A stretch of 64,000 bases of DNA from an uncultured Clostridia bacterium (GTDB taxonomy: Bacteria > Bacillota > Clostridia > Christensenellales > UBA3700). Of the stretch, positions 1 through 64,000 are shown piece after piece (position 1 is the first letter of the stretch; every line of letters begins with the position of its first letter). Position numbers and translations under genes: made by a program. Below the pieces are notes generated by a model. That model saw nothing but the letters and a program-made list of their open reading frames with translations, was not told the origin of the DNA and ran no database searches. Location: positions 1 to 64,000 of the forward strand of contig CAMQSU010000003.1 of the NCBI GenBank assembly GCA_947037025.1. Reading direction: 5' to 3'.

Positions 1-420
1 GGCTATGAGCTTGTTGACTTCCACGTTACAATTAACGACGGTTCATACCATGACGTTGACTCATCAGAGATGGCGTTCAAAATCGCTGGTAGCATGGCTC
101 TTAAAGAGGCAGCTAAACGCGCAAATCCTTGCCTACTTGAGCCTATGATGGCAGTAGACGTTGTTACTCCTGAGGAGTATTTAGGTGACGTTCTAGGAAC
201 TATCAATGGCAGACGTGGAAGCATTAAAACTATGGAAGTACGTGGCGGCGATCAAGCGATTGAAGCAGATGTACCACTTAGCACAATGTTTGGATACGCG
301 ACTACATTAAGAAGTACATCACAAGGTCGTGCAGGATTTTCAATGCAATTCTCACACTATGCAGAAGTACCAAAGAGTGTTTCAGAGAAAATCATCGGCG
401 AGAGAAACAAGCAGTCTTAA
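1..420 (+). CDS. fusA: Elongation factor G, C-terminal part (cut by window edge)
   Basis: The frame is open from the first base and ends at a TAA at 418-420, giving about 139 residues of the C-terminal end of a translational GTPase. The fragment contains the EF-G domain IV/V signature: a [17 protein letters not shown] stretch, then [20 protein letters not shown] and the GRRG loop, then a domain V ending in [15 protein letters not shown] moves tRNA and mRNA through the ribosome using GTP. The GTPase domain lies outside the window. tuf follows 136 bases downstream on the same strand, the usual str-operon order. The family assignment is secure; only completeness is unknown. Confidence 0.96.
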
Positions 421-556
421 TTGCCCGCAAGTTTCAAAAAGTAGTAACAGAGCGTATTTACTAGATTTAACTGCTTGCAGAGTAAATTAGTATCAAAATA
501 TGTAGCAAATAATAAACACAAATTAAAATAATTAATTATTTAGGAGGATTTCCAAA

Positions 557-1759
557 ATGGCAAAAGCTAAATTTGAAAGAACTAAACCACATGTAAATAT
601 CGGAACAATCGGTCACGTTGACCATGGTAAGACTACTCTTACTGCAGCTATTACAATGTTCAGTGCAGCTAGAGGATTCGCAGACAAGATGAACTATGCA
701 GACATCGACAAAGCACCAGAAGAGAAAGAGCGTGGTATTACAATTAATACAGCACACGTTGAGTATCAAACTGAGGCTCGTCACTATGCACACGTTGACT
801 GTCCAGGACATGCCGATTATGTTAAGAACATGATCACAGGTGCTGCACAAATGGACGGCGCAATCCTAGTTGTTGCTTCAACTGATGGCCCAATGCCTCA
901 GACTCGTGAGCACATCCTACTTGCACGTCAGGTTGGTGTACCATACATCGTAGTATTTATGAACAAGACTGATCTTGTTGATGATGAAGAGTTACTTGAG
1001 CTAGTTGAGATGGAGATCCGTGATCTTCTATCTGTCTACAACTTCCCAGGCGATGACACACCAGTAATCAAGGGTTCTGCTGTTAAAGCACTTGAGGCTG
1101 CTGCAGCTGGAAACGCTGACGCTGAATGTTGTAAATGTATCGGCGAGCTTTTAGATGCTGTTGATAGTTACATCCCAACACCAGTTCGTGATACAGACAA
1201 AGCATTCTTAATGCCAGTCGAGGACGTTTTCACAATCACTGGTCGTGGAACTGTTGCTACAGGTAGAATTGAGCGTGGAAGTCTTCACATTCAAGATAAA
1301 GTTACAATCGTTGGTATCCGTGATACAGTAGAGACTACTTGTACTGGTATCGAGATGTTCAGAAAGCTTCTTGACGAGGCATTCGCTGGTGATAACGTTG
1401 GAGTTTTACTTCGTGGTATCCAAAGAACTGATATCGAGCGTGGCCAAGTTTTATGTAAGGCTGGTACAATCAACCCACATACAGCTTTCGCTTCTCAAGT
1501 ATACGTACTAACTGCTACTGAGGGTGGTCGTCATACACCATTCTTTGATGGTTACCGTCCACAGTTCTATTTCAGAACAACAGACGTTACAGGCTCTATC
1601 AAACTTCCAACTGGAGTTGAGATGGTAATGCCTGGTGATAATATCGACATGAACATCGAGCTTATCACTCCAATCGCTATTGAAGAAGGTCTACGTTTCG
1701 CTATCCGTGAGGGTGGAAGAACTGTAGGATCTGGCGTAGTTGCAAGCATCATTAAGTAA
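557..1759 (+). CDS. tuf: Elongation factor Tu
   Basis: 400 residues, the normal EF-Tu length. GHVDHGKT (19-26) is the P-loop, RGITI (59-63) lies in switch I, DCPGH (81-85) is G3 and NKTD (136-139) is G4; most EF-Tu proteins have NKCD there. Domains II and III follow, including the [13 protein letters not shown] segment. The protein delivers aminoacyl-tRNA to the ribosome as a GTP complex. An AGGAGG Shine-Dalgarno at 542-547 fixes the start. The gene follows fusA and is closed by a rho-independent terminator at 1811-1845, so the two probably share a transcript. Codon choice is more C-rich at third positions than in its neighbours, as expected for a highly expressed gene. Confidence 0.98.
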
Positions 1760-1810
1760 TTAATAGCTTAAAACAAACCAGCCCTTTAAGGCGAATAAAA
1801 ATACAAACAA

Positions 1811-1845
1811 AAATGACCGAAGCTTTTAGCTTAGGTCATTTTTTT
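1811..1845 (+). terminator. Rho-independent terminator after tuf
   Basis: AATGACC and GGTCATT form the base of the stem, with AAGCT/AGCTT pairing inside, followed by seven T. It closes the fusA-tuf transcript. Confidence 0.85.
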
Positions 1846-1900
1846 ATGCTAAATTATAATACATACAACATTATCGTTTATATTAATATGCAATTTAATA

Positions 1901-1960
1901 TTATATAATATTCGGTTATATAATATTCGGTTATACAATATTTGTTTATATAATATTATA
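1901..1960. repeat. Four tandem 15-bp units
   Basis: Four successive 15-base units of the form TTATATAATATTCGG: the first two (1901-1930) are identical, the third reads TTATACAATATTTGT and the fourth TTATATAATATTATA. They lie in the 318-base gap between the convergent tuf and nitroreductase genes. No coding potential is visible. Apart from this array and the two terminators the gap holds nothing recognisable. Confidence 0.8.
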
Positions 1961-2026
1961 GTATAAAGAGTATAATAAATTAACATGCTTTTATGTAGTG
2001 GAGATGTTATACAATATGAAGCAATT

Positions 2027-2064
2027 AAAAATACCGCCTAGTAATTAAACTAAGCGGTATTTTT
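2027..2064 (-). terminator. Terminator of the nitroreductase gene, probably bidirectional
   Basis: AAAAATACCGC at 2027 pairs with GCGGTATTTTT ending at 2064 around a 16-base loop. A/T tracts on both sides allow it to work in either direction; it lies 13 bases beyond the minus-strand stop codon. Confidence 0.8.
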
Positions 2065-2077
2065 ATTGCGAAAATTA

Positions 2078-2596
2078 TTAAAATGTATTTTCTACAACCA
2101 TGCTAGATAAGGGATTTCTCTCAATATCATGTCTATCAGGTGATTTTTTATCATAAGCTGCATAACCTATCGCGATTATCGCAATTGGCTGCAAATTTTC
2201 AGGAATATTAAAGTCTTTTCGTAATATTTCAGGTCTGAATAACTCTATCCAACAAGTGCTAAGACCTAAACTTTCTGCTGCCATAACCATATGGTCTGCT
2301 GCAATTGTACCGTCTATATCAGCCATTGATTTATTATCTAGTTTTCTCGTCCATGCAATTTTAGTATCACAGCAAACAACTAGCACAAGCGGTGCACCAA
2401 AAGTTTTAGCACTTGCTTTTAACTTGTACAGCGACGCAGTGTCAGTTATTTTAAGCACGACTTGTGGTTGATAATTTACTGCAGTAGGGCAAACTCTGCC
2501 ACACTCTAAAATTATATTTACCTTATCATTTTCAACTTGCTTACTACTATACTCACGCACTGAACATCTTGTTTTTGCTAGTGTTAAAAAATCCAT
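2078..2596 (-). CDS. Nitroreductase-family FMN protein
   Basis: 172 residues with the hallmarks of the small nitroreductase fold: an N-terminal RCSVREYSSKQV segment (about 10-21) that would contact FMN phosphate, a PTAVNYQPQ segment near 37-45, and GLSTCWIELF in the middle. These enzymes are FMN-dependent NAD(P)H oxidoreductases acting on nitro compounds or quinones, and some have other roles; the substrate cannot be read from sequence. The start is set by GGAGG seven bases upstream. A TTGACA-17-TATAAT promoter (2634-2662) lies just upstream and overlaps a 30-bp tandem repeat. It is transcribed away from putP. Confidence 0.88.
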   Translation of the reverse strand: MDFLTLAKTRCSVREYSSKQVENDKVNIILECGRVCPTAVNYQPQVVLKITDTASLYKLKASAKTFGAPLVLVVCCDTKIAWTRKLDNKSMADIDGTIAADHMVMAAESLGLSTCWIELFRPEILRKDFNIPENLQPIAIIAIGYAAYDKKSPDRHDIERNPLSSMVVENTF

Positions 2597-2633
2597 ATTT
2601 CCTCCATGTACTTATATATTGTTATTTTATTAT

Positions 2634-2662
2634 ATTATAATACAGTATATCAATATTGTCAA
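2634..2662 (-). promoter_or_regulatory. Promoter of the nitroreductase gene
   Basis: On the minus strand: TTGACA (2662-2657), a 17-base spacer, TATAAT (2639-2634). Both boxes are perfect. The -35 box falls inside the first 30-bp repeat unit. Confidence 0.8.
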
Positions 2663-2744
2663 GTGAGTGGTATCTTTAAATGATATTATCAAATGTGTGG
2701 TATCTTTAAATAATATTATCAAGTGACTTCTATATTAAAATATA
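2655..2744. repeat. Three tandem 30-bp units upstream of the nitroreductase promoter
   Basis: Units at 2655-2684 and 2685-2714 differ at only a few positions and share GTGGTATCTTTAAAT; the third (2715-2744) keeps ATTATCAAGTGA but has diverged after that. The array touches the nitroreductase -35 box and lies about 95 bases upstream of the putP -35 box, so it could be a set of protein-binding sites for the divergent region; that role is inference. Confidence 0.75.
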
Positions 2745-2839
2745 ATATTACCATATATGCAGTCTTAATATTAAATGTCTAATATATAAGCGATTTAATC
2801 ATCTTTTATGTCTAAATTGCTGGTGTAAAGGCATTTCAC

Positions 2840-2868
2840 TTGACATTTAATGGGATATCTAGTAAAAT
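2840..2868 (+). promoter_or_regulatory. Promoter of putP
   Basis: TTGACA (2840-2845), 17-base spacer, TAAAAT (2863-2868). It would give a leader of about 50 bases. Confidence 0.8.
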
Positions 2869-2926
2869 ATAAACAATGTTGCAATAATAAAATTTAGTAA
2901 AATTGCAGTACAAAAGGAGGATCTTT

Positions 2927-4540
2927 ATGAGCGATAAAGGGATAATACTATTAATTTTCGGCTTATATCTACTACTTATGGTAGGCATAGGTTTTATATT
3001 TTATAGAAAATCAATGTCATCATCAACCTACATGCTAGGCGGAAGAAGTCTAAATCCTTGGGTTACTGCTTTTTCAGCGCAAGCATCTGATATGAGCGGC
3101 TGGTTGCTTACAGGACTTCCGGGACTATGCTGTCTGGGCATTGCCGCTGGCAGTGTTGCAGGTATTAAGGAATCAATATTTACCGCAATCGGACTATTTA
3201 TAGGTACCGCTGCTAACTGGATATTTGTAGCGAAGCGACTTAGAGTGTATACAGAGGTTGCCTCAAATTCAATCACTGTCCCAAGTTTCTTTGCAAACAG
3301 ATTCGATGATAAAAAAGGTATCCTTCAAGCAATATCAGGAGTTGTAATATTATTCTTTTTCACATTCTATGCTGCGTCAATGTTCTCAGCTGGAGCGAAA
3401 ATGTTTGAAACAATATTTGGACTTGACTATCACTTAGCACTATTAATCGGTGCAAGCATTATAGTTCTATATACATTATTAGGTGGATTTTTAGCAGTTT
3501 CATGGACTGATCTAATTCAAGGACTAATTATGTTTTTTGCACTTATTATCGTGCCAATCTTTGTTATGCGAGGGTTTAGTGACGCAGATTTCAGTGCTAT
3601 GGGCGAGATAGGTAATGCTATTTCTAATTTACTGCCACAACAAGGCGAGGCGTTTACATGGATAACTATTGCAACAGCACTTAGTTGGGGTCTTGGTTAC
3701 TTTGGTATGCCGCACGTCCTTGTAAGATTTATGGCAACAAAAAACAAAAAAACAATTAAACCTGCAGCAATAATAGCGTTAGTGTGGGTTGCAATTACAA
3801 TGGCTTGTGCTATCCTTATAGGTATTGTAGGGCGAGTTGCAGTTGGAGATGGACTTACTGATGCAACATCAGAAACAGTTTTCATGCAGTTAGTCATGAA
3901 TTCATTTGGGCCAATTGTTGCGGGACTTTTGCTCTCTGCAATACTTGCAGCTATTATGTCAACGGCAGATAGTCAGTTACTTGTTGCAAGTAGTTCGTTT
4001 GCAGAGGATATCTACAAAAAGCATCTACGCAAAAATGCAACAGATAAGGAAGTATTATTTGTATCAAGAATGACAATCATAGCAGTATCAGCAGTAGCAA
4101 TATTGTTAGCACTTGATCCTGAGTCAAAAATATTTGAGCTTGTAAAATACGCATGGGGCGGATTTGGAGCATCATTCGGGCCACTGGTAATATTCTCTCT
4201 ATATTCAAAAAAAATAAAGTTCAGCGGAGCAGTAGCGTCAATCGTAACTGGTGCAGTAACTACTATAGTATGGCGATATGGATTAAGTCACTTAGGCGGA
4301 ATCTTCCTAATATACGAACTGATCCCTGGATTTATTCTATCATCCGCAGCATTATGGATAGGGTCATTATGTGACAAGCGTCCAATTAGTGATAAGATGG
4401 CAACAGATTATGATAATTTTAAAATAGCATTAAAAGATAAATCAGATGATAATAAGATTGAAGATGATCAAAATTCGGATTGCGATGTAGAATCGGATAA
4501 TGAGCAAATGATGTCAGCTGATATTAATGCAAATAATTAA
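2927..4540 (+). CDS. putP: Sodium/proline symporter (SSS family)
   Basis: 537 residues from the ATG at 2927, which follows AAAGGAGG at the right distance; an in-frame TTG at 2903 would put the ribosome site inside the gene and is rejected. The protein is a polytopic membrane transporter of the solute:sodium symporter family. The segment GGRSLNPWVTAFSAQASDMS (39-58) matches PutP, with Asp55 at the position of the Na+ ligand of E. coli PutP, and MSTADSQLL in the later half matches the second Na+ site (Ser/Thr pair). Last about 35 residues are a hydrophilic, strongly acidic tail (DKSDDNKIEDD and on) not usual in the family. It imports proline with Na+. It stands alone between its own promoter and terminator. 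Confidence 0.92.
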   Translation: MSDKGIILLIFGLYLLLMVGIGFIFYRKSMSSSTYMLGGRSLNPWVTAFSAQASDMSGWLLTGLPGLCCLGIAAGSVAGIKESIFTAIGLFIGTAANWIFVAKRLRVYTEVASNSITVPSFFANRFDDKKGILQAISGVVILFFFTFYAASMFSAGAKMFETIFGLDYHLALLIGASIIVLYTLLGGFLAVSWTDLIQGLIMFFALIIVPIFVMRGFSDADFSAMGEIGNAISNLLPQQGEAFTWITIATALSWGLGYFGMPHVLVRFMATKNKKTIKPAAIIALVWVAITMACAILIGIVGRVAVGDGLTDATSETVFMQLVMNSFGPIVAGLLLSAILAAIMSTADSQLLVASSSFAEDIYKKHLRKNATDKEVLFVSRMTIIAVSAVAILLALDPESKIFELVKYAWGGFGASFGPLVIFSLYSKKIKFSGAVASIVTGAVTTIVWRYGLSHLGGIFLIYELIPGFILSSAALWIGSLCDKRPISDKMATDYDNFKIALKDKSDDNKIEDDQNSDCDVESDNEQMMSADINANN

Positions 4541-4632
4541 CAAAAATTGCAACTTACGGCATACATCAAATAGAGCAAGTATTAATTACTAGTATTAAAA
4601 TGTAAGCTTAATAATTAATTGTAAAATAAAAG

Positions 4633-4656
4633 ATGACTTAACAGTCATTTTTTTTT
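4633..4656 (+). terminator. Terminator after putP
   Basis: ATGACT-TAAC-AGTCAT followed by eight T. The stem is short, but the T-run is long and A precedes it. Confidence 0.75.
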
Positions 4657-4855
4657 GCGTTTTGACATACAATATTGTGGGCGGCAATAATTAGTGTATA
4701 GACTGAAATAGACTAATAAAGTTACTAGTTTCCGCATTTTGCTCTGCTGTATTATCAAATACATGTATAAATTGTAGCTAAACTCTGCTAAATCAGGGCA
4801 AAACGATGTAATTTGCTACACTTATGTAAATTAATTGTAAATTTCAGTTTTCCTA

Positions 4856-4885
4856 TTGACAATATTCAATTGCGTATGCTAGACT
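4856..4885 (+). promoter_or_regulatory. Promoter at the head of the non-coding locus
   Basis: TTGACA (4856-4861) and TAGACT (4880-4885) with an 18-base spacer. No gene of any credible length follows for more than 1.3 kb on this strand, so the transcript started here would be non-coding. Confidence 0.6.
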
Positions 4886-4891
4886 ATATGT

Positions 4892-5300
4892 AAGAAACAA
4901 ACTCGCCATTCGTGAAAGACAAGTTTTCAGATAAAACTGAAATGTCTGAGTGGGGGATTGGCTTTAGAGGATACAAAATCTAAAGTTCTGATTACAAGTA
5001 GCAATGCTTGTGATAAATTATTTGATTACAAATGAGTTAGTAACCATATAGCGGACTTGTAAATTATTGCAAAATACGCAAATGTATGAAGGAACTCGAT
5101 TAAGAGATAATGGGGAAAATCGTTCTCTTAAACAAAGGCAATACCAACTTGCAAAAACTGAGTGTTTTATAAACTAAGTTTAGCTTGGCAGTACTGTCTA
5201 ACAAATCAAAGTGCTTTATTGCAAATGAAGTAAGACGTTATTGTAATTGTGAATAGTCACAAATAGAAAAACATCTTGCATCGAATTGAGTTTTTGATTA
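4892..5300 (+). ncRNA. Candidate structured non-coding RNA, 5' section
   Basis: No open frame here is preceded by a ribosome site. Several hairpins can be drawn in order: AGACA...TGTCT enclosing TTTCAG/CTGAAA (4917-4947); CTTTAGA/TCTAAAG (4962-4985); ACAAG/CTTGT near 5000; TAAGAGA/TCTCTTA (5101-5130). It begins at a promoter and the first terminator in its direction is at 6217-6256. I looked for tmRNA, RNase P RNA and SRP RNA signatures (the RNase P GAGGAAAGTCC box, the tRNA-like ends of tmRNA, the SRP GNRA domain) and did not find them. The 3' end is arbitrary here; the transcript may run on through both element copies. Function unknown. Confidence 0.4.
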
Positions 5301-5399
5301 GTCGAATTCTCAAAATAAAAATAAAAATATTAATGTCAAATTAAAATTAAAGTGAACATAAAAATTGAACATGAAAATAAAATAAATAATTATAATTTT

Positions 5400-5565
5400 C
5401 GGCAACTGCCGATTAGACTGAGAGAGCTTGAGACGAAGTGACCGTAGCCCAAATGACTAGAGTTAGAGTCTAAGTGCATGCATTTTTTAAATTTGTATAG
5501 CGAAGTGACCGTAGTCCAAAAAGACAAGGGTTTGAGTCGAGGAGTCCGAGGGGCTTGCTCCAGCC
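5400..5565 (+). repeat. Duplicated internally repeated element, copy A
   Basis: A block clearly richer in G+C than its AT-rich surroundings. It opens with a perfect hairpin (CGGCA-AC-TGCCG, 5400-5411), then GAGAGCTTGAGACGAAGTGA, and contains two modules about 67 bases apart (near 5432 and 5499) sharing CGAAGTGACCGTAG, each with a GAC and AGAGTC/TGAGTC further on. It ends in GAGTCCGAGGGGCTTGCTCC then AGCC. Strand is given in the sense of the 4856 promoter. Copy B at 5797 has the same order of parts. A small hairpin AATGACA/TGTCATT (5568-5586) follows. I do not recognise a named family. Confidence 0.7.
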
Positions 5566-5796
5566 TAAATGACAATACCTGTCATTATAAAATTCAATTA
5601 ATATTACAATTAAAGTGATAATGGTAATTAAAATTTGAAGCAAAATATATTTGCAGAGTATAAGGTGTAATAAAGAATGCGGATTTGTATCAAAAATGGT
5701 TCAAAAATATCGCTAATTACACATAAAACTTAACTCGATTCAGTGAGTATAGAAATAATCTATATCACGCATTTATAATAAAGAAAGAGCAAAATT

Positions 5797-5971
5797 CGGC
5801 AATTATGCCGTCAGACGGAGAGAGTTTGAGACGAAGTGAACGAGACCTACATGACGCAGGGCGAGTGTCTAAATGCCGTTGTAAACTGTATATTAGTTGC
5901 AATGAGCGAGTGACCGTAGCCTATATGACGACAGGGTTAGATTCGATGAGTCCGAGGGGCTTACTCCAGCC
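5797..5971 (+). repeat. Duplicated internally repeated element, copy B
   Basis: Same architecture as copy A: an opening hairpin CGGCA-ATTA-TGCCG (5797-5810) with a different loop but the same stem, GAGAGTTTGAGACGAAGTGA, two modules about 74 bases apart (near 5830 and 5904), and an end block GAGTCCGAGGGGCTTACTCC plus AGCC. The closing stem shows a supporting change: GAGT pairs with ACTC here and with GCTC (a G-T pair) in copy A, and loop lengths vary while stems hold. This suggests that structure is what is kept. Confidence 0.7.
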
Positions 5972-6016
5972 AAAAACAAATAAGTTAAGAATTATATAAT
6001 AGAGGTTTTTCTCTAA

Positions 6017-6042
6017 GATAAGATTGTCGCGAAAATCTTATC
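6017..6042. other. Stem-loop in the non-coding locus
   Basis: GATAAGATT (6017-6025) pairs perfectly with AATCTTATC (6034-6042) around an 8-base loop containing CGCG. No T-run follows on the plus strand, so it is more likely part of an RNA structure than a terminator. A shorter AGAG/CTCT hairpin lies just before it. Confidence 0.55.
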
Positions 6043-6216
6043 AGATAATTAAAATAAAAATATAAGCATAGTTATAAATAATCTTCACAAGCTGACATGA
6101 TTATGGCAGCATAATAATTAAGAAGCTTAACTATAACCAGCTTTTACAACTGAATATATAAGTTATTGATAATAGTAATTTGTTAATTACTGAAAATTTC
6201 AAGAAACGAAATAAAG

Positions 6217-6256
6217 ATTACCCACAAGCATTATGCTTGTGGGTAATTTTGTTTTA
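6217..6256 (+). terminator. Strong rho-independent terminator ending the non-coding locus
   Basis: ATTACCCACAAGCA (6217-6230) pairs without mismatch with TGCTTGTGGGTAAT (6234-6247) around a TTA loop, followed by a T-rich tail. There is no protein-coding gene upstream on this strand back to putP, which has its own terminator, so this one must serve a non-coding transcript. A/T-rich flanks would also allow it to act leftward. Confidence 0.85.
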
Positions 6257-6353
6257 CACATTAAATGCAGCTATTTTAACTGCGCATAATATGAATTTAG
6301 CATTTATATTTAAATTGATATGCTACTAAAAAAACTAGCAGTTTATATGATCA

Positions 6354-6470
6354 TTTTGCACATTTTCTACTTATTTTTGCTCATTTATTGCATGTTTTTT
6401 AGGTGTTTTTGCACGTTTTTTGCATGTTTTCTGCACGTTTTTTACGTGTTTCTACATGTTTATTTAGCCA
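6354..6470. repeat. Array of phased T-tracts, 10-11 bp period
   Basis: About ten to eleven consecutive units, each a run of 3-6 T plus a short GC-containing core such as GCACG, GCATG, GGTG or ACGTG, repeating every 10-11 bases. Read on the minus strand, the sense of the DUF1540 gene that ends at 6497, the units resemble the CGTGCAAAAAA units at 49120-49217. A-tracts in step with the helix are known to bend DNA. No spacers or open frame are present. Confidence 0.7.
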
Positions 6471-6496
6471 TAATTTTAGGCATTTCGGCTAATAAA

Positions 6497-6805
6497 TTAT
6501 TTAGCTTTTGTTTTGCACTTAGTATGCATCATTTTATCTCCAACAGTTATATGCTCAGCTGCACATTTGTTGCTTTTGTTATGCATACATTCAGTGCTGC
6601 CGCACTCAATAAAAGTGTCGTCATTATCTGAGTAATCAAACTCAGCAGCAGTCTCCATATTGATAAACTCTTGCTCAATTACACCATTTTCACGGCGTAA
6701 TTTTGTTGCACAATTACCATGTTTATCTACATTGATAATTCCTGCGCGGCAATGACAGCCTTCATTAAATTCACAGTTGCTTGTTGTACATTTTAATCCT
6801 TTCAT
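6497..6805 (-). CDS. DUF1540 small cysteine-rich protein
   Basis: 102 residues. Two Cys-rich halves: residues 5-27 (C5, C10, C17, C19) and a similar C-terminal block with ECGSTECMHN, NKSNKC and a last Cys near 97, joined by an acidic linker with FDYSDNDD. This is the DUF1540 layout, in which pairs of short four-Cys motifs probably bind a metal; the function of the family is unknown. GGAGG lies seven bases upstream of the ATG. The gene is isolated: the next gene rightward is divergent, and a phased T-tract array lies directly after its stop codon. Confidence 0.8.
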   Translation of the reverse strand: MKGLKCTTSNCEFNEGCHCRAGIINVDKHGNCATKLRRENGVIEQEFINMETAAEFDYSDNDDTFIECGSTECMHNKSNKCAAEHITVGDKMMHTKCKTKAK

Positions 6806-6973
6806 AATTCCTCCAATTTGTTTTATTATTAGCTATTTTCCATCATTTATTATACCTACATTGGTGCAATAAATCATCATCTAATTGTGCCGCATTGCAA
6901 CACCTTTAGATAGTAATAGCATGTACTTATACTTGCGTTTCATACATACTAATATATAAATGTATCATTTTGC

Positions 6974-7002
6974 TTGACTTTAAGAGCAGAATGTAGCACA
7001 AT
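6974..7002 (+). promoter_or_regulatory. Possible promoter of the kinase-like gene
   Basis: TTGACT (6974-6979), 17-base spacer, CACAAT (6997-7002). The -10 box is weak. The rest of the 245-base divergent gap shows nothing clear. Confidence 0.5.
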
Positions 7003-7050
7003 GTTAGAATAAGTATGCAACACTATTTTGAGCAAATTAAAGGAGTTACA

Positions 7051-7722
7051 ATGAGAATTGAAATAATCAAACAACTGAGTCACACGGATAAGGTTTACCT
7101 TGCGAAAAATGACGAGGGAGATAAGGTCGTTCTAAAAAAATACAAAGATGTAAATTGTATGGCGTTAGAAACGACAATCCTTAATCAGTTGTCTATATCT
7201 GGCTACGCACCTAAAGTTTTAGAGCAAGGCGAAGACAGTATAATTTACGAGTATATAGAGGGTGATTCATTTTTAGATAAATATATAAGTTATTCTATGA
7301 TGGATGACACGGAAGGACTTATTAGACTAGCAAACGAGCTTAGTATTTATCTGCAGATATTCTATTCGCTAGCAGAAGGGTACATCATTAAGGATATCAG
7401 TTTCAGCAATTTCATTATTAAAGATAGCAGATGTTACGGAGTTGATTACGATTCTGTTGCAGAGGGAATGCAGTATACAGATATCGGCGGAGTGGTGGCA
7501 TTTGCAGTTAAGCATGTTGTAGGCGATATTCAGGCAAGTTTCCCGTTTATCCAACAAGTGCTTAAAAATTTCCGTATGCAGATGATAGATATTATTAATG
7601 ATGTAAAGGAAGTATTGCAAAAAACCGAATCTCCGCTATATTATGAGCAAGTTTTAGCAGTTTTGATAATGATTGATGATGATATAATAGATGATATCGG
7701 ATATGTGGAAAATAATTCATAA
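7051..7722 (+). CDS. Protein-kinase-fold protein of unknown substrate
   Basis: 223 residues from the ATG at 7051, preceded by AAAGGAG; an ATG at 7015 has no ribosome site. The layout is that of a minimal kinase fold related to aminoglycoside/lipopolysaccharide kinases: VVLKK (Lys 29/30) for the ATP lysine, Glu40 for its partner, IIYEYIEGDSF as the hinge, KDISFSN (Asp115, Asn120) as the catalytic loop and VDYD (Asp132) in place of DFG. It lacks a clear glycine-rich loop. All key catalytic residues are present, so activity is plausible, but the substrate (small molecule, sugar or protein) cannot be read. A helical C-terminal tail follows. Monocistronic, before a separate promoter. Confidence 0.65.
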   Translation: MRIEIIKQLSHTDKVYLAKNDEGDKVVLKKYKDVNCMALETTILNQLSISGYAPKVLEQGEDSIIYEYIEGDSFLDKYISYSMMDDTEGLIRLANELSIYLQIFYSLAEGYIIKDISFSNFIIKDSRCYGVDYDSVAEGMQYTDIGGVVAFAVKHVVGDIQASFPFIQQVLKNFRMQMIDIINDVKEVLQKTESPLYYEQVLAVLIMIDDDIIDDIGYVENNS

Positions 7723-7738
7723 AATATAACCATTAGTG

Positions 7739-7767
7739 TTGTAATGCAATGCTATATATGATATAAT
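7739..7767 (+). promoter_or_regulatory. Promoter of the XRE - protease run
   Basis: TTGTAA (7739-7744), 17-base spacer, TATAAT (7762-7767). Confidence 0.7.
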
Positions 7768-7804
7768 AAAATAAACAAAAATATCTTAAACAGGAAGTAG
7801 TAAA

Positions 7805-8029
7805 ATGAAATTTAGAGACAGATTAGTCGGATTGAGAAAGCAAAAAGGTTACAATCAAAATTACATAGCGATCTATATGGGTGTTTCGCAAGTATCTATT
7901 AGCAATTGGGAGAGAGGTCTTAAAGAACCTAATTTTCAGTCGCTAATTGACCTAGCGAATCTATTTGGGGTGTCATGTGATTTCCTTCTAGGCGTTTCAG
8001 ATAAAGCTGAAACTGAGGAGAAACTATGA
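7805..8029 (+). CDS. XRE-family HTH regulator
   Basis: 74 residues that are almost entirely one HTH_3 domain: FRDRLVGLRKQKGYNQNYIA starts helix 1, then the recognition helix around VSQVSISNWERG, then NFQSLIDLANLFGVSCDFLLG. Such short proteins bind operator DNA as dimers. No sensor domain is attached, so the signal is unknown. Its stop overlaps the start of the next gene by four bases (ATGA), so it is translationally coupled to the DUF4380 protein and heads a run of overlapping genes; it may control that run by autoregulation. Confidence 0.88.
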   Translation: MKFRDRLVGLRKQKGYNQNYIAIYMGVSQVSISNWERGLKEPNFQSLIDLANLFGVSCDFLLGVSDKAETEEKL

Positions 8030-8934
8030 TTAATATTAAAAATATGCAGTATTTATGTTATGGCAATTGCCTTGAGATTACAAACGGTAATGTTATGCTA
8101 AGGGTTACAACTGATGTTGGACCACGCATTATTTATTACGGCACTCAGGACGAAGACAACATGATGTTTTGCGATGTTAATGATGATATTAATGTTCAAA
8201 ACGAATATCTAGATACAAATTTCCAAAAGGGTGAGACTTGGCATATTTATGGCGGTCACAGACTTTGGACTTCTCCAGAAAATCAAGGATCTTACTTCCC
8301 TGATAATTATCCAGTACAAGTAGAAATGCTTGATAATGGTGCAACTTTCTACGGAATTAATGAAGTTACTAATGGCATAAGAAAAACAATCAAAATTACT
8401 ATGGATGAGAGCGGTGTTGTAACAATTGACCACTCATTTACTAATTTTACAGAAAATCCAGTAACTATTGCTTTGTGGGCGTTATCAGTTATGAATAAAG
8501 GCGGACTTGCAGTTATACCTATGTCAACAGAAGATACAGGATTGCTTGCAAACAGAAACCTTGTGTTATGGCCATATACAAATGTCCGTGATGCTAGACT
8601 AACTATTGCGCAAAAGTTTTTCTCTCTGCAGCAGAATGTTAAATGTGATGGACCGCTTAAGATAGGCGTTCTTAATACTGAAGGTTTAGTTTATTACATA
8701 CGCGGCGGAAAAATGCTAGAGAAGAAATTTAATAAAGCAAACCGTGATGGCACTTATGTTGATTACAGTTGCAGCACCGAGCTTTACACTAGCGAGCATT
8801 TTATAGAAGTTGAAGCAATATCAGAGCTTTTTGATATTGCTGCAAGTGCAACTGAGCATCATGTAGAAGTTTGGACATTGCATGAAGGCGACAAGTTACA
8901 ATCGGAAATCATGGAGATGATAAATGAAGGCTAA
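8026..8934 (+). CDS. DUF4380 / galactose-mutarotase-like protein
   Basis: 302 residues. The N-terminal third carries TTDVGPRIIYYG and then WHIYGGHRLWTSPE, typical of DUF4380 proteins, which have the beta-sandwich fold of aldose 1-epimerases. His and Arg within GGHRLW are likely sugar contacts. The rest is beta-rich with no signal peptide, so it should be cytoplasmic. The substrate is unknown. It overlaps the XRE gene before it by four bases and the lipoprotein gene after it by eleven, so all three are coupled. Assignment rests on the motif block; a carbohydrate-modifying role is inference. Confidence 0.72.
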   Translation: MINIKNMQYLCYGNCLEITNGNVMLRVTTDVGPRIIYYGTQDEDNMMFCDVNDDINVQNEYLDTNFQKGETWHIYGGHRLWTSPENQGSYFPDNYPVQVEMLDNGATFYGINEVTNGIRKTIKITMDESGVVTIDHSFTNFTENPVTIALWALSVMNKGGLAVIPMSTEDTGLLANRNLVLWPYTNVRDARLTIAQKFFSLQQNVKCDGPLKIGVLNTEGLVYYIRGGKMLEKKFNKANRDGTYVDYSCSTELYTSEHFIEVEAISELFDIAASATEHHVEVWTLHEGDKLQSEIMEMINEG

Positions 8935-9811
8935 ATTATCTAAAGTTGGTATAATCGTAGCAGTGCTAGTGTTGTCGTTGATGACGCTTGCAGGTTGCGT
9001 TTATGACTCAAAAAAGATAAATATTAACATTAAGGACGGCACTACTCCTTACGAGATAGCGGCTAAAGCTGCGTTGCCATCGGTAGCTAACCTTACAGTG
9101 TATAAGCTAGATGATGAGTTCAACGCCACCGCCGTTAACACATCCGTAGGATTAGTTATTGATAATAATCATATACTAGTCAACAAAAGGGTTTTACCTG
9201 CAAGCAAGCTTTCTATAATACCTGTTAAAAATTATATTATGCAGGTTGAAGTCACTACAAAGGACGGCACATTAAAAACTTATAGATGCGAGCAATCTCC
9301 AGTAGAAATCTTCGCAAGAAAAAATGATGATTTAGGTTTAGTCTTGCTAAAGCTGCTAGATGACCCAAACAGAGAATTAGTGCCGTGCGTGTTCGGAGAT
9401 TCAGACACTCTAGCAGTTGGATCTAACACTCTAGCTGTATCGGTAAGGTCAGGTTTTGTCAGAACATTTGAGGTGCTTATATCAAATATGGAGTTAGTTC
9501 TTAATGGTTATAACGCAAATACTGGCACAATGTTTGGCGGTAATATCATTCCATCTAGTTTTTATACTTCAGGCAATCATAATAATGATAGTGTGGATGC
9601 TTACCGAGGTGATTTAGTGGAGGAAGATTTATATAATTATGCACCTTCTAGCGCGATACTATTTGATATGCAAGGTAGAGTAGTAGGATTTAATTATTCT
9701 ATGTTTGTAAATAACGATGATAATAACGATAACGTTGTAGGTAGTATAGGTTACGCTATCAAAGGAAATGCAATCGCATCAGGTCTTAGAGAAGGGGGGT
9801 ATATCTTATGA
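8924..9811 (+). CDS. Lipoprotein with degenerate trypsin-like protease domain
   Basis: 295 residues. A signal peptide ends in a lipobox with Cys25 (TLAGC), so the protein should be anchored outside the membrane. The rest lines up with the HtrA-like protease encoded next: GLVIDNNHILVNKRV corresponds to the segment carrying the catalytic His, but Arg89 stands in its place; Asp135/136 in NDDLGLVLLK matches the Asp segment; PSSAILFDMQGRVVGF matches NSGGGLYNLRGELIGI, keeping a Ser (242) but losing the oxyanion glycines. It should therefore be inactive as a protease and may act as scaffold, inhibitor or receptor for its neighbour. It overlaps genes on both sides. Confidence 0.68.
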   Translation: MKAKLSKVGIIVAVLVLSLMTLAGCVYDSKKININIKDGTTPYEIAAKAALPSVANLTVYKLDDEFNATAVNTSVGLVIDNNHILVNKRVLPASKLSIIPVKNYIMQVEVTTKDGTLKTYRCEQSPVEIFARKNDDLGLVLLKLLDDPNRELVPCVFGDSDTLAVGSNTLAVSVRSGFVRTFEVLISNMELVLNGYNANTGTMFGGNIIPSSFYTSGNHNNDSVDAYRGDLVEEDLYNYAPSSAILFDMQGRVVGFNYSMFVNNDDNNDNVVGSIGYAIKGNAIASGLREGGYIL

Positions 9812-10587
9812 GTAAAACTATAAAGAATTCATTACTAACATTGCTAGTATTTGTTTTAATAGGTGCTAGTATTCTTACTACTTATTTGGTTACAATTAAA
9901 TATATCAAGCCAGAAGCGGTGACTCAGGAAGTCACCGTTGAAGACTTGAGTTTTGCCTATGCAAAAGCTGCTGAAATAGCTGTACCATCTTCCGTAATAG
10001 TAAGAAGTACTGGCTCGCAAGGTAGCGGTGTTATCGTTGGTGATAATTTAGTGCTTACCAATGACCACGTTGTAGGGACTTCTGTAAATGTTGAAATTAT
10101 AGTAATTAATAAAGATGATAAATTTGTTACTCATAAGGGAAAAGTTTTGGCTGAGCCAGTACATTCTTTATATAGTAATATTGACTTAGCATTAATTCAA
10201 ATTACTGGCATAGGTCTTCCTGATTTTAACGCTCCTATCGTTTTAGGGAATATTGATAGCGTGGATTTTGGTACTAGCTCACTTATGGTTGGTAACCCAA
10301 GAGGCATTGGTTTGCTAGCATCAAAAGCAATGGTTTCTAATCCTCATGTAATTATCCCTAATGACAGTGGTATTAATTTTAATTATCTAGCAATAGATGC
10401 GCCAGTGAACGCCGGAAACTCTGGTGGTGGACTTTATAACTTGCGTGGTGAGCTTATCGGTATTGTGACACTTCGTCAAAAATCTGATGCAAATGATAAT
10501 GCAGATACTGTATTCGGTATTGGTTTTGCTTTAAGGATTGATGATATTACTGCCTATTTAGCAAGATATAGTCAACTTACTGCATAA
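9808..10587 (+). CDS. HtrA/DegP-like serine protease, membrane-anchored, no PDZ domain
   Basis: 259 residues. One N-terminal membrane segment (about 8-30) leaves the protease outside. The catalytic triad is intact: His87 in LTNDHVV, Asp126 in SNIDLALI, Ser205 in GNSGGGL. The family usually has one or two PDZ domains after the protease; here the chain ends about 55 residues after the Ser, so substrate choice must come from elsewhere, possibly the lipoprotein encoded just upstream. The start overlaps that gene by four bases (ATGA). Likely role: quality control or processing of exported proteins. Confidence 0.85.
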   Translation: MSKTIKNSLLTLLVFVLIGASILTTYLVTIKYIKPEAVTQEVTVEDLSFAYAKAAEIAVPSSVIVRSTGSQGSGVIVGDNLVLTNDHVVGTSVNVEIIVINKDDKFVTHKGKVLAEPVHSLYSNIDLALIQITGIGLPDFNAPIVLGNIDSVDFGTSSLMVGNPRGIGLLASKAMVSNPHVIIPNDSGINFNYLAIDAPVNAGNSGGGLYNLRGELIGIVTLRQKSDANDNADTVFGIGFALRIDDITAYLARYSQLTA

Positions 10588-10652
10588 TAATTATAGCAGT
10601 AAGCAGTATAATCAAACGGATTAATAACCAAAAAAAAACAAGGTGAGTGAAT

Positions 10653-11246
10653 ATGTTAATTGTAATAGGTGGTGGCAGTATGAGAGAAATGCCGCTAGTA
10701 AATGATTATATTGTCAGCCTTCTTGCTGATATCAGGATAAAAGAGGAGCGCAAACCATGCATTTTGTTTTTTCCTACAGCAAGTTTTGAGAGCAAACCAT
10801 ATGTTAATTCATTTAACCGAGAGTTTAAAACAAGGCTAAAGTGCAAGACTACTTGCGGGCTTTGGCTAGCGGGCGAGATGGATTATGATCATATAAAAGA
10901 AAAGTTTGATAAAGTAGATGCGATTTATATTGGCGGAGGTCGGTATGATGTGCTCGTAGATGAGTTTAGTAAGATGAAAATTGATAAACTGCTCAAAGAT
11001 TTTCATAATCGCGGCGGACTTATCATTGGTAACAGTGCAGGAGGGATGCTGCTTTTTGAGCGGAGTGTTTCTGATTATAAAATACTGTCTGGTGAATCTA
11101 CTGATTATGAAATTGCTAGCGGATATGGACTGATTAAAGGATGTTTCTGTCCGCATTGTGATGAGCCACTTAGGCAAAAATTTGCTCTAGATAATGACAT
11201 TACTGATGTAGTTATGCTTGCAGAGTATGACTACTTGGTATATTGA
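10653..11246 (+). CDS. Peptidase E-like (family S51) protein
   Basis: 197 residues from the ATG at 10653, seven bases after AAGGTG; a GTG at 10647 is less well placed. MLIVIGGGSM opens the Rossmann-like fold, AIYIGGGRYD follows, and IIGNSAGGMLL carries the nucleophile Ser128 in the GxSAG context of peptidase E, with a C-terminal CPHCDEP segment. Peptidase E cleaves dipeptides beginning with Asp; cyanophycinases share the fold, so the exact substrate is open. It is a little shorter than E. coli PepE at the C-terminus. It leads into the DUF512 gene after 24 bases. Confidence 0.78.
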   Translation: MLIVIGGGSMREMPLVNDYIVSLLADIRIKEERKPCILFFPTASFESKPYVNSFNREFKTRLKCKTTCGLWLAGEMDYDHIKEKFDKVDAIYIGGGRYDVLVDEFSKMKIDKLLKDFHNRGGLIIGNSAGGMLLFERSVSDYKILSGESTDYEIASGYGLIKGCFCPHCDEPLRQKFALDNDITDVVMLAEYDYLVY

Positions 11247-11270
11247 GATAAAAATAGATACGAGGTGAAT

Positions 11271-12548
11271 ATGGCAAAAATACTTACTGTTGCTAAAGGA
11301 AGTATAGCAGAGGGGTTAGGTATAAAAATTAATGATGAGCTGATAGCTTTTGATGGCACGCCTATTGTGGACGTGCTTGATTATTGTTATTATGACGGCT
11401 CTAGTGAATTTGTCATGACGGTTAAAATGGGCGGAGTGATAGTTGATATTAATGTTGTAAAAGAGGACTATGATACTATCGGGATTGAATTAGATGAAAG
11501 TATGGATTTGACTCCTATTAGTTGCAAAAATAAATGCAAGTTTTGTTTTGTTGACCAATTGCCGAAAGGAATGCGTGATACTTTATATGTTAAGGATGAT
11601 GATTATAGATTATCATTTGTCAGCGGAAATTTTATCACATTATCAAATGTTTGCGATAGTGAGATTGAGAGAATTATAAGATTAAAATTATCTCCGCTAT
11701 ACGTATCAGTACACGCAACGGATGCTAGAATTAAAACTGCACTTGTTGCAAATCCGGAAGGCGGAAAGACTTTCGAAAAGATTAAGCATTTGACAAGTCA
11801 CGGAATTAAAATCAATACCCAAATCGTAATGGCACCTGATGAAAATGATGGCGAAATCCTTAAAAAGACACTAACGGACTTAGCTAGTTTGATGCCGATG
11901 GTGATGACTTGTGCAGTAGTTCCGGTAGGGCTTACTAAGCATAGAGAAGGGTTATATCAATTGAAGGCAGTCGACAAAGCAAAGGCTTGCGAGAGTATAA
12001 AGATTGTAGAGCAAATTAATGAGCAATTCGGTCAGTTTGCTTGGTGTAGTGATGAGTTTTATATTAAAGGTGATGTTAATCTTCCTAAATATTCTGAGTA
12101 CGGCGACTTTGACCAGATAGAAAACGGCGTAGGTATGATACGAATGTTTGAGTACGATTTGCAGGTGGGGCTTGATAATCAAAAGCCATCACGGAAAAAA
12201 AAGAGTGTAAGTTTAATAACAGGCGTATCTTTTGAACCATTACTTAGTAAATATATCAGCCTTATAACTGATAAGTACAGTAGGCTTGACATTGATGTCA
12301 ATGCTGTTAAAAATGATTTTTTTGGTGAGAGTATTACCGTTGCAGGCTTAATTACAGCGGGCGACATCATCAAACAATATAAAGGCAAGCTTAAGACAAA
12401 TATTATCTTGCCATCTACAATGTTACGGGAATTTACCACTACTTTTTTGGACGGGGTTTCAATTAAAGAGTTAGAGCTTGCGCTTGGCGCAAAAGTGCAT
12501 GTTGCACAGAGCGGCGAACATCTAATTAAGATTATCGCAAGCATTTAG
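11271..12548 (+). CDS. DUF512 radical-SAM-like protein
   Basis: 425 residues, starting at the ATG at 11271 behind GAGGTG. A PDZ-like N-terminus (KILTVAKGSIAEGLGIKIND) is followed by a CxxxCxxC motif at Cys85, Cys89 and Cys92 and the conserved FCFVDQLPKGMR and DDYRLSFVSGNFITLSN blocks (the second near 107-123). A C-terminal DUF512 domain contains KKSVSLITGVSFEP. Proteins of this family are probably Fe-S enzymes of unknown reaction. The gene sits 8 bases before der, as is common in Clostridia. Confidence 0.85.
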   Translation: MAKILTVAKGSIAEGLGIKINDELIAFDGTPIVDVLDYCYYDGSSEFVMTVKMGGVIVDINVVKEDYDTIGIELDESMDLTPISCKNKCKFCFVDQLPKGMRDTLYVKDDDYRLSFVSGNFITLSNVCDSEIERIIRLKLSPLYVSVHATDARIKTALVANPEGGKTFEKIKHLTSHGIKINTQIVMAPDENDGEILKKTLTDLASLMPMVMTCAVVPVGLTKHREGLYQLKAVDKAKACESIKIVEQINEQFGQFAWCSDEFYIKGDVNLPKYSEYGDFDQIENGVGMIRMFEYDLQVGLDNQKPSRKKKSVSLITGVSFEPLLSKYISLITDKYSRLDIDVNAVKNDFFGESITVAGLITAGDIIKQYKGKLKTNIILPSTMLREFTTTFLDGVSIKELELALGAKVHVAQSGEHLIKIIASI

Positions 12549-12556
12549 GAGGAAGT

Positions 12557-13879
12557 ATGATTAAACCATTAGTTGCCATCGTAGGTAGACCAAACGTCGG
12601 AAAATCGACATTTTTTAATAAAGTAATTGGTAGAAGAGTTTCTATCGTAGAGGATAAACCGGGAGTTACTCGTGACAGGTTGTATTATGATACAGAGTGG
12701 TGTGGCTTCAACTTTACCATCATTGACACGGGCGGTCTTGAGATTAAGAGTGATGACGAAATGTGGATGCACATTAGAGAGCAAGCGGAAATCGCTGTCG
12801 ATGTTGCAGATGTTATCGTTATGTTTGTTGATGGCAGACAAGGACTTATCTCTGATGATATGGATATTGCTAACTTTTTAAGACGTAGCAAAAAGCCAAT
12901 CGTTCTTGCTGTTAATAAGCTAGATAGTAATGAAGTAGAAAAGACTTTTGACTTTTACGAGTTAGGTCTTGGCGTACCTTACGCACTATCAAGCGAGCAA
13001 GGTAAGGGAATTGGCGATCTTTTGGATGTGATATGTGAGAATTTGCCGAAAATTTCTGATGATGTTGATAGTGATGTTATTAATATCGCTGTTGTCGGCA
13101 GACCAAATGCGGGCAAGAGCAGTATGGTTAATAAAATGTTAGGATATGATCGTGTTATCGTTAGTGCAATTGCGGGTACAACTCGTGATGCTATTGATAC
13201 TGCGTTTACCTATCAGGAAGGAAAATACAATATCATCGACACTGCGGGCATGCGCCGTAAAAGCAGAATTGATGAGAGTGTGGAAAGTTACAGCGTTATG
13301 AGAAGTCTAGCTGCGGTTAGACGTTGCGATATTTGTCTAATTGTTGTTGACGCCTCAGAGCCACTTAGTGAGCAAGATGTTAGAATTTGCGGCTACGTTC
13401 ATGAGCAAGGTAAGCCATCAGTTATATTAATGAATAAGTGGGATACTATAGAAAAAGATACTCACACAATCAATAAGTTTGAGATGATTTTGCAAGAAGA
13501 TTTAAAGTTTATGGATTATTTTGTATCTATTTATGTATCAGCAAAGACTGGTCAAAGAGTTAGAAATATCATGAGCGAAGTAATTGCAGTACATGACGAA
13601 GCGTCAAAACGTGTTACGACTGGTGTACTTAATGATGTTATTCAGGATGCAGTTACGCTTGTTGAGCCACCAGCTCATAATGGCAAAAGACTTAAAGTTT
13701 TATTTGCGACACAGCACAGTGCAAACCCTCCTACTTTCATCTTTTTTGTAAACGATGTGGAGATAATTCACTTCTCATATAAGAGATATTTAGAGAATGT
13801 AATCAGAAAAACTTTTGAGTTTAGAGGTACTCCTATCAGACTTATTTTCAGAAATAAAAATGAGAAAGAAGGCTATTAA
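12557..13879 (+). CDS. der: Ribosome biogenesis GTPase Der (EngA)
   Basis: 440 residues with two GTPase domains and a C-terminal KH-like domain. First domain: GRPNVGKS (10-17), DTGG (57-60), NKLD (120-123). Second: GRPNAGKS (181-188), DTAG, NKWD. The two P-loops are diagnostic. Der binds the 50S precursor and is essential for large-subunit assembly. AGGAGG precedes the ATG, eight bases after the DUF512 stop, so the two are cotranscribed. Confidence 0.97.
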   Translation: MIKPLVAIVGRPNVGKSTFFNKVIGRRVSIVEDKPGVTRDRLYYDTEWCGFNFTIIDTGGLEIKSDDEMWMHIREQAEIAVDVADVIVMFVDGRQGLISDDMDIANFLRRSKKPIVLAVNKLDSNEVEKTFDFYELGLGVPYALSSEQGKGIGDLLDVICENLPKISDDVDSDVINIAVVGRPNAGKSSMVNKMLGYDRVIVSAIAGTTRDAIDTAFTYQEGKYNIIDTAGMRRKSRIDESVESYSVMRSLAAVRRCDICLIVVDASEPLSEQDVRICGYVHEQGKPSVILMNKWDTIEKDTHTINKFEMILQEDLKFMDYFVSIYVSAKTGQRVRNIMSEVIAVHDEASKRVTTGVLNDVIQDAVTLVEPPAHNGKRLKVLFATQHSANPPTFIFFVNDVEIIHFSYKRYLENVIRKTFEFRGTPIRLIFRNKNEKEGY

Positions 13880-14055
13880 TTAGTTTTTTACGTTAATTTG
13901 TCTATCAGTTTTAATAATGTTTTAATTAGTTTAGTAGATGATTTGTTTTTAATTAAAAACTATATTAACTGCAGCTGTTAGGTTCATATTCAAACTAATT
14001 GCGCTAGATGTGATAAAAATTTTACTAATTTCAGTAATATTATGTCAAAAAATAA

Positions 14056-14085
14056 TTGACGGCATATTATATTATATGGTATTAT
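14056..14085 (+). promoter_or_regulatory. Promoter of the aminotransferase gene
   Basis: TTGACG (14056-14061), 18-base spacer, TATTAT (14080-14085), about 23 bases before the ribosome site. The gap from der contains no visible terminator hairpin with a T-run. Confidence 0.65.
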
Positions 14086-14114
14086 GTCAATATCAGTATT
14101 CGGAGGTTTTATTC

Positions 14115-15392
14115 ATGATTTATAAAGATCAGACTAAAGAGGTTTTAGAAAATGAGCTAAAAATAGAAAAAGGTATTTATGAGGGGATTCTTAAAGAGAA
14201 TGTCAGCATTGATATTTCAAGAGGTAAGCCTTGCAGCGAGCAGCTTGACCTTTCTAATGAATTAATGAGTATTTTAAGCACAACTGTTCTTCCAGCTGGT
14301 GCTGCCGATGTTAGAAACTACGGCGGCCTTGAGGGATTAATGGCTATGCGTGAAATTTTTGCGGATATTTTAGGCGTTAAACCTAATCAGGTTATCGCCG
14401 GAGATAACAGCAGCCTTAAAATGATGTACGACACTGTGCAGAGTTGTATGCAGTTTGGTACTTTGGGCAGCACACCTTGGAATAAACTTGATAAAGTCAA
14501 GTTCCTTTGTCCATCTCCAGGCTATGATAGGCACTTTACTGTAGCTTCTGCTTTTGGTATCGAGCTTGTAACTGTACCTATTAATGAGTTCGGCCCTGTT
14601 ATGGATATCGTTGAGGCTTTAGTTGTTTCCGATGCTAGCATTAAAGGTATTTGGTGCGTTCCTAAGTACTCTAACCCTACTGGCGTTACTTTTAGTGATG
14701 AAGTAGTTGAAAGGCTAGCTAAAATGGAATGTGCAGCTGATGATTTCAGGATTTTTTGGGATAATGCTTACATTGTTCATGACCTATATGATGAAAAAGT
14801 TACTTTGAAAAATATTTACAATTCTTGCGTTAACGCAGAGACTACTGATAGAGTATTTATGTTTGCAAGTACATCTAAAATAACTCTACCGGGAGCGGGC
14901 GTTGCTTGCTTTGCAGGTAGTGAAGCGAATGTTGCGGATATTATCAGCAGAATGAAATTTCAGACTATCGGGCCAAATAAAGTCAATCAGCTAGCGCATG
15001 CACAGTTTTTAAAAGATGCTGACGGCGTTCGTGCACTGATGAAGAAACATGCAGATATTATTCGTCCTAAGTTTCAAGCAATAATTAATGTGCTAGAAGA
15101 TGAGTTCCGTGATAGTGATATCGCAAGCTGGAGCAACCCTCTAGGTGGATACTTCATTAGCTATAATGTTATGACTGGTTGCGCTAAGAGAGTTTATGAG
15201 CTATGCAAAAAAGCTGGGCTTGTAATTACTACTGTTGGCGATACATATCCGTATGGTCGTGATGATAGAGATAGTAATATCCGTATCGCACCGACTTGCA
15301 CTAACACTAATGAGCTTGATAAAGCTTGTCAAATACTAGTTTGCAGTACTAAAATTGCTTGTCTTGAGAAAATTGTATCAGAAAACGAGTAA
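14115..15392 (+). CDS. Aspartate aminotransferase (Asp_aminotransf type, PLP)
   Basis: 425 residues from the ATG at 14115, eight bases after GGAGG; the frame is open further upstream but an ATG at 14010 would precede the promoter. Fold-type I PLP enzyme: DISRGKP near 33-39, NPTG (187-190), DNAY (216-219) and the PLP lysine Lys255 in STSKITLPGAG. The sequence is of the subgroup found in Corynebacterium AspT (PF12897) rather than AspC. Expected reaction: aspartate plus 2-oxoglutarate to oxaloacetate plus glutamate. It stands alone, before tRNA-Asn. Confidence 0.85.
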   Translation: MIYKDQTKEVLENELKIEKGIYEGILKENVSIDISRGKPCSEQLDLSNELMSILSTTVLPAGAADVRNYGGLEGLMAMREIFADILGVKPNQVIAGDNSSLKMMYDTVQSCMQFGTLGSTPWNKLDKVKFLCPSPGYDRHFTVASAFGIELVTVPINEFGPVMDIVEALVVSDASIKGIWCVPKYSNPTGVTFSDEVVERLAKMECAADDFRIFWDNAYIVHDLYDEKVTLKNIYNSCVNAETTDRVFMFASTSKITLPGAGVACFAGSEANVADIISRMKFQTIGPNKVNQLAHAQFLKDADGVRALMKKHADIIRPKFQAIINVLEDEFRDSDIASWSNPLGGYFISYNVMTGCAKRVYELCKKAGLVITTVGDTYPYGRDDRDSNIRIAPTCTNTNELDKACQILVCSTKIACLEKIVSENE

Positions 15393-15563
15393 TTTATCAT
15401 AAATCGTGTTATATTTTGCGATGCAGCACCATATAATATATATATAATTGTTATCAACAGTCAAATAGCTTGATAGGTTTTGCCTTTGAAGCTAATAACT
15501 TTGATAGATTAACATCAAAATTAATTTATCGGAATATTTTTTTAAGAAAGTTTGTGAAATCAC

Positions 15564-15592
15564 TTGACAAATTAGTGATAATTTACTATACT
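15564..15592 (+). promoter_or_regulatory. Promoter of tRNA-Asn
   Basis: TTGACA (15564-15569), 17-base spacer, TATACT (15587-15592); the tRNA begins 28 bases later. Confidence 0.85.
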
Positions 15593-15620
15593 ATGCTAGT
15601 AACATTTAATAAAATATTTT

Positions 15621-15696
15621 GCCTTAATAGCTCAGTTGGTAGAGCATGCGGCTGTTAACCGCAGGGTCACAGGTTCGAGTCCTGTTTAAGGCGCCA
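15621..15696 (+). tRNA. tRNA-Asn (anticodon GTT), CCA encoded
   Basis: 76 bases. The acceptor stem GCCTTAA/TTAAGGC is perfect, the D-arm is GCTC-AGTTGGTA-GAGC, the anticodon arm has loop CTGTTAA with anticodon GTT, the T-arm has GGTTCGAGTCC, and the discriminator G is followed by genomic CCA. It has its own promoter and terminator. Confidence 0.97.
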
Positions 15697-15700
15697 AATT

Positions 15701-15726
15701 AACCACTAGTTTACTAGTGGTTTTTT
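15701..15726 (+). terminator. Terminator after tRNA-Asn
   Basis: AACCACTAGT pairs with ACTAGTGGTT around a short loop, followed by a T6 run. Confidence 0.85.
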
Positions 15727-15884
15727 GCTGCCCAAAAATTAAAAAAAAATGGTGAATGCGCATAAAATAACTATTTTTATTAAAGTCTTCTGCAATATTT
15801 CACATGTTAGATATTGCAGAAATATGGTATAGTGCAAATTCAAATGTAAAATATTTTTAGTTTGTCAATTTCTGGTAATTGTTC

Positions 15885-15913
15885 TTTACAAAATGTTTAA
15901 CATATTGTATAAT
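15885..15913 (+). promoter_or_regulatory. Promoter of the oxidoreductase operon
   Basis: TTTACA (15885-15890), 17-base spacer, TATAAT (15908-15913). It gives a leader of about 84 bases. Confidence 0.78.
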
Positions 15914-15952
15914 GTAAGCAGAATAAAAAATTATCGCATTTTGCATTTTGGC

Positions 15953-15975
15953 GACTGGGCTTGCTCAGTTTTTAT
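15953..15975 (+). promoter_or_regulatory. Terminator-like hairpin in the operon leader
   Basis: ACTGGG-CTTG-CTCAGT followed by five T, between the promoter and the ferredoxin start. It could attenuate the operon; only one structure is visible, with no obvious antiterminator. Confidence 0.35.
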
Positions 15976-16003
15976 TATTGCTGCGATATGGAGGAGTAGT
16001 ATT

Positions 16004-16210
16004 ATGGCAAAATTAATTTTTAATAAAATGCTTTGTAAGAGTTGCGGACTGTGCGTGAGTGTATGTCCAAAACAAATTATAAGCATTAGTAAAAGTGAAA
16101 TCAATAGTAAAGGATATTTCGTATCAGAATTAATTGATACGGAAAAGTGCATCGGTTGTGCGTTTTGTGCAATGATGTGCCCAGACAGCGTTATAGAGGT
16201 GGAGAAATAA
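16004..16210 (+). CDS. vorD: 2-oxoacid:ferredoxin oxidoreductase, ferredoxin (delta) subunit
   Basis: 68 residues, start at 16004 after GGAGG. Two 4Fe-4S clusters: Cys11, 14, 17 and 21, and Cys49, 52, 55 and 59, each followed by Pro. It passes electrons from the catalytic subunits to free ferredoxin. It is first in a four-gene operon; its TAA overlaps the ATG of the next gene by one base. The four-subunit layout fits both 2-oxoisovalerate (Vor) and 2-oxoglutarate (Kor) enzymes. Confidence 0.85.
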   Translation: MAKLIFNKMLCKSCGLCVSVCPKQIISISKSEINSKGYFVSELIDTEKCIGCAFCAMMCPDSVIEVEK

Positions 16211-17274
16211 TGGAAGAGAAGAAATTATTAAAGGGTAATGAGGCTATAGCAGAGGCGGCAATCCGTGGTGGTTGTAGGGCATTTTTTGGCTATCCAATTA
16301 CTCCTCAAAACGAAATCCCAGAGTATATGTCTTTCCGTATGCCGGAAGTAGGCGGAGTTTTTATTCAGTCGGAGAGCGAAGTTAGCGCCATTAATATGGT
16401 ATACGGCGCTGCAGGGTCAGGCGCTAGAGCGATGACAAGTAGTAGTTCACCAGGTATTTCGCTAAAGCAAGAAGGTATCAGCTATATTGCTGGTGCGGAA
16501 GTTCCTTGCGTTATCGTTAATATGGTTCGCTCAGGTCCAGGTCTTGGCGGCATTCAACCTGCTCAGTGTGATTATTTTCAATCAGTAAAAGGTGGCGGTC
16601 ACGGAGATTATAAGATGCTAGTTTACGGCCCAAATAGCGTTCAGGAATGCGTTGATATTATGTACAATGCCTTTGATAAGGCGTTTGAGTATCGTATGCC
16701 AGTTATGATTTTGGGTGATGGTATGTTAGGTCAAATCATGGAGGCAGTAACACTTCCGCCAATGAAAGATTTTTCTAATGTTCCAAATCCAGATTGGGCT
16801 GCAGATGGCACTAGATATGGAAATGACAGACGAGTTATTAACTCTTTGTACATTCAGCCGGATGAGCTAGAGGCATTAAATCACAAATTATTTGCTAAGT
16901 ATGATGTACTTCAAGAGAAGGAATGTATGTATGAGGAGTATCTATGCGAGGATGCGGAAATCGTGATCACAGCCTACGGTACTGTCGCGAGAATTGCAAA
17001 GAGTGCAGTTGATATGCTACGTGAGTCTGGCGTTAAAGCGGGGCTTTTAAGACCTATTACAGTGTTCCCTTTCCCTAGCGACAGGTTCGCAAGACTTGCT
17101 AGCAGGAGTGAGGTTAAAAAGTTTGTATCCGTAGAGCTTTCTATGGGTCAGATGGTTGAGGATGTTCGTCTTGCAGTAAATGGCAAAAAGCCAGTAGAGT
17201 TTTTCGGCAGATGTGGCGGTAATGTTATGACTGGCGAAGATATTGTTGAATATATTATCAAGGGGGGTAAGTAA
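16210..17274 (+). CDS. vorB: 2-oxoacid:ferredoxin oxidoreductase, alpha subunit (VorB/KorA-like)
   Basis: 354 residues from the ATG at 16210; a longer frame overlaps the ferredoxin gene and is rejected. KLLKGNEAIAEAAIRGGCRA and FFGYPITPQNEIPEYMS open the pyrimidine-binding domain, and SSSPGISLKQEGISY is the family block. With the beta subunit it oxidatively decarboxylates a 2-oxoacid and CoA to acyl-CoA, reducing ferredoxin. The sequence most resembles proteins named VorB (branched-chain 2-oxoacids), but substrate cannot be fixed from sequence alone. Two bases separate it from the beta gene. Confidence 0.88.
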   Translation: MEEKKLLKGNEAIAEAAIRGGCRAFFGYPITPQNEIPEYMSFRMPEVGGVFIQSESEVSAINMVYGAAGSGARAMTSSSSPGISLKQEGISYIAGAEVPCVIVNMVRSGPGLGGIQPAQCDYFQSVKGGGHGDYKMLVYGPNSVQECVDIMYNAFDKAFEYRMPVMILGDGMLGQIMEAVTLPPMKDFSNVPNPDWAADGTRYGNDRRVINSLYIQPDELEALNHKLFAKYDVLQEKECMYEEYLCEDAEIVITAYGTVARIAKSAVDMLRESGVKAGLLRPITVFPFPSDRFARLASRSEVKKFVSVELSMGQMVEDVRLAVNGKKPVEFFGRCGGNVMTGEDIVEYIIKGGK

Positions 17275-17276
17275 TT

Positions 17277-18023
17277 ATGGCTAAGATATTTGAGAAACCA
17301 AAAATGCTAACTGATAAACCTACTCACTATTGCCCAGGTTGCACGCACGGTCAAGCACATATTTTGACTGCTAGAGCAATTGATAAACTAAACGTTAAAA
17401 AAATTATTGGCGTTGCACCAGTTGGTTGTGCAGTGTTTGCTTATGAGTATTTTAATTGCGATATGCAAGAGGCGGCTCATGGTCGCGCTCCAGCAGTTGC
17501 GACTGGTATTAAAAGAGTTATCCCTGATGCGATTGTATTTGCATATCAAGGTGATGGCGATCTTGCAAGTATCGGTATGGCGGAAATCGTTCATGCTGCA
17601 GCACGTGGAGAGAACATCACTGTAATATTTGTAAACAATGCAATTTACGGTATGACAGGCGGACAAATGGCACCTACTACTATGATAGGTCAAAAGGCTA
17701 CAACTTGCCAGTCAGGACGAAGTGTAGCGCTTAATGGATACCCTATCCATGTGAGTGAAATGCTGTCACAACTTCAAGGACCATGCTATATTGAGCGAGT
17801 TTCTTGTCACGATGTAAAGCATATTAGACAAGCACAAAAAGCTGTAGATAAAGCATTCCAGAACCAAGTCGAGGGTAGAGGATTTAGTATGATTGAGATC
17901 CTTGCTACTTGTCCTACTAACTGGGGAATGAATCCTATAGAGTCAAATAAATATGTAGAGGAAGTTATGTGTAGCGTTTATCCGCTAGGCGTTTATAAAG
18001 ATACTACTAAGGAGGAGGCGTAA
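17277..18023 (+). CDS. vorA: 2-oxoacid:ferredoxin oxidoreductase, beta subunit (TPP-binding)
   Basis: 248 residues. HYCPGCTHGQ near the N-terminus is the conserved Cys-Pro-Gly-Cys block, VGCAVFAYEYF follows, and the thiamine-diphosphate and Mg2+ motif runs from GDGDLASIG to VNNAIYGMTGGQ. This subunit carries the catalytic cofactor. An RBS GGGGG lies just before the ATG. It is one base from the gamma gene. Confidence 0.9.
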   Translation: MAKIFEKPKMLTDKPTHYCPGCTHGQAHILTARAIDKLNVKKIIGVAPVGCAVFAYEYFNCDMQEAAHGRAPAVATGIKRVIPDAIVFAYQGDGDLASIGMAEIVHAAARGENITVIFVNNAIYGMTGGQMAPTTMIGQKATTCQSGRSVALNGYPIHVSEMLSQLQGPCYIERVSCHDVKHIRQAQKAVDKAFQNQVEGRGFSMIEILATCPTNWGMNPIESNKYVEEVMCSVYPLGVYKDTTKEEA

Positions 18024-18024
18024 T

Positions 18025-18549
18025 ATGGAAGGAATAATTATCGCAGGCTTTGGTGGTCAAGGTGTACTTAGTTTAGGACAGTTTATTGCATACTCTGCAA
18101 TGTATGAGGGAATGGAAGTTTCTTGGTTGCCATCGTATGGGCCAGAGATGCGTGGCGGAACTGCTAACTGCAGTGTATGTGTAGATAAAAAACCTATTGC
18201 ATCACCGATTATTAGCTCGCCTGATACATTAATTGCAATGAATATGCCTAGCCTTACTAAGTTTGCAAGCAAAGTTAAAAAAGGCGGAACTATTATCGTA
18301 AACAGCTCATTAATTACTGAAAAAGTTGATAGAGATGATGTACGTGTAATTTATGTAGATGCTAGTGATCTTGCTGTCAAAGTTAATAATCCTAAGGCGG
18401 CTAATTTAGTTATCTTTGGGGCTTATGTTAAAAATTGCAAAACTTTAGATAAAGCAAATGCAATAGTTACAATAGGAAAAATATTTGCTAAAAAACCTAA
18501 ATTTCTTCAATCAAATATAGCAGCATTTGAAATAGGATTTGACCTATAA
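18025..18549 (+). CDS. vorC: 2-oxoacid:ferredoxin oxidoreductase, gamma subunit
   Basis: 174 residues. GIIIAGFGGQGVLSLGQFIA is the conserved start of the gamma domain, and PSYGPEMRGGTANCSV (about 37-52) follows as in the family. The subunit contributes to CoA binding and the interface. GGAGGAGG precedes the start. It is the last gene of the operon and is followed by a strong terminator. Confidence 0.9.
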   Translation: MEGIIIAGFGGQGVLSLGQFIAYSAMYEGMEVSWLPSYGPEMRGGTANCSVCVDKKPIASPIISSPDTLIAMNMPSLTKFASKVKKGGTIIVNSSLITEKVDRDDVRVIYVDASDLAVKVNNPKAANLVIFGAYVKNCKTLDKANAIVTIGKIFAKKPKFLQSNIAAFEIGFDL

Positions 18550-18580
18550 TTAGTTGCGGTAAAATAATAAAAAAGTAGTA

Positions 18581-18612
18581 AAAAAGTCAGCAGTTAATGC
18601 TGACTTTTTTTT
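18581..18612 (+). terminator. Terminator of the oxidoreductase operon
   Basis: AAAAAGTCAGCA pairs with TGCTGACTTTTT around GTTAA, followed by more T. Confidence 0.9.
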
Positions 18613-18992
18613 ATGCAAAACATTGCTAATGTATACTAAATAAATATACTGAAATAAAAGAGAATATTTTCTCTAAAAAAGCAGCATAATTGCATGAAAA
18701 AATTATTATTATAGATGTAATTAGTTGTAGTGATTATTAGTGCTATTTGTTAGTATAATATTATATAATTTGTATATATGCATTATTAATACATGAACTG
18801 CAAGCATATTATGTAATTAGAGTATCAAAAGTATTAAATTAATTGAAAGCAAAAGCATAATAGTATTATGACATAATGCAAGTAGATATTATAATAAAAA
18901 ACAAGCACGAATAGTTGATAATTATTATAAACTTATTAAATATTATAATTGCAAAATACTTGCAATTAACAAATTAATATAGCAGCTTAAAT
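18613..18992. other. AT-rich gap without recognisable features
   Basis: About 380 bases of very AT-rich sequence. There is no frame with a ribosome site, no strong hairpin and no repeat that I can support. Confidence 0.6.
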
Positions 18993-19030
18993 GTAAAAAA
19001 AAAACTTTGACTTAATAGTCAAAGTTTTTT
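18993..19030 (-). terminator. Terminator of the DUF1508 gene (bidirectional)
   Basis: AAAACTTTGACT (19001-19012) pairs with AGTCAAAGTTTT (19017-19028) around TAAT. The A10-plus run before it is the T-run for leftward transcription. Confidence 0.85.
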
Positions 19031-19095
19031 GTATTATTAAAATATTTAATTTGCTAAATATCAGTTTATTCAGCTGTTAATTTGTGCGATAATTA

Positions 19096-20034
19096 TTATA
19101 CTTCAGTTTGATCTTCGATAACTGTAGCACTTGCTGCAAATCTGATTACTGAATCAATTGCACTTTCACATGATTGTTTGTTAGGGCATGACTCGCCAAC
19201 ACCAATTAGCTTATTAGCACCACTGAATAACTTGTAACGGAATTTACCAGTCTTGTCAGCATCAATACGGAAGTTCTCTTTGATTGCATTCTTTTGGAAC
19301 GATTTAATGATTGTAGCACTTGGCTTATTTTTGTATTGCTCACTCTCAAAAAGTAGTTGTCCATTGTTTGCAAGTAGTTGGAACATATATGGTCTTTCAG
19401 CATTAAATGTGTTGCGTACAAGTGCATATTTTCCGAATGATTGTGTGTTATTATCTCCGTCTAAACTTTTTATAGTTTTAGCTTTTACTTCAGTCTTAGC
19501 GGCTACTTTTTCTGCAGGTTTTACACTATCAGATTTAGGAGCTACTACTGGAGCAGCTTTCTTCTCTACAACAGGGGCTACTACTGGAGCAGCTTTCTCT
19601 ACAACAGGGGCTACTACTGGAGCAGCTTTTTTCTCTACAACAGGAGCAACTACTGGAGCAGCTTTCTTCTCTACAACAGGAGCTACTACTGGAGCAGCTT
19701 TCTTCTCTACAACAGGAGCAACTACTGGAGCAGCTTTCTTCTCTACAACAGGAGCAACTACTGGAGCAGCTTTTTTCTCTACAACAGGAGCAACTACCGG
19801 AGCAGCTGGTGCATTATCAGATAATTCACTTGCAGATAAGTCAGTTTGAGTAGATGTAGTTGAAAGGTCATTAGTAACTTTGCCTTTTGACTTTCTGCTG
19901 TAATATACTGCTGTCATAATAATAAGTGTAGCAGCAACTACTGCTGCAGCGATAAGTATAATTGTCAGCCAAGTGACACCTGGAAAAGCCTCTACGCTTA
20001 AAAAGCTACTTGTTAATATATTAGAAATGTTCAT
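19096..20034 (-). CDS. Membrane protein with Ala-Pro-Val repeat linker and DUF1508 domain
   Basis: 312 residues from the ATG at 20034; the ATG 12 bases upstream overlaps its own GGAGGT site. Residues about 20-45 form one membrane segment (LTIILIAAAVVAATLIIMTA). Next comes a linker of seven 12-residue repeats, APVVAPVVEKKA, one of them a residue short. The C-terminal third is a DUF1508 (YegP-like) domain: FGKYALVRNTFN, YMFQLLANNGQLLFES, FRIDADKTGKFRYKLFSG. The family usually has this domain in tandem; here it appears once plus a weaker tail. The linker may span cell-wall depth, but no LPXTG or SLH anchor is visible. Function unknown. Confidence 0.75.
   Translation of the reverse strand: MNISNILTSSFLSVEAFPGVTWLTIILIAAAVVAATLIIMTAVYYSRKSKGKVTNDLSTTSTQTDLSASELSDNAPAAPVVAPVVEKKAAPVVAPVVEKKAAPVVAPVVEKKAAPVVAPVVEKKAAPVVAPVVEKKAAPVVAPVVEKAAPVVAPVVEKKAAPVVAPKSDSVKPAEKVAAKTEVKAKTIKSLDGDNNTQSFGKYALVRNTFNAERPYMFQLLANNGQLLFESEQYKNKPSATIIKSFQKNAIKENFRIDADKTGKFRYKLFSGANKLIGVGESCPNKQSCESAIDSVIRFAASATVIEDQTEV
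19550..19806 (-). repeat. 36-bp coding repeats
   Basis: Seven tandem units (one of 33 bases) encoding the APVVAPVVEKKA linker. The DNA units are nearly identical, which points to recent expansion or homogenisation and makes copy number likely to vary between strains. Confidence 0.85.
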
Positions 20035-20150
20035 ATTTACCTCCATTAGATAATACTTGTTTTATTTAAGTATAACATATATAATTCGACTTGTAAAGAC
20101 AATAAATAGACTTTAAATTAAATAATTACACGATAATTATTCAATAATCT

Positions 20151-20179
20151 ATGACAAATGCTATATAATATGATATAAT
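20151..20179 (+). promoter_or_regulatory. Promoter of the Sua5 - phosphatase pair
   Basis: ATGACA (20151-20156), 17-base spacer, TATAAT (20174-20179). Confidence 0.6.
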
Positions 20180-20258
20180 ATATAAAATAAAAGGCAATAT
20201 TAAAGCAATTATTGTGGGTAATAAATGTCAACAATCGGTTGCTTGATTTGGAGAGATT

Positions 20259-21248
20259 ATGATAACTAAAGTTTTGAGCGGCGATGTCGCAATTAAAGAG
20301 GGTGCAACACTTATAAAATCTGGCGAAGTGGTGGCATTCCCTACCGAGACTGTTTACGGCTTAGGCGGAAATGCTTTAGCTCCCAATTCGATTGCAAAAA
20401 TATATCAGGCAAAGGGCAGACCTAGCGACAATCCGCTCATTGTTCATGTATCTTGTGTTGAGGATATTTATCCACTAGTCAGAGAGTTTAGTGATGTTAA
20501 CAGAATGCTTGCAGATACGTTTATGCCCGGAGCGTTAACATTGTTATTCCCGAGAAGTGAGCAAGTACCTATAGAGGTAACTGCGGGACTTGATACGGTC
20601 GGCATTAGGATACCAAGCTGTGCAATTGCAAGAAAATTTATTGCTGCATGCGGAGTTCCGATTGCAGCACCTAGTGCAAATGCTAGTACTCGAGTGAGTC
20701 CTACAACTGCAGCGCACGTGCTTGAGGATATGGATGGTAGAATACCACTTATTATTGACGGCGGCGAGAGCGAAGTGGGGATTGAATCAACAGTGTTAGA
20801 CTTAACGTGCGATATCCCAACAATATTAAGACCAGGTGCAATAACAGCGGAAATGCTAGCGGGCGTGCTTGGGGAAGTGAAAACTCATAAAGGGGAAGTT
20901 ATATCATCTGCACCATCGCCCGGAATGAAGTATAAGCATTATGCGACTACTGTCCCGATGGTGATTGCTGCAAACATGCAAAGTTTGCTTGCTGAGTATG
21001 ACAGAGCGAAAAGTCAAGGACTTGATGTTGCTGCACTTATAAGGTCGCAAGATGCTTGCATGATGGATGGACGCAAATATATTGAGCTTGGCAAAACTGA
21101 CATGGAAGTATGCAAAAATATTTATAGCATTATGCGAGATGCGGAAAAAAGCACGCAGCATATAGTCTGTATTCATTTAGGTGATGAGGGTATATGCAGG
21201 TCAGTAATGAATAGACTTAATAAGTCGGCTGGGGGCAAAATAGTATGA
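20259..21248 (+). CDS. Threonylcarbamoyl-AMP synthase, Sua5 type
   Basis: 329 residues. The YrdC/Sua5 core contains GEVVAFPTETVYGLGGNA and YQAKGRPSDNPLIVHV, then SANASTRVSPT; a linker and a C-terminal Sua5 domain follow, as in Bacillus YwlC. It makes threonylcarbamoyl-AMP for the t6A37 modification of tRNAs that read ANN codons. Its last four bases overlap the next gene (ATGA), and the order Sua5 - arginine phosphatase - RpiB matches Bacillus. Confidence 0.93.
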   Translation: MITKVLSGDVAIKEGATLIKSGEVVAFPTETVYGLGGNALAPNSIAKIYQAKGRPSDNPLIVHVSCVEDIYPLVREFSDVNRMLADTFMPGALTLLFPRSEQVPIEVTAGLDTVGIRIPSCAIARKFIAACGVPIAAPSANASTRVSPTTAAHVLEDMDGRIPLIIDGGESEVGIESTVLDLTCDIPTILRPGAITAEMLAGVLGEVKTHKGEVISSAPSPGMKYKHYATTVPMVIAANMQSLLAEYDRAKSQGLDVAALIRSQDACMMDGRKYIELGKTDMEVCKNIYSIMRDAEKSTQHIVCIHLGDEGICRSVMNRLNKSAGGKIV

Positions 21249-21682
21249 GGATAGTTTTTTGCTGTACTGGCAATACTTGCAGATCTCCGCTTGCAGAGTA
21301 TTTGCTTAAAGATAATCTAAGGCGAAATAATATTAGCGGTGCAAATATAAGTTCATGCGGAATTGAGTGCATGAATGAAATCACAATATCAAAAGGCTCG
21401 CTAGCAGTACTTGCGGAGATTGGTATTGATGCAAGTGAGCATCAAGCGAAGTCAATAACAGTGCGTGAGGTTTTAGAGGCAGATTACATATTTACAATGA
21501 CGCATAGGCAAAAAGAATGGCTTGCAGCTAACATGAATGCTATTGTTAATGTAATGACGCTTGGCGAGTTTGTTTGCGGCGGTGATGTAATAGATCCGTA
21601 CATGGGCAGCACTTTGCAATATAGGGAGTGCCGTGAGAAACTTTCCTGCATGATAAATAGGCTAGCAGAAAAGCTGTTTTGA
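21245..21682 (+). CDS. ywlE: Low-molecular-weight phosphatase, likely protein-arginine phosphatase (YwlE-like)
   Basis: 145 residues. The P-loop is CTGNTCRS with nucleophile Cys7 and Arg13, and the general acid Asp lies in DVIDPYMG. Thr11 in the loop is the residue known from Geobacillus/Bacillus YwlE to favour phosphoarginine over phosphotyrosine, where most LMW-PTPs have Ile. The synteny with Sua5 and RpiB agrees. It would counter an McsB-type arginine kinase, which is not in this window. It overlaps the Sua5 gene by four bases. Confidence 0.85.
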   Translation: MRIVFCCTGNTCRSPLAEYLLKDNLRRNNISGANISSCGIECMNEITISKGSLAVLAEIGIDASEHQAKSITVREVLEADYIFTMTHRQKEWLAANMNAIVNVMTLGEFVCGGDVIDPYMGSTLQYRECREKLSCMINRLAEKLF

Positions 21683-21828
21683 GCAAAATAATGTTTTGCA
21701 TATTGCAGTAATAATTACTATTAATTACTATTTTTTTAATTTGTATAAGCATTTATGTTAGATATGCTAGCAATATGACAAAAGACGCAAAAAAAAAGCA
21801 AGATTTTATCAAATTGTATTAAAAAAAG

Positions 21829-21857
21829 TTGAAAAAAATCAGTAGTAGTGATATAAT
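21829..21857 (+). promoter_or_regulatory. Promoter upstream of rpiB and the V-ATPase genes
   Basis: TTGAAA (21829-21834), 17-base spacer, TATAAT (21852-21857). It would give a leader of about 155 bases that includes an imperfect inverted repeat (AGTATCA near 21951 and TGATACT near 21983) before the ribosome site. Confidence 0.65.
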
Positions 21858-22019
21858 GAAATATGGTGTAATTTAACAATTTTTAAAAGCAGTAAGCAAA
21901 AAGTGTCAAAATTTTTACAAGCATTATTAATATGCTAGTGCAAAATGAATAGTATCAATATAAACTGTCAAAAATTATTATATGATACTTATATATAATA
22001 AAATTAAAGAGGTTTCAAT

Positions 22020-22463
22020 ATGAGAATAGCGATAGGATGTGATCACGGAGGAGTAGTGCTTAAAAAAAGTATATTGGCATTGCTTAGCGAGAGAAAGATT
22101 GATGTAGTAGACTTTGGATGTAACGAAGGCGATACTGTAGATTATCCTATCTATGGCGAGATGGTTGCAAAAAGTGTAGCTACCGGTGAGTGTGATAAGG
22201 GAATCCTTATGTGTGGAACTGGTATCGGTATCGGCATTGCTGCAAACAAAGTGAAAGGCATTAGGTGCGGAGTTGTACATAACAAATTTACTGCAAAAAT
22301 GACTGCTGAGCATAACAACGCTAACGTCATTGCGATGGGCGGCAGGATAGTATCAAAAGGTCAGGCTGTAAAAATTGTTAAAGCTTGGTTAGATGCAGCA
22401 GTATTTGAAGGCGAAAGACATATAAACCGTGTCAACATGATAAATGAAATCGAGTCAAAATAA
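22020..22463 (+). CDS. rpiB: Ribose-5-phosphate isomerase B
   Basis: 147 residues. GCDHGG (6-11) and MCGTGIGIGIAANK with Cys65, the likely catalytic base position of E. coli RpiB (Cys66), are both present, and HNNANVIAMGGR follows. It interconverts ribose 5-phosphate and ribulose 5-phosphate. AGAGG lies upstream of the ATG. Its stop is 11 bases before the first V-ATPase gene, so it probably leads that operon. Confidence 0.94.
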   Translation: MRIAIGCDHGGVVLKKSILALLSERKIDVVDFGCNEGDTVDYPIYGEMVAKSVATGECDKGILMCGTGIGIGIAANKVKGIRCGVVHNKFTAKMTAEHNNANVIAMGGRIVSKGQAVKIVKAWLDAAVFEGERHINRVNMINEIESK

Positions 22464-22474
22464 GGAGCTAGTAT

Positions 22475-22795
22475 ATGATAGAAGATTTATTAAAGGAAAT
22501 AGTCAGTACTGAAGATGAGTGGGACGGTCGAGTTCGTACAAGCGTAGTAACATCAAAAGATATCGTGAGTGCTGCTGCTGTTGAGGCTATCAAGATAGAA
22601 AAAGATTGCCGCGCTCAAATCAAAGTTGCCGATACTGCAAATGTTGCAAAAGCTGAAAAGGACGCAAATGTCCTTAAAGATGAAATATTACAGGCGGCGG
22701 ATAAAGATGCTGCGACGATTATTAAGGACGCTAAAAAGTTATCAAGCAGCGTTTCAAAAGATATCATCGGGAGGCTGGGGAAAAAGTATGCCTAA
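22475..22795 (+). CDS. ntpF: V-type ATP synthase stalk subunit (NtpF/G-H-like coiled coil)
   Basis: 106 residues, nearly all helical and charged with Ala/Lys/Asp/Glu heptads (DAATIIKDAKKLSSSVSKDI), no membrane segment. The position just before NtpI is that of the peripheral-stalk subunit F of Enterococcus NtpF, which pairs with subunit E. It overlaps the start of the NtpI gene by eight bases. Assignment rests on position and coiled-coil character. Confidence 0.75.
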   Translation: MIEDLLKEIVSTEDEWDGRVRTSVVTSKDIVSAAAVEAIKIEKDCRAQIKVADTANVAKAEKDANVLKDEILQAADKDAATIIKDAKKLSSSVSKDIIGRLGKKYA

Positions 22796-24920
22796 TGCAA
22801 TAATGAAAAAATTAATAGGCGTAGGCAGTGCTTCTGAGCAAAAATCATTACTAAAGCTTTTGACCAAATTAGGTTGCGTTGAGATGACTCAATGCAATCA
22901 GGATGTGGAAGGCGAAACGATTGATGTTGAGCGTGACTTTGACGATGCTACTATCAAGCTTGCGAAAATCGAGTTTGCTAGTAGATTTATCAGAGAAGAA
23001 AAAGCAGCACTTAAAACGCTTGCAAAACTAAGAGCGAAACATAAAGAAGAAAAGCTAGAGTGCAGCCCTGAGAAAGCTAAGCTAGGACCAAAGCCAGAAA
23101 TCGAGTTTGAAAAGTTTTCTGACGCAAAGTCTTGGGAGGGTGATATTCTAGAAGGCATAACTGCTTTAGAGAGTTATAATAGTGACATTATCAAGCTAAA
23201 GGCGGAGAGTGGTAAGCTTGCAACTTCACTAGAGCAAATTATGATATATAAGGATATTAATGTAAGGCTATCAGAGTTTCAAGATACTAAATTCACGACG
23301 GTAATGCTTGGCACGATATCAGTTAACAAGTTAGGACTTATTGATATGCTAATGCAAGCATTCCCTACAGTGCTGATAGAAACTTTCGGGACTAGCACAC
23401 AGGTCGCTATTGCAATAGTATGCCTTGATGAGCAAGCGGAAGAAATTAACGCTAAGCTGACAGAGCTAGAGTTTGCAATATGTGCTGCGACGACTAACGA
23501 TATACCAAGTAACATTATTAAAGATATTAAAATTAGGCAGCGAGAAATTGAGTATCACCGTGAGGAGATTACTAAAAACATATGTAGGCAGTTCATGACG
23601 GTTGAGTTTGCAAATAACTTAGCAGTGCTAAAGGACTACTATAGTGTAGAGCTTCAAAAAGTTGCAGCAATGAAAAACATGAAAAGCATTAAATCCACTT
23701 TCCTTTTTGAGGCATGGGTTCCTGCAATCAGTGAAAGTGCTGTTGATAAGCGTCTTGAAGAATCGCCACTTACTCTTGCATATTTGCTTCGTGACCCGCT
23801 AGAGGGAGAGTGTCCACCGACGCTTTGTATCAATAACGGAATAGTTACTCCTTATCAAGATGTTACCAATATGTTCAACGTTCCAAGTTATGCGGAGATT
23901 AATCCAAATCCTTTTGTTGCGTTTTTCTTTCTGTTATTCTTCGGTGTTATGATTTCCGACTTCGGATACGGTGCTATCATGACGATCGGTGCAGCTATAA
24001 CACTTATAATTAAAAAACCTAGAAAGAATGAACTTGGCTTAGTGAAAATTTTGCTAGGCGGCGGAATATCAACAATGATGTGGGGTATTTTGTTTGGCGG
24101 ATACTTTGGTATCGACTCAGCAATAATTGATGCAGCCGGTATTCCTTATTGGTTTAGTCCGATTACTGACCCTATCATGATGTTATATCTTGCACTCGGT
24201 TTAGGAATATTCCAAATGCTAACAGGTATCGGCGTTAACGCTTACGCACTATTCAAGGAGAAAAAACCACTAGATGCAATCTTTGGTTGCTTTAGCTGGT
24301 ACGCGCTTGTAATAGGTGTTGCAATGTTCGGTCTTGGCGGAAGTATTGACGGCGTTAAATATACTGGTCTTGCACTTTTAATCGCAGGACTTTTAGGACT
24401 AATGATTGCAGGTTCGCTGCATAAGAAAGGTGCTAAAAAAATTGGCGGTGCATTCGGAAACCTTTACTCACTTGTCAACTTCTTTAGTGACTTGCTAAGC
24501 TACACAAGATTATTCGGCTTAGGTCTTGCAACAGGAGTTATCGCATTAGTATTTAATCAGATAGGTATGGTTATCCTTGATATTAATTTAGTAATTGGTA
24601 TTGTTATGACACCACTTATTTTAATAGTCGGTCACACATTCAATATCGGTATCAATACTCTTGGTGCGTATGTTCATAACTCTAGGCTTCAATTCGTTGA
24701 GTTTTTCGGTAAGTTTTATGAAGGACAAGGATATTTGTTTTCACCACTAGGTAGCGGCATGACTAATTATAACTTCACGTTAGAGTCAGCACCTAACCTT
24801 ATTGATCCAGAAGATAAAAAGAGCAACCCGTTAAGCAAGTTTAATCCATTTAAGAAAGGCACTAGCACGGATGATGTTGCTCAAGCCTCTCTTGCAGAAG
24901 ACCCTATAACACTTGACTAA
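22788..24920 (+). CDS. ntpI: V-type ATP synthase subunit I (a-type stator)
   Basis: 710 residues from the ATG at 22788, behind a GAGG in the end of ntpF; longer frames run through the upstream gene and are out of its frame. The N-terminal half (to about 355) is soluble and helical; the C-terminal half has about seven or eight membrane segments. LSYTRLFGLGLATG carries the essential stator Arg that faces the K ring. FGVMISDFGYGA and GHTFNIGINTLGAYVHNSRL are family blocks. It forms the ion half-channels. Confidence 0.93.
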   Translation: MPNAIMKKLIGVGSASEQKSLLKLLTKLGCVEMTQCNQDVEGETIDVERDFDDATIKLAKIEFASRFIREEKAALKTLAKLRAKHKEEKLECSPEKAKLGPKPEIEFEKFSDAKSWEGDILEGITALESYNSDIIKLKAESGKLATSLEQIMIYKDINVRLSEFQDTKFTTVMLGTISVNKLGLIDMLMQAFPTVLIETFGTSTQVAIAIVCLDEQAEEINAKLTELEFAICAATTNDIPSNIIKDIKIRQREIEYHREEITKNICRQFMTVEFANNLAVLKDYYSVELQKVAAMKNMKSIKSTFLFEAWVPAISESAVDKRLEESPLTLAYLLRDPLEGECPPTLCINNGIVTPYQDVTNMFNVPSYAEINPNPFVAFFFLLFFGVMISDFGYGAIMTIGAAITLIIKKPRKNELGLVKILLGGGISTMMWGILFGGYFGIDSAIIDAAGIPYWFSPITDPIMMLYLALGLGIFQMLTGIGVNAYALFKEKKPLDAIFGCFSWYALVIGVAMFGLGGSIDGVKYTGLALLIAGLLGLMIAGSLHKKGAKKIGGAFGNLYSLVNFFSDLLSYTRLFGLGLATGVIALVFNQIGMVILDINLVIGIVMTPLILIVGHTFNIGINTLGAYVHNSRLQFVEFFGKFYEGQGYLFSPLGSGMTNYNFTLESAPNLIDPEDKKSNPLSKFNPFKKGTSTDDVAQASLAEDPITLD

Positions 24921-25007
24921 TTATTTAGTAATAAATATCATTATTAATGGTCGCATAAGCGGCTATATATATAGTAATTAATTCTTATATATATAAATAT
25001 AGTAATA

Positions 25008-25144
25008 ACTGAATAATTTTCAGTATTATATAGCGGCGTGTTTAGTTTTTATTCATGCTATCAGCAAAGCAAAAATCAACTAGCCTTATCTCATAATCTA
25101 ATTGTGGATATGGCATCAAAATAATAATAACTGAGTATATCAGT
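25008..25144. repeat. Two copies of an inverted-repeat motif before the K-ring gene
   Basis: ACTGAA/TTCAGT (25008-25024) and ACTGA/TCAGT (25130-25144) are short stem-loops in nearly the same context: AATAACTGA to the left and TCAGTATTATAT to the right. They lie about 120 bases apart in the 268-base gap between ntpI and ntpK, the only large gap inside the ATPase operon. Confidence 0.55.
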
Positions 25145-25164
25145 ATTATATATTTCAATTATAA

Positions 25165-25671
<507 letters not shown>

Positions 25672-25685
25672 GGACTATTAAATTT

Positions 25686-26270
25686 ATGAATAATAAAGAT
25701 GGCATTTTAGATAAAATCATTTCGGTTAGCGAAGCTCAAATTGCGGAAAATATCGCAGAGGGCAATGCTAAGGCGGATGAGATTATCAGCAAAGCAAATA
25801 AAGAGAGCAAAGACAGCCTTGACAAGTTTAATTCGACTACTACCGCAACTTATAATGAGGTAGTTAGGCGTATAGTTTCTGTTGCTAATCTTGACGCTAA
25901 AAAAGTACTTATGGGCGCAAAACGCGCTGCAATGGATACTTTATTTGCCGATACATTAGTCTCAGCTTTTGAAATGGATGATAAATCTTACCTTAAAATT
26001 ATCGCTAGTATGATAAATACTAACGCAAAATCTGGTAACGAAATCATTATTTCTGAGGCGGACAGCAAGCGTATAACTAAAAAGTTTGTCGATGATATAG
26101 CGAAAGCTATGGATATAAAACTTAGTATTGCAAAAGAGTTTGGTGACTTTAAGGGTGGTATTATTATAGCTGGTAAAAGCTATGATACAAACCTAACTTT
26201 TGAGGTTGAGCTTTCTGCTATCAGAAGTGATAGCGAAACTGAGCTTGCTAGCAAGATTTTTAAGGAGTAG
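25686..26270 (+). CDS. ntpE: V-type ATP synthase subunit E (peripheral stalk)
   Basis: 194 residues: an N-terminal charged helix (EAQIAENIAEGNAKADEI) then a C-terminal alpha/beta domain with KEFGDFKGGIIIAGKSYDTN, as in NtpE. With the coiled-coil F subunit it forms the stator stalk. It lies 14 bases after ntpK and two before ntpC. Confidence 0.86.
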   Translation: MNNKDGILDKIISVSEAQIAENIAEGNAKADEIISKANKESKDSLDKFNSTTTATYNEVVRRIVSVANLDAKKVLMGAKRAAMDTLFADTLVSAFEMDDKSYLKIIASMINTNAKSGNEIIISEADSKRITKKFVDDIAKAMDIKLSIAKEFGDFKGGIIIAGKSYDTNLTFEVELSAIRSDSETELASKIFKE

Positions 26271-26272
26271 CA

Positions 26273-27277
26273 ATGGCTGGGCAAAGTTTAATATATTCTA
26301 ATGCTAGAGTTAAGGCGATGGAGAACACTCTCCTATCAGCGGAGAAAATCACAAGAATGACTTACGCTGATAGTCTTGCAGAGGCAGTGAAAATTTTATA
26401 CGAGAGCAATTACGGTGGCGGTGTGATGGTGGATAACCCTTACTCATTCGCGGAAGTTTTGCATGCGGAAGAAGAGCGTGTGGCTAAGTTCATGCGGGAA
26501 GCAATGCCTGATAAAAGTGGTCTTGAAACACTACTTTATCCGCTCGATTATCACAATGCAAAGGCATTAGTTAAAGCGAAAGCAGTAGGTATAAAGGATG
26601 CGGCATATATGCTAGCACCTGTCGGCATGATTGAGCATGACTTGATCGAGGAGAGTATCGCGTCAGGTGATTTCTCTAAATTGCCTAAACCTATGGCGGA
26701 TGCTTTAAATTTGATTGTAATTGCAACAACAAACGGCGAGATAACGCCACGCATGATTGATATTGAGATTGATAAAGCTATGTATATTGCGATAATGATG
26801 GCAGTTAAAGCTGCTAAAGTTAAAAGTTTGACTAAGTATTGGACTAGCAATATTGATATTACAAATATCTCTACAATGTTTAGATGTAAGCGAATTGATG
26901 CTGATGCAAAGTTCTTTTTGCAAAACTTTATTGCAGGCGGCGAAGTTTCCGATTATCTTCTTAGTGATTTAATCGATCTTAGTTTAGAGGCTGTTGCGGA
27001 TAAACTTAGATACACTAATTACGCAAAATTAGTTGACCTTGCGGTTGTGGATTTATCTGCTGGCAAGGCATTGATTAGTTATGAAGTTGAGTGGGATAAT
27101 TACCTTATGGAGATTTTTAAAGTTGATAAGGCAGATATATTTTCAGTCGCTCCTATTGCGGGATTCTATATTGCTAAAAAAATCGAGCTGAAAATGGTGC
27201 GTATGATACTTACAGCAATCAAGAACAAAGCTAGCGAGGCTGATATTAAAGCTAGACTGAGAGGTTTCTATGCGTAA
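26273..27277 (+). CDS. ntpC: V-type ATP synthase subunit C (d-type)
   Basis: 334 residues. The opening SNARVKAMENTLLS and the block LLYPLDYHNAKALVKAKAVG are typical of subunit C, as is AGFYIAKKIELKMVRMIL near the end. This funnel-shaped helical protein links the central stalk to the K ring. Its last eight bases overlap ntpG. Confidence 0.92.
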   Translation: MAGQSLIYSNARVKAMENTLLSAEKITRMTYADSLAEAVKILYESNYGGGVMVDNPYSFAEVLHAEEERVAKFMREAMPDKSGLETLLYPLDYHNAKALVKAKAVGIKDAAYMLAPVGMIEHDLIEESIASGDFSKLPKPMADALNLIVIATTNGEITPRMIDIEIDKAMYIAIMMAVKAAKVKSLTKYWTSNIDITNISTMFRCKRIDADAKFFLQNFIAGGEVSDYLLSDLIDLSLEAVADKLRYTNYAKLVDLAVVDLSAGKALISYEVEWDNYLMEIFKVDKADIFSVAPIAGFYIAKKIELKMVRMILTAIKNKASEADIKARLRGFYA

Positions 27278-27590
27278 AGAAAAAATAGCAGTATTAGGCG
27301 AAGGTGATTTGGTATTAGTTTTCAAGGCTATCGGTATGGACGTTTTTAGTGCAAACTCCGCTGGCGAAGCATCAGATCAGCTAAAAATTCTGGCTAGGAA
27401 TTACTCGGTGATATTTGTCACAGAGGAAATTGCAGTCAGTATCGCTGACCATATTGCAAAGTTCAAGACAAAAGCATATCCTGCAATAATACCTATTCCG
27501 TCATCTTCGGGTGCAACGGGTATTGGTATTGAAGGCATCAAGAAAGATGTCGAGCGTGCTGTTGGTACGGATATTTTGTTCAATGACTGA
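27270..27590 (+). CDS. ntpG: V-type ATP synthase subunit F (NtpG)
   Basis: 106 residues. KIAVLGEGDLVLVFKAIGMD opens the small Rossmann-like domain; ITEEIA-like VTEEIAVSIADH and PAIIPIPSSSG follow. The subunit binds the D shaft and helps regulate rotation. It overlaps ntpC by eight bases. Confidence 0.9.
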   Translation: MRKEKIAVLGEGDLVLVFKAIGMDVFSANSAGEASDQLKILARNYSVIFVTEEIAVSIADHIAKFKTKAYPAIIPIPSSSGATGIGIEGIKKDVERAVGTDILFND

Positions 27591-27637
27591 TTAGCATAGC
27601 TAGTAGTTATATTATAAGATTTAGAGAGGTCTAAAAG

Positions 27638-29401
27638 ATGAGTGATGGAAAAATAATTAAGGTTTCTGGCCCACTAATCGTGGCAGAAGGCATGGACGAT
27701 TGCAAAATGTTTGACGTTGTTCGTGTAAGTAAAAGTAACCTTATTGGCGAGATTATCGAGCTAAGAGGGGATAAAGCATCTATTCAGGTTTACGAGGAAA
27801 CGAGCGGATTAGGTCCGGGCGAAGTTGTCGTATCTACTGGAGAGCCGCTATCCGTTGAGCTTGGCCCAGGCCTACTTGAGGGTATGTATGACGGTATTCA
27901 AAGACCGCTTGATAAATTGCTTGAGGCGTCAGGACATAGAATTGCTCGTGGAGTATCTATGCCTGCTCTTGACCATGACAAAAAGTGGGCTTTTGTGCCA
28001 GTTGTGGCTAAAGGCGCTAAAGTTGTTGCTGGTGATATTTTAGGAACAGTTGAAGAAAATAACGTGTTCACACACAAAATATTAGTGCCGATTGGTGTTG
28101 AAGGTGAAGTCAAAGCTATTAAAGCGGGCGAGTTTACTGTTGATGATATCGTATGCACTGTGACTACTGCAAAAGGTGAGCGTAAACTTACTATGATGCA
28201 AAAGTGGCCAGTTAGACGTAGCCGTCCTTATAAGACTAAAATGTCTCCAACTAAGCCGCTTATCAGTGGTCAAAGAGTTATTGATACTTTTTTCCCAGTT
28301 GCTAAAGGTGGCGCTGCATGTATTCCGGGGCCGTTTGGTAGTGGAAAGACAGTAGTTCAGCATCAGCTTGCAAAATGGGCGGATGCGGATGTTATCGTAT
28401 ATGTTGGTTGCGGCGAGCGTGGTAATGAAATGACAGATGTTTTGAATGAGTTCCCAGAGCTTATTGATCCTAAAACAGGCGAGTCATTAATGAAGCGTGT
28501 TGTGCTTATTGCTAACACATCAGATATGCCAGTTGCAGCGCGTGAAGCTAGTATTTATACAGGTATCACTATCGCTGAGTACTTCCGTGATCAAGGTCAT
28601 AACGTCGCTATCATGGCGGATTCTTCATCAAGATGGGCAGAGGCACTTCGTGAAATGTCAGGTCGACTTGAGGAAATGCCAGGTGAGGAGGGTTACCCTG
28701 CTTACCTATCATCAAGACTTGCTGAGTACTATGAGCGTGCAGGTATCGTTACCGCTTTAGGCAGTGACGAGAGAGTGGGTTCTATAACTGCAATATCAGC
28801 AGTTTCACCTCCGGGTGGTGACTTATCAGAGCCAGTATCTCAGGCGACTCTTCGTATTGTTAAAGTGTTTTGGGGGTTGTCTGCATCACTTGCATACAAA
28901 CGTCATTTCCCTGCAATCGATTGGCTTGCTAGTTACTCGCTATATGGCGATAAGCTTGAGGATTGGTACCGTGATAATGTTGATGAAGAATGGGCTTTTT
29001 ACAGGACTAACGCGCTAAGACTTCTTCAAGAAGAAGCTAGTTTAGATGAGATTGTTAGACTTGTAGGTGTTGATGCACTAAGTTCAGTTGATCGTATGAC
29101 TATGGAAACTGCAAAATCAATCCGTGAGGATTATCTGCATCAGGATGCATTTCATGAAATCGATACTTACGCATCACTTACTAAGCAGTTCAAAATGCTA
29201 AAGCTAATACTAAAATGTCATGACCTTGGACTTAAAGCAGTTGCAGAAGATATCGAAATCGATGATATTTTGCAGCTTCCTGCAAGAGAATCAGTGTCTA
29301 GATGTAAGTATATTGAGGAGAGCAAGCTAGCTCAGTTTGATGAAATTTTGATCGAAATGACTAAGCAAATTGACTCGCTTATTGCTGAAGGAGATATGTA
29401 A
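27638..29401 (+). CDS. ntpA: V-type ATP synthase catalytic subunit A
   Basis: 587 residues, the usual length. Walker A GPFGSGKT (231-238), the catalytic Glu in [13 protein letters not shown], the [15 protein letters not shown] block, and the V-type insertion (about 110-180) not present in F1 beta. AGAGG precedes the ATG. It hydrolyses or makes ATP in the A3B3 head. Confidence 0.97.
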
Positions 29402-29403
29402 TT

Positions 29404-30789
29404 ATGCTAAAAGAGTATAAAACAATTAGAGAGATCGTCGGACCATTGATGTTAGTTGATGGTGTTGAGGGTGTTAAATATGATGAATTAGTAGAAATTA
29501 TACAAGCTAACGGCGAAATCCGTCGTGGTAAGGTATTAGAAATCCACGCAGATAAAGCGTTAGTTCAGTTGTTTGAGGGTTCTCAAGGTATTCAAATGAG
29601 CACTGCAAAAGCTAGGTTTTTAGGCAAAAGTCTAGATTTAGCAGTTAGTGAGGATATGTTAGGTCGTGTTTTTGATGGTCTAGGAAACCCACGTGATGGT
29701 GGTGCTCCGATAATTCCAGAAATGAGAATTGATATCAATGGTCAACCTATAAACCCTGCAGCTCGTGATTATCCTGATGAGTTTATTCAGACAGGAATAT
29801 CAGCAATTGACGGTCTAAACACGTTAGTTAGAGGACAAAAATTGCCAGTATTTAGTGGTGCAGGACTTCCTCATGCGGAGCTTGCAGCACAAATAGCTAG
29901 GCAAGCAATGGTTCTTAATGATGATGATAAATTTGCAGTAGTATTTGCTGCTATCGGTATCACGTACGAGGAAGCGGACTTCTTTATGCAAGACTTCCGT
30001 AAAACGGGCGCTATCGAGAGAGCTGTATTATTTATGAATTTAGCTAATGACCCTGCTGTTGAGCGTATTGCGACTCCACGTATGGCACTTACTGCAGCTG
30101 AATATCTTGCATTTGAAAAGGGTATGCACGTACTTGTTATCATGACAGATATCACTAACTATGCAGAGGCACTTCGTGAGGTTTCAGCCGCGCGTAAAGA
30201 GGTTCCGGGGCGTCGTGGATATCCTGGTTACATGTATACCGATCTTGCTACAATGTATGAAAGGGCAGGGCGTATTCGTGGTTGTGCAGGTAGTATCACA
30301 CAGATACCAATCCTAACAATGCCAGAGGATGATAAGACTCACCCTATCCCTGATCTTACAGGATATATCACAGAAGGACAAATTATTCTTAGCCGTGAGC
30401 TTAACAAGAAAGGCGTTAAACCGCCAATCGATGTTTTGCCATCATTATCAAGACTTAAAAATAAAGGTATCGGAAAAGGCAAGACTCGTGAGGATCATGC
30501 AGATACAATGAATCAGCTTTTTGCAGCGTATGCACGTGGTAAAGAGGCTAAAGAGTTGTCAGCGATACTTGGCGATGCGGCACTGACTCCAGTAGATAGA
30601 CTTTATGCAAAGTTTGCTGAGGAGTTTGAGGCAACATATGTATCACAAGGAAATAACACTAACAGGACTATCGAGGAAACACTTCGTATCGGTTGGGAGC
30701 TTTTAACAATCCTTCCAAGGTCGGAGATGAAGCGTATTAAAGATAAGTATCTTGAAGAGTTTTATGATAAAATGAAGGCGGATAAATAA
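29404..30789 (+). CDS. ntpB: V-type ATP synthase regulatory subunit B
   Basis: 461 residues. The P-loop position reads FSGAGLPH, the degenerate form normal for B, and [19 protein letters not shown] and [20 protein letters not shown] are family blocks. It forms the non-catalytic half of the head. Two bases follow ntpA's stop. Confidence 0.97.
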
Positions 30790-30790
30790 T

Positions 30791-31438
30791 ATGGCAGCAA
30801 AACTAAAAGTAAATCCTACCCGAATGGAGCTTAGGCGTCTTAAAGATCGCAAAAAGACAGCCGTTCGTGGACATAAACTGCTAAAAGATAAGTCAGATGA
30901 GATGATTAGGCAGTTTATTGGATATGCAAAAGAGAATATGAAGATTAGGCTTGAGGTGGAAAAAGAGCTTGGCGAGGCACTTGCAAACTTTATGCTTGCA
31001 AAGGCAGTCAGCGAAAGTTCTGCTATTGAGGAGGCACTTAGTATGCCCGCAGTTTCTATGGAGCTTGAGCTTTCAACTAACAATGTTATGAGCGTTAATG
31101 TCCCTAAAATTGTCATTAAAAAATCAGATTCAAAAAGTTTATATCCATATTCATTCGCATCGGTAACTAGTGAGCTTGACTCATCAATCGCTGTTATTTC
31201 AGGTCTTTCTGATAAGCTTATTAAGCTTGCGGAAGTTGAAAAAACATGTAATATGCTTGCATATGAGATTGAAAAAAATCGTAGACGAGTGAACGCTCTT
31301 GAGTATGTTATGATACCTCAAACTACTGAGGCTATCAAGGATATTACTATGAAGCTTGATGAAAATGAGCGTGGTAATATTGTTAGACTTATGAAGGTAA
31401 AAAGCATTATTGCTGCTAGAGAAAGTGGTGCTAATTAA
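30791..31438 (+). CDS. ntpD: V-type ATP synthase subunit D (central shaft)
   Basis: 215 residues. KVNPTRMELRRLKDRKKTAV at the start and RRVNALEYVMIPQ near the end are diagnostic. The long antiparallel coiled coil is the rotor shaft. It is the last gene of the operon and is followed by a terminator. Confidence 0.96.
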   Translation: MAAKLKVNPTRMELRRLKDRKKTAVRGHKLLKDKSDEMIRQFIGYAKENMKIRLEVEKELGEALANFMLAKAVSESSAIEEALSMPAVSMELELSTNNVMSVNVPKIVIKKSDSKSLYPYSFASVTSELDSSIAVISGLSDKLIKLAEVEKTCNMLAYEIEKNRRRVNALEYVMIPQTTEAIKDITMKLDENERGNIVRLMKVKSIIAARESGAN

Positions 31439-31590
31439 TTATTTATTAATTAATTGATGCTTTTATCAACTAGCTAACTAAATAGCTCTATATAATAATT
31501 TGATTGTAATTTATTATAAATGTCATAATTATAAAATTACCAAGTTAAAATATCATAAACCAATAAATAAAAACAAATAAAACAAATATA

Positions 31591-31622
31591 AAAATGCCAT
31601 CACTTAGTGATGGCATTTTTGT
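31591..31622 (+). terminator. Terminator of the V-ATPase operon (bidirectional)
   Basis: AAAATGCCATCAC pairs with GTGATGGCATTTT around TTA. A-rich on the left and T-rich on the right, so it can also stop the leftward genes. The remaining part of this 310-base gap is AT-rich without features. Confidence 0.88.
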
Positions 31623-31748
31623 TTGCATTAAATTTTGCGTTATTTACCTATAATCAAATTAATCATTCGGTTAATGTTATTGGTTAACCGTTTAATTAAT
31701 AATAATCTACACAAATAAAATTACTTATTGGGGCAGTTTCTATCTATA

Positions 31749-33116
31749 TTAAGACATCCTGATAGTATCAGTTTTTCCGCCGTGCTGATTGTTTGAGTAC
31801 TCCATAAATGCAGTTAGTACTATTATAATAAGCACGAATGGGAATGGTGTAAATGTACCTGCATCCATCAAGCAAAGAACTTCAAATCCGATTATTGCAA
31901 TAGAAATTATTATGTTAAAAGGATTTGGATTTTTAAACATTATGACAGCTCGTGAGATATAATAAATACCATACGCTACCATACCTACAATACCTAACGT
32001 TCCCATTATCTGGAATGGAGTAGAGTAGAATAGATAAAAATCTGAAACTAGTAATGTTTCGCTAGCAAAGCCTAGTCCGCCACCAAAGATTGGGTTTGCA
32101 AGGAATAGGTTATATGCTTGCGTAAATAATGTTGTGTAACCTGCATAGCTAACTTTCTCAAATATAAATATTTTTTCAATTATTCCTATAGTTTTATCTG
32201 GGAACATTAGCGCATATATTGATGCAGCAAGGATAATCGTGCATATTGCATAAAGAAGATAACCTCTGTTTTTGCCCTTGAATATTGAGTAGATTATAAT
32301 AGCTAACATTGTTGCACTGCTTACAATTACTACAAGTTTTGAGCCAACAAAGAATATCAAGAAATACATCAAAAAACTTATTATATAAAAAGGTATTGCT
32401 GTCATTTTTCTGCCGTATCCAATAAAGAATGCGCAAGGAAATGATAATGTTAAAATCATTGAAACGCTATTAATATTTCCCCAACCGAAATCCATTGATG
32501 TACGTATTAGGTCAACAATATCAGATTCGCTACGCAGTACAAATGTTATTAATTGAGCGACCACTATTAGACCTAAAGTCAGCATGATGTAACACATATA
32601 ATTATGTGCTTTTACCCATGCTGGAGGGTTTAAGTATAACATTATAATGTAATAAGCCAAAAGCATTATCGGGCCAAGAGCAATGATAAATATAGCACCA
32701 TTAAAATATTGATCAACTGATAAATATCCAACTCCACCTAAAATCAGTGCAATAGATACAAGTATTAGTGGAAGTGTCAGCTTAAACAGTCTAAACTTTG
32801 GTTTATATGTAATAAGGTGAGCAATTAATGACACCAAAAGAATACCGCCACCAATGCCAATTAATATCATGTTTAACCTAGAGGAAAACATGTTTTTACT
32901 AGTTGCACAAAGTGCAGTGAATATCAAACACGGCAGCAGCGGCATAATGTCGCGATTAAATGCCAGCACAAGTCCGCCGACTGTAAGCAACACAAGAATA
33001 CCTATTCCGCCTAGGTTTAATGCCCAAGAAGTGATAGCAATAGCACCTAAAATTAAAATAAATAATGGGTTATATATTATTCTTTGAAAAAGTTGTTTTG
33101 AAGTAAGTTTATTCAT
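31749..33116 (-). CDS. Polytopic membrane protein, O-antigen ligase/polymerase-like (paralogue 2)
   Basis: 455 residues from the ATG at 33116, chosen to line up with the start of its paralogue; upstream TTG and ATG codons are possible. About eleven membrane segments. It shares the arrangement of the protein encoded upstream: a NPLFILIL-type start, MDFGWGNINSVSMILTL in the middle and ANPIFGGGLGFASETLL followed by DFYLFYSTPFQIMGTLGIVG, where O-antigen ligases have a large loop ending in an HN/HS motif. Here the His is replaced by Tyr-Ser, and the SRGG block of the paralogue reads VGSKLV. It may be a diverged copy with altered activity. Confidence 0.62.
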   Translation of the reverse strand: MNKLTSKQLFQRIIYNPLFILILGAIAITSWALNLGGIGILVLLTVGGLVLAFNRDIMPLLPCLIFTALCATSKNMFSSRLNMILIGIGGGILLVSLIAHLITYKPKFRLFKLTLPLILVSIALILGGVGYLSVDQYFNGAIFIIALGPIMLLAYYIIMLYLNPPAWVKAHNYMCYIMLTLGLIVVAQLITFVLRSESDIVDLIRTSMDFGWGNINSVSMILTLSFPCAFFIGYGRKMTAIPFYIISFLMYFLIFFVGSKLVVIVSSATMLAIIIYSIFKGKNRGYLLYAICTIILAASIYALMFPDKTIGIIEKIFIFEKVSYAGYTTLFTQAYNLFLANPIFGGGLGFASETLLVSDFYLFYSTPFQIMGTLGIVGMVAYGIYYISRAVIMFKNPNPFNIIISIAIIGFEVLCLMDAGTFTPFPFVLIIIVLTAFMEYSNNQHGGKTDTIRMS

Positions 33117-33374
33117 AAAAGTATTTCCCAACATTTTTTGCAAGTGCAAAGAAAATGCTAATCCTATAATTGATGTAAGACATTGATGTCTTATATTAGA
33201 GTAATAGAATTATATATACAAGTGATTATAATATGAAAAGTCACCGTAGTATAATTTTATTTTCAAGCAGAGGTTACTATATATTATTTTTGTTAAGTGA
33301 TTTTATAAATTATCATTGACACTAAATGGTTATGGATATATTGTATATTATTGCAAGTTGTAGAACAATGCAAA

Positions 33375-34769
33375 TTATAATTTTTCTGATATTCTAAAGT
33401 TTCGCTTAGGGGTAGGGTAAAATTTATCGTTAGAGTACTCTAAAAAGGCTGTTATAAATATAACTATAAACATAGTAGGGAATGGTAGGAATGTGCCATT
33501 TTCTATAAGGCAAAGCAACTCGAAAGCAATTACACCAGAACCTACAAATACATTAAAGATAGAAGGATTGTGGAATATACTTTTTGCTCTTAATACGTAG
33601 TATATGCCATACGCTATAAATCCTATCATACCTGTGCTTGCAATTACTTGCAATATAGTAGAGTGGAACCAGTACATTCCAAACTCTGGCACATAAAGAT
33701 TGTTTCCCATATATCCTATGCCTACACCAAATATCGAATTGTTTAAGAATAAATTATAAGCTTCCGCAAATAATTCAAATCTACCGGTAGAGTCAAGGTT
33801 GATGTTTTCGAATAATTTATCTAGCACCGCTGCAAAAGCAGTTGAGTTAAATAACATAAATATTGACAGTGCCAAAACCATACCTGCGATAGTGTATATT
33901 AAATTATATCGAGTTTTTGATTTTGCTAATGTGTAGATAGTTGGTACAATCATAGACATAACACAGCCTACTATGCCACCTCTAGAAAAAGTTAAAATCA
34001 TTATGAAGAGTGCTATTGCAGACAAGACATAACATGGAACCGCTATATAAAACTTGCTGTCATAAGCGATGTAGAATAGCGCAGGAAGTATTATAGTTAG
34101 TACTAGACCTACAGTGTTTCTATTGCCCCAGCCAAGATCCATTGTAATTCTGACAAGATCCTCTAATGGCTGGTCAAATCTGATAATATATATTAAACTT
34201 TCTGATACTAACACTATGATGATGCTGATTAATATATAGCACATATACCGCCTAGAGTCTACTTTGTCGTTAGGGCATGTATAAATCATAAGAAAGTAAT
34301 ATAAACATAGCATTAAAGGTCCTAAAGTTATAATGAATGTCATGCTTTTAAGATAGGCTTCAGCTTCAATATAGCCGATACCACCTAAAAACAATGCAAC
34401 ACTAACTAATGCTAGAGGCACTGTTAATTTAAATAATTTGAATTTCGGTTTGAATAAAAAGAAGTGAGCTACAAAAGCTATACCAAGAAGCACACCACCT
34501 ACAGCTACTATATAAATATTTTGCGGATGAGTTAAAAAGTCTTGATTAGAAGTTGCAAATATAGGAAGTGCCAAACAAGGCACAGCAGGTAGAGCATCAC
34601 GGTTTATTATCAGTGCAAAAGCACCAATTGAAAGGGTAGCACACATGCTTAAAGCACTTTGCTCAAAAGCCCATCCAAACACAGTTATGGCACTTAGTAT
34701 TAATAAATACCAGGGGCTATATAATAAATCATTTATTGTGTTTTGGTATCTTAATTTGTGTGTAAGCAT
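33375..34769 (-). CDS. O-antigen ligase/polymerase-like membrane protein (paralogue 1)
   Basis: 464 residues from the ATG at 34769, a few bases after AAGGTGG. Multi-pass (about eleven segments). MDLGWGNRNTVGLVLTI, LTFSRGGIVGCV and NSIFGVGIGYMG then WFHSTILQVIASTGMIGF match the Wzy/WaaL superfamily, with the Arg of SRGG and the His of FHST at the expected catalytic places. Such proteins join or polymerise lipid-linked glycans outside the membrane. The gene lies 40 bases after a glycosyltransferase and before its paralogue, all leftward. Confidence 0.72.
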   Translation of the reverse strand: MLTHKLRYQNTINDLLYSPWYLLILSAITVFGWAFEQSALSMCATLSIGAFALIINRDALPAVPCLALPIFATSNQDFLTHPQNIYIVAVGGVLLGIAFVAHFFLFKPKFKLFKLTVPLALVSVALFLGGIGYIEAEAYLKSMTFIITLGPLMLCLYYFLMIYTCPNDKVDSRRYMCYILISIIIVLVSESLIYIIRFDQPLEDLVRITMDLGWGNRNTVGLVLTIILPALFYIAYDSKFYIAVPCYVLSAIALFIMILTFSRGGIVGCVMSMIVPTIYTLAKSKTRYNLIYTIAGMVLALSIFMLFNSTAFAAVLDKLFENINLDSTGRFELFAEAYNLFLNNSIFGVGIGYMGNNLYVPEFGMYWFHSTILQVIASTGMIGFIAYGIYYVLRAKSIFHNPSIFNVFVGSGVIAFELLCLIENGTFLPFPTMFIVIFITAFLEYSNDKFYPTPKRNFRISEKL

Positions 34770-34809
34770 ATCCACCTTTTTGTTTTATGTTTGCATTTGT
34801 AGTAAGTAA

Positions 34810-36279
34810 TTAATTTAATATATCATTAGATTTTTCCTCAGGTGTTTCATAGCAACTACCTTCAGTTAAAATTATTGTATCCGCCTCAGAATCGTTTAGC
34901 TCGTCGCTGCATGGTATGTTGTCTTTAGAGCAGTCGCTAGAATCGTTGAGGTTACATTGTTCTATGGTGATTTTATCGATAGATGAATTGTCTGAAGCAT
35001 TTTCTTTAGTACTATCTATTCGAGTAACGGTGCTCCATTTTTGTTTAGGATTAAGTACGCCGCAAGTTATTGCAACATTTGTAAGAAGCATAATAGGGGT
35101 CATCAATAATACGCCTTTTGCATATTTGCGTAGCTTAATATCTTTAAGTAGTCTATCCCTTTGTAAAAAGAGAGTTATTACTCCTTGCATTGTCAGCATA
35201 ACAAACATAATGCAAACTACTATAATTGCCATTGGTATAAAAGCAGTCAAGCTTAATTCTGTGCCCATGTGCAATACCGGCATACCTGTTATTATCATTT
35301 TTAGTATTAAGAAAATATAGTATATCGGGAACCAAATGCATGATATTAATGAAATTGGTATAAAGCTGAAAGTTAAAAACATATCGATATATGTTGGCTT
35401 TCCAGTTGTAAAAAATTTCCCAATTAAACGGTGACCTTTAGTCCAAAAAAGCTTGTTAATGCCTTTTCCAATTCGCATATTTCTACCGAACAAATCTTTA
35501 ACTTTTTCTGATTGTTCCTCAAATAAAATTGCATCTTCTACATAATGACAACGATATCCTTTTAGCATTGCCTGAGTCATAAAGTCTACATCCTCAACTA
35601 ATGATTTATTAGAAGGAAATGTTCCAAACTCGGTTAATAGTTTGCTAGAGAACATCATTCCATTGCCTACAAGCTGTGCATTCATATGCAATTTTTCACG
35701 AACGCGAGCGGTTATTCTAGCGTCTCGAATGTTATAAAGTGCTGCAACGCATGATAAAGCGCTAGCAAAAGTATTAATAGTATTAATAAAACCTCGAGCA
35801 ACATGTACGCCAGAATTATAAGCGTCGTTCATCTTGCTAGTGTAGAGCGGATCTATCATAGTATCGGCATCAAAAACAATAAAAAAATCATAGTCAGTAT
35901 AACCAATTGTGTCAATAGCATGTTTTAATGCTGCACCTTTAATTTTTGATTCGCTATTAAATTCAATAACTTTCGCTCCGCAATCTTTAGCAACGGCCGC
36001 AGTATTATCTGTGCAATTGTGTGCAACAACAAGGACTTCAATCATACCTTCTGTGTAAGTCTGAGCAAAAGAACTTTTAATTATTTTAGCAATTACACCT
36101 TCCTCATTTCTTGCAGGTATAATAATGCATACTTTACTAATTTTTTCAGATTGTGAAAAGACAACTTTCTTGCAGAAAAATGCAGAAATCATATAAAATA
36201 ATTGTACAATCATAGATAATGAAGTAAATGCAATAAAAATAATATTAATCCAATCTAAAACTATATAAAATATATCCAT
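34810..36279 (-). CDS. Membrane-bound family 2 glycosyltransferase
   Basis: 489 residues from the ATG at 36279, after AAGGAGGAAA; an in-frame codon six residues earlier overlaps the ribosome site. One N-terminal membrane segment, then a GT-A domain: IIIPARNEEG (53-62), DAD at 137-139 (Mg2+ and nucleotide sugar), LVEDVDFMTQAM as the acceptor-base block and RNMRIGKG as a QxxRW-like element. Three or four membrane helices and an acidic tail of about 65 residues follow. It probably uses a UDP-sugar to build a surface glycan, working with the two ligase-like proteins. Confidence 0.8.
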   Translation of the reverse strand: MDIFYIVLDWINIIFIAFTSLSMIVQLFYMISAFFCKKVVFSQSEKISKVCIIIPARNEEGVIAKIIKSSFAQTYTEGMIEVLVVAHNCTDNTAAVAKDCGAKVIEFNSESKIKGAALKHAIDTIGYTDYDFFIVFDADTMIDPLYTSKMNDAYNSGVHVARGFINTINTFASALSCVAALYNIRDARITARVREKLHMNAQLVGNGMMFSSKLLTEFGTFPSNKSLVEDVDFMTQAMLKGYRCHYVEDAILFEEQSEKVKDLFGRNMRIGKGINKLFWTKGHRLIGKFFTTGKPTYIDMFLTFSFIPISLISCIWFPIYYIFLILKMIITGMPVLHMGTELSLTAFIPMAIIVVCIMFVMLTMQGVITLFLQRDRLLKDIKLRKYAKGVLLMTPIMLLTNVAITCGVLNPKQKWSTVTRIDSTKENASDNSSIDKITIEQCNLNDSSDCSKDNIPCSDELNDSEADTIILTEGSCYETPEEKSNDILN

Positions 36280-36305
36280 TAGTTTCCTCCTTAGCAATAC
36301 AAGAC

Positions 36306-36334
36306 ATTATATCATATTTTGTCAACATTGTCTA
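36306..36334 (-). promoter_or_regulatory. Possible promoter of the glycan operon
   Basis: On the minus strand: TAGACA (36334-36329), 17-base spacer, TATAAT (36311-36306). The -35 box is weak. Confidence 0.45.
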
Positions 36335-36453
36335 CAATATATACTAACAATATCCTTTATATACTATTAATAATGAGGGTGAAGTCGTTTTTTGCTGATT
36401 TTATCTAATATTATAAACTGTTTAAACAAAGAAAACTAAACAAAAGAAAACAA

Positions 36454-36496
36454 AAATTCGCCTTACACATTTTAGTATGTATAGTAAGGCGAATTT
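36454..36496 (-). terminator. Terminator after trpB
   Basis: AAATTCGCCTTAC (36454-36466) pairs with GTAAGGCGAATTT (36484-36496), with a second short stem (ACAT/ATGT) inside the loop. The A-rich left side gives the T-run for leftward transcription. Confidence 0.85.
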
Positions 36497-36578
36497 AATG
36501 CTGTTAGTAGCGGTTAAATATGCATTGTATTATTTATAATAAATATTACGGTTTTGTTATTGTATTAGAGGATTTTTT

Positions 36579-37799
36579 TTACTCTCTTGTGCCGTAGTTT
36601 TCAATAACATACTCTAAATCCTTGTCGCCACGACCAGATAGACATATTAAAATGCTACCTTTATTCATTGATTTTGCAAGCTTGATTCCGTATGCAACAG
36701 CGTGACTACTTTCGATTGCAGGGATAATTCCTTCCATTCTTGATAATTCGAAAAATGCATCAATAGATTCATCATCACCGATAGCATCGTATTTGATTCT
36801 GCCTTTTTCCATTAGGAAAGAATGCTCTGGGCCAGATGAAGGGTAGTCAAGTCCGCTTGCAATAGAATATACTGGAGCAGGCTCGCCGTTATTATCTTTT
36901 AACATTATACTATTAAATCCGTGCATTACACCTTCGGTACCGTAAACAAGGCTTGCTGCGTGGTCGCCAAGTTTTGGTCCACGACCTAAAGGCTCAACGC
37001 CGTAAATATCCACAGGGTCATTAAGGAAGCCGCTAAACATTCCGATAGAGTTACTTCCTCCGCCAACGCAAGCAACAATAGCATCAGGAAGTTCGCCAGT
37101 CATCTCAAGGAATTGAGCTCTAGACTCAATTCCGATAACAGACTGAAAATCACGAACCATTGCAGGGAATGGATGCGGACCAACAACTGAACCGATACAA
37201 TATATACTATCTTTATACTCTTTGCTGTATGCTTCAAATGCAGCATCAACAGCCTCTTTAAGAGTTTGCAGACCGTGAGTAACTTCTATCACTCTTGCTC
37301 CTAAAATTTTCATACGGGCAACATTTGGTGCTTGCTTCTTAATATCAACAGACCCCATATAAATGTCGCACTCAAGACCAAAAAATGCAGCAGCAGTTGC
37401 AAGAGCAACGCCATGTTGACCCGCACCAGTTTCCGCAATTAGTTTTTTCTTACCCATGTATTTTGCAAGCAATCCCTCGCCCATGCAATGATTAAGTTTG
37501 TGCGCACCAGTATGGTTCAAATCTTCACGCTTTACATAAATTTGAGCGCCACCAATCTTAGTTGATAATCTCTCTAGATGAGAAATAGGTGTAGGGCGAC
37601 CTTGAAACTCCTTGCGGATTCTTCTAAGCTCATTTACAAATTTAGATGACTTGCATATTGTCATGTAAGCATCGTTCACTTCGCTAACTGGTATAATTAG
37701 CTCCTCAGGTAAATATACTCCGCCATACTTGCCGAAATATCCGTCTTTGTCAGGGTAGTTTTTAGTGTATGTTTCATAGTTTACATTATTTAGTATCAT
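36579..37799 (-). CDS. trpB: Tryptophan synthase beta chain (isolated)
   Basis: 406 residues. The PLP lysine is Lys101 in HTGAHKLNH, the phosphate loop is [10 protein letters not shown], and [10 protein letters not shown] and RGDKDLEYV complete the family pattern. It makes tryptophan from indole and serine. No trpA or other trp gene lies nearby, so either the pathway is scattered or the enzyme salvages indole. AAAGGAA precedes the ATG. The gene has its own promoter about 290 bases upstream and a leader with a small Trp-containing peptide and alternative stems (see 37820-37990). Confidence 0.95.
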
Positions 37800-37819
37800 A
37801 ATAATTCCTTTGTTTAGTT

Positions 37820-37990
37820 GCGTAATTTACGCATAATTTTGTGTTATAGCTGCAAATTATTACTCACATTTGCATAACTATAAGTTATATTTGAAATAAA
37901 AAAATACATAAGAAAAACAATCCTTATGCAACTATTAAAGCGTTAATTACGCCAATAAAATCTATTAAACATATCACTAATCTCCTCTAA
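37820..37990 (-). promoter_or_regulatory. Candidate Trp attenuator in the trpB leader
   Basis: In the direction of trpB: a ribosome site AGAGGAG (37988-37982); a nine-codon leader peptide with one Trp codon; the hairpin GCGT-AATTA-ACGC overlapping its end; the hairpin CATAAG/CTTATG (37928-37907) followed by a run of seven T (37904-37898), which is terminator-like; then the stem TGCGTA-AAT-TACGCA (37833-37819 region) close to the trpB start. GCGTAATT at 37952-37945 is exactly complementary to AATTACGC at 37827-37820, so the first and last stems can be replaced by a long-range pairing. No T-box sequence is present. Confidence 0.5.
37943..37972 (-). CDS. Putative trpB leader peptide MFNRFYWRN
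   Basis: Nine codons with ATG at 37972 and TAA at 37945-37943, nine bases after AGAGGAG. The seventh codon is TGG. The last three codons form half of the first leader hairpin, so a ribosome waiting at TGG or at the stop would affect folding. Only one Trp codon is present, fewer than in classical Trp leaders. Confidence 0.45.
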   Translation of the reverse strand: MFNRFYWRN

Positions 37991-38087
37991 TCTAATCTGA
38001 ATTACTTGCGGTTATGGTAGCTAGGTATCATAACAATTACATATATTAGCTTGATAAATCACACGTCTATCACAACTGATATATATC

Positions 38088-38116
38088 ATTATATGCTATA
38101 AATGATAATTTGTCAA
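38088..38116 (-). promoter_or_regulatory. Promoter of trpB
   Basis: On the minus strand: TTGACA (38116-38111), 17-base spacer, TATAAT (38093-38088). Perfect boxes. Start of transcription near 38081 leaves a leader of about 280 bases. Confidence 0.82.
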
Positions 38117-38137
38117 TAGAATTATCAAAATAATAAT

Positions 38138-38172
38138 AAAAACTACCCAATTATGTTAATCGGGTAGTTTGA
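38138..38172 (-). terminator. Terminator after ilvN
   Basis: AAACTACCC pairs with GGGTAGTTT, with ATTA/TAAT inside. It separates ilvN from the trpB promoter immediately downstream. Confidence 0.82.
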
Positions 38173-38216
38173 ATATTTAAGTTAAATTAGCTTAGGATAA
38201 GCATTAGCAGGTGATA

Positions 38217-38726
38217 TTACTGCTTGCAAAGACTCTTGATAACGCAGTTGCCTCTATGCAATGCGCTAACACCAGATCTTGCTAGCTCTGTAATTTCATA
38301 AGGACGCAACACATTGATAAATGCATCAATCTTAGAAGGTTTGCCAGTAAGCTCAAGCACCATTGATTGCTTTGATAGGTCTGATACTTTAGCTTTAAAT
38401 ATTGTGCAAATTTCTAATATTTCAGTTCGTTTATCAGGCTCTAACTGAATTTTAATCAATAGCAATTCACGCAAAACGGAAGATTCTTCAAGCAGTTCAG
38501 TTACGGCTGACACTTCAACTTGCTTATCAAGCTGTGACTTCAATTGAGTGATATCGCTCTCTGATCCGTATAATGATATTGTCATGCGAGAGTAATGGTC
38601 ATCAGATGTTTTGCATACTGATAAACTCTCTATATTGTACCCACGTCTTGATATTAAACCTGATATTCTTGTTAGTACACCAGAGTTATTTCCGACTAGC
38701 ATTGAGATATATTTTAGTTTTTCCAT
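38217..38726 (-). CDS. ilvN: Acetolactate synthase small (regulatory) subunit
   Basis: 169 residues. The N-terminal ACT domain has MLVGNNSGVLTRISGLISRR and GYNIESLSV; the C-terminal IlvN domain has ELLLIKIQ, FKAKVSDLS and LVLELTGKPSKIDAF. It binds valine and controls the large subunit IlvB. No ilvB lies in the window. The length is slightly above E. coli IlvH. Minus strand, with its own promoter (38828-38856). Confidence 0.92.
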   Translation of the reverse strand: MEKLKYISMLVGNNSGVLTRISGLISRRGYNIESLSVCKTSDDHYSRMTISLYGSESDITQLKSQLDKQVEVSAVTELLEESSVLRELLLIKIQLEPDKRTEILEICTIFKAKVSDLSKQSMVLELTGKPSKIDAFINVLRPYEITELARSGVSALHRGNCVIKSLCKQ

Positions 38727-38827
38727 TTTAATCTCCTATATCCTTAATATTATATCTTGACTAAAAGCCACCGCAGAGCAGTGTATTTATTGCAAAATGT
38801 TGTTAGGTTAATTTGCTTATATACATT

Positions 38828-38856
38828 ATTATATAATAGATTAGCGATAATGTCAA
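38828..38856 (-). promoter_or_regulatory. Promoter of ilvN
   Basis: On the minus strand: TTGACA (38856-38851), 17-base spacer, TATAAT (38833-38828). It lies after the dnaI-like gene, leaving a leader of about 95 bases. Confidence 0.8.
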
Positions 38857-38881
38857 TATCAAAATGTAATTAAATGAAATA

Positions 38882-39802
38882 TTACTTTTTGATTCTAAGA
38901 TCAGTTCCGTTTAGTTGTATAATCTTAGTGTACTTGTTTGTAAGCCTTGATGCTATTCTCTCACGGTATCTAATTAAAATTTCATTAATAGAAAGATTAG
39001 TTGATATCATTGTATGCTTTCTAACACGCTCATCAAGCACGCAGTGCAGATACTCTAGCGTTATGTTTTTAAGTATTGGTTCTGTGCCAAGGTCATCAAT
39101 AATAAGTAGGTCACAAGTTAGTAGTGAGTCTAAATATTGATGTCTGATTTTAGCATCACTAGTATGATATTTTAGAAACAAATTATTTAATGAAAATGCT
39201 GTTAAATATTGCACACTAAAACCTCGCAAAATTAAATCATTTGCAGTCGCACTAAGCAGGCAACTTTTTCCGACTCCTACTTGACCTGTAAGCAGAATAT
39301 TTTTTACCGAAGTATTAGGAAATTTTTCACTATAATTTTGCATAGAATTATATAACATTCCAAGGCTTTCTTTTTGCACACATTCTATATTAGAAATGCT
39401 GTTATTTTCGAAAGTAAATTGAGGCAATTCTGCAATGCCAGATATCTGCCTGCTTAGTTCGTAATATACTTTAGTAAGACATGCACAGTTAGTGCCGTTA
39501 GCAAGAGTTCCTTTATCCTCACATGCTACGCAAGAGTAGCAGTTTGCGGGTACTCCTAAAGATAATTTAACCTCAGCAAGTTTAGTTATTAATTTAGCAT
39601 TTTCCGCCTCAAGAGTGCGTGTATCCTCGCTCTTTGATAAAGCTTTAGATATTGCAAGAGTATTTGATCTAACTGCGCTGTCGGCAGCAATATATTTGCT
39701 ATTGCTAGTAATTTTTGACATTTCATAAGTGTATTTTTCAACCGAATCTCTGCCGCGCTCCTGTATTATGTTTTTAGCTTTTTTAAGTATTGATATATTC
39801 AT
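38882..39802 (-). CDS. Helicase-loader ATPase, DnaI/DnaC-like
   Basis: 306 residues. N-terminal helical part, then a Cys cluster (Cys88, 91, 94, 106, 108) in the pattern of DnaC/DnaI-like loaders, then an AAA+ domain: Walker A GQVGVGKS (173-180), Walker B LLIIDDLG, sensor-like ISTNLS and the Arg region YRERIASRL. It should load the replicative helicase DnaB/DnaC onto DNA. TTGGAG precedes the ATG. It lies 77 bases after the DnaD-like gene on the same strand, the usual primosome pair. Confidence 0.88.
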   Translation of the reverse strand: MNISILKKAKNIIQERGRDSVEKYTYEMSKITSNSKYIAADSAVRSNTLAISKALSKSEDTRTLEAENAKLITKLAEVKLSLGVPANCYSCVACEDKGTLANGTNCACLTKVYYELSRQISGIAELPQFTFENNSISNIECVQKESLGMLYNSMQNYSEKFPNTSVKNILLTGQVGVGKSCLLSATANDLILRGFSVQYLTAFSLNNLFLKYHTSDAKIRHQYLDSLLTCDLLIIDDLGTEPILKNITLEYLHCVLDERVRKHTMISTNLSINEILIRYRERIASRLTNKYTKIIQLNGTDLRIKK

Positions 39803-39879
39803 AAATCATCTCCAAATAGGGTATTTGTGATTGTTATTTACAATAGTTAGACAAAATTTCATATTAAAATTACTATTAA

Positions 39880-41343
39880 TTAGAAATCAAAGTCTGTACT
39901 TTTATCTAAATTACCATAAATTTCTTCCAGTTCTTCTTTAGAATAAATACGATTATCGTTTAAGTCTTGCGTACTAGGTTTTGCATTAGATATGCTAGCA
40001 GTAGTAGCACCCCCAACCTTTTTGCAATCGGCAAGTGTCTTTAGTCCGTTATTGTGCCAGTTAGATAAAACACTATTGATATATGCAAACGAATGCGACT
40101 TGCCAACTGATAGGCTAACAGCGTATTCTATAATGTCTGGACTGAATGCCCACATCTCGCTCCACGTATTGTAATAGTCACGATCTTTCATTGAAACTGT
40201 CCTAGAACTTCCAATAGTTTTTAATAGCATTTTTATCAATTTATCTTTCCTTGTAATTTCAGTATAATGCTCATTAATTGCCTCATTAGAAATAACTCCA
40301 TTTGCAAAAAGATCTTCAATTAAATTATTCATTCCATCTAGATGTTTTATGTTGCGATGGAAGCAAATATTTGCAAGAGTTAGTAGTCCTTTTCCATCAT
40401 ATCCACGATCTAGCCAAGGCACAATATATTGCTCAATTACTGGCTCCATATTAGCGTAAAAAGCACCAATTTTATTGTTAATATTTATTCCAAGATTTTT
40501 TACATAATCAATGTATTCTGCGTGCTTGATTATGCTAGGCATTGTGAATAGGCCAAGGCGATAAAAACTATCTAATAAATTATCTAATTTTTTGATTCCG
40601 CCACGCTTTTTGCATAGCTTAGCAACATACAGAATGCACTCTAAATCATACCCCCAAGAACTGTTCCATTTAACGAACTGTTGCTTATCTTCAAAGTCGG
40701 GTGCTGACCTAAGTCCAAGTGCGTAAAATACTTGACGCATATTGTCAGTGTTTGCCTCAAGTTCACGAAGCTTTGCCTCAGCAGACTGTATATCACATAC
40801 GCCCTCATTTGCCCAAGACTTAGCAACTGTCAAAATATAGTTGCTGTGGACTTTAGTGCCTTTTAGGTTAGTGCAGTGTGATACTATCATCAGCATTGCA
40901 TTTTGATCTATCTTGTACTCCTCAATAACTTCCACATACTTCATAAGCTCATTAGGTGTCATCGGTCTATCTAGAATGATGCTCTCAAGCTGAGTAATGA
41001 AGTCGCGGTATTTTTCAGGGTCATATTTTTTCACTTTGATGTTTCCAGTTTTAAGTGGTAGGTATTCATAGCTTAGCGGCTCGTCGCAGGTTATTCTGAT
41101 AGCACCTACCGACTCCCAATACTTGACCGCATTCTCAACTTCGCTAGCAGATACGCCAAGGGCAAGACTTACTCCCTCAAGGCTGTTATCTCTGCCAGTT
41201 TTATTGCCGCACTGAAACATTCCGTGCAAATAAACTTTCACAGCCATTTCGTCCGCAATCGGCAAATAATCTGTGATAAACATGTTGTCTATTATCGTGT
41301 ATGAGTTGATAAGTGATTCGCTGCTTAGTTTAGTTAGTGCCAT
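39880..41343 (-). CDS. DnaD/DnaB-like primosome protein
   Basis: 487 residues. The N-terminus (MALTKLSSESLINSYTIIDN) and the winged-helix-like GVSASEVENAVKYWESVGAI fit the replication initiation DnaB/DnaD group. Two helical DnaD-type domains follow; the second includes WSFSPD-like WAFSPDIIEYAVSLSVGKSHSFAYINSVLSNW in parts. An acidic tail, KEELEEIYGNLDKSTDF, ends it. It would work with the DnaI-like loader at replication origins. Membership is clear; exact orthology to B. subtilis DnaB or DnaD is not. Confidence 0.82.
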   Translation of the reverse strand: MALTKLSSESLINSYTIIDNMFITDYLPIADEMAVKVYLHGMFQCGNKTGRDNSLEGVSLALGVSASEVENAVKYWESVGAIRITCDEPLSYEYLPLKTGNIKVKKYDPEKYRDFITQLESIILDRPMTPNELMKYVEVIEEYKIDQNAMLMIVSHCTNLKGTKVHSNYILTVAKSWANEGVCDIQSAEAKLRELEANTDNMRQVFYALGLRSAPDFEDKQQFVKWNSSWGYDLECILYVAKLCKKRGGIKKLDNLLDSFYRLGLFTMPSIIKHAEYIDYVKNLGININNKIGAFYANMEPVIEQYIVPWLDRGYDGKGLLTLANICFHRNIKHLDGMNNLIEDLFANGVISNEAINEHYTEITRKDKLIKMLLKTIGSSRTVSMKDRDYYNTWSEMWAFSPDIIEYAVSLSVGKSHSFAYINSVLSNWHNNGLKTLADCKKVGGATTASISNAKPSTQDLNDNRIYSKEELEEIYGNLDKSTDFDF

Positions 41344-41459
41344 TTTTTACCTCTTTTACTTATTTTGACTAAAAATTTTGCATGATTTATACATATTAAT
41401 GATATTAAATTTGTCTAGCAAATAATGTAGATAAATTATATACTTTATATAAAGAATAA

Positions 41460-41488
41460 TTGACAATTATGCCCGCATAGTGTATACT
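41460..41488 (+). promoter_or_regulatory. Promoter of the lipoprotein gene at 41600
   Basis: TTGACA (41460-41465), 17-base spacer, TATACT (41483-41488). Confidence 0.82.
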
Positions 41489-41599
41489 ACTAATATTGTG
41501 GCGCATTTGTATGTATATATAATAGCACAATTCGCCAGTTTTGAATACTGTTTTTTCTAAATTATTTGGCAAAATCAGTTTTCGTAAGAGGAGGACCTC

Positions 41600-42106
41600 A
41601 TGAAGAAGGTTATATTATCAACATTTTTGATAGTCATTGTAGCACTTTCAATTTTGCTAGTTGGGTGCACTACTGAAAAAAGCATTTCAACAGATATGGG
41701 TTTTAAGGCTGACAGTATCGCAGAGCTTAGTGTTTCAAGAAGCGGCGTGACTAAGTCTACAAAACGCTTTAGCAAAATTGAGCCCGCTTTTAATTTGATT
41801 AATGAGATTCAGTTTGACGAGTATGATGGCCAAGTGCTTGATTCGGATAAGACAGATGTTCCTGATTACTCAATTAAAATAACTCTTAAAGGTTATGAGG
41901 GTGCTTTTCAATTATCAGTCATCGTAAAGGATGCTGGCAGTATTGGAAACGCGTCGGATAAAGATGTGTTGTTAGTTTGGTTTGCACCTACTGATGACTT
42001 TAATTACAAAAATGTAATTGATGGTTTTTACACAGTCGCAGATAGTGCAGCGGTTTTAGCTGCACTTGAAAAGATCGATACAGATATTATGTCATTCGGT
42101 GCTTAA
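41600..42106 (+). CDS. Small lipoprotein of unknown function
   Basis: 168 residues. A signal peptide (KKVILSTFLIVIVALSILLV) ends at a lipobox with Cys23 (LLVGC), so it is membrane-anchored outside. The rest is a small beta-rich domain with no motif I recognise; SVSRSGVTKSTKRF and KITLKGYEGAFQLSV are typical stretches. AGAGGAGG lies before the ATG. A second lipoprotein gene follows 131 bases later, and both may belong to the cell surface of the same organism without a visible link. Confidence 0.75.
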   Translation: MKKVILSTFLIVIVALSILLVGCTTEKSISTDMGFKADSIAELSVSRSGVTKSTKRFSKIEPAFNLINEIQFDEYDGQVLDSDKTDVPDYSIKITLKGYEGAFQLSVIVKDAGSIGNASDKDVLLVWFAPTDDFNYKNVIDGFYTVADSAAVLAALEKIDTDIMSFGA

Positions 42107-42237
42107 GGTTATGCGATTTGCATAAACTAAGTACAATACACAATCGAAATAATCAAAAGTAACTAACGTGAAAAAATATTTAATAAAATACAGTTGAAAA
42201 AAATTTTTAATGTAAAAACATTAGGACAGGAGAATAT

Positions 42238-45054
42238 ATGAAAAAGTTTTCGAAAATAATAGTAGTAATTTGTTTGCTTACAACATTTGTGCTTTCAGCA
42301 GTTGCGTGTGCAGCAAGCGGAACAGCAGGTACTGATTCAGAGGGTAGATATATCTTAAATGTACCTAAAATTGAGCTATCAGCAAATGTTGTTAGCTGGC
42401 AAGAAGTCCGCTATGCTGAAAAATTCGGTATAGTGATAAATGGCGACGAAGAAAACGAGGAGTTTGTAGAAAACAACAAGACTACATTTGTCTATAATGG
42501 CAATAACGGTCCTGCATCTATCAAAGTCCGTGCAATAGGCGATAATAAAGAGACAGTTACGGGTGGTTTTTCAAATAGCGTAAACTATACACCGACAGAT
42601 ACTCTTGATACTCCTCAGAAGCCTGTAGGCGTAGTTGAAGGTGAAACTTTGGTTATGAATTGGGAACCTGTGAAAGGTGCTGATGAGTATATAATCAAGC
42701 AATATGCTAGTAAAGAAACTGAGTCTAAAACTCGTAAGTCAACTACTACAGAAATCAAAATACCTTTATCAGAGCTTACTCAACCAGGTGAATATAGTTT
42801 TGATATTAAGGCTAAAAGCAATGATATAACTATCGCTATATCAGGTAATTCTGATATGTTTAAGCACTTAAAGTCTGTGCAACTAGAAAGTCCTGTACCA
42901 CTGTTTGAAGATGGTGATAGCACGACAGGTAGAATTTCATGGGAGAAAGTAGAAGACGCGAATCAATATGCACTATTTATAGCAAAAGGTAATGATGAGT
43001 TTAAGAAAGTAGGTAATACTGCTAATAATTCTTGGTCAGAGTCTGCTATAGCTGAAGATATTGAAGAGTATGATGGAACAAAACTTGATGCTGAAGATAA
43101 AGAATTGCCATGGGACGATCAGTCAGATGGACTTTACACATTCAAAATTCAGGCATACAATACAGAATCAACAGCAATTTATATCCCTTCTAAGATAGTA
43201 GATGTTAAGCTTGATAGTGATAAAACTACTATCGCTAAAGTTACTAAGCCTGCCGCTCCTACTGGAGTTGCAATTGATCCACTAACTGGAAAAGTTTCTT
43301 GGGATAAACTAGGAGATTATAATAAATATGAAATTACTTTAGTTTCGGGTGGTATTTCAAGGACAAAAATCATTACTTTAGATGATAAGCAAGGTACATC
43401 ATTTGATCTAGCAGAGTTCCCTAGTATAAAGGACACTCTTGCTGGTATGGTATTTGAAGTTAGTATCAGTGTATCGCAAGAGAATAACAAAGATACTAAA
43501 GCAGTTGTTTTAGATGGAATTAAGGAGCTTGCAACAGGAAGTTACACTTATGTTGCTACTGAATCGCCTAGCAAATTTGGCGGAACAGGAGACTATAAAG
43601 ATCATTTAGCAATAAAAAAATTAGGCGATATCGCATATATGCTAGCAAATCCTGCTGAAAAATATATCCTTAATAATAACATAGATGGAGTTGATTCTAA
43701 TATTAAAGGCAGCTTATCTACAATTAATTTTACTGGAGAGTTTTACGGAAATAACAAAATAATCAAAGATGTAAATTTTGTAGAGGATGTTAATGGGCAA
43801 ATTAATTTGTTTGGTAATGTTACGGGAAAAGTGAGCGACTTTACTTTAAGTAATGTCGGGATTGAAAGCATAAACGGTCTTCTTGACGTATCTTTAATTG
43901 CACATACTAACAGCGGAACAATATCAAATGTATATGTTGTAAAAAGTGTTTATAATATTGCGGGCGAGTTTAACGGTCTTGTAGGAACTAACACGGCAGC
44001 CGGAAAAATTAACAATGTCGGACTAGTTTATGTGACTATTAATGTAGTTCATGAAAAGACTAATAACCAAAAACTTAGTGCAGTAGGTATTGTAGGCATC
44101 AATCACGGCACAGTTCATAACGCATCTGTCATGAGTAGTATTATCAGTATTAAAGCTCCACAGTTTGATAAGGAAACAACTAATGTTAGAACAGGCGTTT
44201 CAAGAACACTTACTGTAGCAGGTATTGCACTAGAAAACCACGGTGATATAACTTATAGCATGGTTTACAAGAGTGAAATATTTATTCAGCATGATGATAA
44301 TACTATAGATTTTTCTACTAAAGCTGTTGCGGCAGGACTTGTTGCTAATAATGTAGATGGTACTATTTCTTTCAGTTACGCTGAGGGAGAAAATGATAGT
44401 ACTAGAATGGTCTATATTCATACTCAAAATTTTAATGTAACATCTACAGCGATTGCGGGTGGGTTAGTAGGCACAGCAGATTCTATTACTATGACTTCAA
44501 CTTACTATGCATCAGGTGTGGTTAGTGCTAAAGATAATGCTGCAGGTCTTATAGGTTTAGTGTCAGGCAGTGGAAGTGTTGCAATTAATGATAGCTTTGT
44601 TCACTCAGTATTATTTAGGGGTGCTAAAGTTGGATATATAACATCAGTTAAATCTACTATCACAAATAGCAACACTTATTACAGAGTAAGTAGAGATAAT
44701 GCATCTAATGAGGCTAAATACGATAAAAGCGGTGCTGTACAAATTAATGTAAGCGATTTCGCAAACTTAGTTAATGGCAAAATCAATGGATTCACTAAAA
44801 ACACTCAAACTCACTCAGAGTACCCAGTACTTTCTGGCATGCTATATGTAGAGGGCACTGATAGAGTTACAAATAAGAAAGATTCTGCTGAAAGTAAAAG
44901 AAATACAGCAATAGTTTATCACGGTAATAGCAAATTTGAAGTTACTGAAAAAACTGCGCTTACTGAAATTGGATTCTATGTTGATAAATATAAATTGACT
45001 TTAGCTGATGGTAAGATTATAATTCTTCCAATCATGAATGAAATCAGTAACTAA
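42238..45054 (+). CDS. Large surface lipoprotein with Fn3-like and GLUG-like repeats
   Basis: 938 residues. Lipobox LSAVAC with Cys24. Residues about 30-430 hold four beta-sandwich repeats that look like fibronectin type III domains, each with a Trp core such as LVMNWEPVKGADEYII, GRISWEKVEDANQYAL and GKVSWDKLGDYNKYEI. The C-terminal half has GLUG-like turns (GLVGTNTAAGKINNVG, VGINHGTVHNASVM, GLVGTADSITMTSTYYASG) giving a beta-helix-like body. Such proteins are exported adhesins or carbohydrate-binding surface proteins in gut anaerobes. No enzymatic motif is visible. Confidence 0.75.
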   Translation: MKKFSKIIVVICLLTTFVLSAVACAASGTAGTDSEGRYILNVPKIELSANVVSWQEVRYAEKFGIVINGDEENEEFVENNKTTFVYNGNNGPASIKVRAIGDNKETVTGGFSNSVNYTPTDTLDTPQKPVGVVEGETLVMNWEPVKGADEYIIKQYASKETESKTRKSTTTEIKIPLSELTQPGEYSFDIKAKSNDITIAISGNSDMFKHLKSVQLESPVPLFEDGDSTTGRISWEKVEDANQYALFIAKGNDEFKKVGNTANNSWSESAIAEDIEEYDGTKLDAEDKELPWDDQSDGLYTFKIQAYNTESTAIYIPSKIVDVKLDSDKTTIAKVTKPAAPTGVAIDPLTGKVSWDKLGDYNKYEITLVSGGISRTKIITLDDKQGTSFDLAEFPSIKDTLAGMVFEVSISVSQENNKDTKAVVLDGIKELATGSYTYVATESPSKFGGTGDYKDHLAIKKLGDIAYMLANPAEKYILNNNIDGVDSNIKGSLSTINFTGEFYGNNKIIKDVNFVEDVNGQINLFGNVTGKVSDFTLSNVGIESINGLLDVSLIAHTNSGTISNVYVVKSVYNIAGEFNGLVGTNTAAGKINNVGLVYVTINVVHEKTNNQKLSAVGIVGINHGTVHNASVMSSIISIKAPQFDKETTNVRTGVSRTLTVAGIALENHGDITYSMVYKSEIFIQHDDNTIDFSTKAVAAGLVANNVDGTISFSYAEGENDSTRMVYIHTQNFNVTSTAIAGGLVGTADSITMTSTYYASGVVSAKDNAAGLIGLVSGSGSVAINDSFVHSVLFRGAKVGYITSVKSTITNSNTYYRVSRDNASNEAKYDKSGAVQINVSDFANLVNGKINGFTKNTQTHSEYPVLSGMLYVEGTDRVTNKKDSAESKRNTAIVYHGNSKFEVTEKTALTEIGFYVDKYKLTLADGKIIILPIMNEISN

Positions 45055-45070
45055 TTAATCATTTAATAGC

Positions 45071-45106
45071 AAAGTTGCAGCAATATATAAAGTTGCAGCA
45101 ATATAT
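45071..45106. repeat. Perfect 18-bp tandem duplication
   Basis: AAAGTTGCAGCAATATAT occurs twice in a row directly after the lipoprotein gene. No function is evident. Confidence 0.8.
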
Positions 45107-45284
45107 ATGGATATTAATATAACTATTAAAGCAAAGTCCATATTTTTTGCGGTAAATCGAATATTATTGGCAGGCATATTCAATTGCATGTTAAATATTA
45201 ATACTGGCGGTCGGATATAAATATCTTGGCTCGCTAGAGTTAATAATAATAGTGTTTATATTAAAAAATTTTTAGGAGTATGCT

Positions 45285-46112
45285 ATGAGTGAAGAGTGTT
45301 CAGGCAGCTGTAACAGCTGTGAATCTAAAGGGAATTGTGATAATCCACTTGCAAAGCTTTCAGTAAATGACATGAGCAAAATAGGCAAAGTCATCGGTGT
45401 TGTTAGCGGAAAAGGTGGTGTTGGCAAGTCACTTACTACAGTAGCGCTTGCTAGTGCTTGTCAAAGACTTGGGTTTAAGACAGGTATTATCGATGGCGAT
45501 ATTTTAGGTGCATCAATACCGAATATGTTAGGTCTTACAAATGGTGTAAATAGCGACGGCACATTTATGGATGCTGCGGTATCGTCATCAGGAATTAAGG
45601 CTATGAGCATAAATCTTTTGCTTGATACTCCGGAGACACCTGTCGTTTGGCGTGGCTCTATTGTGTCTAATGTCCTAAAGCAATTTTGGACTGATGTCAA
45701 GTGGGGCGAGATTGATTATATGTTCGTTGATATGCCTCCTGGTACAGGAGATATTCCGCTTACTGCTTTTCAGTCTTTACCTATTGATGGAGTTGTTATT
45801 GTCACTACGCCACAAGACTTAGTTTCTATGATCGTGAAAAAAGCTTTTAACATGGCAAACATGATGAAAGTGCCTGTTTTAGGCATCATCGAAAATATGA
45901 GTTATCTTGATTGTTCTGACTGCGGCAAAAGGATTTATCCTTTTGGTGAAGGCAGGGCGGAAGAAGTCGCAGCAGAGCTTGGCGTGCCATTGCTAGCTAA
46001 AACTCCTATTAATCCCACTATTGCAAAAGCTTGTGATGATGGAGTTATTGAAGATATAGTAATGACGAGTTATGAAGATGCTGCTGCAGCTCTTCTAAAA
46101 TTAATCCCGTAA
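45285..46112 (+). CDS. Mrp/ApbC-type Fe-S cluster carrier ATPase
   Basis: 275 residues. A Cys-rich N-terminal extension (Cys5, 9, 12, 18) is followed by the deviant Walker A SGKGGVGKS (41-49), then DMPPGTGD, NMSYLDCSDC with the conserved CxxC, and AKTPINPTIAKACD. Mrp proteins hold a 4Fe-4S cluster between two subunits and pass it to apo-enzymes. The N-terminal Cys group resembles the Nbp35 type. GGAG precedes the ATG. It stands between two unrelated genes and ends at a T-poor stem-loop. Confidence 0.92.
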   Translation: MSEECSGSCNSCESKGNCDNPLAKLSVNDMSKIGKVIGVVSGKGGVGKSLTTVALASACQRLGFKTGIIDGDILGASIPNMLGLTNGVNSDGTFMDAAVSSSGIKAMSINLLLDTPETPVVWRGSIVSNVLKQFWTDVKWGEIDYMFVDMPPGTGDIPLTAFQSLPIDGVVIVTTPQDLVSMIVKKAFNMANMMKVPVLGIIENMSYLDCSDCGKRIYPFGEGRAEEVAAELGVPLLAKTPINPTIAKACDDGVIEDIVMTSYEDAAAALLKLIP

Positions 46113-46133
46113 ATATAATAATAAATACACTTT

Positions 46134-46157
46134 GACTAGGCGATTATATGCCTAGTC
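46134..46157. other. Stem-loop after the Mrp gene
   Basis: GACTAGGC pairs perfectly with GCCTAGTC around an 8-base loop. There is no T-run, so it may be a processing or stability element or a weak terminator. Confidence 0.5.
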
Positions 46158-46270
46158 GTTGTGCTGTTATGAGAGTGAATATTTCAGTAGCATATTAGCG
46201 TTTAATAGGGGCAATTAAGTAGCAAATAATAAAATTTACCATTATCTACCCAGATAATCCACGGAGGCAT

Positions 46271-49096
46271 ATGAAAAATAAAGAGAAATTACAACTAACC
46301 GAAGATATTATTATTGATAAAGAGTTTGGTCTTACCGAGGCGGCAGTTGCGGAGAGAATTAAAAAAGGATATATTAATAATGTTAAGATAGGTACTTCTA
46401 AGACTTACTTCGGTATATTCTTTGGTAATTTATTTACCTTCTTTAACATACTGTCTTTTGCCATATTTGTTTGGCTTGTCACTATCGTAAGGACTTTTGA
46501 TGATGCCAAAAATTTGACTTTTATGTTTATTATATTAGCAAATATCATAATCGGTATTGCTCAAGAAATTAGAGCGAAAAGAACTATGGATAAGCTATCG
46601 CTAATGTCATCGCCAAATGTAACTGTTCGCAGATTTGGCAAAGATGTAATTATAAAGCTTAATGAAATTTTGCTCGGTGATATAATGAATCTAAAGAGTG
46701 GTTCGCAAGTTTGCTCTGATGCAATTATTATCCAAGGCGAGGTGGAAGTCAATGAGGCACTTTTAACTGGTGAGTCACAGGCAATTAAGAAGGGCGAAGG
46801 AGATCAGTTGCTCTCTGGTAGCTTTATAGTTAGCGGTCAGTGTATATCAGAAGTTGATCACGTAGGTGCTGATAACTACATACAAAGACTTTCTATCGAC
46901 GCGAAAAAGTTTAAAAAACCAGAGTCAGAGCTGTTGCATTCACTAAAGCTAATTATGCGTATTATAGGTGTACTTATTTTACCGATTGCGATAGGTGCAT
47001 TCTTTACTAACTGGAGTGGCGCACTTGTTGAAATTGCTGCTAATAGTGGTATTGCAATTGATTCTGTAGGTCTTTTTGCAGCAATTAGTCAGCTAGATCT
47101 ATTCAGTTCAGCGCAATTATATGATGCTTATGTATCCGCAGTAACCCCTACAAGTGCTGCAATGATAGGTATGATACCAGCAGGATTATTCCTTTTAACA
47201 TCTATGGCACTTGCAGTCGGAGTTATCAAACTAGGAAAGAAAAATGCACTAGTTCAAGAGCTATATTCAATAGAAACTTTAGCCCGTGTTGATATGCTTT
47301 GCCTTGATAAAACAGGTACTATCACTGATGGTACAATGAGTGTTAGAGCTATTGAGGCGGCAACGCTTCCTAATAACGAAATTGGCGATATTATATCTAG
47401 TATGCAGTCTGCACTTGGCGAAAGTAATCAAACTGCAGATGCACTAGCAGCGCACTTTGGATCGGTCGATCTGCTTAAATCACGCAGTGTTATTCCTTTC
47501 TCATCAGACAGAAAATGCTCAGCAGTCACTTTTGAGGATGGAACAATGTATATTCTTGGCGCGCCAGAGTATGCTACCGGCAAAATTGATGCTAAATTGC
47601 AGACAATTATTGATAATAATTCTAAACAAGGCTTTAGATGTTTACTTCTTTGCTCAAACAAAAATGTAGAAAATGAGGAGATAATTCCTAATGACAATAC
47701 GCCAATCGGTGTTGTAGTTATAGAGGATAATATCAAGAGCGATGCAGTGGAAATTATCAGTTACTTTAAGCAAAACGGCGTTGACGTTAGAGTTATAAGT
47801 GGTGATAATCCTATCACAGTTAGCGAAGTTGCTAGAAGAGTCGGTATTGATAATGCGGAAAAATATATCAGCTTGCAGCATATGACTGATGAAGAAATTA
47901 AGGAAATTGCTCTTGAATATACAGTATTCGGTAGAGTTAATCCTCATCAGAAAAAATTGCTAGTTCAGCAGTTTAAGGCGGCTAAACACATAGTAGCAAT
48001 GACTGGTGATGGTATCAATGATATACTTGCTCTTAAAGAAGCAGATTGTTCGATTGCTATGGCTAACGGTAGTGAAGCTACTCGTAATGTCGCACACATC
48101 GTACTACTTGATAGTAATTTTGCAAGTATGCCTAAGGTAGTTAGTGAGGGTAGACGTGTTGTTAATAATATAGAACGTGCAAGCTCATTATTCTTATCAA
48201 AAACAGCATTCTCTATGGTATTTCAATTGATTTTAATATTTATGGGTATGGAGTTGCCACTAGAGCCAGTTCAACTGTCTTTCATAAGTTTCTTTATAAT
48301 CGGCGTTCCATCATTCTTCCTTGCACTTGAGCCTAATAACAATCTCATTGAAGGAAAGTTTATTGTCAATGTGGCAAGGCGAGTCATTCCAGGCTCGATT
48401 GCAGTAGTCCTGAATGTAGTTCTAGTTATGATATTTACTCAGGCTACTAATCTTATTTCAATCCCAGATGCACAGCTTAACTCTGTTGTTTTAATATCAA
48501 TTTATTTGACTTTTGCAGTTATTCTGTTCAATGTATGTAAGCCATTTAATCGAAATCGAATAATTCTGTTTGCATCCATATCCTTCCTAGCAGTGCTTTG
48601 TATTGTTGTTAGCCCATATGTTGGCGATATAATGAATATATTTAAGCTAGTTAGTGTTAAGGATGCTCCGGCAGTATTTATGATTATGAGTATGTTACTA
48701 ATCAGTATCATCGTTATAAAAGGCGGAACTTATGTAATGGAAAGGGTTAAATATGACGATAATAAAAAGCTTTATTTTGATGTAGATATTAAAAAGGTTT
48801 GGTCTGACTTTATACACGATACTAATAATTTAGTTAATGTGTTTGGCTCTGATGAGGGTGATAATAACGAAAAAGTTGATGATATTGATAGTGTAGATAA
48901 TACTACTACTTCTGATGAAATCACTTGCGATATTAAAGCTGATAATGATAATAAAGAAGCAGATTGCATCAAAAAAGCTAAAAGCAATGATAGCGAAAAG
49001 GATCAAAAATCTGACGACAAAGTAGCTAAGATTGTTGCAAAGACTGATGATAAAGATAATAAAACAATCAAAAAACCTCAAGGAAAAAAGAAATAA
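46271..49096 (+). CDS. P-type cation ATPase, CtpE-like (probably Ca2+)
   Basis: 941 residues. Actuator motif LLTGES, phosphorylation motif CLDKTGTITDG, hinge MTGDGINDILALKEADCSIAM and a PAGLFLLTSMALAVG membrane segment (PEGL in most relatives) before KNALVQELYSIETLARVD place it in the CtpE group, for which Mycobacterium CtpE is a Ca2+ exporter. About eight to ten membrane helices. A tail of about 110 residues is highly charged and low in complexity (many Asp, Lys, Ser) and is not usual in the family. Directly after the stop lies a phased A-tract array. The ion is inferred. Confidence 0.82.
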   Translation: MKNKEKLQLTEDIIIDKEFGLTEAAVAERIKKGYINNVKIGTSKTYFGIFFGNLFTFFNILSFAIFVWLVTIVRTFDDAKNLTFMFIILANIIIGIAQEIRAKRTMDKLSLMSSPNVTVRRFGKDVIIKLNEILLGDIMNLKSGSQVCSDAIIIQGEVEVNEALLTGESQAIKKGEGDQLLSGSFIVSGQCISEVDHVGADNYIQRLSIDAKKFKKPESELLHSLKLIMRIIGVLILPIAIGAFFTNWSGALVEIAANSGIAIDSVGLFAAISQLDLFSSAQLYDAYVSAVTPTSAAMIGMIPAGLFLLTSMALAVGVIKLGKKNALVQELYSIETLARVDMLCLDKTGTITDGTMSVRAIEAATLPNNEIGDIISSMQSALGESNQTADALAAHFGSVDLLKSRSVIPFSSDRKCSAVTFEDGTMYILGAPEYATGKIDAKLQTIIDNNSKQGFRCLLLCSNKNVENEEIIPNDNTPIGVVVIEDNIKSDAVEIISYFKQNGVDVRVISGDNPITVSEVARRVGIDNAEKYISLQHMTDEEIKEIALEYTVFGRVNPHQKKLLVQQFKAAKHIVAMTGDGINDILALKEADCSIAMANGSEATRNVAHIVLLDSNFASMPKVVSEGRRVVNNIERASSLFLSKTAFSMVFQLILIFMGMELPLEPVQLSFISFFIIGVPSFFLALEPNNNLIEGKFIVNVARRVIPGSIAVVLNVVLVMIFTQATNLISIPDAQLNSVVLISIYLTFAVILFNVCKPFNRNRIILFASISFLAVLCIVVSPYVGDIMNIFKLVSVKDAPAVFMIMSMLLISIIVIKGGTYVMERVKYDDNKKLYFDVDIKKVWSDFIHDTNNLVNVFGSDEGDNNEKVDDIDSVDNTTTSDEITCDIKADNDNKEADCIKKAKSNDSEKDQKSDDKVAKIVAKTDDKDNKTIKKPQGKKK

Positions 49097-49119
49097 GCGA
49101 CTGAAAAATAATCAAAATA

Positions 49120-49217
49120 CGTGCAAAAAACAAGCAAAAAACGCATGAAAAACGCACAAAAAACGTGCCAAAAACGCACAAAAACGTGCAAAAAACGCAT
49201 GAAAAACAAGCAAAATT
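49120..49217. repeat. Array of nine phased A-tract units, 11-bp period
   Basis: Nine units in a row, starting at 49120, 49131, 49142, 49153, 49164, 49175, 49185, 49196 and 49207: all 11 bases except one of 10. Each is a 5-6 base core (CGTGC, CAAGC, CGCATG, CGCAC) plus A4-A6. The A-tracts are thus in step with the helix turn. The array starts 24 bases after the ATPase stop codon and runs in its sense. Confidence 0.8.
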
Positions 49218-49382
49218 GTGTGATTTTTTTCAATAAATTAGCAATATGAAATAATATAATAACTGATTATTTGCGGCATACTAGCTGCTAAATAGATTTA
49301 TACTATCCTTATATCCGGTGCGAATTGCTACTAGATACAGGCTGGTACAGGCAAGGAATACCTACGGGTAGAAGGAGTATTT

Positions 49383-50813
49383 ATGATAAAAGGTGAAAAG
49401 CTACAGCTGATGATAGAAGGCGTAGGAATGGATGGAGAGGGCGTTGCAAAGCATGAGGGTATAGTTGTATTTGTGCCAATGACTCTTGTAGGTGAAGTGG
49501 TTGAGGCTACTATTACTTTCGTTAAAAAGAAGTTTGCAACAGCACGAGTGTTTAAGGTTTTGATAGCATCTCCGATGCGTAGAGATCCAATTTGCCCGAT
49601 ATTTTTTCAGTGCGGTGGATGCTCAATGATGCATATTAAGTATGATGCTCAGCTTGCGATTAAGAAAGAAAATGTAAGCAATTGCATGAGAAAAGTTGCA
49701 AAAATTGACACAGAAGTTGATGATGTTATCGCATGTAGCACTGAGTATGAATACCGTAATAAGATACAAGTCCCTATATCTAATCTTGATGGAGAAATCA
49801 TTGTTGGTTACTATAGAGAGAAGTCTCACGTTGTTGAGCCTTTTAACAGATGTTACTTGCATGGCGAGTGGGCAGATGATATTATAGACGCTTTCCTTGA
49901 GTGGGCAAACCGTTATAAATTAACTGCATATGATGAAAAAACTGGTAAGGGATTGCTTAGACATTTAGTACTTAGAAGGCTTGGTGACGTTATATCAATT
50001 GTTATCGTTATCAACGGTTCATCAATACCTGATAAGGATAAATTAAGCGGATATATTCATGATATGGGTTACAAGTTTAGTATGTATATGAATATAAATA
50101 AGGAAGATACTAACGTTATTATGTCGGCAAAAACTGTTAATATTTATGGTAAAATGGACATAATGCACCAGATTTCAGGAGTTAAACTTGCTGTTGCACC
50201 TAACGCTTTTATGCAAGTAAATGACGAGATTGCAGAGATGATTTATGATAATATCGCAACTAAAATATCAGTACATAAGTCGCCGCTAGTCCTTGAGTGT
50301 TACTCAGGAATTGGTATGTTATCTAACATTATCGCACGCACAACGGATAGACTTGTAAGTGTTGAGATTGAGCCATCAGCCACTTCTAATGCTAATACTA
50401 TGGCCGTTCTTAATGGCAATGATGATAAGATTCTTAATATATGCGGTGATGCTGGCAAGGTTATGCCAATGCTTGCAGCAATAGCAAGAGGTGTTGATGA
50501 GGTTACTCTTGACGATATCAATTTGACTGAAATTGAGAAAGAAAGACTAAATAAAATGCTAACTGTACGCGGTGAAAATCAGGATATAGTAGTTGTTCTT
50601 GACCCTCCAAGAAAGGGTTGTGATGCTAGCGTTTTGCAGGCTGTAATAGCTGCTAGACCTAACTTTATATACTATATAAGCTGTTCTCCATCTACGCTTG
50701 CTCGTGACTTATCAATACTGAAAGAAAAGTTTGATGTTGTAAGTATTAGTCCATATGACATGTTCCCTAATACTTCTCACGTTGAGACAGTTGTACAATT
50801 AAAGTTAAAATAA
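49383..50813 (+). CDS. 23S rRNA (uracil-5-)-methyltransferase, RlmD/TrmA family
   Basis: 476 residues. An N-terminal TRAM domain (GVGMDGEGVAKHEGIVVFV) is followed by an Fe-S motif with Cys71, 77 and 80 and a fourth Cys in FNRCYLHG. The SAM-binding domain has VLECYSGIGMLS; VVLDPPRKGCD and YISCSPSTLARDL carry the catalytic Cys. It would methylate a uridine in 23S rRNA (or tRNA, since the family is mixed). An insert of about 25 charged residues before the DPPRKG block is common in Clostridia. GAAGGAG precedes the ATG. Confidence 0.9.
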   Translation: MIKGEKLQLMIEGVGMDGEGVAKHEGIVVFVPMTLVGEVVEATITFVKKKFATARVFKVLIASPMRRDPICPIFFQCGGCSMMHIKYDAQLAIKKENVSNCMRKVAKIDTEVDDVIACSTEYEYRNKIQVPISNLDGEIIVGYYREKSHVVEPFNRCYLHGEWADDIIDAFLEWANRYKLTAYDEKTGKGLLRHLVLRRLGDVISIVIVINGSSIPDKDKLSGYIHDMGYKFSMYMNINKEDTNVIMSAKTVNIYGKMDIMHQISGVKLAVAPNAFMQVNDEIAEMIYDNIATKISVHKSPLVLECYSGIGMLSNIIARTTDRLVSVEIEPSATSNANTMAVLNGNDDKILNICGDAGKVMPMLAAIARGVDEVTLDDINLTEIEKERLNKMLTVRGENQDIVVVLDPPRKGCDASVLQAVIAARPNFIYYISCSPSTLARDLSILKEKFDVVSISPYDMFPNTSHVETVVQLKLK

Positions 50814-50897
50814 TTGCGACTAGTGCAGAGTAGTTTAATATGATTTTATATCATATTCAGGTATAAATGCAATGAAAATTTAATGATAAAATTATAT

Positions 50898-50944
50898 ATA
50901 TGAGCAGTGTTTTAGGCGAAAGTCAACACTGCTCATATTGTTTT
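50898..50944 (+). terminator. Terminator after the rRNA methyltransferase
   Basis: ATATGAGCAGTGTT pairs with AACACTGCTCATAT around a 12-base loop, with TTGTTTT after. Confidence 0.85.
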
Positions 50945-51054
50945 ATAGCATATTCATGTATGAAGATATGCAAATATGCTGATATGTAAAAGCACGCATA
51001 TGTATAAATGCTATTATATAATAGTAAAATAATTTTGCAATATATAATTCTCTC

Positions 51055-51083
51055 TTGTGATTTTGCTGCAAATGTGATATAAT
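51055..51083 (+). promoter_or_regulatory. Promoter of the cyclase-family gene
   Basis: TTGTGA (51055-51060), 17-base spacer, TATAAT (51078-51083). Several ATTGCAAA-like words follow in the leader. Confidence 0.68.
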
Positions 51084-51152
51084 AATATAAGCAATTGCAA
51101 ACAGTTTAATTGCAAATGCAAATGCCTGCAATTTTTAAGGAGATTATATAAT

Positions 51153-51710
51153 ATGCTTTTAGATTTAACACTAAACGTTGCAAAGAATAGTGAAATATTT
51201 GGTTGGGTAGAATGTCAACATAATAAGCTAGCAGCACTTGGTCATGTAGGTACTCACCTAGATACTCATTGTAATTCCACAGTGCCATTAGACTATTTTC
51301 GCTGTGATGGAGTAATGTTTGATGTGTGTGGGATTGCTGAAATTGGGCTTAGTGATATAGATATATCTAAGGTCATGGATCGTGGATTTGTCATGTTTTA
51401 TACTGGACGCATAAACAAATATGAGTATGGAACGGGCGAGTATTTTGGAGAGCATCCTCAACTATCGCCTGAATTAATAGACAGTTTAATTATGAAAAAT
51501 ATTAGATTTATAGGTATTGATGCGGCAGGAATAAGACGAGGACTTGAGCATGAGGAAGCAGATAAACATTGCGAGAGGAACGGAGTTTACGTAATTGAAA
51601 ACCTCATTAATCTTGATAGCATTCCTAATGAAAAGTTTACGGTGTTTACTATGTGGATTAATGATAGTGAGATGACTGGCATTAAATGCAGAGTAATTGT
51701 AGAAGTATAA
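51153..51710 (+). CDS. Cyclase-family (kynurenine formamidase-like) hydrolase
   Basis: 185 residues. The metal-binding signature is GHVGTHLDTH, with His31, His35, Asp37 and His39; a later His-rich segment, GLEHEEADKHCERNGVYVIENL, is typical of the family. These Zn or Mn enzymes hydrolyse amides such as N-formylkynurenine, or other cyclic or amide compounds. AAGGAG precedes the ATG. At 185 residues it is a little short (usual 200-220). No kyn genes are near, so the substrate is unknown. Confidence 0.82.
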   Translation: MLLDLTLNVAKNSEIFGWVECQHNKLAALGHVGTHLDTHCNSTVPLDYFRCDGVMFDVCGIAEIGLSDIDISKVMDRGFVMFYTGRINKYEYGTGEYFGEHPQLSPELIDSLIMKNIRFIGIDAAGIRRGLEHEEADKHCERNGVYVIENLINLDSIPNEKFTVFTMWINDSEMTGIKCRVIVEV

Positions 51711-52089
51711 AATTTTTAACTTAACAGTTAAATATTATCAATAATTAAATGAATTTCAAATTAGATAAAACTTGTAAATATAGATAGAAAATATCAGCAA
51801 AAGTGAAAAATATTTTTGGAAGTTTTTTCAGGTAAAATACATAAAATATTTATTAAAATTCTGATTATATATTTGATGTTTTTACCTCATAAATAGTAAT
51901 AATATACTATTTTTTAAGAAAAATGCTAATATATACACTATTTGCTATATATATTAATTGATATAAAACAACTATTTAATTAAAAAAAATTGCAAATAAA
52001 TATAAAAGATAATTCAATAAAAAAATAATAATTATGCAAATAAATGTATAAAAAAATATTTGAATATACGGAAGAATAGGAGATAAATT
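51711..52089. other. AT-rich gap without recognisable features
   Basis: About 380 bases of very AT-rich sequence between the hydrolase and the DUF6485 gene. No clear hairpin terminator, no open frame with a ribosome site and no confident promoter are seen. Confidence 0.55.
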
Positions 52090-52296
52090 ATGTGTGAAAA
52101 TAAAGTAGATAATTGTCCTTGTCCTAAAAAGACTTGTGCAAATCATGGTATATGTGTTAAATGCGTGCTGAAGCATAAATTAACTGATAGTTTGCCATAT
52201 TGCTTATTTCCAGATAACGATGGGGATAAAAGCTTATCAAATTATTACAATAAGTTGAAAGAACGATTTGAGCCTAAATGCTTAAATGATAAATAA
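52090..52296 (+). CDS. DUF6485-like small cysteine-rich protein
   Basis: 68 residues with seven Cys: 2, 9, 11, 16, 22, 25 and 38, in CPCPKKTCANHGICVKCVLKH. This is the DUF6485 layout, probably binding a metal or Fe-S centre. AGGAG precedes the ATG. The CadC-like repressor starts 32 bases after its stop, with only a ribosome site between them, so both are probably on one transcript. A link to metal handling is likely but not proven. Confidence 0.78.
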   Translation: MCENKVDNCPCPKKTCANHGICVKCVLKHKLTDSLPYCLFPDNDGDKSLSNYYNKLKERFEPKCLNDK

Positions 52297-52328
52297 AGTA
52301 TAACAGGGAATTTAAGGAGTAAATGCAT

Positions 52329-52700
52329 ATGAAAAATAATATAAGTTGTGACTGTGAAGTTATACACGAGCATATGGTGGTTAAAGCACGTAATAGCATG
52401 CCGAGTGAATCTGATATAATTGATGTTGCAGGACTTTTTAAAGTGCTTGGCGATAAGACTAGATGTAGTATTGTGTTCGGCTTAGTAGATAATGAGTTAT
52501 GTGTTTGCGATATTTGCAGCTTGCTAAATATGACTAAATCAGCAATTTCTCATCAACTGTCAACACTTAAATTAGCTCGTGTGGTAAAGTCTAGGCGAGA
52601 TGGCAAAACTATCTACTACTCTTTAGATGATAGCCATGTTAAAAACATAGTTGTGGATACACTTATTCATGTAATGCACGCGCAGATAAGTGATAAATAA
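52329..52700 (+). CDS. cadC: CadC-like ArsR-family metal-responsive repressor
   Basis: 123 residues from the ATG at 52329, nine bases after AAGGAG. With this start the metal ligands fall on the same numbers as S. aureus CadC: Cys7, Cys58 and Cys60 (ELCVCDI) for the Cd/Pb/Zn site, and Asp101, His103 and His114 for the second site, with His117 instead of Glu. The winged helix has TKSAISHQLSTLKLARVVKS. Metal binding would release it from the two operators at 52879-52930 and so derepress the ATPase operon. A terminator follows. Confidence 0.88.
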   Translation: MKNNISCDCEVIHEHMVVKARNSMPSESDIIDVAGLFKVLGDKTRCSIVFGLVDNELCVCDICSLLNMTKSAISHQLSTLKLARVVKSRRDGKTIYYSLDDSHVKNIVVDTLIHVMHAQISDK

Positions 52701-52748
52701 TATGGCTGAATAACAGTAAAATTAGAATGCAATTTAAAAGACATATTT

Positions 52749-52787
52749 TGTCATCATCAGGAGAAATCTTGATGGTGGCATTTTTTC
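52749..52787 (+). terminator. Terminator after the CadC-like gene
   Basis: TGTCATCATCA pairs with TGATGGTGGCA (two G-T pairs) and is followed by a T6 run. It separates repressor and ATPase transcription. Confidence 0.8.
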
Positions 52788-52871
52788 TGTCAAATTTAGC
52801 ATTACTATTTTAAATATTGCTTATCACGTTGTTGAGCATTTTAAAATAAATAAATTATTTTCCGAAAAGAC

Positions 52872-52930
52872 TTGACAATTGAGCATGTATTCAACTATAA
52901 TATGATTATGTTAGTTGAGTAAGTATTCAA
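52872..52930 (+). promoter_or_regulatory. Metal-responsive promoter with two CadC-type operators
   Basis: TTGACA (52872-52877), 18-base spacer, TATAAT (52896-52901). Operator 1, TTGAGCATGTATTCAA (52879-52894), fills the spacer; operator 2, TTGAGTAAGTATTCAA (52915-52930), is 36 bases downstream in the leader. Both are partial palindromes, TTGA-N8-TCAA, like the cad operator of Staphylococcus. A repressor on both sites would block the polymerase. Confidence 0.78.
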
Positions 52931-52956
52931 TCAATTGACAAAAGGAGATAAAGAGA

Positions 52957-53178
52957 ATGAAATTGAATTATAAATTAAATGGGTTAGATTGTGCTAACTG
53001 TGGAGCAAAATTAGAAAGAGCAATTAAAAAGATAGAAGGTGTAGAGAGTGTATCAATTAGCTTTATGACACTTAATATGGTGATTGAGATAAATGAGAGT
53101 AATTTGGATGAAACTATATTGCAAGTCTTTAAAGTTGCCCGCAAAGTTATGCCAAAGCTTGATATAAAAAGGCGTTAG
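52957..53178 (+). CDS. Stand-alone heavy-metal-associated (HMA) domain protein
   Basis: 73 residues, one ferredoxin-like HMA domain with GLDCANCGAKLERAI near the start (metal-binding Cys-x-x-Cys at 15 and 18) and ESVSISFMTLNMVIEI. It is probably a soluble metallochaperone for the ATPase encoded 38 bases downstream, which has no HMA domain of its own. AAAGGAG precedes the ATG. Confidence 0.88.
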   Translation: MKLNYKLNGLDCANCGAKLERAIKKIEGVESVSISFMTLNMVIEINESNLDETILQVFKVARKVMPKLDIKRR

Positions 53179-53216
53179 AAAATTTAATTATTTAAATTGA
53201 TTTACGGAGGTGTTAA

Positions 53217-55142
53217 ATGAAAAAATTAATAGAGAAACTTGGCGGAGATATAAAACCTATCATAAGGATTTTTATTGCAATGATTTTGCTTGCGACTGGT
53301 ATGATAGTTATGGCAAATGTTGATGTGGCTAGCGATTATATATGGCTTGCAATATTTTTACCCGCATATTTTATAATAGGTTACGATGTTTTATTTCGTG
53401 CAGTTACAAACATTGCAAGAGGTAAAGTTTTTGATGAATATTTTCTTATGACGATTGCAACTGTTGGAGCTTTTGCAATTGGAGAATATCCTGAAGCTGT
53501 TGCGGTAATGTTGTTTTATCAAGTGGGAGAATTTTTTCAGCATCTTGCAACTGACAAGTCAAGAAAAAGTATAGCAGAGCTTATGGATATTAGACCTGAT
53601 TATGCAAATATTATCCGAGATGGAGTAATTACGCAAGTGGATCCTTTTGATGTTACAATAGGCGACCTTATAGTTATTAAAACGGGCGAAAAAGTGCCGC
53701 TTGACTGCCTTGTTATAGAAGGAAGCTGCGCACTTGATACTTGTGCTTTAACAGGTGAGGCGATGCCAAGAGATGTTGAAGTTGGTTGCGAAATTTTATC
53801 TGGATCAGTGAACCTTAGCGGGGTTTTAACGGCAAGAGTAATTAAAGAGTACGGCGAGTCTACGGCTAGTCGGATACTAGAACTTGTAGAGAGTAGTAGT
53901 AGTAATAAGTCATCGCAAGAAACTTTTATCAGTAAATTTGCAAAGTATTATACTCCATTAGTTGTTGTGGCAGCACTTATCATTGCGATAATTCCTCCAC
54001 TATTTGTAGGCGGCTGGATTGAGTGGCTAAGCAGAGCTTTGACATTTTTAGTTGTTTCTTGTCCGTGTGCACTTGTAATATCTGTACCTATGAGCTTTTT
54101 TGCAGGTATAGGAAATGCAAGCCGCAACGGCGTTTTAATTAAAGGCGGAAACTATTTAGAGGCATTAGCAGCTAGTAAAGTTTTGGTTTTGGATAAAACG
54201 GGTACTATCACTCGTGGTATGTTTTCAGTAACTAAAATTTTAACTGATAGCATGACAGACAATGAACTTTTGGAAATTGCAGCTCATGCGGAAGGTTATA
54301 GCTCGCACCCGATTGCACTTTCACTTAGGGCAGCGTATGGACTTGATATTGATTTATCTAGGGTTTGTGGAGTTGTAGAAAATGCTGGGTTTGGGCTTAG
54401 CAGTTTAGTTGATGGCAAGTCGGTAATTATCGGAAGTAGCAAAATTATGGATAGCAATAATATCGATTATTTATATAAAGATGAGATTGGGACTATATGC
54501 CATGTTGCAGTTGAAGGTGTTTATGTCGGTGCGATAGTAATTAGTGATGAGATTAAAGAAAATAGCCGCTTGGCGATCGAGAATGTAAAGGCAGTCGGCA
54601 TTAAAAAAGTAGTGATGCTTACTGGAGATAAAGCTGATACTGCACATGCTGTAGCTGAAAGTATTGGCATAGATGAAGTGTTTAGTGAGCTGCTGCCGAC
54701 TGATAAAGTGGAGATTTTAGAAAGGTTACTTAGCGAGTTAGACAGCCGCGAAAAATTGATTTTTGTGGGTGATGGTATCAATGATGCACCAGTGCTTGCA
54801 AGGGCGGATATCGGAATTTCTATGGGCGGTATTGGTAGCGATAGCGCAGTGCAGGCTAGCGATATTGTACTTATTCATGATGATTTAACAAAAATCGCGG
54901 ATAGTATTCGCTTATCAAGGAAAACACTGTCAATAGTTAGGCAAAATATTTTTGTATCAATCACCGTTAAATTAATTGTTTTGGTGCTTAGTGTATTTGG
55001 GCTTGCAAATATGTGGCTTGCAGTTTTTGCTGATGTGGGTGTTGCAGTTTTGGCTATATTAAATGCGATGCGTCTTATTAAATATAATCCATCTAAAATA
55101 GTTGTTAAAAAGCAATCATTAATTAAAAGCAAATTAAAGTAA
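53217..55142 (+). CDS. cadA: P1B-type heavy-metal ATPase, Zn/Cd/Pb group
   Basis: 641 residues without an N-terminal HMA domain. TGEA (179-182), membrane CPC (282-284), phosphorylation site Asp326 in DKTGT, a SSHPIAL HP motif and GDGINDAPVLARADIG are present. The last membrane pair holds a Lys (NIFVSITVKL) and FADVG, the features of the Zn/Cd/Pb subgroup. It exports divalent metals. The start follows GGAGGTG. Control by the CadC-like protein fits this ion range. Confidence 0.9.
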   Translation: MKKLIEKLGGDIKPIIRIFIAMILLATGMIVMANVDVASDYIWLAIFLPAYFIIGYDVLFRAVTNIARGKVFDEYFLMTIATVGAFAIGEYPEAVAVMLFYQVGEFFQHLATDKSRKSIAELMDIRPDYANIIRDGVITQVDPFDVTIGDLIVIKTGEKVPLDCLVIEGSCALDTCALTGEAMPRDVEVGCEILSGSVNLSGVLTARVIKEYGESTASRILELVESSSSNKSSQETFISKFAKYYTPLVVVAALIIAIIPPLFVGGWIEWLSRALTFLVVSCPCALVISVPMSFFAGIGNASRNGVLIKGGNYLEALAASKVLVLDKTGTITRGMFSVTKILTDSMTDNELLEIAAHAEGYSSHPIALSLRAAYGLDIDLSRVCGVVENAGFGLSSLVDGKSVIIGSSKIMDSNNIDYLYKDEIGTICHVAVEGVYVGAIVISDEIKENSRLAIENVKAVGIKKVVMLTGDKADTAHAVAESIGIDEVFSELLPTDKVEILERLLSELDSREKLIFVGDGINDAPVLARADIGISMGGIGSDSAVQASDIVLIHDDLTKIADSIRLSRKTLSIVRQNIFVSITVKLIVLVLSVFGLANMWLAVFADVGVAVLAILNAMRLIKYNPSKIVVKKQSLIKSKLK

Positions 55143-55336
55143 GGTGATGCATAGGCAAGTAAGCGATTGTAAATCAAAATGATGGGAGTGCGAAATAAGT
55201 CTTATATATCAGCATAATTTATCAACATAATCTTTGGTGAACTAGTAGAAAATATGTGATTTGCAACAGAAATTATGCTTAAATTAGTCTTTTTGATGCT
55301 ATTTAGCTGTAATTTAATGCTAATTTTGAAAACATA

Positions 55337-55365
55337 TTGAATTTATGAATTAAAAGTGCTATAAT
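55337..55365 (+). promoter_or_regulatory. Promoter of the LOG-like gene
   Basis: TTGAAT (55337-55342), 17-base spacer, TATAAT (55360-55365). The rest of this 313-base gap has no other clear feature. Confidence 0.7.
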
Positions 55366-55455
55366 GTAATAGACTTAATTGTATAGCAGTCTGTCGCAAT
55401 CATGTAAGACAATATTTGCTAAAAGTCAGTAAAATAAATTTTTATGAGGTGGATT

Positions 55456-56037
55456 ATGTTAAGAGATATAGTTTCTATAGCGGGTGACGCTAGAGTTGAG
55501 AAGGGAAGTGTAAAGGAACAGGTTGCGTTTGACACAGGGCGCGCACTAATTGACGCGGGTTACAGAGTTCAGACTGGCGGTCTTGGAGGTGTAATGGAGG
55601 CTGTTTGTCGCGGTGCTAGGTCATCAGAGAAATATCGTGACGGAGATATTATCGCACTAGTTCCATCTTATGATGCGACTGAAGTAAATGAATATGCAGA
55701 TATCGTTATTCCTACCGGTCTTGACGTTATGAGGAATGCTATGGTTGCTAATGCTTGTGCGGTTATTGCTATCGGCGGTGGCTCGGGTACGCTTTCTGAA
55801 ATGGCTTTTGCATGGTCTTTTTCTAGACTGTTGATTGCTTATGATAATGTTGGCGGCTGGAGTAGCAAGCTTGCAGGCACTAGAGTTGATAGCAGAGTTA
55901 GATATCCGGATATCCCTGAGGATAAAGTTTATGCTGTATCATCTGCTGATCAGGCAATTGGGTACCTTGATAAATATATCAAATTGTATACTAAACGTCA
56001 TAAAGGAATTGTATTTATTGACGGTATCAGGAAATAA
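55456..56037 (+). CDS. LOG-family / TIGR00725-like protein
   Basis: 193 residues from the ATG at 55456, four bases after GAGGTG; an ATG at 55444 overlaps that site. GLGGVMEAVCRGA and AIGGGSGTLSEMAFA are the nucleotide-binding blocks of the lysine-decarboxylase-like Rossmann family, here of the TIGR00725 type. Related LOG proteins cleave nucleoside monophosphates, but the PGGxGTxxE motif is altered to GGGSGTLSE, so the activity is uncertain. Confidence 0.72.
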   Translation: MLRDIVSIAGDARVEKGSVKEQVAFDTGRALIDAGYRVQTGGLGGVMEAVCRGARSSEKYRDGDIIALVPSYDATEVNEYADIVIPTGLDVMRNAMVANACAVIAIGGGSGTLSEMAFAWSFSRLLIAYDNVGGWSSKLAGTRVDSRVRYPDIPEDKVYAVSSADQAIGYLDKYIKLYTKRHKGIVFIDGIRK

Positions 56038-56146
56038 TTTATTATAAAAGAATAGATAATTGTAGGTTTATTTCTATTGATTAAAATCTGCATTTAAAGT
56101 GTATTGTATTAATATTATAATATAATATATAAACTACTAATTTAAT

Positions 56147-56182
56147 AATCGCCCTGCTTATGTGATTTAAGTAGGGCGATTT
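56147..56182 (+). terminator. Terminator after the LOG-like gene
   Basis: AATCGCCCTGCTT pairs with AAGTAGGGCGATT (one G-T pair) around an 9-base loop. The T-run is only a few bases long, so it is weak on that criterion. Confidence 0.6.
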
Positions 56183-56185
56183 GCA

Positions 56186-56211
56186 CAGCTTGTGCAGCGC
56201 TGCGCAAGCTG
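56186..56211. repeat. GC-rich 26-bp palindrome
   Basis: CAGCTTGTGCAGC and GCTGCGCAAGCTG are inverted copies with one mismatch and no spacer. It is the most GC-rich point of the neighbourhood and stands between two genes in AT-rich sequence. It could be a protein-binding site or a cruciform; no partner copy is seen in the window. Confidence 0.65.
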
Positions 56212-56253
56212 CGAGAAATGTGCGCAGAAAAATTAGTGTTGTTGCTCTAGTTG

Positions 56254-56282
56254 TTGACTAAAAAATTCTTATGTGTTATTAT
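56254..56282 (+). promoter_or_regulatory. Promoter of the membrane protein - rsmI pair
   Basis: TTGACT (56254-56259), 17-base spacer, TATTAT (56277-56282). Confidence 0.72.
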
Positions 56283-56300
56283 ATACAAATAGGAGTATAT

Positions 56301-56861
56301 ATGTTGGGATTATTTATTGCATCAATGTCGATCGTGTTGGTTTTTTCGCTGGCTAGGCTTGCTGTAGGCGTTTATTTTCACGCTATGAAAGTGGTATATT
56401 ATAAAAGCATTGTTGTAGACATACTTGATTATGTCTGCATTGTTATGTACATAATTATGGCAATAATGCTTGCTGTTAGTTTGGAGATTGCCGGTGTTTA
56501 TGGCAAAGGTGAAGTTAATTTAACCGTTATCAGTCTTGCAGTCGTTGGTGGAATGTTCACACTTGAAAGAGCATATAAAATGTATATGAATAGAAATATG
56601 CTTGGCGTTAGGTCGGCTGCTTTTGACTTGAAGGCAATGAGCAAGCGTGCAGAGTTTGAATCACTATTAAATGTTTCTATGAATGAAATAACCATTGATA
56701 AGAGTAAATTTGATGAGTTTGATTTGCTAATTTCCGGAGATTGTTATAGCGAGTATTCGTTAAATGTAACTAAAACGTGGATTAACAAAGTAGCTGTACT
56801 TCTTATCCCTGTTGTGATTGCTATTGCAATACTGACAGCTGGAGTAGTGCTTGCAGCTTAA
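56301..56861 (+). CDS. Small membrane protein of unknown function
   Basis: 186 residues from the ATG at 56301, five bases after AGGAG; codons before it lack a ribosome site. Three membrane segments near the N-terminus (about 3-25, 40-65, 78-92) and one at the very end (about 160-184), with a hydrophilic middle of about 65 residues. No motif recognised. It precedes rsmI and may share its transcript. Confidence 0.65.
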   Translation: MLGLFIASMSIVLVFSLARLAVGVYFHAMKVVYYKSIVVDILDYVCIVMYIIMAIMLAVSLEIAGVYGKGEVNLTVISLAVVGGMFTLERAYKMYMNRNMLGVRSAAFDLKAMSKRAEFESLLNVSMNEITIDKSKFDEFDLLISGDCYSEYSLNVTKTWINKVAVLLIPVVIAIAILTAGVVLAA

Positions 56862-56917
56862 TTTGTTTGCTGTAAATGATAGATGAATTCGGCGTTTTGT
56901 CGGATATTGGAGAGTAT

Positions 56918-57727
56918 ATGCAAGGAAAATTATATATTGTTGGCACGCCTATCGGTAATATGTCCGATATGACTTACAGGGCGGTTTCCACCCTTAATGA
57001 GGTTGATACTATCGCTTGCGAAGATACTAGGCATAGTCTGATTCTGCTTAATCGTTATGAAATTAAAAAACCTTTAATGAGCTACTACATGCATAAAGAG
57101 CGTGAGAGCGGTGAGAGGATTATTACTCTATTGCGTGAAGGAAAAAATGTAGCGCTTATCACTGACGCCGGTATGCCGTGCGTTTCCGACCCTGGCGCCG
57201 TACTTGTTAGTATGGTTAGAGATGCCGGTCTTGAATGCACAGTTATTCCCGGCCCGACTGCTGTTGCAAGTGCAATGGCGCTTACAGGTATCACTAGGAG
57301 AGGCTTTTGCTTTTTAGGTTTTTTGCCAGAGAAGAAAAAAGAAAAAATTGCTTTAGTTACTCCTTATTGTGATATTGATATTCAGCTTGTTTTTTATTCA
57401 TCTCCGCATGATATTAATGATCATATCGATTTTCTGTATTCCGTTTTAGGTGATAGGAAAGTGTTTGCAGTAAAAGAAATTACTAAGATATTTGAGCGTG
57501 TTGAGTGCGGAACTTTAGGTGAGTTTCACATAGAGCAACCGCGTGGCGAGTTTGTGCTTATCATTGAAGGTAGAGTGGCGGCTAATGCAAAAGTAGAACT
57601 TTCTATTGCTGACCATTTTAATGCGAATTTGGCTACGGGACTAACTAAAAAAGACGCTATCAAGCTTACTGCTAAAGAGCGTGGCGTTCATAAGGATGAA
57701 GTATATAAAGTTGCTATTGACCTGTAA
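56918..57727 (+). CDS. rsmI: 16S rRNA (cytidine-1402-2'-O)-methyltransferase RsmI
   Basis: 269 residues from the ATG at 56918 (MQGKLYIVGTPIGNMSDMT), seven bases after TTGGAGAG; the frame is open 14 codons further up without a site. CEDTRHSLILLNRYEI, ISDAGMPCVSDPG-like ITDAGMPCVSDPGA and VIPGPTAVASAMALTG are the family blocks. Together with RsmH it makes m4Cm1402 in the ribosomal P-site. SAM-dependent. Confidence 0.95.
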   Translation: MQGKLYIVGTPIGNMSDMTYRAVSTLNEVDTIACEDTRHSLILLNRYEIKKPLMSYYMHKERESGERIITLLREGKNVALITDAGMPCVSDPGAVLVSMVRDAGLECTVIPGPTAVASAMALTGITRRGFCFLGFLPEKKKEKIALVTPYCDIDIQLVFYSSPHDINDHIDFLYSVLGDRKVFAVKEITKIFERVECGTLGEFHIEQPRGEFVLIIEGRVAANAKVELSIADHFNANLATGLTKKDAIKLTAKERGVHKDEVYKVAIDL

Positions 57728-57806
57728 ATTTATAGGTTGAACTTTATAACAGATATTACCAAACTATAGATAAATTATATTTTTAAATATTATATCCATG
57801 TGTTTA

Positions 57807-58220
57807 TTATTTACTAATATTAATTTTTGCATTGCTTTGTGCGACATTGTTTTCTGCGATGATTGCATTTACTGCATCTTCGTGCGAGCGAGCAATCTGC
57901 ATAAGTTTTCGTGTTTTCATGCTGATTGGCTGAACGGTGTAACTTTGGCTGTCTGTCGCCGAGTTTGTCTGCGTAGATTGGTTGACTGCAGATGATTGCG
58001 TGTTAGTTGAAGGATGTAAATTATCAGTGCTTGCCATGTCAAAATTATTGCTAAATGCAAAATTATTGTTAGATTGTTGGCCATTGTTATAGTTAGTAAT
58101 AGGGGTTTGCTCGGGGAACATTGTAGTATTGGTTAATATGTTTTCTTTGTTTTCCGTAAATTGTTGAGGTTTTGCCTTGGGATTTGTAAAGAAACCATTG
58201 TAATTGCTAAACTTTTTCAT
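57807..58220 (-). CDS. Low-complexity Asn/Gln/Ser-rich small protein
   Basis: 137 residues. Residues about 40-95 are very rich in Asn, Gln, Ser and Thr; the C-terminal 40 are more ordered and helical (KTRKLMQIARSHEDAVNAII). AAAGGAG at a good distance supports the start. No known domain. It is divergent from the lipoprotein gene on the other strand. Function unknown. Confidence 0.6.
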   Translation of the reverse strand: MKKFSNYNGFFTNPKAKPQQFTENKENILTNTTMFPEQTPITNYNNGQQSNNNFAFSNNFDMASTDNLHPSTNTQSSAVNQSTQTNSATDSQSYTVQPISMKTRKLMQIARSHEDAVNAIIAENNVAQSNAKINISK

Positions 58221-58351
58221 ATTTTCTCCTTTTTTTTAAGAAAGTATCTACAAAGCATTGATTTATTTGCTTCTTTATATTATAATAGTATATGTTAATA
58301 TTTATGCGTGATGATTGTATCACGCGACAATTTAGATTACGGGAGAATGTT

Positions 58352-59851
58352 ATGTCAAAATATATTAAAAAGATATCTATGGTTATTACTGTTGTTCTAG
58401 TTGCACTTGTGTCACTAGTGGCTTGCTCAGCGCAAATCACGTTATTAGAGGGTGGTGACCCTACTGCTGTTACTAAAAACAACAACTCTTTTATCGTGAC
58501 TCAAGGCGATTACATGTATTACACTAACGGTAGCGTTGGTTACGATGCAATTGTTGAGGCTGATGATAATACTTACGGTAATGTTGTTAAAGGCGCTATT
58601 TATCGCTCTAAACTTGATGGTACGGATGCTAAAGTCCTTGTGCCTCAAATCGCGATGGACAATAATAGCAAAAATAGTTTGAATATTTTTGGTGAGTTCC
58701 TTTACTTCACTTCTCCATCAGTAACTACATCTAAAGATGGTGATCTTCAGACTACTTTTACTGACTTTTATAGAGTTGATATCACTGGTGATAATTTAGA
58801 GAAAATTACTACTCTTGAGACTGATTCTATGGAGTATAAATTCACAAATTTAGGTCTTTATTACATTGAAGGTTCGGATGTTTTTTATGTTCCTTATAAT
58901 GACGGAATTGGCAAAGTTAAGACTGTAGTTGAGGGCGTTGAATCATCTTTCTTATCTACTTGCGAAACTTATAATCCCGCTGATGCTGTTAAAGCTTCAA
59001 TGAATTCTGCTTATACTAAATCTCCAGAGGAAATCGATGGTGATCCATATAACATTATGTATGCATTAAAGTCTAACGGCGAGACTGCTGTTTTATTAGA
59101 CGGCAAAACTTCTAAGACTAAATACGAGATTAAGCACGTTGAGAGTGAGGGCGAAAATACAATAGTTTATTATAATAAGACTATCACTAAAAATTCTGTT
59201 GCTGATCCTTCTGCATTGTTTGCTACTAAGTTTGATAAAGACCTTAAAGTTGTTACAGAAAAACAAATGAATATTGCAGCTCACGATTCTGCAACTATTA
59301 GATACAACACGTTTGATGACGGAGCTTTTGTAATTAATGGTGATGATATGTATATCCCTACAATTAGTGCTGATGGTACTGAATATGATGGAAAGAAAAT
59401 CAGCTATAAGTTCAATGGTGATTTGACAGCAACTGAAATATTTGATATCCGCGTTGAAGGTGACAGTCAATTCTTATACTATTTCAAGACTAATGGATTG
59501 TACAAACAGAAGATGAATCCAGCTGGCATAACTAATCCTAGCAACAAAAATGATTTTGGATTTATAGGCACTCCAACTCCGGTTGTTAAAGAGTATATTA
59601 AAACTGATGGCGTTGCTCCTGTTCTTATAGGGAATAACTTCTATTACATTAATACAAACTACTTAAACTACATGTATGTTGTAGATATTTCTGATATAGC
59701 TAATAAGCATTCTATTATTGGTCTTAGAACTGATGATGATATAGAGTCTTACATTAAGTTTGTTGATGAGATGGAAGAGGATGTTCGTATTTTGCACGAT
59801 GCTCTTATTACTGAAGACTTAGAAGATATCAAACCGTTTGAAAAGAAATAA
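58352..59851 (+). CDS. Lipoprotein with DUF5050-like beta-propeller repeats
   Basis: 499 residues from the ATG at 58352 after GGGAG; the codons before it lack a site. Lipobox LVSLVAC ends the signal peptide. The body has repeated beta units of the form DYMYYTNGS, GEFLYFTSP, LGLYYIEGSDVFYV and NNFYYIN, each followed by a fragment such as YRSKLDGTDAKVL, as in DUF5050 propeller proteins. It is probably exposed outside the cell. A stem-loop follows its stop. Confidence 0.72.
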   Translation: MSKYIKKISMVITVVLVALVSLVACSAQITLLEGGDPTAVTKNNNSFIVTQGDYMYYTNGSVGYDAIVEADDNTYGNVVKGAIYRSKLDGTDAKVLVPQIAMDNNSKNSLNIFGEFLYFTSPSVTTSKDGDLQTTFTDFYRVDITGDNLEKITTLETDSMEYKFTNLGLYYIEGSDVFYVPYNDGIGKVKTVVEGVESSFLSTCETYNPADAVKASMNSAYTKSPEEIDGDPYNIMYALKSNGETAVLLDGKTSKTKYEIKHVESEGENTIVYYNKTITKNSVADPSALFATKFDKDLKVVTEKQMNIAAHDSATIRYNTFDDGAFVINGDDMYIPTISADGTEYDGKKISYKFNGDLTATEIFDIRVEGDSQFLYYFKTNGLYKQKMNPAGITNPSNKNDFGFIGTPTPVVKEYIKTDGVAPVLIGNNFYYINTNYLNYMYVVDISDIANKHSIIGLRTDDDIESYIKFVDEMEEDVRILHDALITEDLEDIKPFEKK

Positions 59852-59901
59852 TTTCTTCTCAGTTTATATATAATAGCATTTAATATTGAATAATAATATA
59901 A

Positions 59902-59936
59902 ATAGTGAGTGCTTTTTTATCACTCACTATTTGCGT
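59902..59936 (+). terminator. Stem-loop after the lipoprotein gene, probable terminator
   Basis: ATAGTGAGTG pairs perfectly with CACTCACTAT around CTTTTTTAT. The T-run sits in the loop rather than after the stem, so termination is only probable. Confidence 0.55.
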
Positions 59937-59983
59937 TAAAATACACTCTGCTATAAATAATGTAGTAGAAAAATGAGGTTATA

Positions 59984-60754
59984 ATGAATATTACTTTAGG
60001 TACACTAGTTAAAAAAATAATGAAAAAATGGTATATAATTGCAAGTACTATCCTTGTCATGATTGTAGCGGCACTTATATATTCTGTTTATATTGTAGAT
60101 GCAAACTATGTTAATACTGCAACAGCTACTCTGAAATATAATAACTCAGTAGCGTCGACTGGATATATATCCGATGCAGATTTTAATCAGATGCAGCGGT
60201 TAATGTTGGATGATGAATTTAATGAGACAATTATAGAGAAGTTAGGAGCTTATGGTATTGCAGGGCTTGATATTTATAATATTGATCTTGAAAAAATAAT
60301 TGTACTAAAAGAAGGTAGTAAGAGCAGTTTGATAACTTTTACTAGTTCATACTCTGACGCTGAATTGTCATATGAAATTTTAACTGCATATGTTAATATT
60401 CTACAAAATGATCTTAATCCTTATAATCTTTACGGAAATGTAGATGTCTATTTTGCTATAGGAATTATTGAAGACGCAAGTATAATTAATCTAAATGATA
60501 ATATGGCAAAGATGCTGATTTTAGCTGTTGGAATTGCTATTATGTTTAGTGTTATTGGATTAGTAGTATACTTTATAACTGCTCGCAATCTTAAAAATAT
60601 TATGGATTTCCAAAGCGAATTTGATATAAAGGTATTAGGTATTATTACTTTTGATAATGATGGAAACATGACTTGCGATGGAGAAAATAAGAAAAGTGTT
60701 ACACTTGAACATTTAAATAATAAGGATGAGGAGGTATGTCATGATGGGGAATAA
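59984..60754 (+). CDS. Wzz/YveK-like chain-length regulator
   Basis: 256 residues. Two membrane segments (about 15-35 and 175-197) bracket an extracellular domain; the start LGTLVKKIMKKWYIIASTIL and the second helix followed by a basic FITARNLKN are typical of Wzz/CapA proteins that control polysaccharide chain length and pair with a BY-kinase. Its last 14 bases overlap the start of the next gene, which encodes that kinase partner in a degenerate form. Confidence 0.8.
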   Translation: MNITLGTLVKKIMKKWYIIASTILVMIVAALIYSVYIVDANYVNTATATLKYNNSVASTGYISDADFNQMQRLMLDDEFNETIIEKLGAYGIAGLDIYNIDLEKIIVLKEGSKSSLITFTSSYSDAELSYEILTAYVNILQNDLNPYNLYGNVDVYFAIGIIEDASIINLNDNMAKMLILAVGIAIMFSVIGLVVYFITARNLKNIMDFQSEFDIKVLGIITFDNDGNMTCDGENKKSVTLEHLNNKDEEVCHDGE

Positions 60755-61379
60755 TTTAGATGACAGAACTAGCGCCGTAATGGCGAGTTCGGAGATGCTA
60801 AATATCGTTAATAATCTGATTGAAGTTGTAGACAATAATAAGAACAGCCCGATCGCGATTATGCCGCTTTCTAATAATCATAGATCTGCTGAAGTGGTGT
60901 CTACTATTGCTAGTACTATTAGTAGTTATGCAAGGAAAGTTATTTTGATAGACGCTTTAACTGATGGAAATTTCGAAATTTGCACTAATGGACAGGATGG
61001 TTTGTTTGAGTACATTGTTGAGGATAAAGATCTAGAAAAGTGTATAATAAAAAACGCTAATCTAAGCTATGATATAATGCCGTCTGGCAATATGTTGAAC
61101 GGTATAGAGTTAGCACATCACGCAGATTTTGAAGCTAAAATAACAGCTTTATATAAGTTTTATGATGTTGTTTTTGTGTGCGTTACCAAAGCATTCGATG
61201 GCGTTACAGCTTCAATTGCAAACAAAATTGGTCAAACTATGATTATCATTGATAAGAGCATTGATAATCAGCGCGACCTTATCACGTCTAAAAATTCTCT
61301 TTCAAACTTTATAGGAGCTGTAATTTTGAAATCTTCTAAACGTACATTCAAACAGTGGTTGAACACTAAAAGTAAGTAA
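60741..61379 (+). CDS. BY-kinase-like (CpsD/YveL) protein without a P-loop
   Basis: 212 residues from the ATG at 60741, six bases after AGGAGG; an alternative ATG is at 60744. It aligns with capsular tyrosine kinases in architecture: PIAIMPLSNNHRSAEVVSTI replaces the Walker A segment (normally GEGKST), KVILIDALTDGNF is the Walker A' strand, and YDVVFVCV is Walker B-like. No Tyr cluster is seen at the C-terminus. It probably binds no ATP and acts as a non-enzymatic partner of the Wzz-like protein before it. Confidence 0.7.
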   Translation: MMGNNLDDRTSAVMASSEMLNIVNNLIEVVDNNKNSPIAIMPLSNNHRSAEVVSTIASTISSYARKVILIDALTDGNFEICTNGQDGLFEYIVEDKDLEKCIIKNANLSYDIMPSGNMLNGIELAHHADFEAKITALYKFYDVVFVCVTKAFDGVTASIANKIGQTMIIIDKSIDNQRDLITSKNSLSNFIGAVILKSSKRTFKQWLNTKSK

Positions 61380-61421
61380 TTAAACTTTATAGAGATGTGA
61401 ATATCAAAAGAGGAGGATGAC

Positions 61422-62321
61422 ATGAATATATTGAATATATTGTCTTCATCAGCAGGCATTTGGCTTGATGAAACATTTAGAGCATTTGATCATGCTATTT
61501 TACAAGCGTTTAGGGATTTGCATGAGAGCGCGGGTGTGTTTTTTGACCCGTTTTTCAAATTTATTACCTATTTAGGTGATGAAGGTATTGCAATAATTAT
61601 TTTTGCTTTAATGCTTGTATGTTTCAATAAAACAAGGCGTGCTGGAGTTTCTGCCGGTGTTGCGATACTTATTGGTATTATAATAACTAATTTAATACTT
61701 AAAAATGTAGTTGATAGGGCTAGACCTTATAATTCGAGCGATGAATATTACCGATGGTTTGTAGAAGTATTTAATAGTGGCTTAAGTGATAAATCTTTCC
61801 CATCAGGACATGCGACAGCGGCATTTGCTTTAGTTACAGCGTTGTTCCTTGTGGGTGATAAGCGTTACAGCTGGCTTGGGTTTATTTTCGGATCATTGAT
61901 GTGCATTTCAAGAATTTATCTTGTAGTTCATTATCCTACCGATGTCATTGCGGGTGCTCTAGTTGGTATTATTTCAGGAATTGGTGGATATTTTATTACT
62001 TCAGCAATTTATAAGAAAATAAATAAACATGATAACCGTTTTACTAATGTGTTTCTCACGTATGATGCATTTTCTGTTATTAATTCAATTAAAGCGAAGT
62101 ATAATAAGAAAAAGCAAGTTGCTGTTGCCCCTCCTATATTAGGTTGTGATTGCGGTAGTGATGACAATTTAAGCGGCGAAACTGATGCAAACGAAGAAAG
62201 CGCAAACGAATTAAACAACAGCTTAGATTTAGTGAATGATGTTAATGTGGAAAGTAGCGTTAAATCAGATGCTAATCAAGCAGTTGACGTGTTAAATAAT
62301 AAAGAAGATAAAAAAAAGTAA
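61422..62321 (+). CDS. PAP2-family membrane phosphatase
   Basis: 299 residues. The three PAP2 motifs are KNVVDRARPYN, SFPSGHATAAFA and RIYLVVHYPTDVIAG, with the catalytic His in the last two. About six membrane segments, then a hydrophilic acidic tail of about 75 residues. It would remove a phosphate from undecaprenyl diphosphate or another lipid; it follows the polysaccharide-length genes, which fits lipid-carrier recycling. GAGGAGG precedes the ATG. A strong terminator follows. Confidence 0.85.
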   Translation: MNILNILSSSAGIWLDETFRAFDHAILQAFRDLHESAGVFFDPFFKFITYLGDEGIAIIIFALMLVCFNKTRRAGVSAGVAILIGIIITNLILKNVVDRARPYNSSDEYYRWFVEVFNSGLSDKSFPSGHATAAFALVTALFLVGDKRYSWLGFIFGSLMCISRIYLVVHYPTDVIAGALVGIISGIGGYFITSAIYKKINKHDNRFTNVFLTYDAFSVINSIKAKYNKKKQVAVAPPILGCDCGSDDNLSGETDANEESANELNNSLDLVNDVNVESSVKSDANQAVDVLNNKEDKKK

Positions 62322-62352
62322 AATAATACATAAGTCGTGTTTTACGATATTA

Positions 62353-62390
62353 AAAATACCATTCGATAAACTATCGAATGGTATTTTGTT
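62353..62390 (+). terminator. Terminator after the PAP2 gene
   Basis: AAAATACCATTCGATA pairs perfectly with TATCGAATGGTATTTT around AAC, then TTGTT. Confidence 0.88.
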
Positions 62391-62515
62391 ATATTAAATT
62401 GTTTTAAAGAATAAAGTGATATATTAATTTGATTAATAATTATTACTGGATATAGTTTAACAATATAATTTACATTTTGCGTGTATAGTATTGCAATGTA
62501 GTAATTTATTGTATA

Positions 62516-63292
62516 TTATATTTCATTGTATTGCGTTTTTGCTAAAGATGGCGTAATTCCTGTTATGCTTATGAAGTTTCTATTAAAGTTTCTAACACTA
62601 TCATAACCGCATTCAAGAGCGATTTCATGCATGTTAAGATTGTTTTCCTTTATTAGTGCGATAGCATATTCTATTCTGTACTCATTAATAACTCGTGACA
62701 AATTTTGACCGAAGCACTTGCCAAAAATGTTTGAAACATAGTGACTGTTATATTCTAATAATTCTGATAACTCAATAAGATTAGGTGATTTGTTGAAGTT
62801 TTCATCTAAATATTTAAGTGTATCTAGTGTGAACGAGCGATATTTGGCGTCACGTGTATAGAATACATTATCCTCATTAAATATAGAAAACATCATGCAA
62901 AGATGAGCAGTGACTCTGTATTTGTCGGTAATATGCTCTTTAAGATCAGTTATAATATCTGGCATATTTGTAAGCCTAAATATAGGAGTTTTGGCATATA
63001 AATCGTTGTAATATTCCGCTAGATCAGGAATGTATTTACAAGGGAATACACCTACAAAAATTTTGCTGCTACTCGTAGATATTATGCTGTGTGTTTGGTT
63101 CGGCATTATAATACTGGTGTCTCCAGCTGTAAGCGTTTGCATTACATTATCTATTAGCAAATCGATTGTTCCATCGTAGCAGTGCACGAACTGTACATCA
63201 CTATGGTAATGTAGTTTAGAAGTGTGGTTTGTATAGTCCGCTATGGATATTTGACCATTCTTTATATCGAACTTTCTCATGCTTTCATTCAT
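62516..63292 (-). CDS. AraC-family transcriptional regulator
   Basis: 258 residues. The N-terminal cupin-like sensor (about 1-140) has HYHSDVQFVHCYDGTIDLLI and IIMPNQTHSI; the C-terminal double HTH has NLIELSELLEYNSHYVSNIFGKCFG and ALECGYDSVRNFNRNFISITG. It probably senses a sugar and controls the divergent beta-mannosidase gene. GAGAGG precedes the ATG. Confidence 0.9.
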   Translation of the reverse strand: MNESMRKFDIKNGQISIADYTNHTSKLHYHSDVQFVHCYDGTIDLLIDNVMQTLTAGDTSIIMPNQTHSIISTSSSKIFVGVFPCKYIPDLAEYYNDLYAKTPIFRLTNMPDIITDLKEHITDKYRVTAHLCMMFSIFNEDNVFYTRDAKYRSFTLDTLKYLDENFNKSPNLIELSELLEYNSHYVSNIFGKCFGQNLSRVINEYRIEYAIALIKENNLNMHEIALECGYDSVRNFNRNFISITGITPSLAKTQYNEI

Positions 63293-63328
63293 ATATTATA
63301 CCTCTCTATAATCTTACTTTATGTCTAT

Positions 63329-63357
63329 ATAATATAGTATTTGTCTGTATTTGTCAA
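63329..63357 (-). promoter_or_regulatory. Promoter of the AraC-family gene
   Basis: On the minus strand: TTGACA (63357-63352), 17-base spacer, TATTAT (63334-63329). Confidence 0.75.
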
Positions 63358-63586
63358 TCTTTTTAATGTAAATAAATTTAATTAAACATATATTTAAGTC
63401 TTATAGACAATTTGTTCTACAATTAGTTGGTAGAAGCCAATTGATTTGCATTTAAATTAAAATTTATTAGATATTATATATAAATCTACAATATTTTATC
63501 GCATTTATAATTAATAGTATTAATATATTTATTCAGAAATACGATTGAAAAATTGATAAATTTTTAAAATAATATTGATTTTGCTA

Positions 63587-63615
63587 TTGCAGTATTGGTA
63601 AATTTATGATATAAT
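63587..63615 (+). promoter_or_regulatory. Promoter of the beta-mannosidase gene
   Basis: TTGCAG (63587-63592), 17-base spacer, TATAAT (63610-63615). The rest of the 361-base divergent gap is AT-rich; no clear AraC half-sites are seen. Confidence 0.65.
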
Positions 63616-63653
63616 TATATTGTTAATAATATAATGTTACTTATGAGGTGTTT

Positions 63654-64000
63654 ATGAATTTAGAATTAAATGGAGACTGGTTTTTTAAGCAAGAAAATGA
63701 TGCGCAGTGGATGGAGGCTAAGGTACCTGGCTGTAATTTTATTGACTTGATAAATAACAAAGTTATTGCGGATCCTTTTTATGGCACTAACGAGAAAAAT
63801 TGTTATTGGATTGCAGAGAAAAATTGGATTTACAAACGCAACTTTGAGGTTACTAGTGAAATGCTTAGTCATGATAGATTGATAATTGTATTTAAAATGT
63901 TGGATACTCTTGCAACAATTATTATTAATGACAAGGTTGTTGCAAGTACTTGTAATTGCCATATAAAACATTCTTTTGATGTTAAAGATATGCTTGTTGT
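63654..64000 (+). CDS. Glycoside hydrolase family 2, beta-mannosidase-like (N-terminal part, cut by window edge)
   Basis: At least 115 residues from the ATG at 63654, after GAGG; the frame is open to the end. LNGDWFF, KVPGCNFIDLI and DPFYGTNEKNCYWIAEKNWIYKR match the N-terminal sugar-binding domain of beta-mannosidases, and FKMLDTLATIIINDKVV continues it. The catalytic domain is outside the window. It would release mannose from mannan or glycan oligosaccharides in the cytoplasm; no signal peptide is present. Confidence 0.88.
   Translation, partial: MNLELNGDWFFKQENDAQWMEAKVPGCNFIDLINNKVIADPFYGTNEKNCYWIAEKNWIYKRNFEVTSEMLSHDRLIIVFKMLDTLATIIINDKVVASTCNCHIKHSFDVKDMLV

Follow-up and report, generated by a model that had tools for sequence, protein, structure and literature searches.

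The window is a stretch of 64,000 nucleotides from contig 3 of G000, a genome of 1.62 Mb (74% complete). Between putP and a convergent DUF1540 gene the window has a gap of 1,956 nt (4541-6496). When ORFs of at least 80 aa are counted, nothing else in the 64 kb stays free of them for as long as positions 4541-6319 (1,779 nt); the runner-up, at 612 nt, is almost threefold shorter. The setting is one of housekeeping genes. Flanking genes with Pfam matches encode a symporter, a DUF1540 protein, an HTH protein and a nitroreductase, and the sole tRNA of the window lies at 15621, 9 kb off. The same locus is found in a second genome of the genus (G002; contig CAMQWP010000003.1, "uncultured Clostridia bacterium"). 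The features are listed here, those of the candidate RNA and its hairpins (HP1 to HP3) being predictions.

2903-4540, plus strand: putP (SSF, sodium:solute symporter), from Pfam
4633-4656, plus strand: putP terminator (ATGACTTAACAGTCAT and a T tract), from the sequence; separates putP from the putative RNA gene
4856-4885, plus strand: candidate RNA promoter, TTGACA-18-TAGACT with TG ahead of the second hexamer, from the sequence and the same site in G002
4892-5290, plus strand: 5' domain, a series of stable hairpins that holds the first copies of HP1 and HP2, from folding
5051-5079, plus strand: HP1, first copy, with GCG, an asymmetric internal loop and a 6-bp stem; the same fold was predicted independently in G002
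5100-5131, plus strand: HP2, first copy, with a UUAAGAGA/UCUCUUAA stem and a GGGGAAAA loop region (p = 0.0075 against shuffles)
5399-5412, plus strand: HP3, first copy, UCGGC-AACU-GCCGA (z = -4.0)
5415-5570, plus strand: module I, a closing helix around two GAC/GUC units, ending in GTCCGAGGGGCTTGCTCCAGCC, from RNAalifold and a pair count
5679-5713, plus strand: HP1, second copy, with GCGG/UUUG/AUCA stems, from folding and a match to covariance model R2, which was itself built with this copy
5743-5768, plus strand: HP2, second copy, GUGA/UCAC outer and UAUAGA/UCUAUA inner (p = 0.016)
5797-5810, plus strand: HP3, second copy, CGGCAAUUAUGCCG (z = -3.5)
5813-5975, plus strand: module II, a second closing helix with a two-unit array, from repeat, alignment and folding
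5976-6210, plus strand: 3' domain, AT-rich, with hairpins at 6000-6015 and 6017-6042; weakly alignable to G002
6217-6256, plus strand: intrinsic terminator, bidirectional and common to the candidate RNA and the convergent DUF1540 gene; putative 3' end of the RNA, from its fold and conservation in G002
6497-6805, minus strand: DUF1540 gene (Pfam), convergent, the next gene downstream of the candidate RNA

An earlier, sequence-only reading of this DNA had claimed that no credible gene lies between putP and the DUF1540 gene, and our results agree. The gap holds just two start-to-stop frames of more than 60 aa, 5390-5575 (minus strand, 61 aa) and 5805-5999 (plus strand, 64 aa), neither of which matched in a Pfam search. 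Stop-to-stop frames reach 90 at most, close to the chance expectation, since shuffles have a mean of 79 and a 95% point of 109. A conserved peptide was sought between the gaps of the window and G002, and none was found beyond short matches at chance level. With window frames of chance length, no conserved peptide and no Pfam match, we reject coding on either strand. The composition of the region is purine-rich (A 0.39/T 0.29, G 0.19/C 0.13). A trap for gene finders exists in G002, where a frame of 134 aa (L045 4054-4458, plus strand) runs antisense to a 57-nt array and stays open because the repeat period of 57 is a multiple of 3. As a gene it is rejected as well: its counterpart in the window is just 61 aa long and module II has no equivalent.

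Taken by itself, the window makes a weak argument for an RNA gene, because its promoter is not above chance and its terminator is bidirectional. The promoter-like pair pointed out by the earlier reading stands as to its location and its conservation in G002, but not as a match in a single sequence: 12 promoter-like sites were counted, compared with 13.8 in shuffles. The proposed terminator has a stem of 14 bp (6217-6247, z = -8.3) and recurs in G002, where compensatory changes turn AAGC/GCTT into AGAC/GTCT, but it is not specific to an ncRNA. Being bidirectional, it can serve the DUF1540 gene, and hence alone it is not evidence for an ncRNA. It is the comparison with G002 that decides the case.

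The gene order tuf-nitroreductase-putP-[gap]-DUF1540-kinase-like-HTH is common to G000 and G002, in equal relative orientation, and putP is 81% and DUF1540 79% identical. The gap measures about 1,956 nt in G000 and about 2,206 nt in G002, where the RNA would be about 1.7 kb long. A genome-wide blastn search with the window region detected the terminator alone in G002. Permissive pairwise comparison gave a series of matches in one and the same order: the promoter together with the 5' domain (58% over 380 columns, E = 1.4e-4), HP2, the module rich in GA (76% over 72, E = 1e-9), the ends of the modules and, last, the 3' end, terminator included (E = 1e-9; 68% over 118 columns). Promoter, hairpins and terminator hence follow one another identically in the two genomes. 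The flank 3' of the terminator is not alignable between them. The G002 promoter, TTGACA-17-TAGACT with TG (L045 4995-4967, minus strand), has an equal relative place; the second hexamer is TGCTAGACT in both, preceded by TGC in both, and the spacer is 17-18 nt. Upstream, the putP terminator is also kept in G002 (ATGGCTTTTAAGTCAT and T9; 76% over 71 nt), which suggests that the RNA forms a unit of its own. A sigma-70-type promoter belonging to the RNA gene would start transcription near 4892, and the bidirectional terminator would end it near 6256, so that the predicted RNA (start, exact ends and transcription are all read from the DNA) would span some 1.36 kb of the plus strand.

The hairpins that had been described as spread between promoter and terminator are indeed there, as an HP1-HP3 series in two module copies. 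The predicted fold consists of the hairpin-rich 5' domain, two modules and the 3' domain, and the module plan occurs twice: HP1, HP2, an AT-rich linker, HP3 and then a tandem GAC/GUC array enclosed by a closing helix. Positions 5415-5569 and 5813-5975 are repeat copies (81-88% over 43-nt blocks), the duplication reaches beyond them, and in the permissive pairwise comparison it has an E value of 7e-28. In module I, GAGAGAG..GAC..UGA pairs with UC..GUC..CUC. Every module has such a closing helix, GAGAGAG.UUUG.GAC....UGA with UC....GUC...GGGGCUU.CUC, with variations between copies. GAC and GUC alternate within the array units and have several possible pairing registers, and hence the inner fold of the array may take more than one form. 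G002 carries two modules too (E = 8e-15 between them), the first of which contains a tandem repeat with a 57-nt period and 6.2 copies at 95%. Counted from the sequence, the arrays hold two units in each window module, and about seven (module I) and about two (module II) in G002.

The earlier reading had made its RNA depend on conserved structure among relatives, and such structure is present in G002 and in the paralogous modules. First, in a closing-helix alignment based on three module copies, 92% of cells are paired and 7 of 26 pairs show changes on both sides, which none of 500 shuffles reached; part of this signal arises by construction, because the structure was derived from that very alignment. 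Shifting the partner strand by 1-3 columns lowers the pairing to 25-46%. Second, hairpins homologous to HP1, HP2 and HP3 beat dinucleotide shuffles in the other copies (Fisher p = 4.7e-6, leaving out terminators and discovery copies). The shape of HP1 is kept with different stems (UUGUAA:UUGCAA, UUUGCA:UGCAAA, UUUG:CAAA and UUUACAAU:AUUGUAAA), the first of these, from the first copy, being replaced by the second in G002 (L045 4816-4782, minus strand). The first copy of HP2 has homologous hairpins at two sites in G002 module I, and the second copy differs from it by pairs changed on both sides. Because MAFFT alignments of the HP2 copies were out of register, this covariation was tallied by hand, which is not a blind test. 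HP3 has an equivalent in G002, UAAUGCU..AGCAUUG (z = -3.1). By the searches used only two species carry the RNA, and hence the covariation rests on two orthologues and the copies within the molecule.

The third test of the fold compares the strands. Positions 4892-5300 fold with -102.1 kcal/mol (z = -4.45; none of 100 shuffles was as good), compared with -81.1 for the reverse complement, and module II has an MFE of -49.9 compared with -37.7. The plus strand folds better in all five domains tested, by 5-21 kcal/mol, which fits transcription from a plus-strand promoter. The hand-listed helices include eight G-U pairs that become A-C if read from the opposite strand. Folded by themselves, the modules reach only modest z-scores (-0.9 and -1.3).

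A conserved promoter and terminator, covarying homologous modules (two orthologues and paralogous modules) and the lack of coding conservation support the proposal of a large ncRNA whose promoter and terminator are its own. We consider it very probable that 4541-6496 holds a stand-alone gene for a large structured ncRNA, its transcription being predicted. The molecule would evolve fast in sequence and by duplication of units and modules, while the order of its helices and both ends are retained.

Its distribution is narrow. Covariance models R1 (module) and R2 (HP1-HP2) matched only G000 and G002 among 396 genomes of the order. Exact motif scans found nothing in viral sequences and, among GTDB genomes, only the contig of G002 itself. 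The third genome of the genus, G001 (1.72 Mb), gave a best E value of 9.5 in a sensitive genus search, which amounts to nothing, and read almost whole it showed only AT-rich chance matches. Neither the RNA nor a close putP accompanies the DUF1540-kinase-HTH block of G001, and DUF1540 and its two adjoining genes are about 12 points less identical there than in G002. The RNA may be young, or it was lost in G001, or it has diverged there past recognition. Because synteny is kept across the whole region and the block on the DUF1540 side occurs without the RNA in G001, the neighbours are uninformative on function. The proteins encoded at 7015-7722 (kinase-like by eye) and 8026-8934 are syntenic in all three genomes of the genus, with 60-75% identity and no Pfam match.

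The sequence-only reading could name no known RNA that fits, and neither can Rfam release 15. Searched with the whole window at gathering score, it returned just one tRNA, and thus no covariance-model match to ROOL, GOLLD, OLE or HEARO, the families it had singled out, nor to raiA. With E values up to 10, the gap region of both species gave nothing beyond chance similarity to other families, most of it at the terminator. ARAGORN found no tRNA or tmRNA in the gap region. A hammerhead-like CGATGAGTCCGAGG near 5951 was dropped, since its core is incomplete and absent from module I, and a GAGTTTGAGTC resembling a tRNA T-loop was dropped as its T-stem is unpaired. Very few bacterial RNAs other than ribosomal and messenger RNAs exceed 1 kb, to our knowledge, and ROOL has no expandable tandem array that we know of. 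OLE (RF01071), also a large chromosomal RNA of Bacillota, is about 600 nt long, widespread and well conserved, unlike the RNA described here. The raiA motif, or ModT, is likewise a structured ncRNA of Bacillota, but it is conserved in more than 2,500 species (PMC11706538), whereas ours occurs in two species by the searches used. Relative to Rfam 15 we read it as a new, narrowly distributed and fast-evolving family of large ncRNA, in which an expandable array inside a closed module is unusual.

What might such an RNA do? Most likely, the repeated units would bind a partner, protein or RNA, in several copies, for titration or as a scaffold. CsrB and RsmZ bind many CsrA dimers through repeated hairpins, and the RNA is proposed to work alike. 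In known RNAs (CsrB/RsmZ and the large ornate RNAs), repeated folded units serve multivalency. The repeat architecture tentatively suggests a multivalent platform, a reading to which we give somewhat less than even chances. For the explanation as a whole, a large structured ncRNA gene that acts as a multivalent platform, we consider the chances even.

Alternatively, the modules could be docking units through which the RNA forms homo-oligomers in the style of ROOL, GOLLD and OLE. The three known large ornate RNAs do dock with each other as homo-oligomers (PMC12286853), and the size, the repeated structural modules and the absence of an obvious protein partner nearby would suit such self-assembly. 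ROOL (520 nt as an lncRNA of L. salivarius, PMC5643018; up to 659 nt, PMC12286853) is likewise long, stand-alone, highly structured and narrowly distributed, and GOLLD (RF01998), with many members of more than 800 nt (PMC12286853), is a giant ornate multi-domain RNA too. Yet covariance models relate the RNA to none of the three families, and the gene context differs: phages and prophages carry ROOL and GOLLD, in many cases close to tRNA islands (PMC12286853), and ROOL is also found on a megaplasmid, whereas our RNA is chromosomal, among housekeeping genes, with no phage, prophage or plasmid setting and no tRNA island. Self-assembly is an unlikely reading, and we give most weight to a putative partner that would be bound repeatedly.

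It is slightly less likely still that the region is what is left of a mobile or repetitive element, decayed and without function. Repeats, AT-rich linkers, a narrow distribution and fast divergence are what such a remnant would leave. The earlier reading had itself named a decayed mobile element as one finding that would speak against an RNA, and we found no such remnant: there is no protein remnant, no second copy of the region in its own genome, no match in the phage collections searched and only short AT-rich matches in the plasmid collections. Moreover, promoter, helix order and terminator are retained in two species despite sequence divergence.

It is improbable that we are dealing with a small-RNA precursor or with a repeat RNA of CRISPR, ToxI or retron style, dependent on a neighboring protein. 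The 57-nt tandem units of G002 do recall ToxI-type RNAs, which are arrays of short structured repeats. But ToxI repeats lie directly upstream of a ToxN-type gene, and here the downstream gene is the convergent DUF1540 gene; the Pfam-matched flanking genes include no toxin, Cas protein or reverse transcriptase; the DUF1540-kinase-HTH block stands without the RNA in G001; and CRISPR repeats alternate with unique spacers, whereas the units here are uniform. Finally, a CsrB-like titrator of CsrA has next to no chance: this is a large hairpin-rich RNA whose HP2 loop contains GGGGA and whose HP1 contains GCGGA, but its repeats differ, GGA is depleted (8 seen, 19 expected; in G002 11 and 26) and no csrA gene was found in the three genomes of the genus, which refutes the CsrA-sponge form unless csrA lies in an unassembled part.

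The closed helical module with its expandable array of small folded units might constitute a new class of large bacterial RNA in uncultured Clostridia, a tunable multivalent scaffold or self-assembling RNA whose valency varies from 2 to about 7 units between species; this we regard as doubtful at present. Growth by duplication of folded modules would show how large ornate RNAs originate. RNA genes of this size can escape catalogues when they occur in one or two species and their sequence diverges rapidly.

Other repeats were seen in these genomes. In G001, a leucine-type tRNA gene (L124, C14, 6600-7050) is followed by two extra tandem copies of its 3' end and a terminator; the copies have a 133-nt period (98%) and resemble scars of repeated integration at a tRNA. 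A non-coding stretch of the same genome (L092, C8, 7905-8246) carries a 165-nt direct repeat in 2.1 copies (93%). In G000, A-tract arrays (AAAAAAC, then GTGC/ATGC/GCAC/AGC) are dispersed at at least a dozen sites, among them window positions 6350-6480 (minus strand) and 49128-49220, as well as C1:86328, C1:131027, C2:91352, C4:42270, C4:74809, C6:66998, C10:24391, C18:8467, C34:8022 and C46:147-333. They often begin directly behind a stop codon, the coding strand being the one that carries the A-tracts, and their mean centre spacing of 10.8 nt (63 spacings in seven arrays) is in phase with the DNA helix. These arrays are probably curved-DNA elements.
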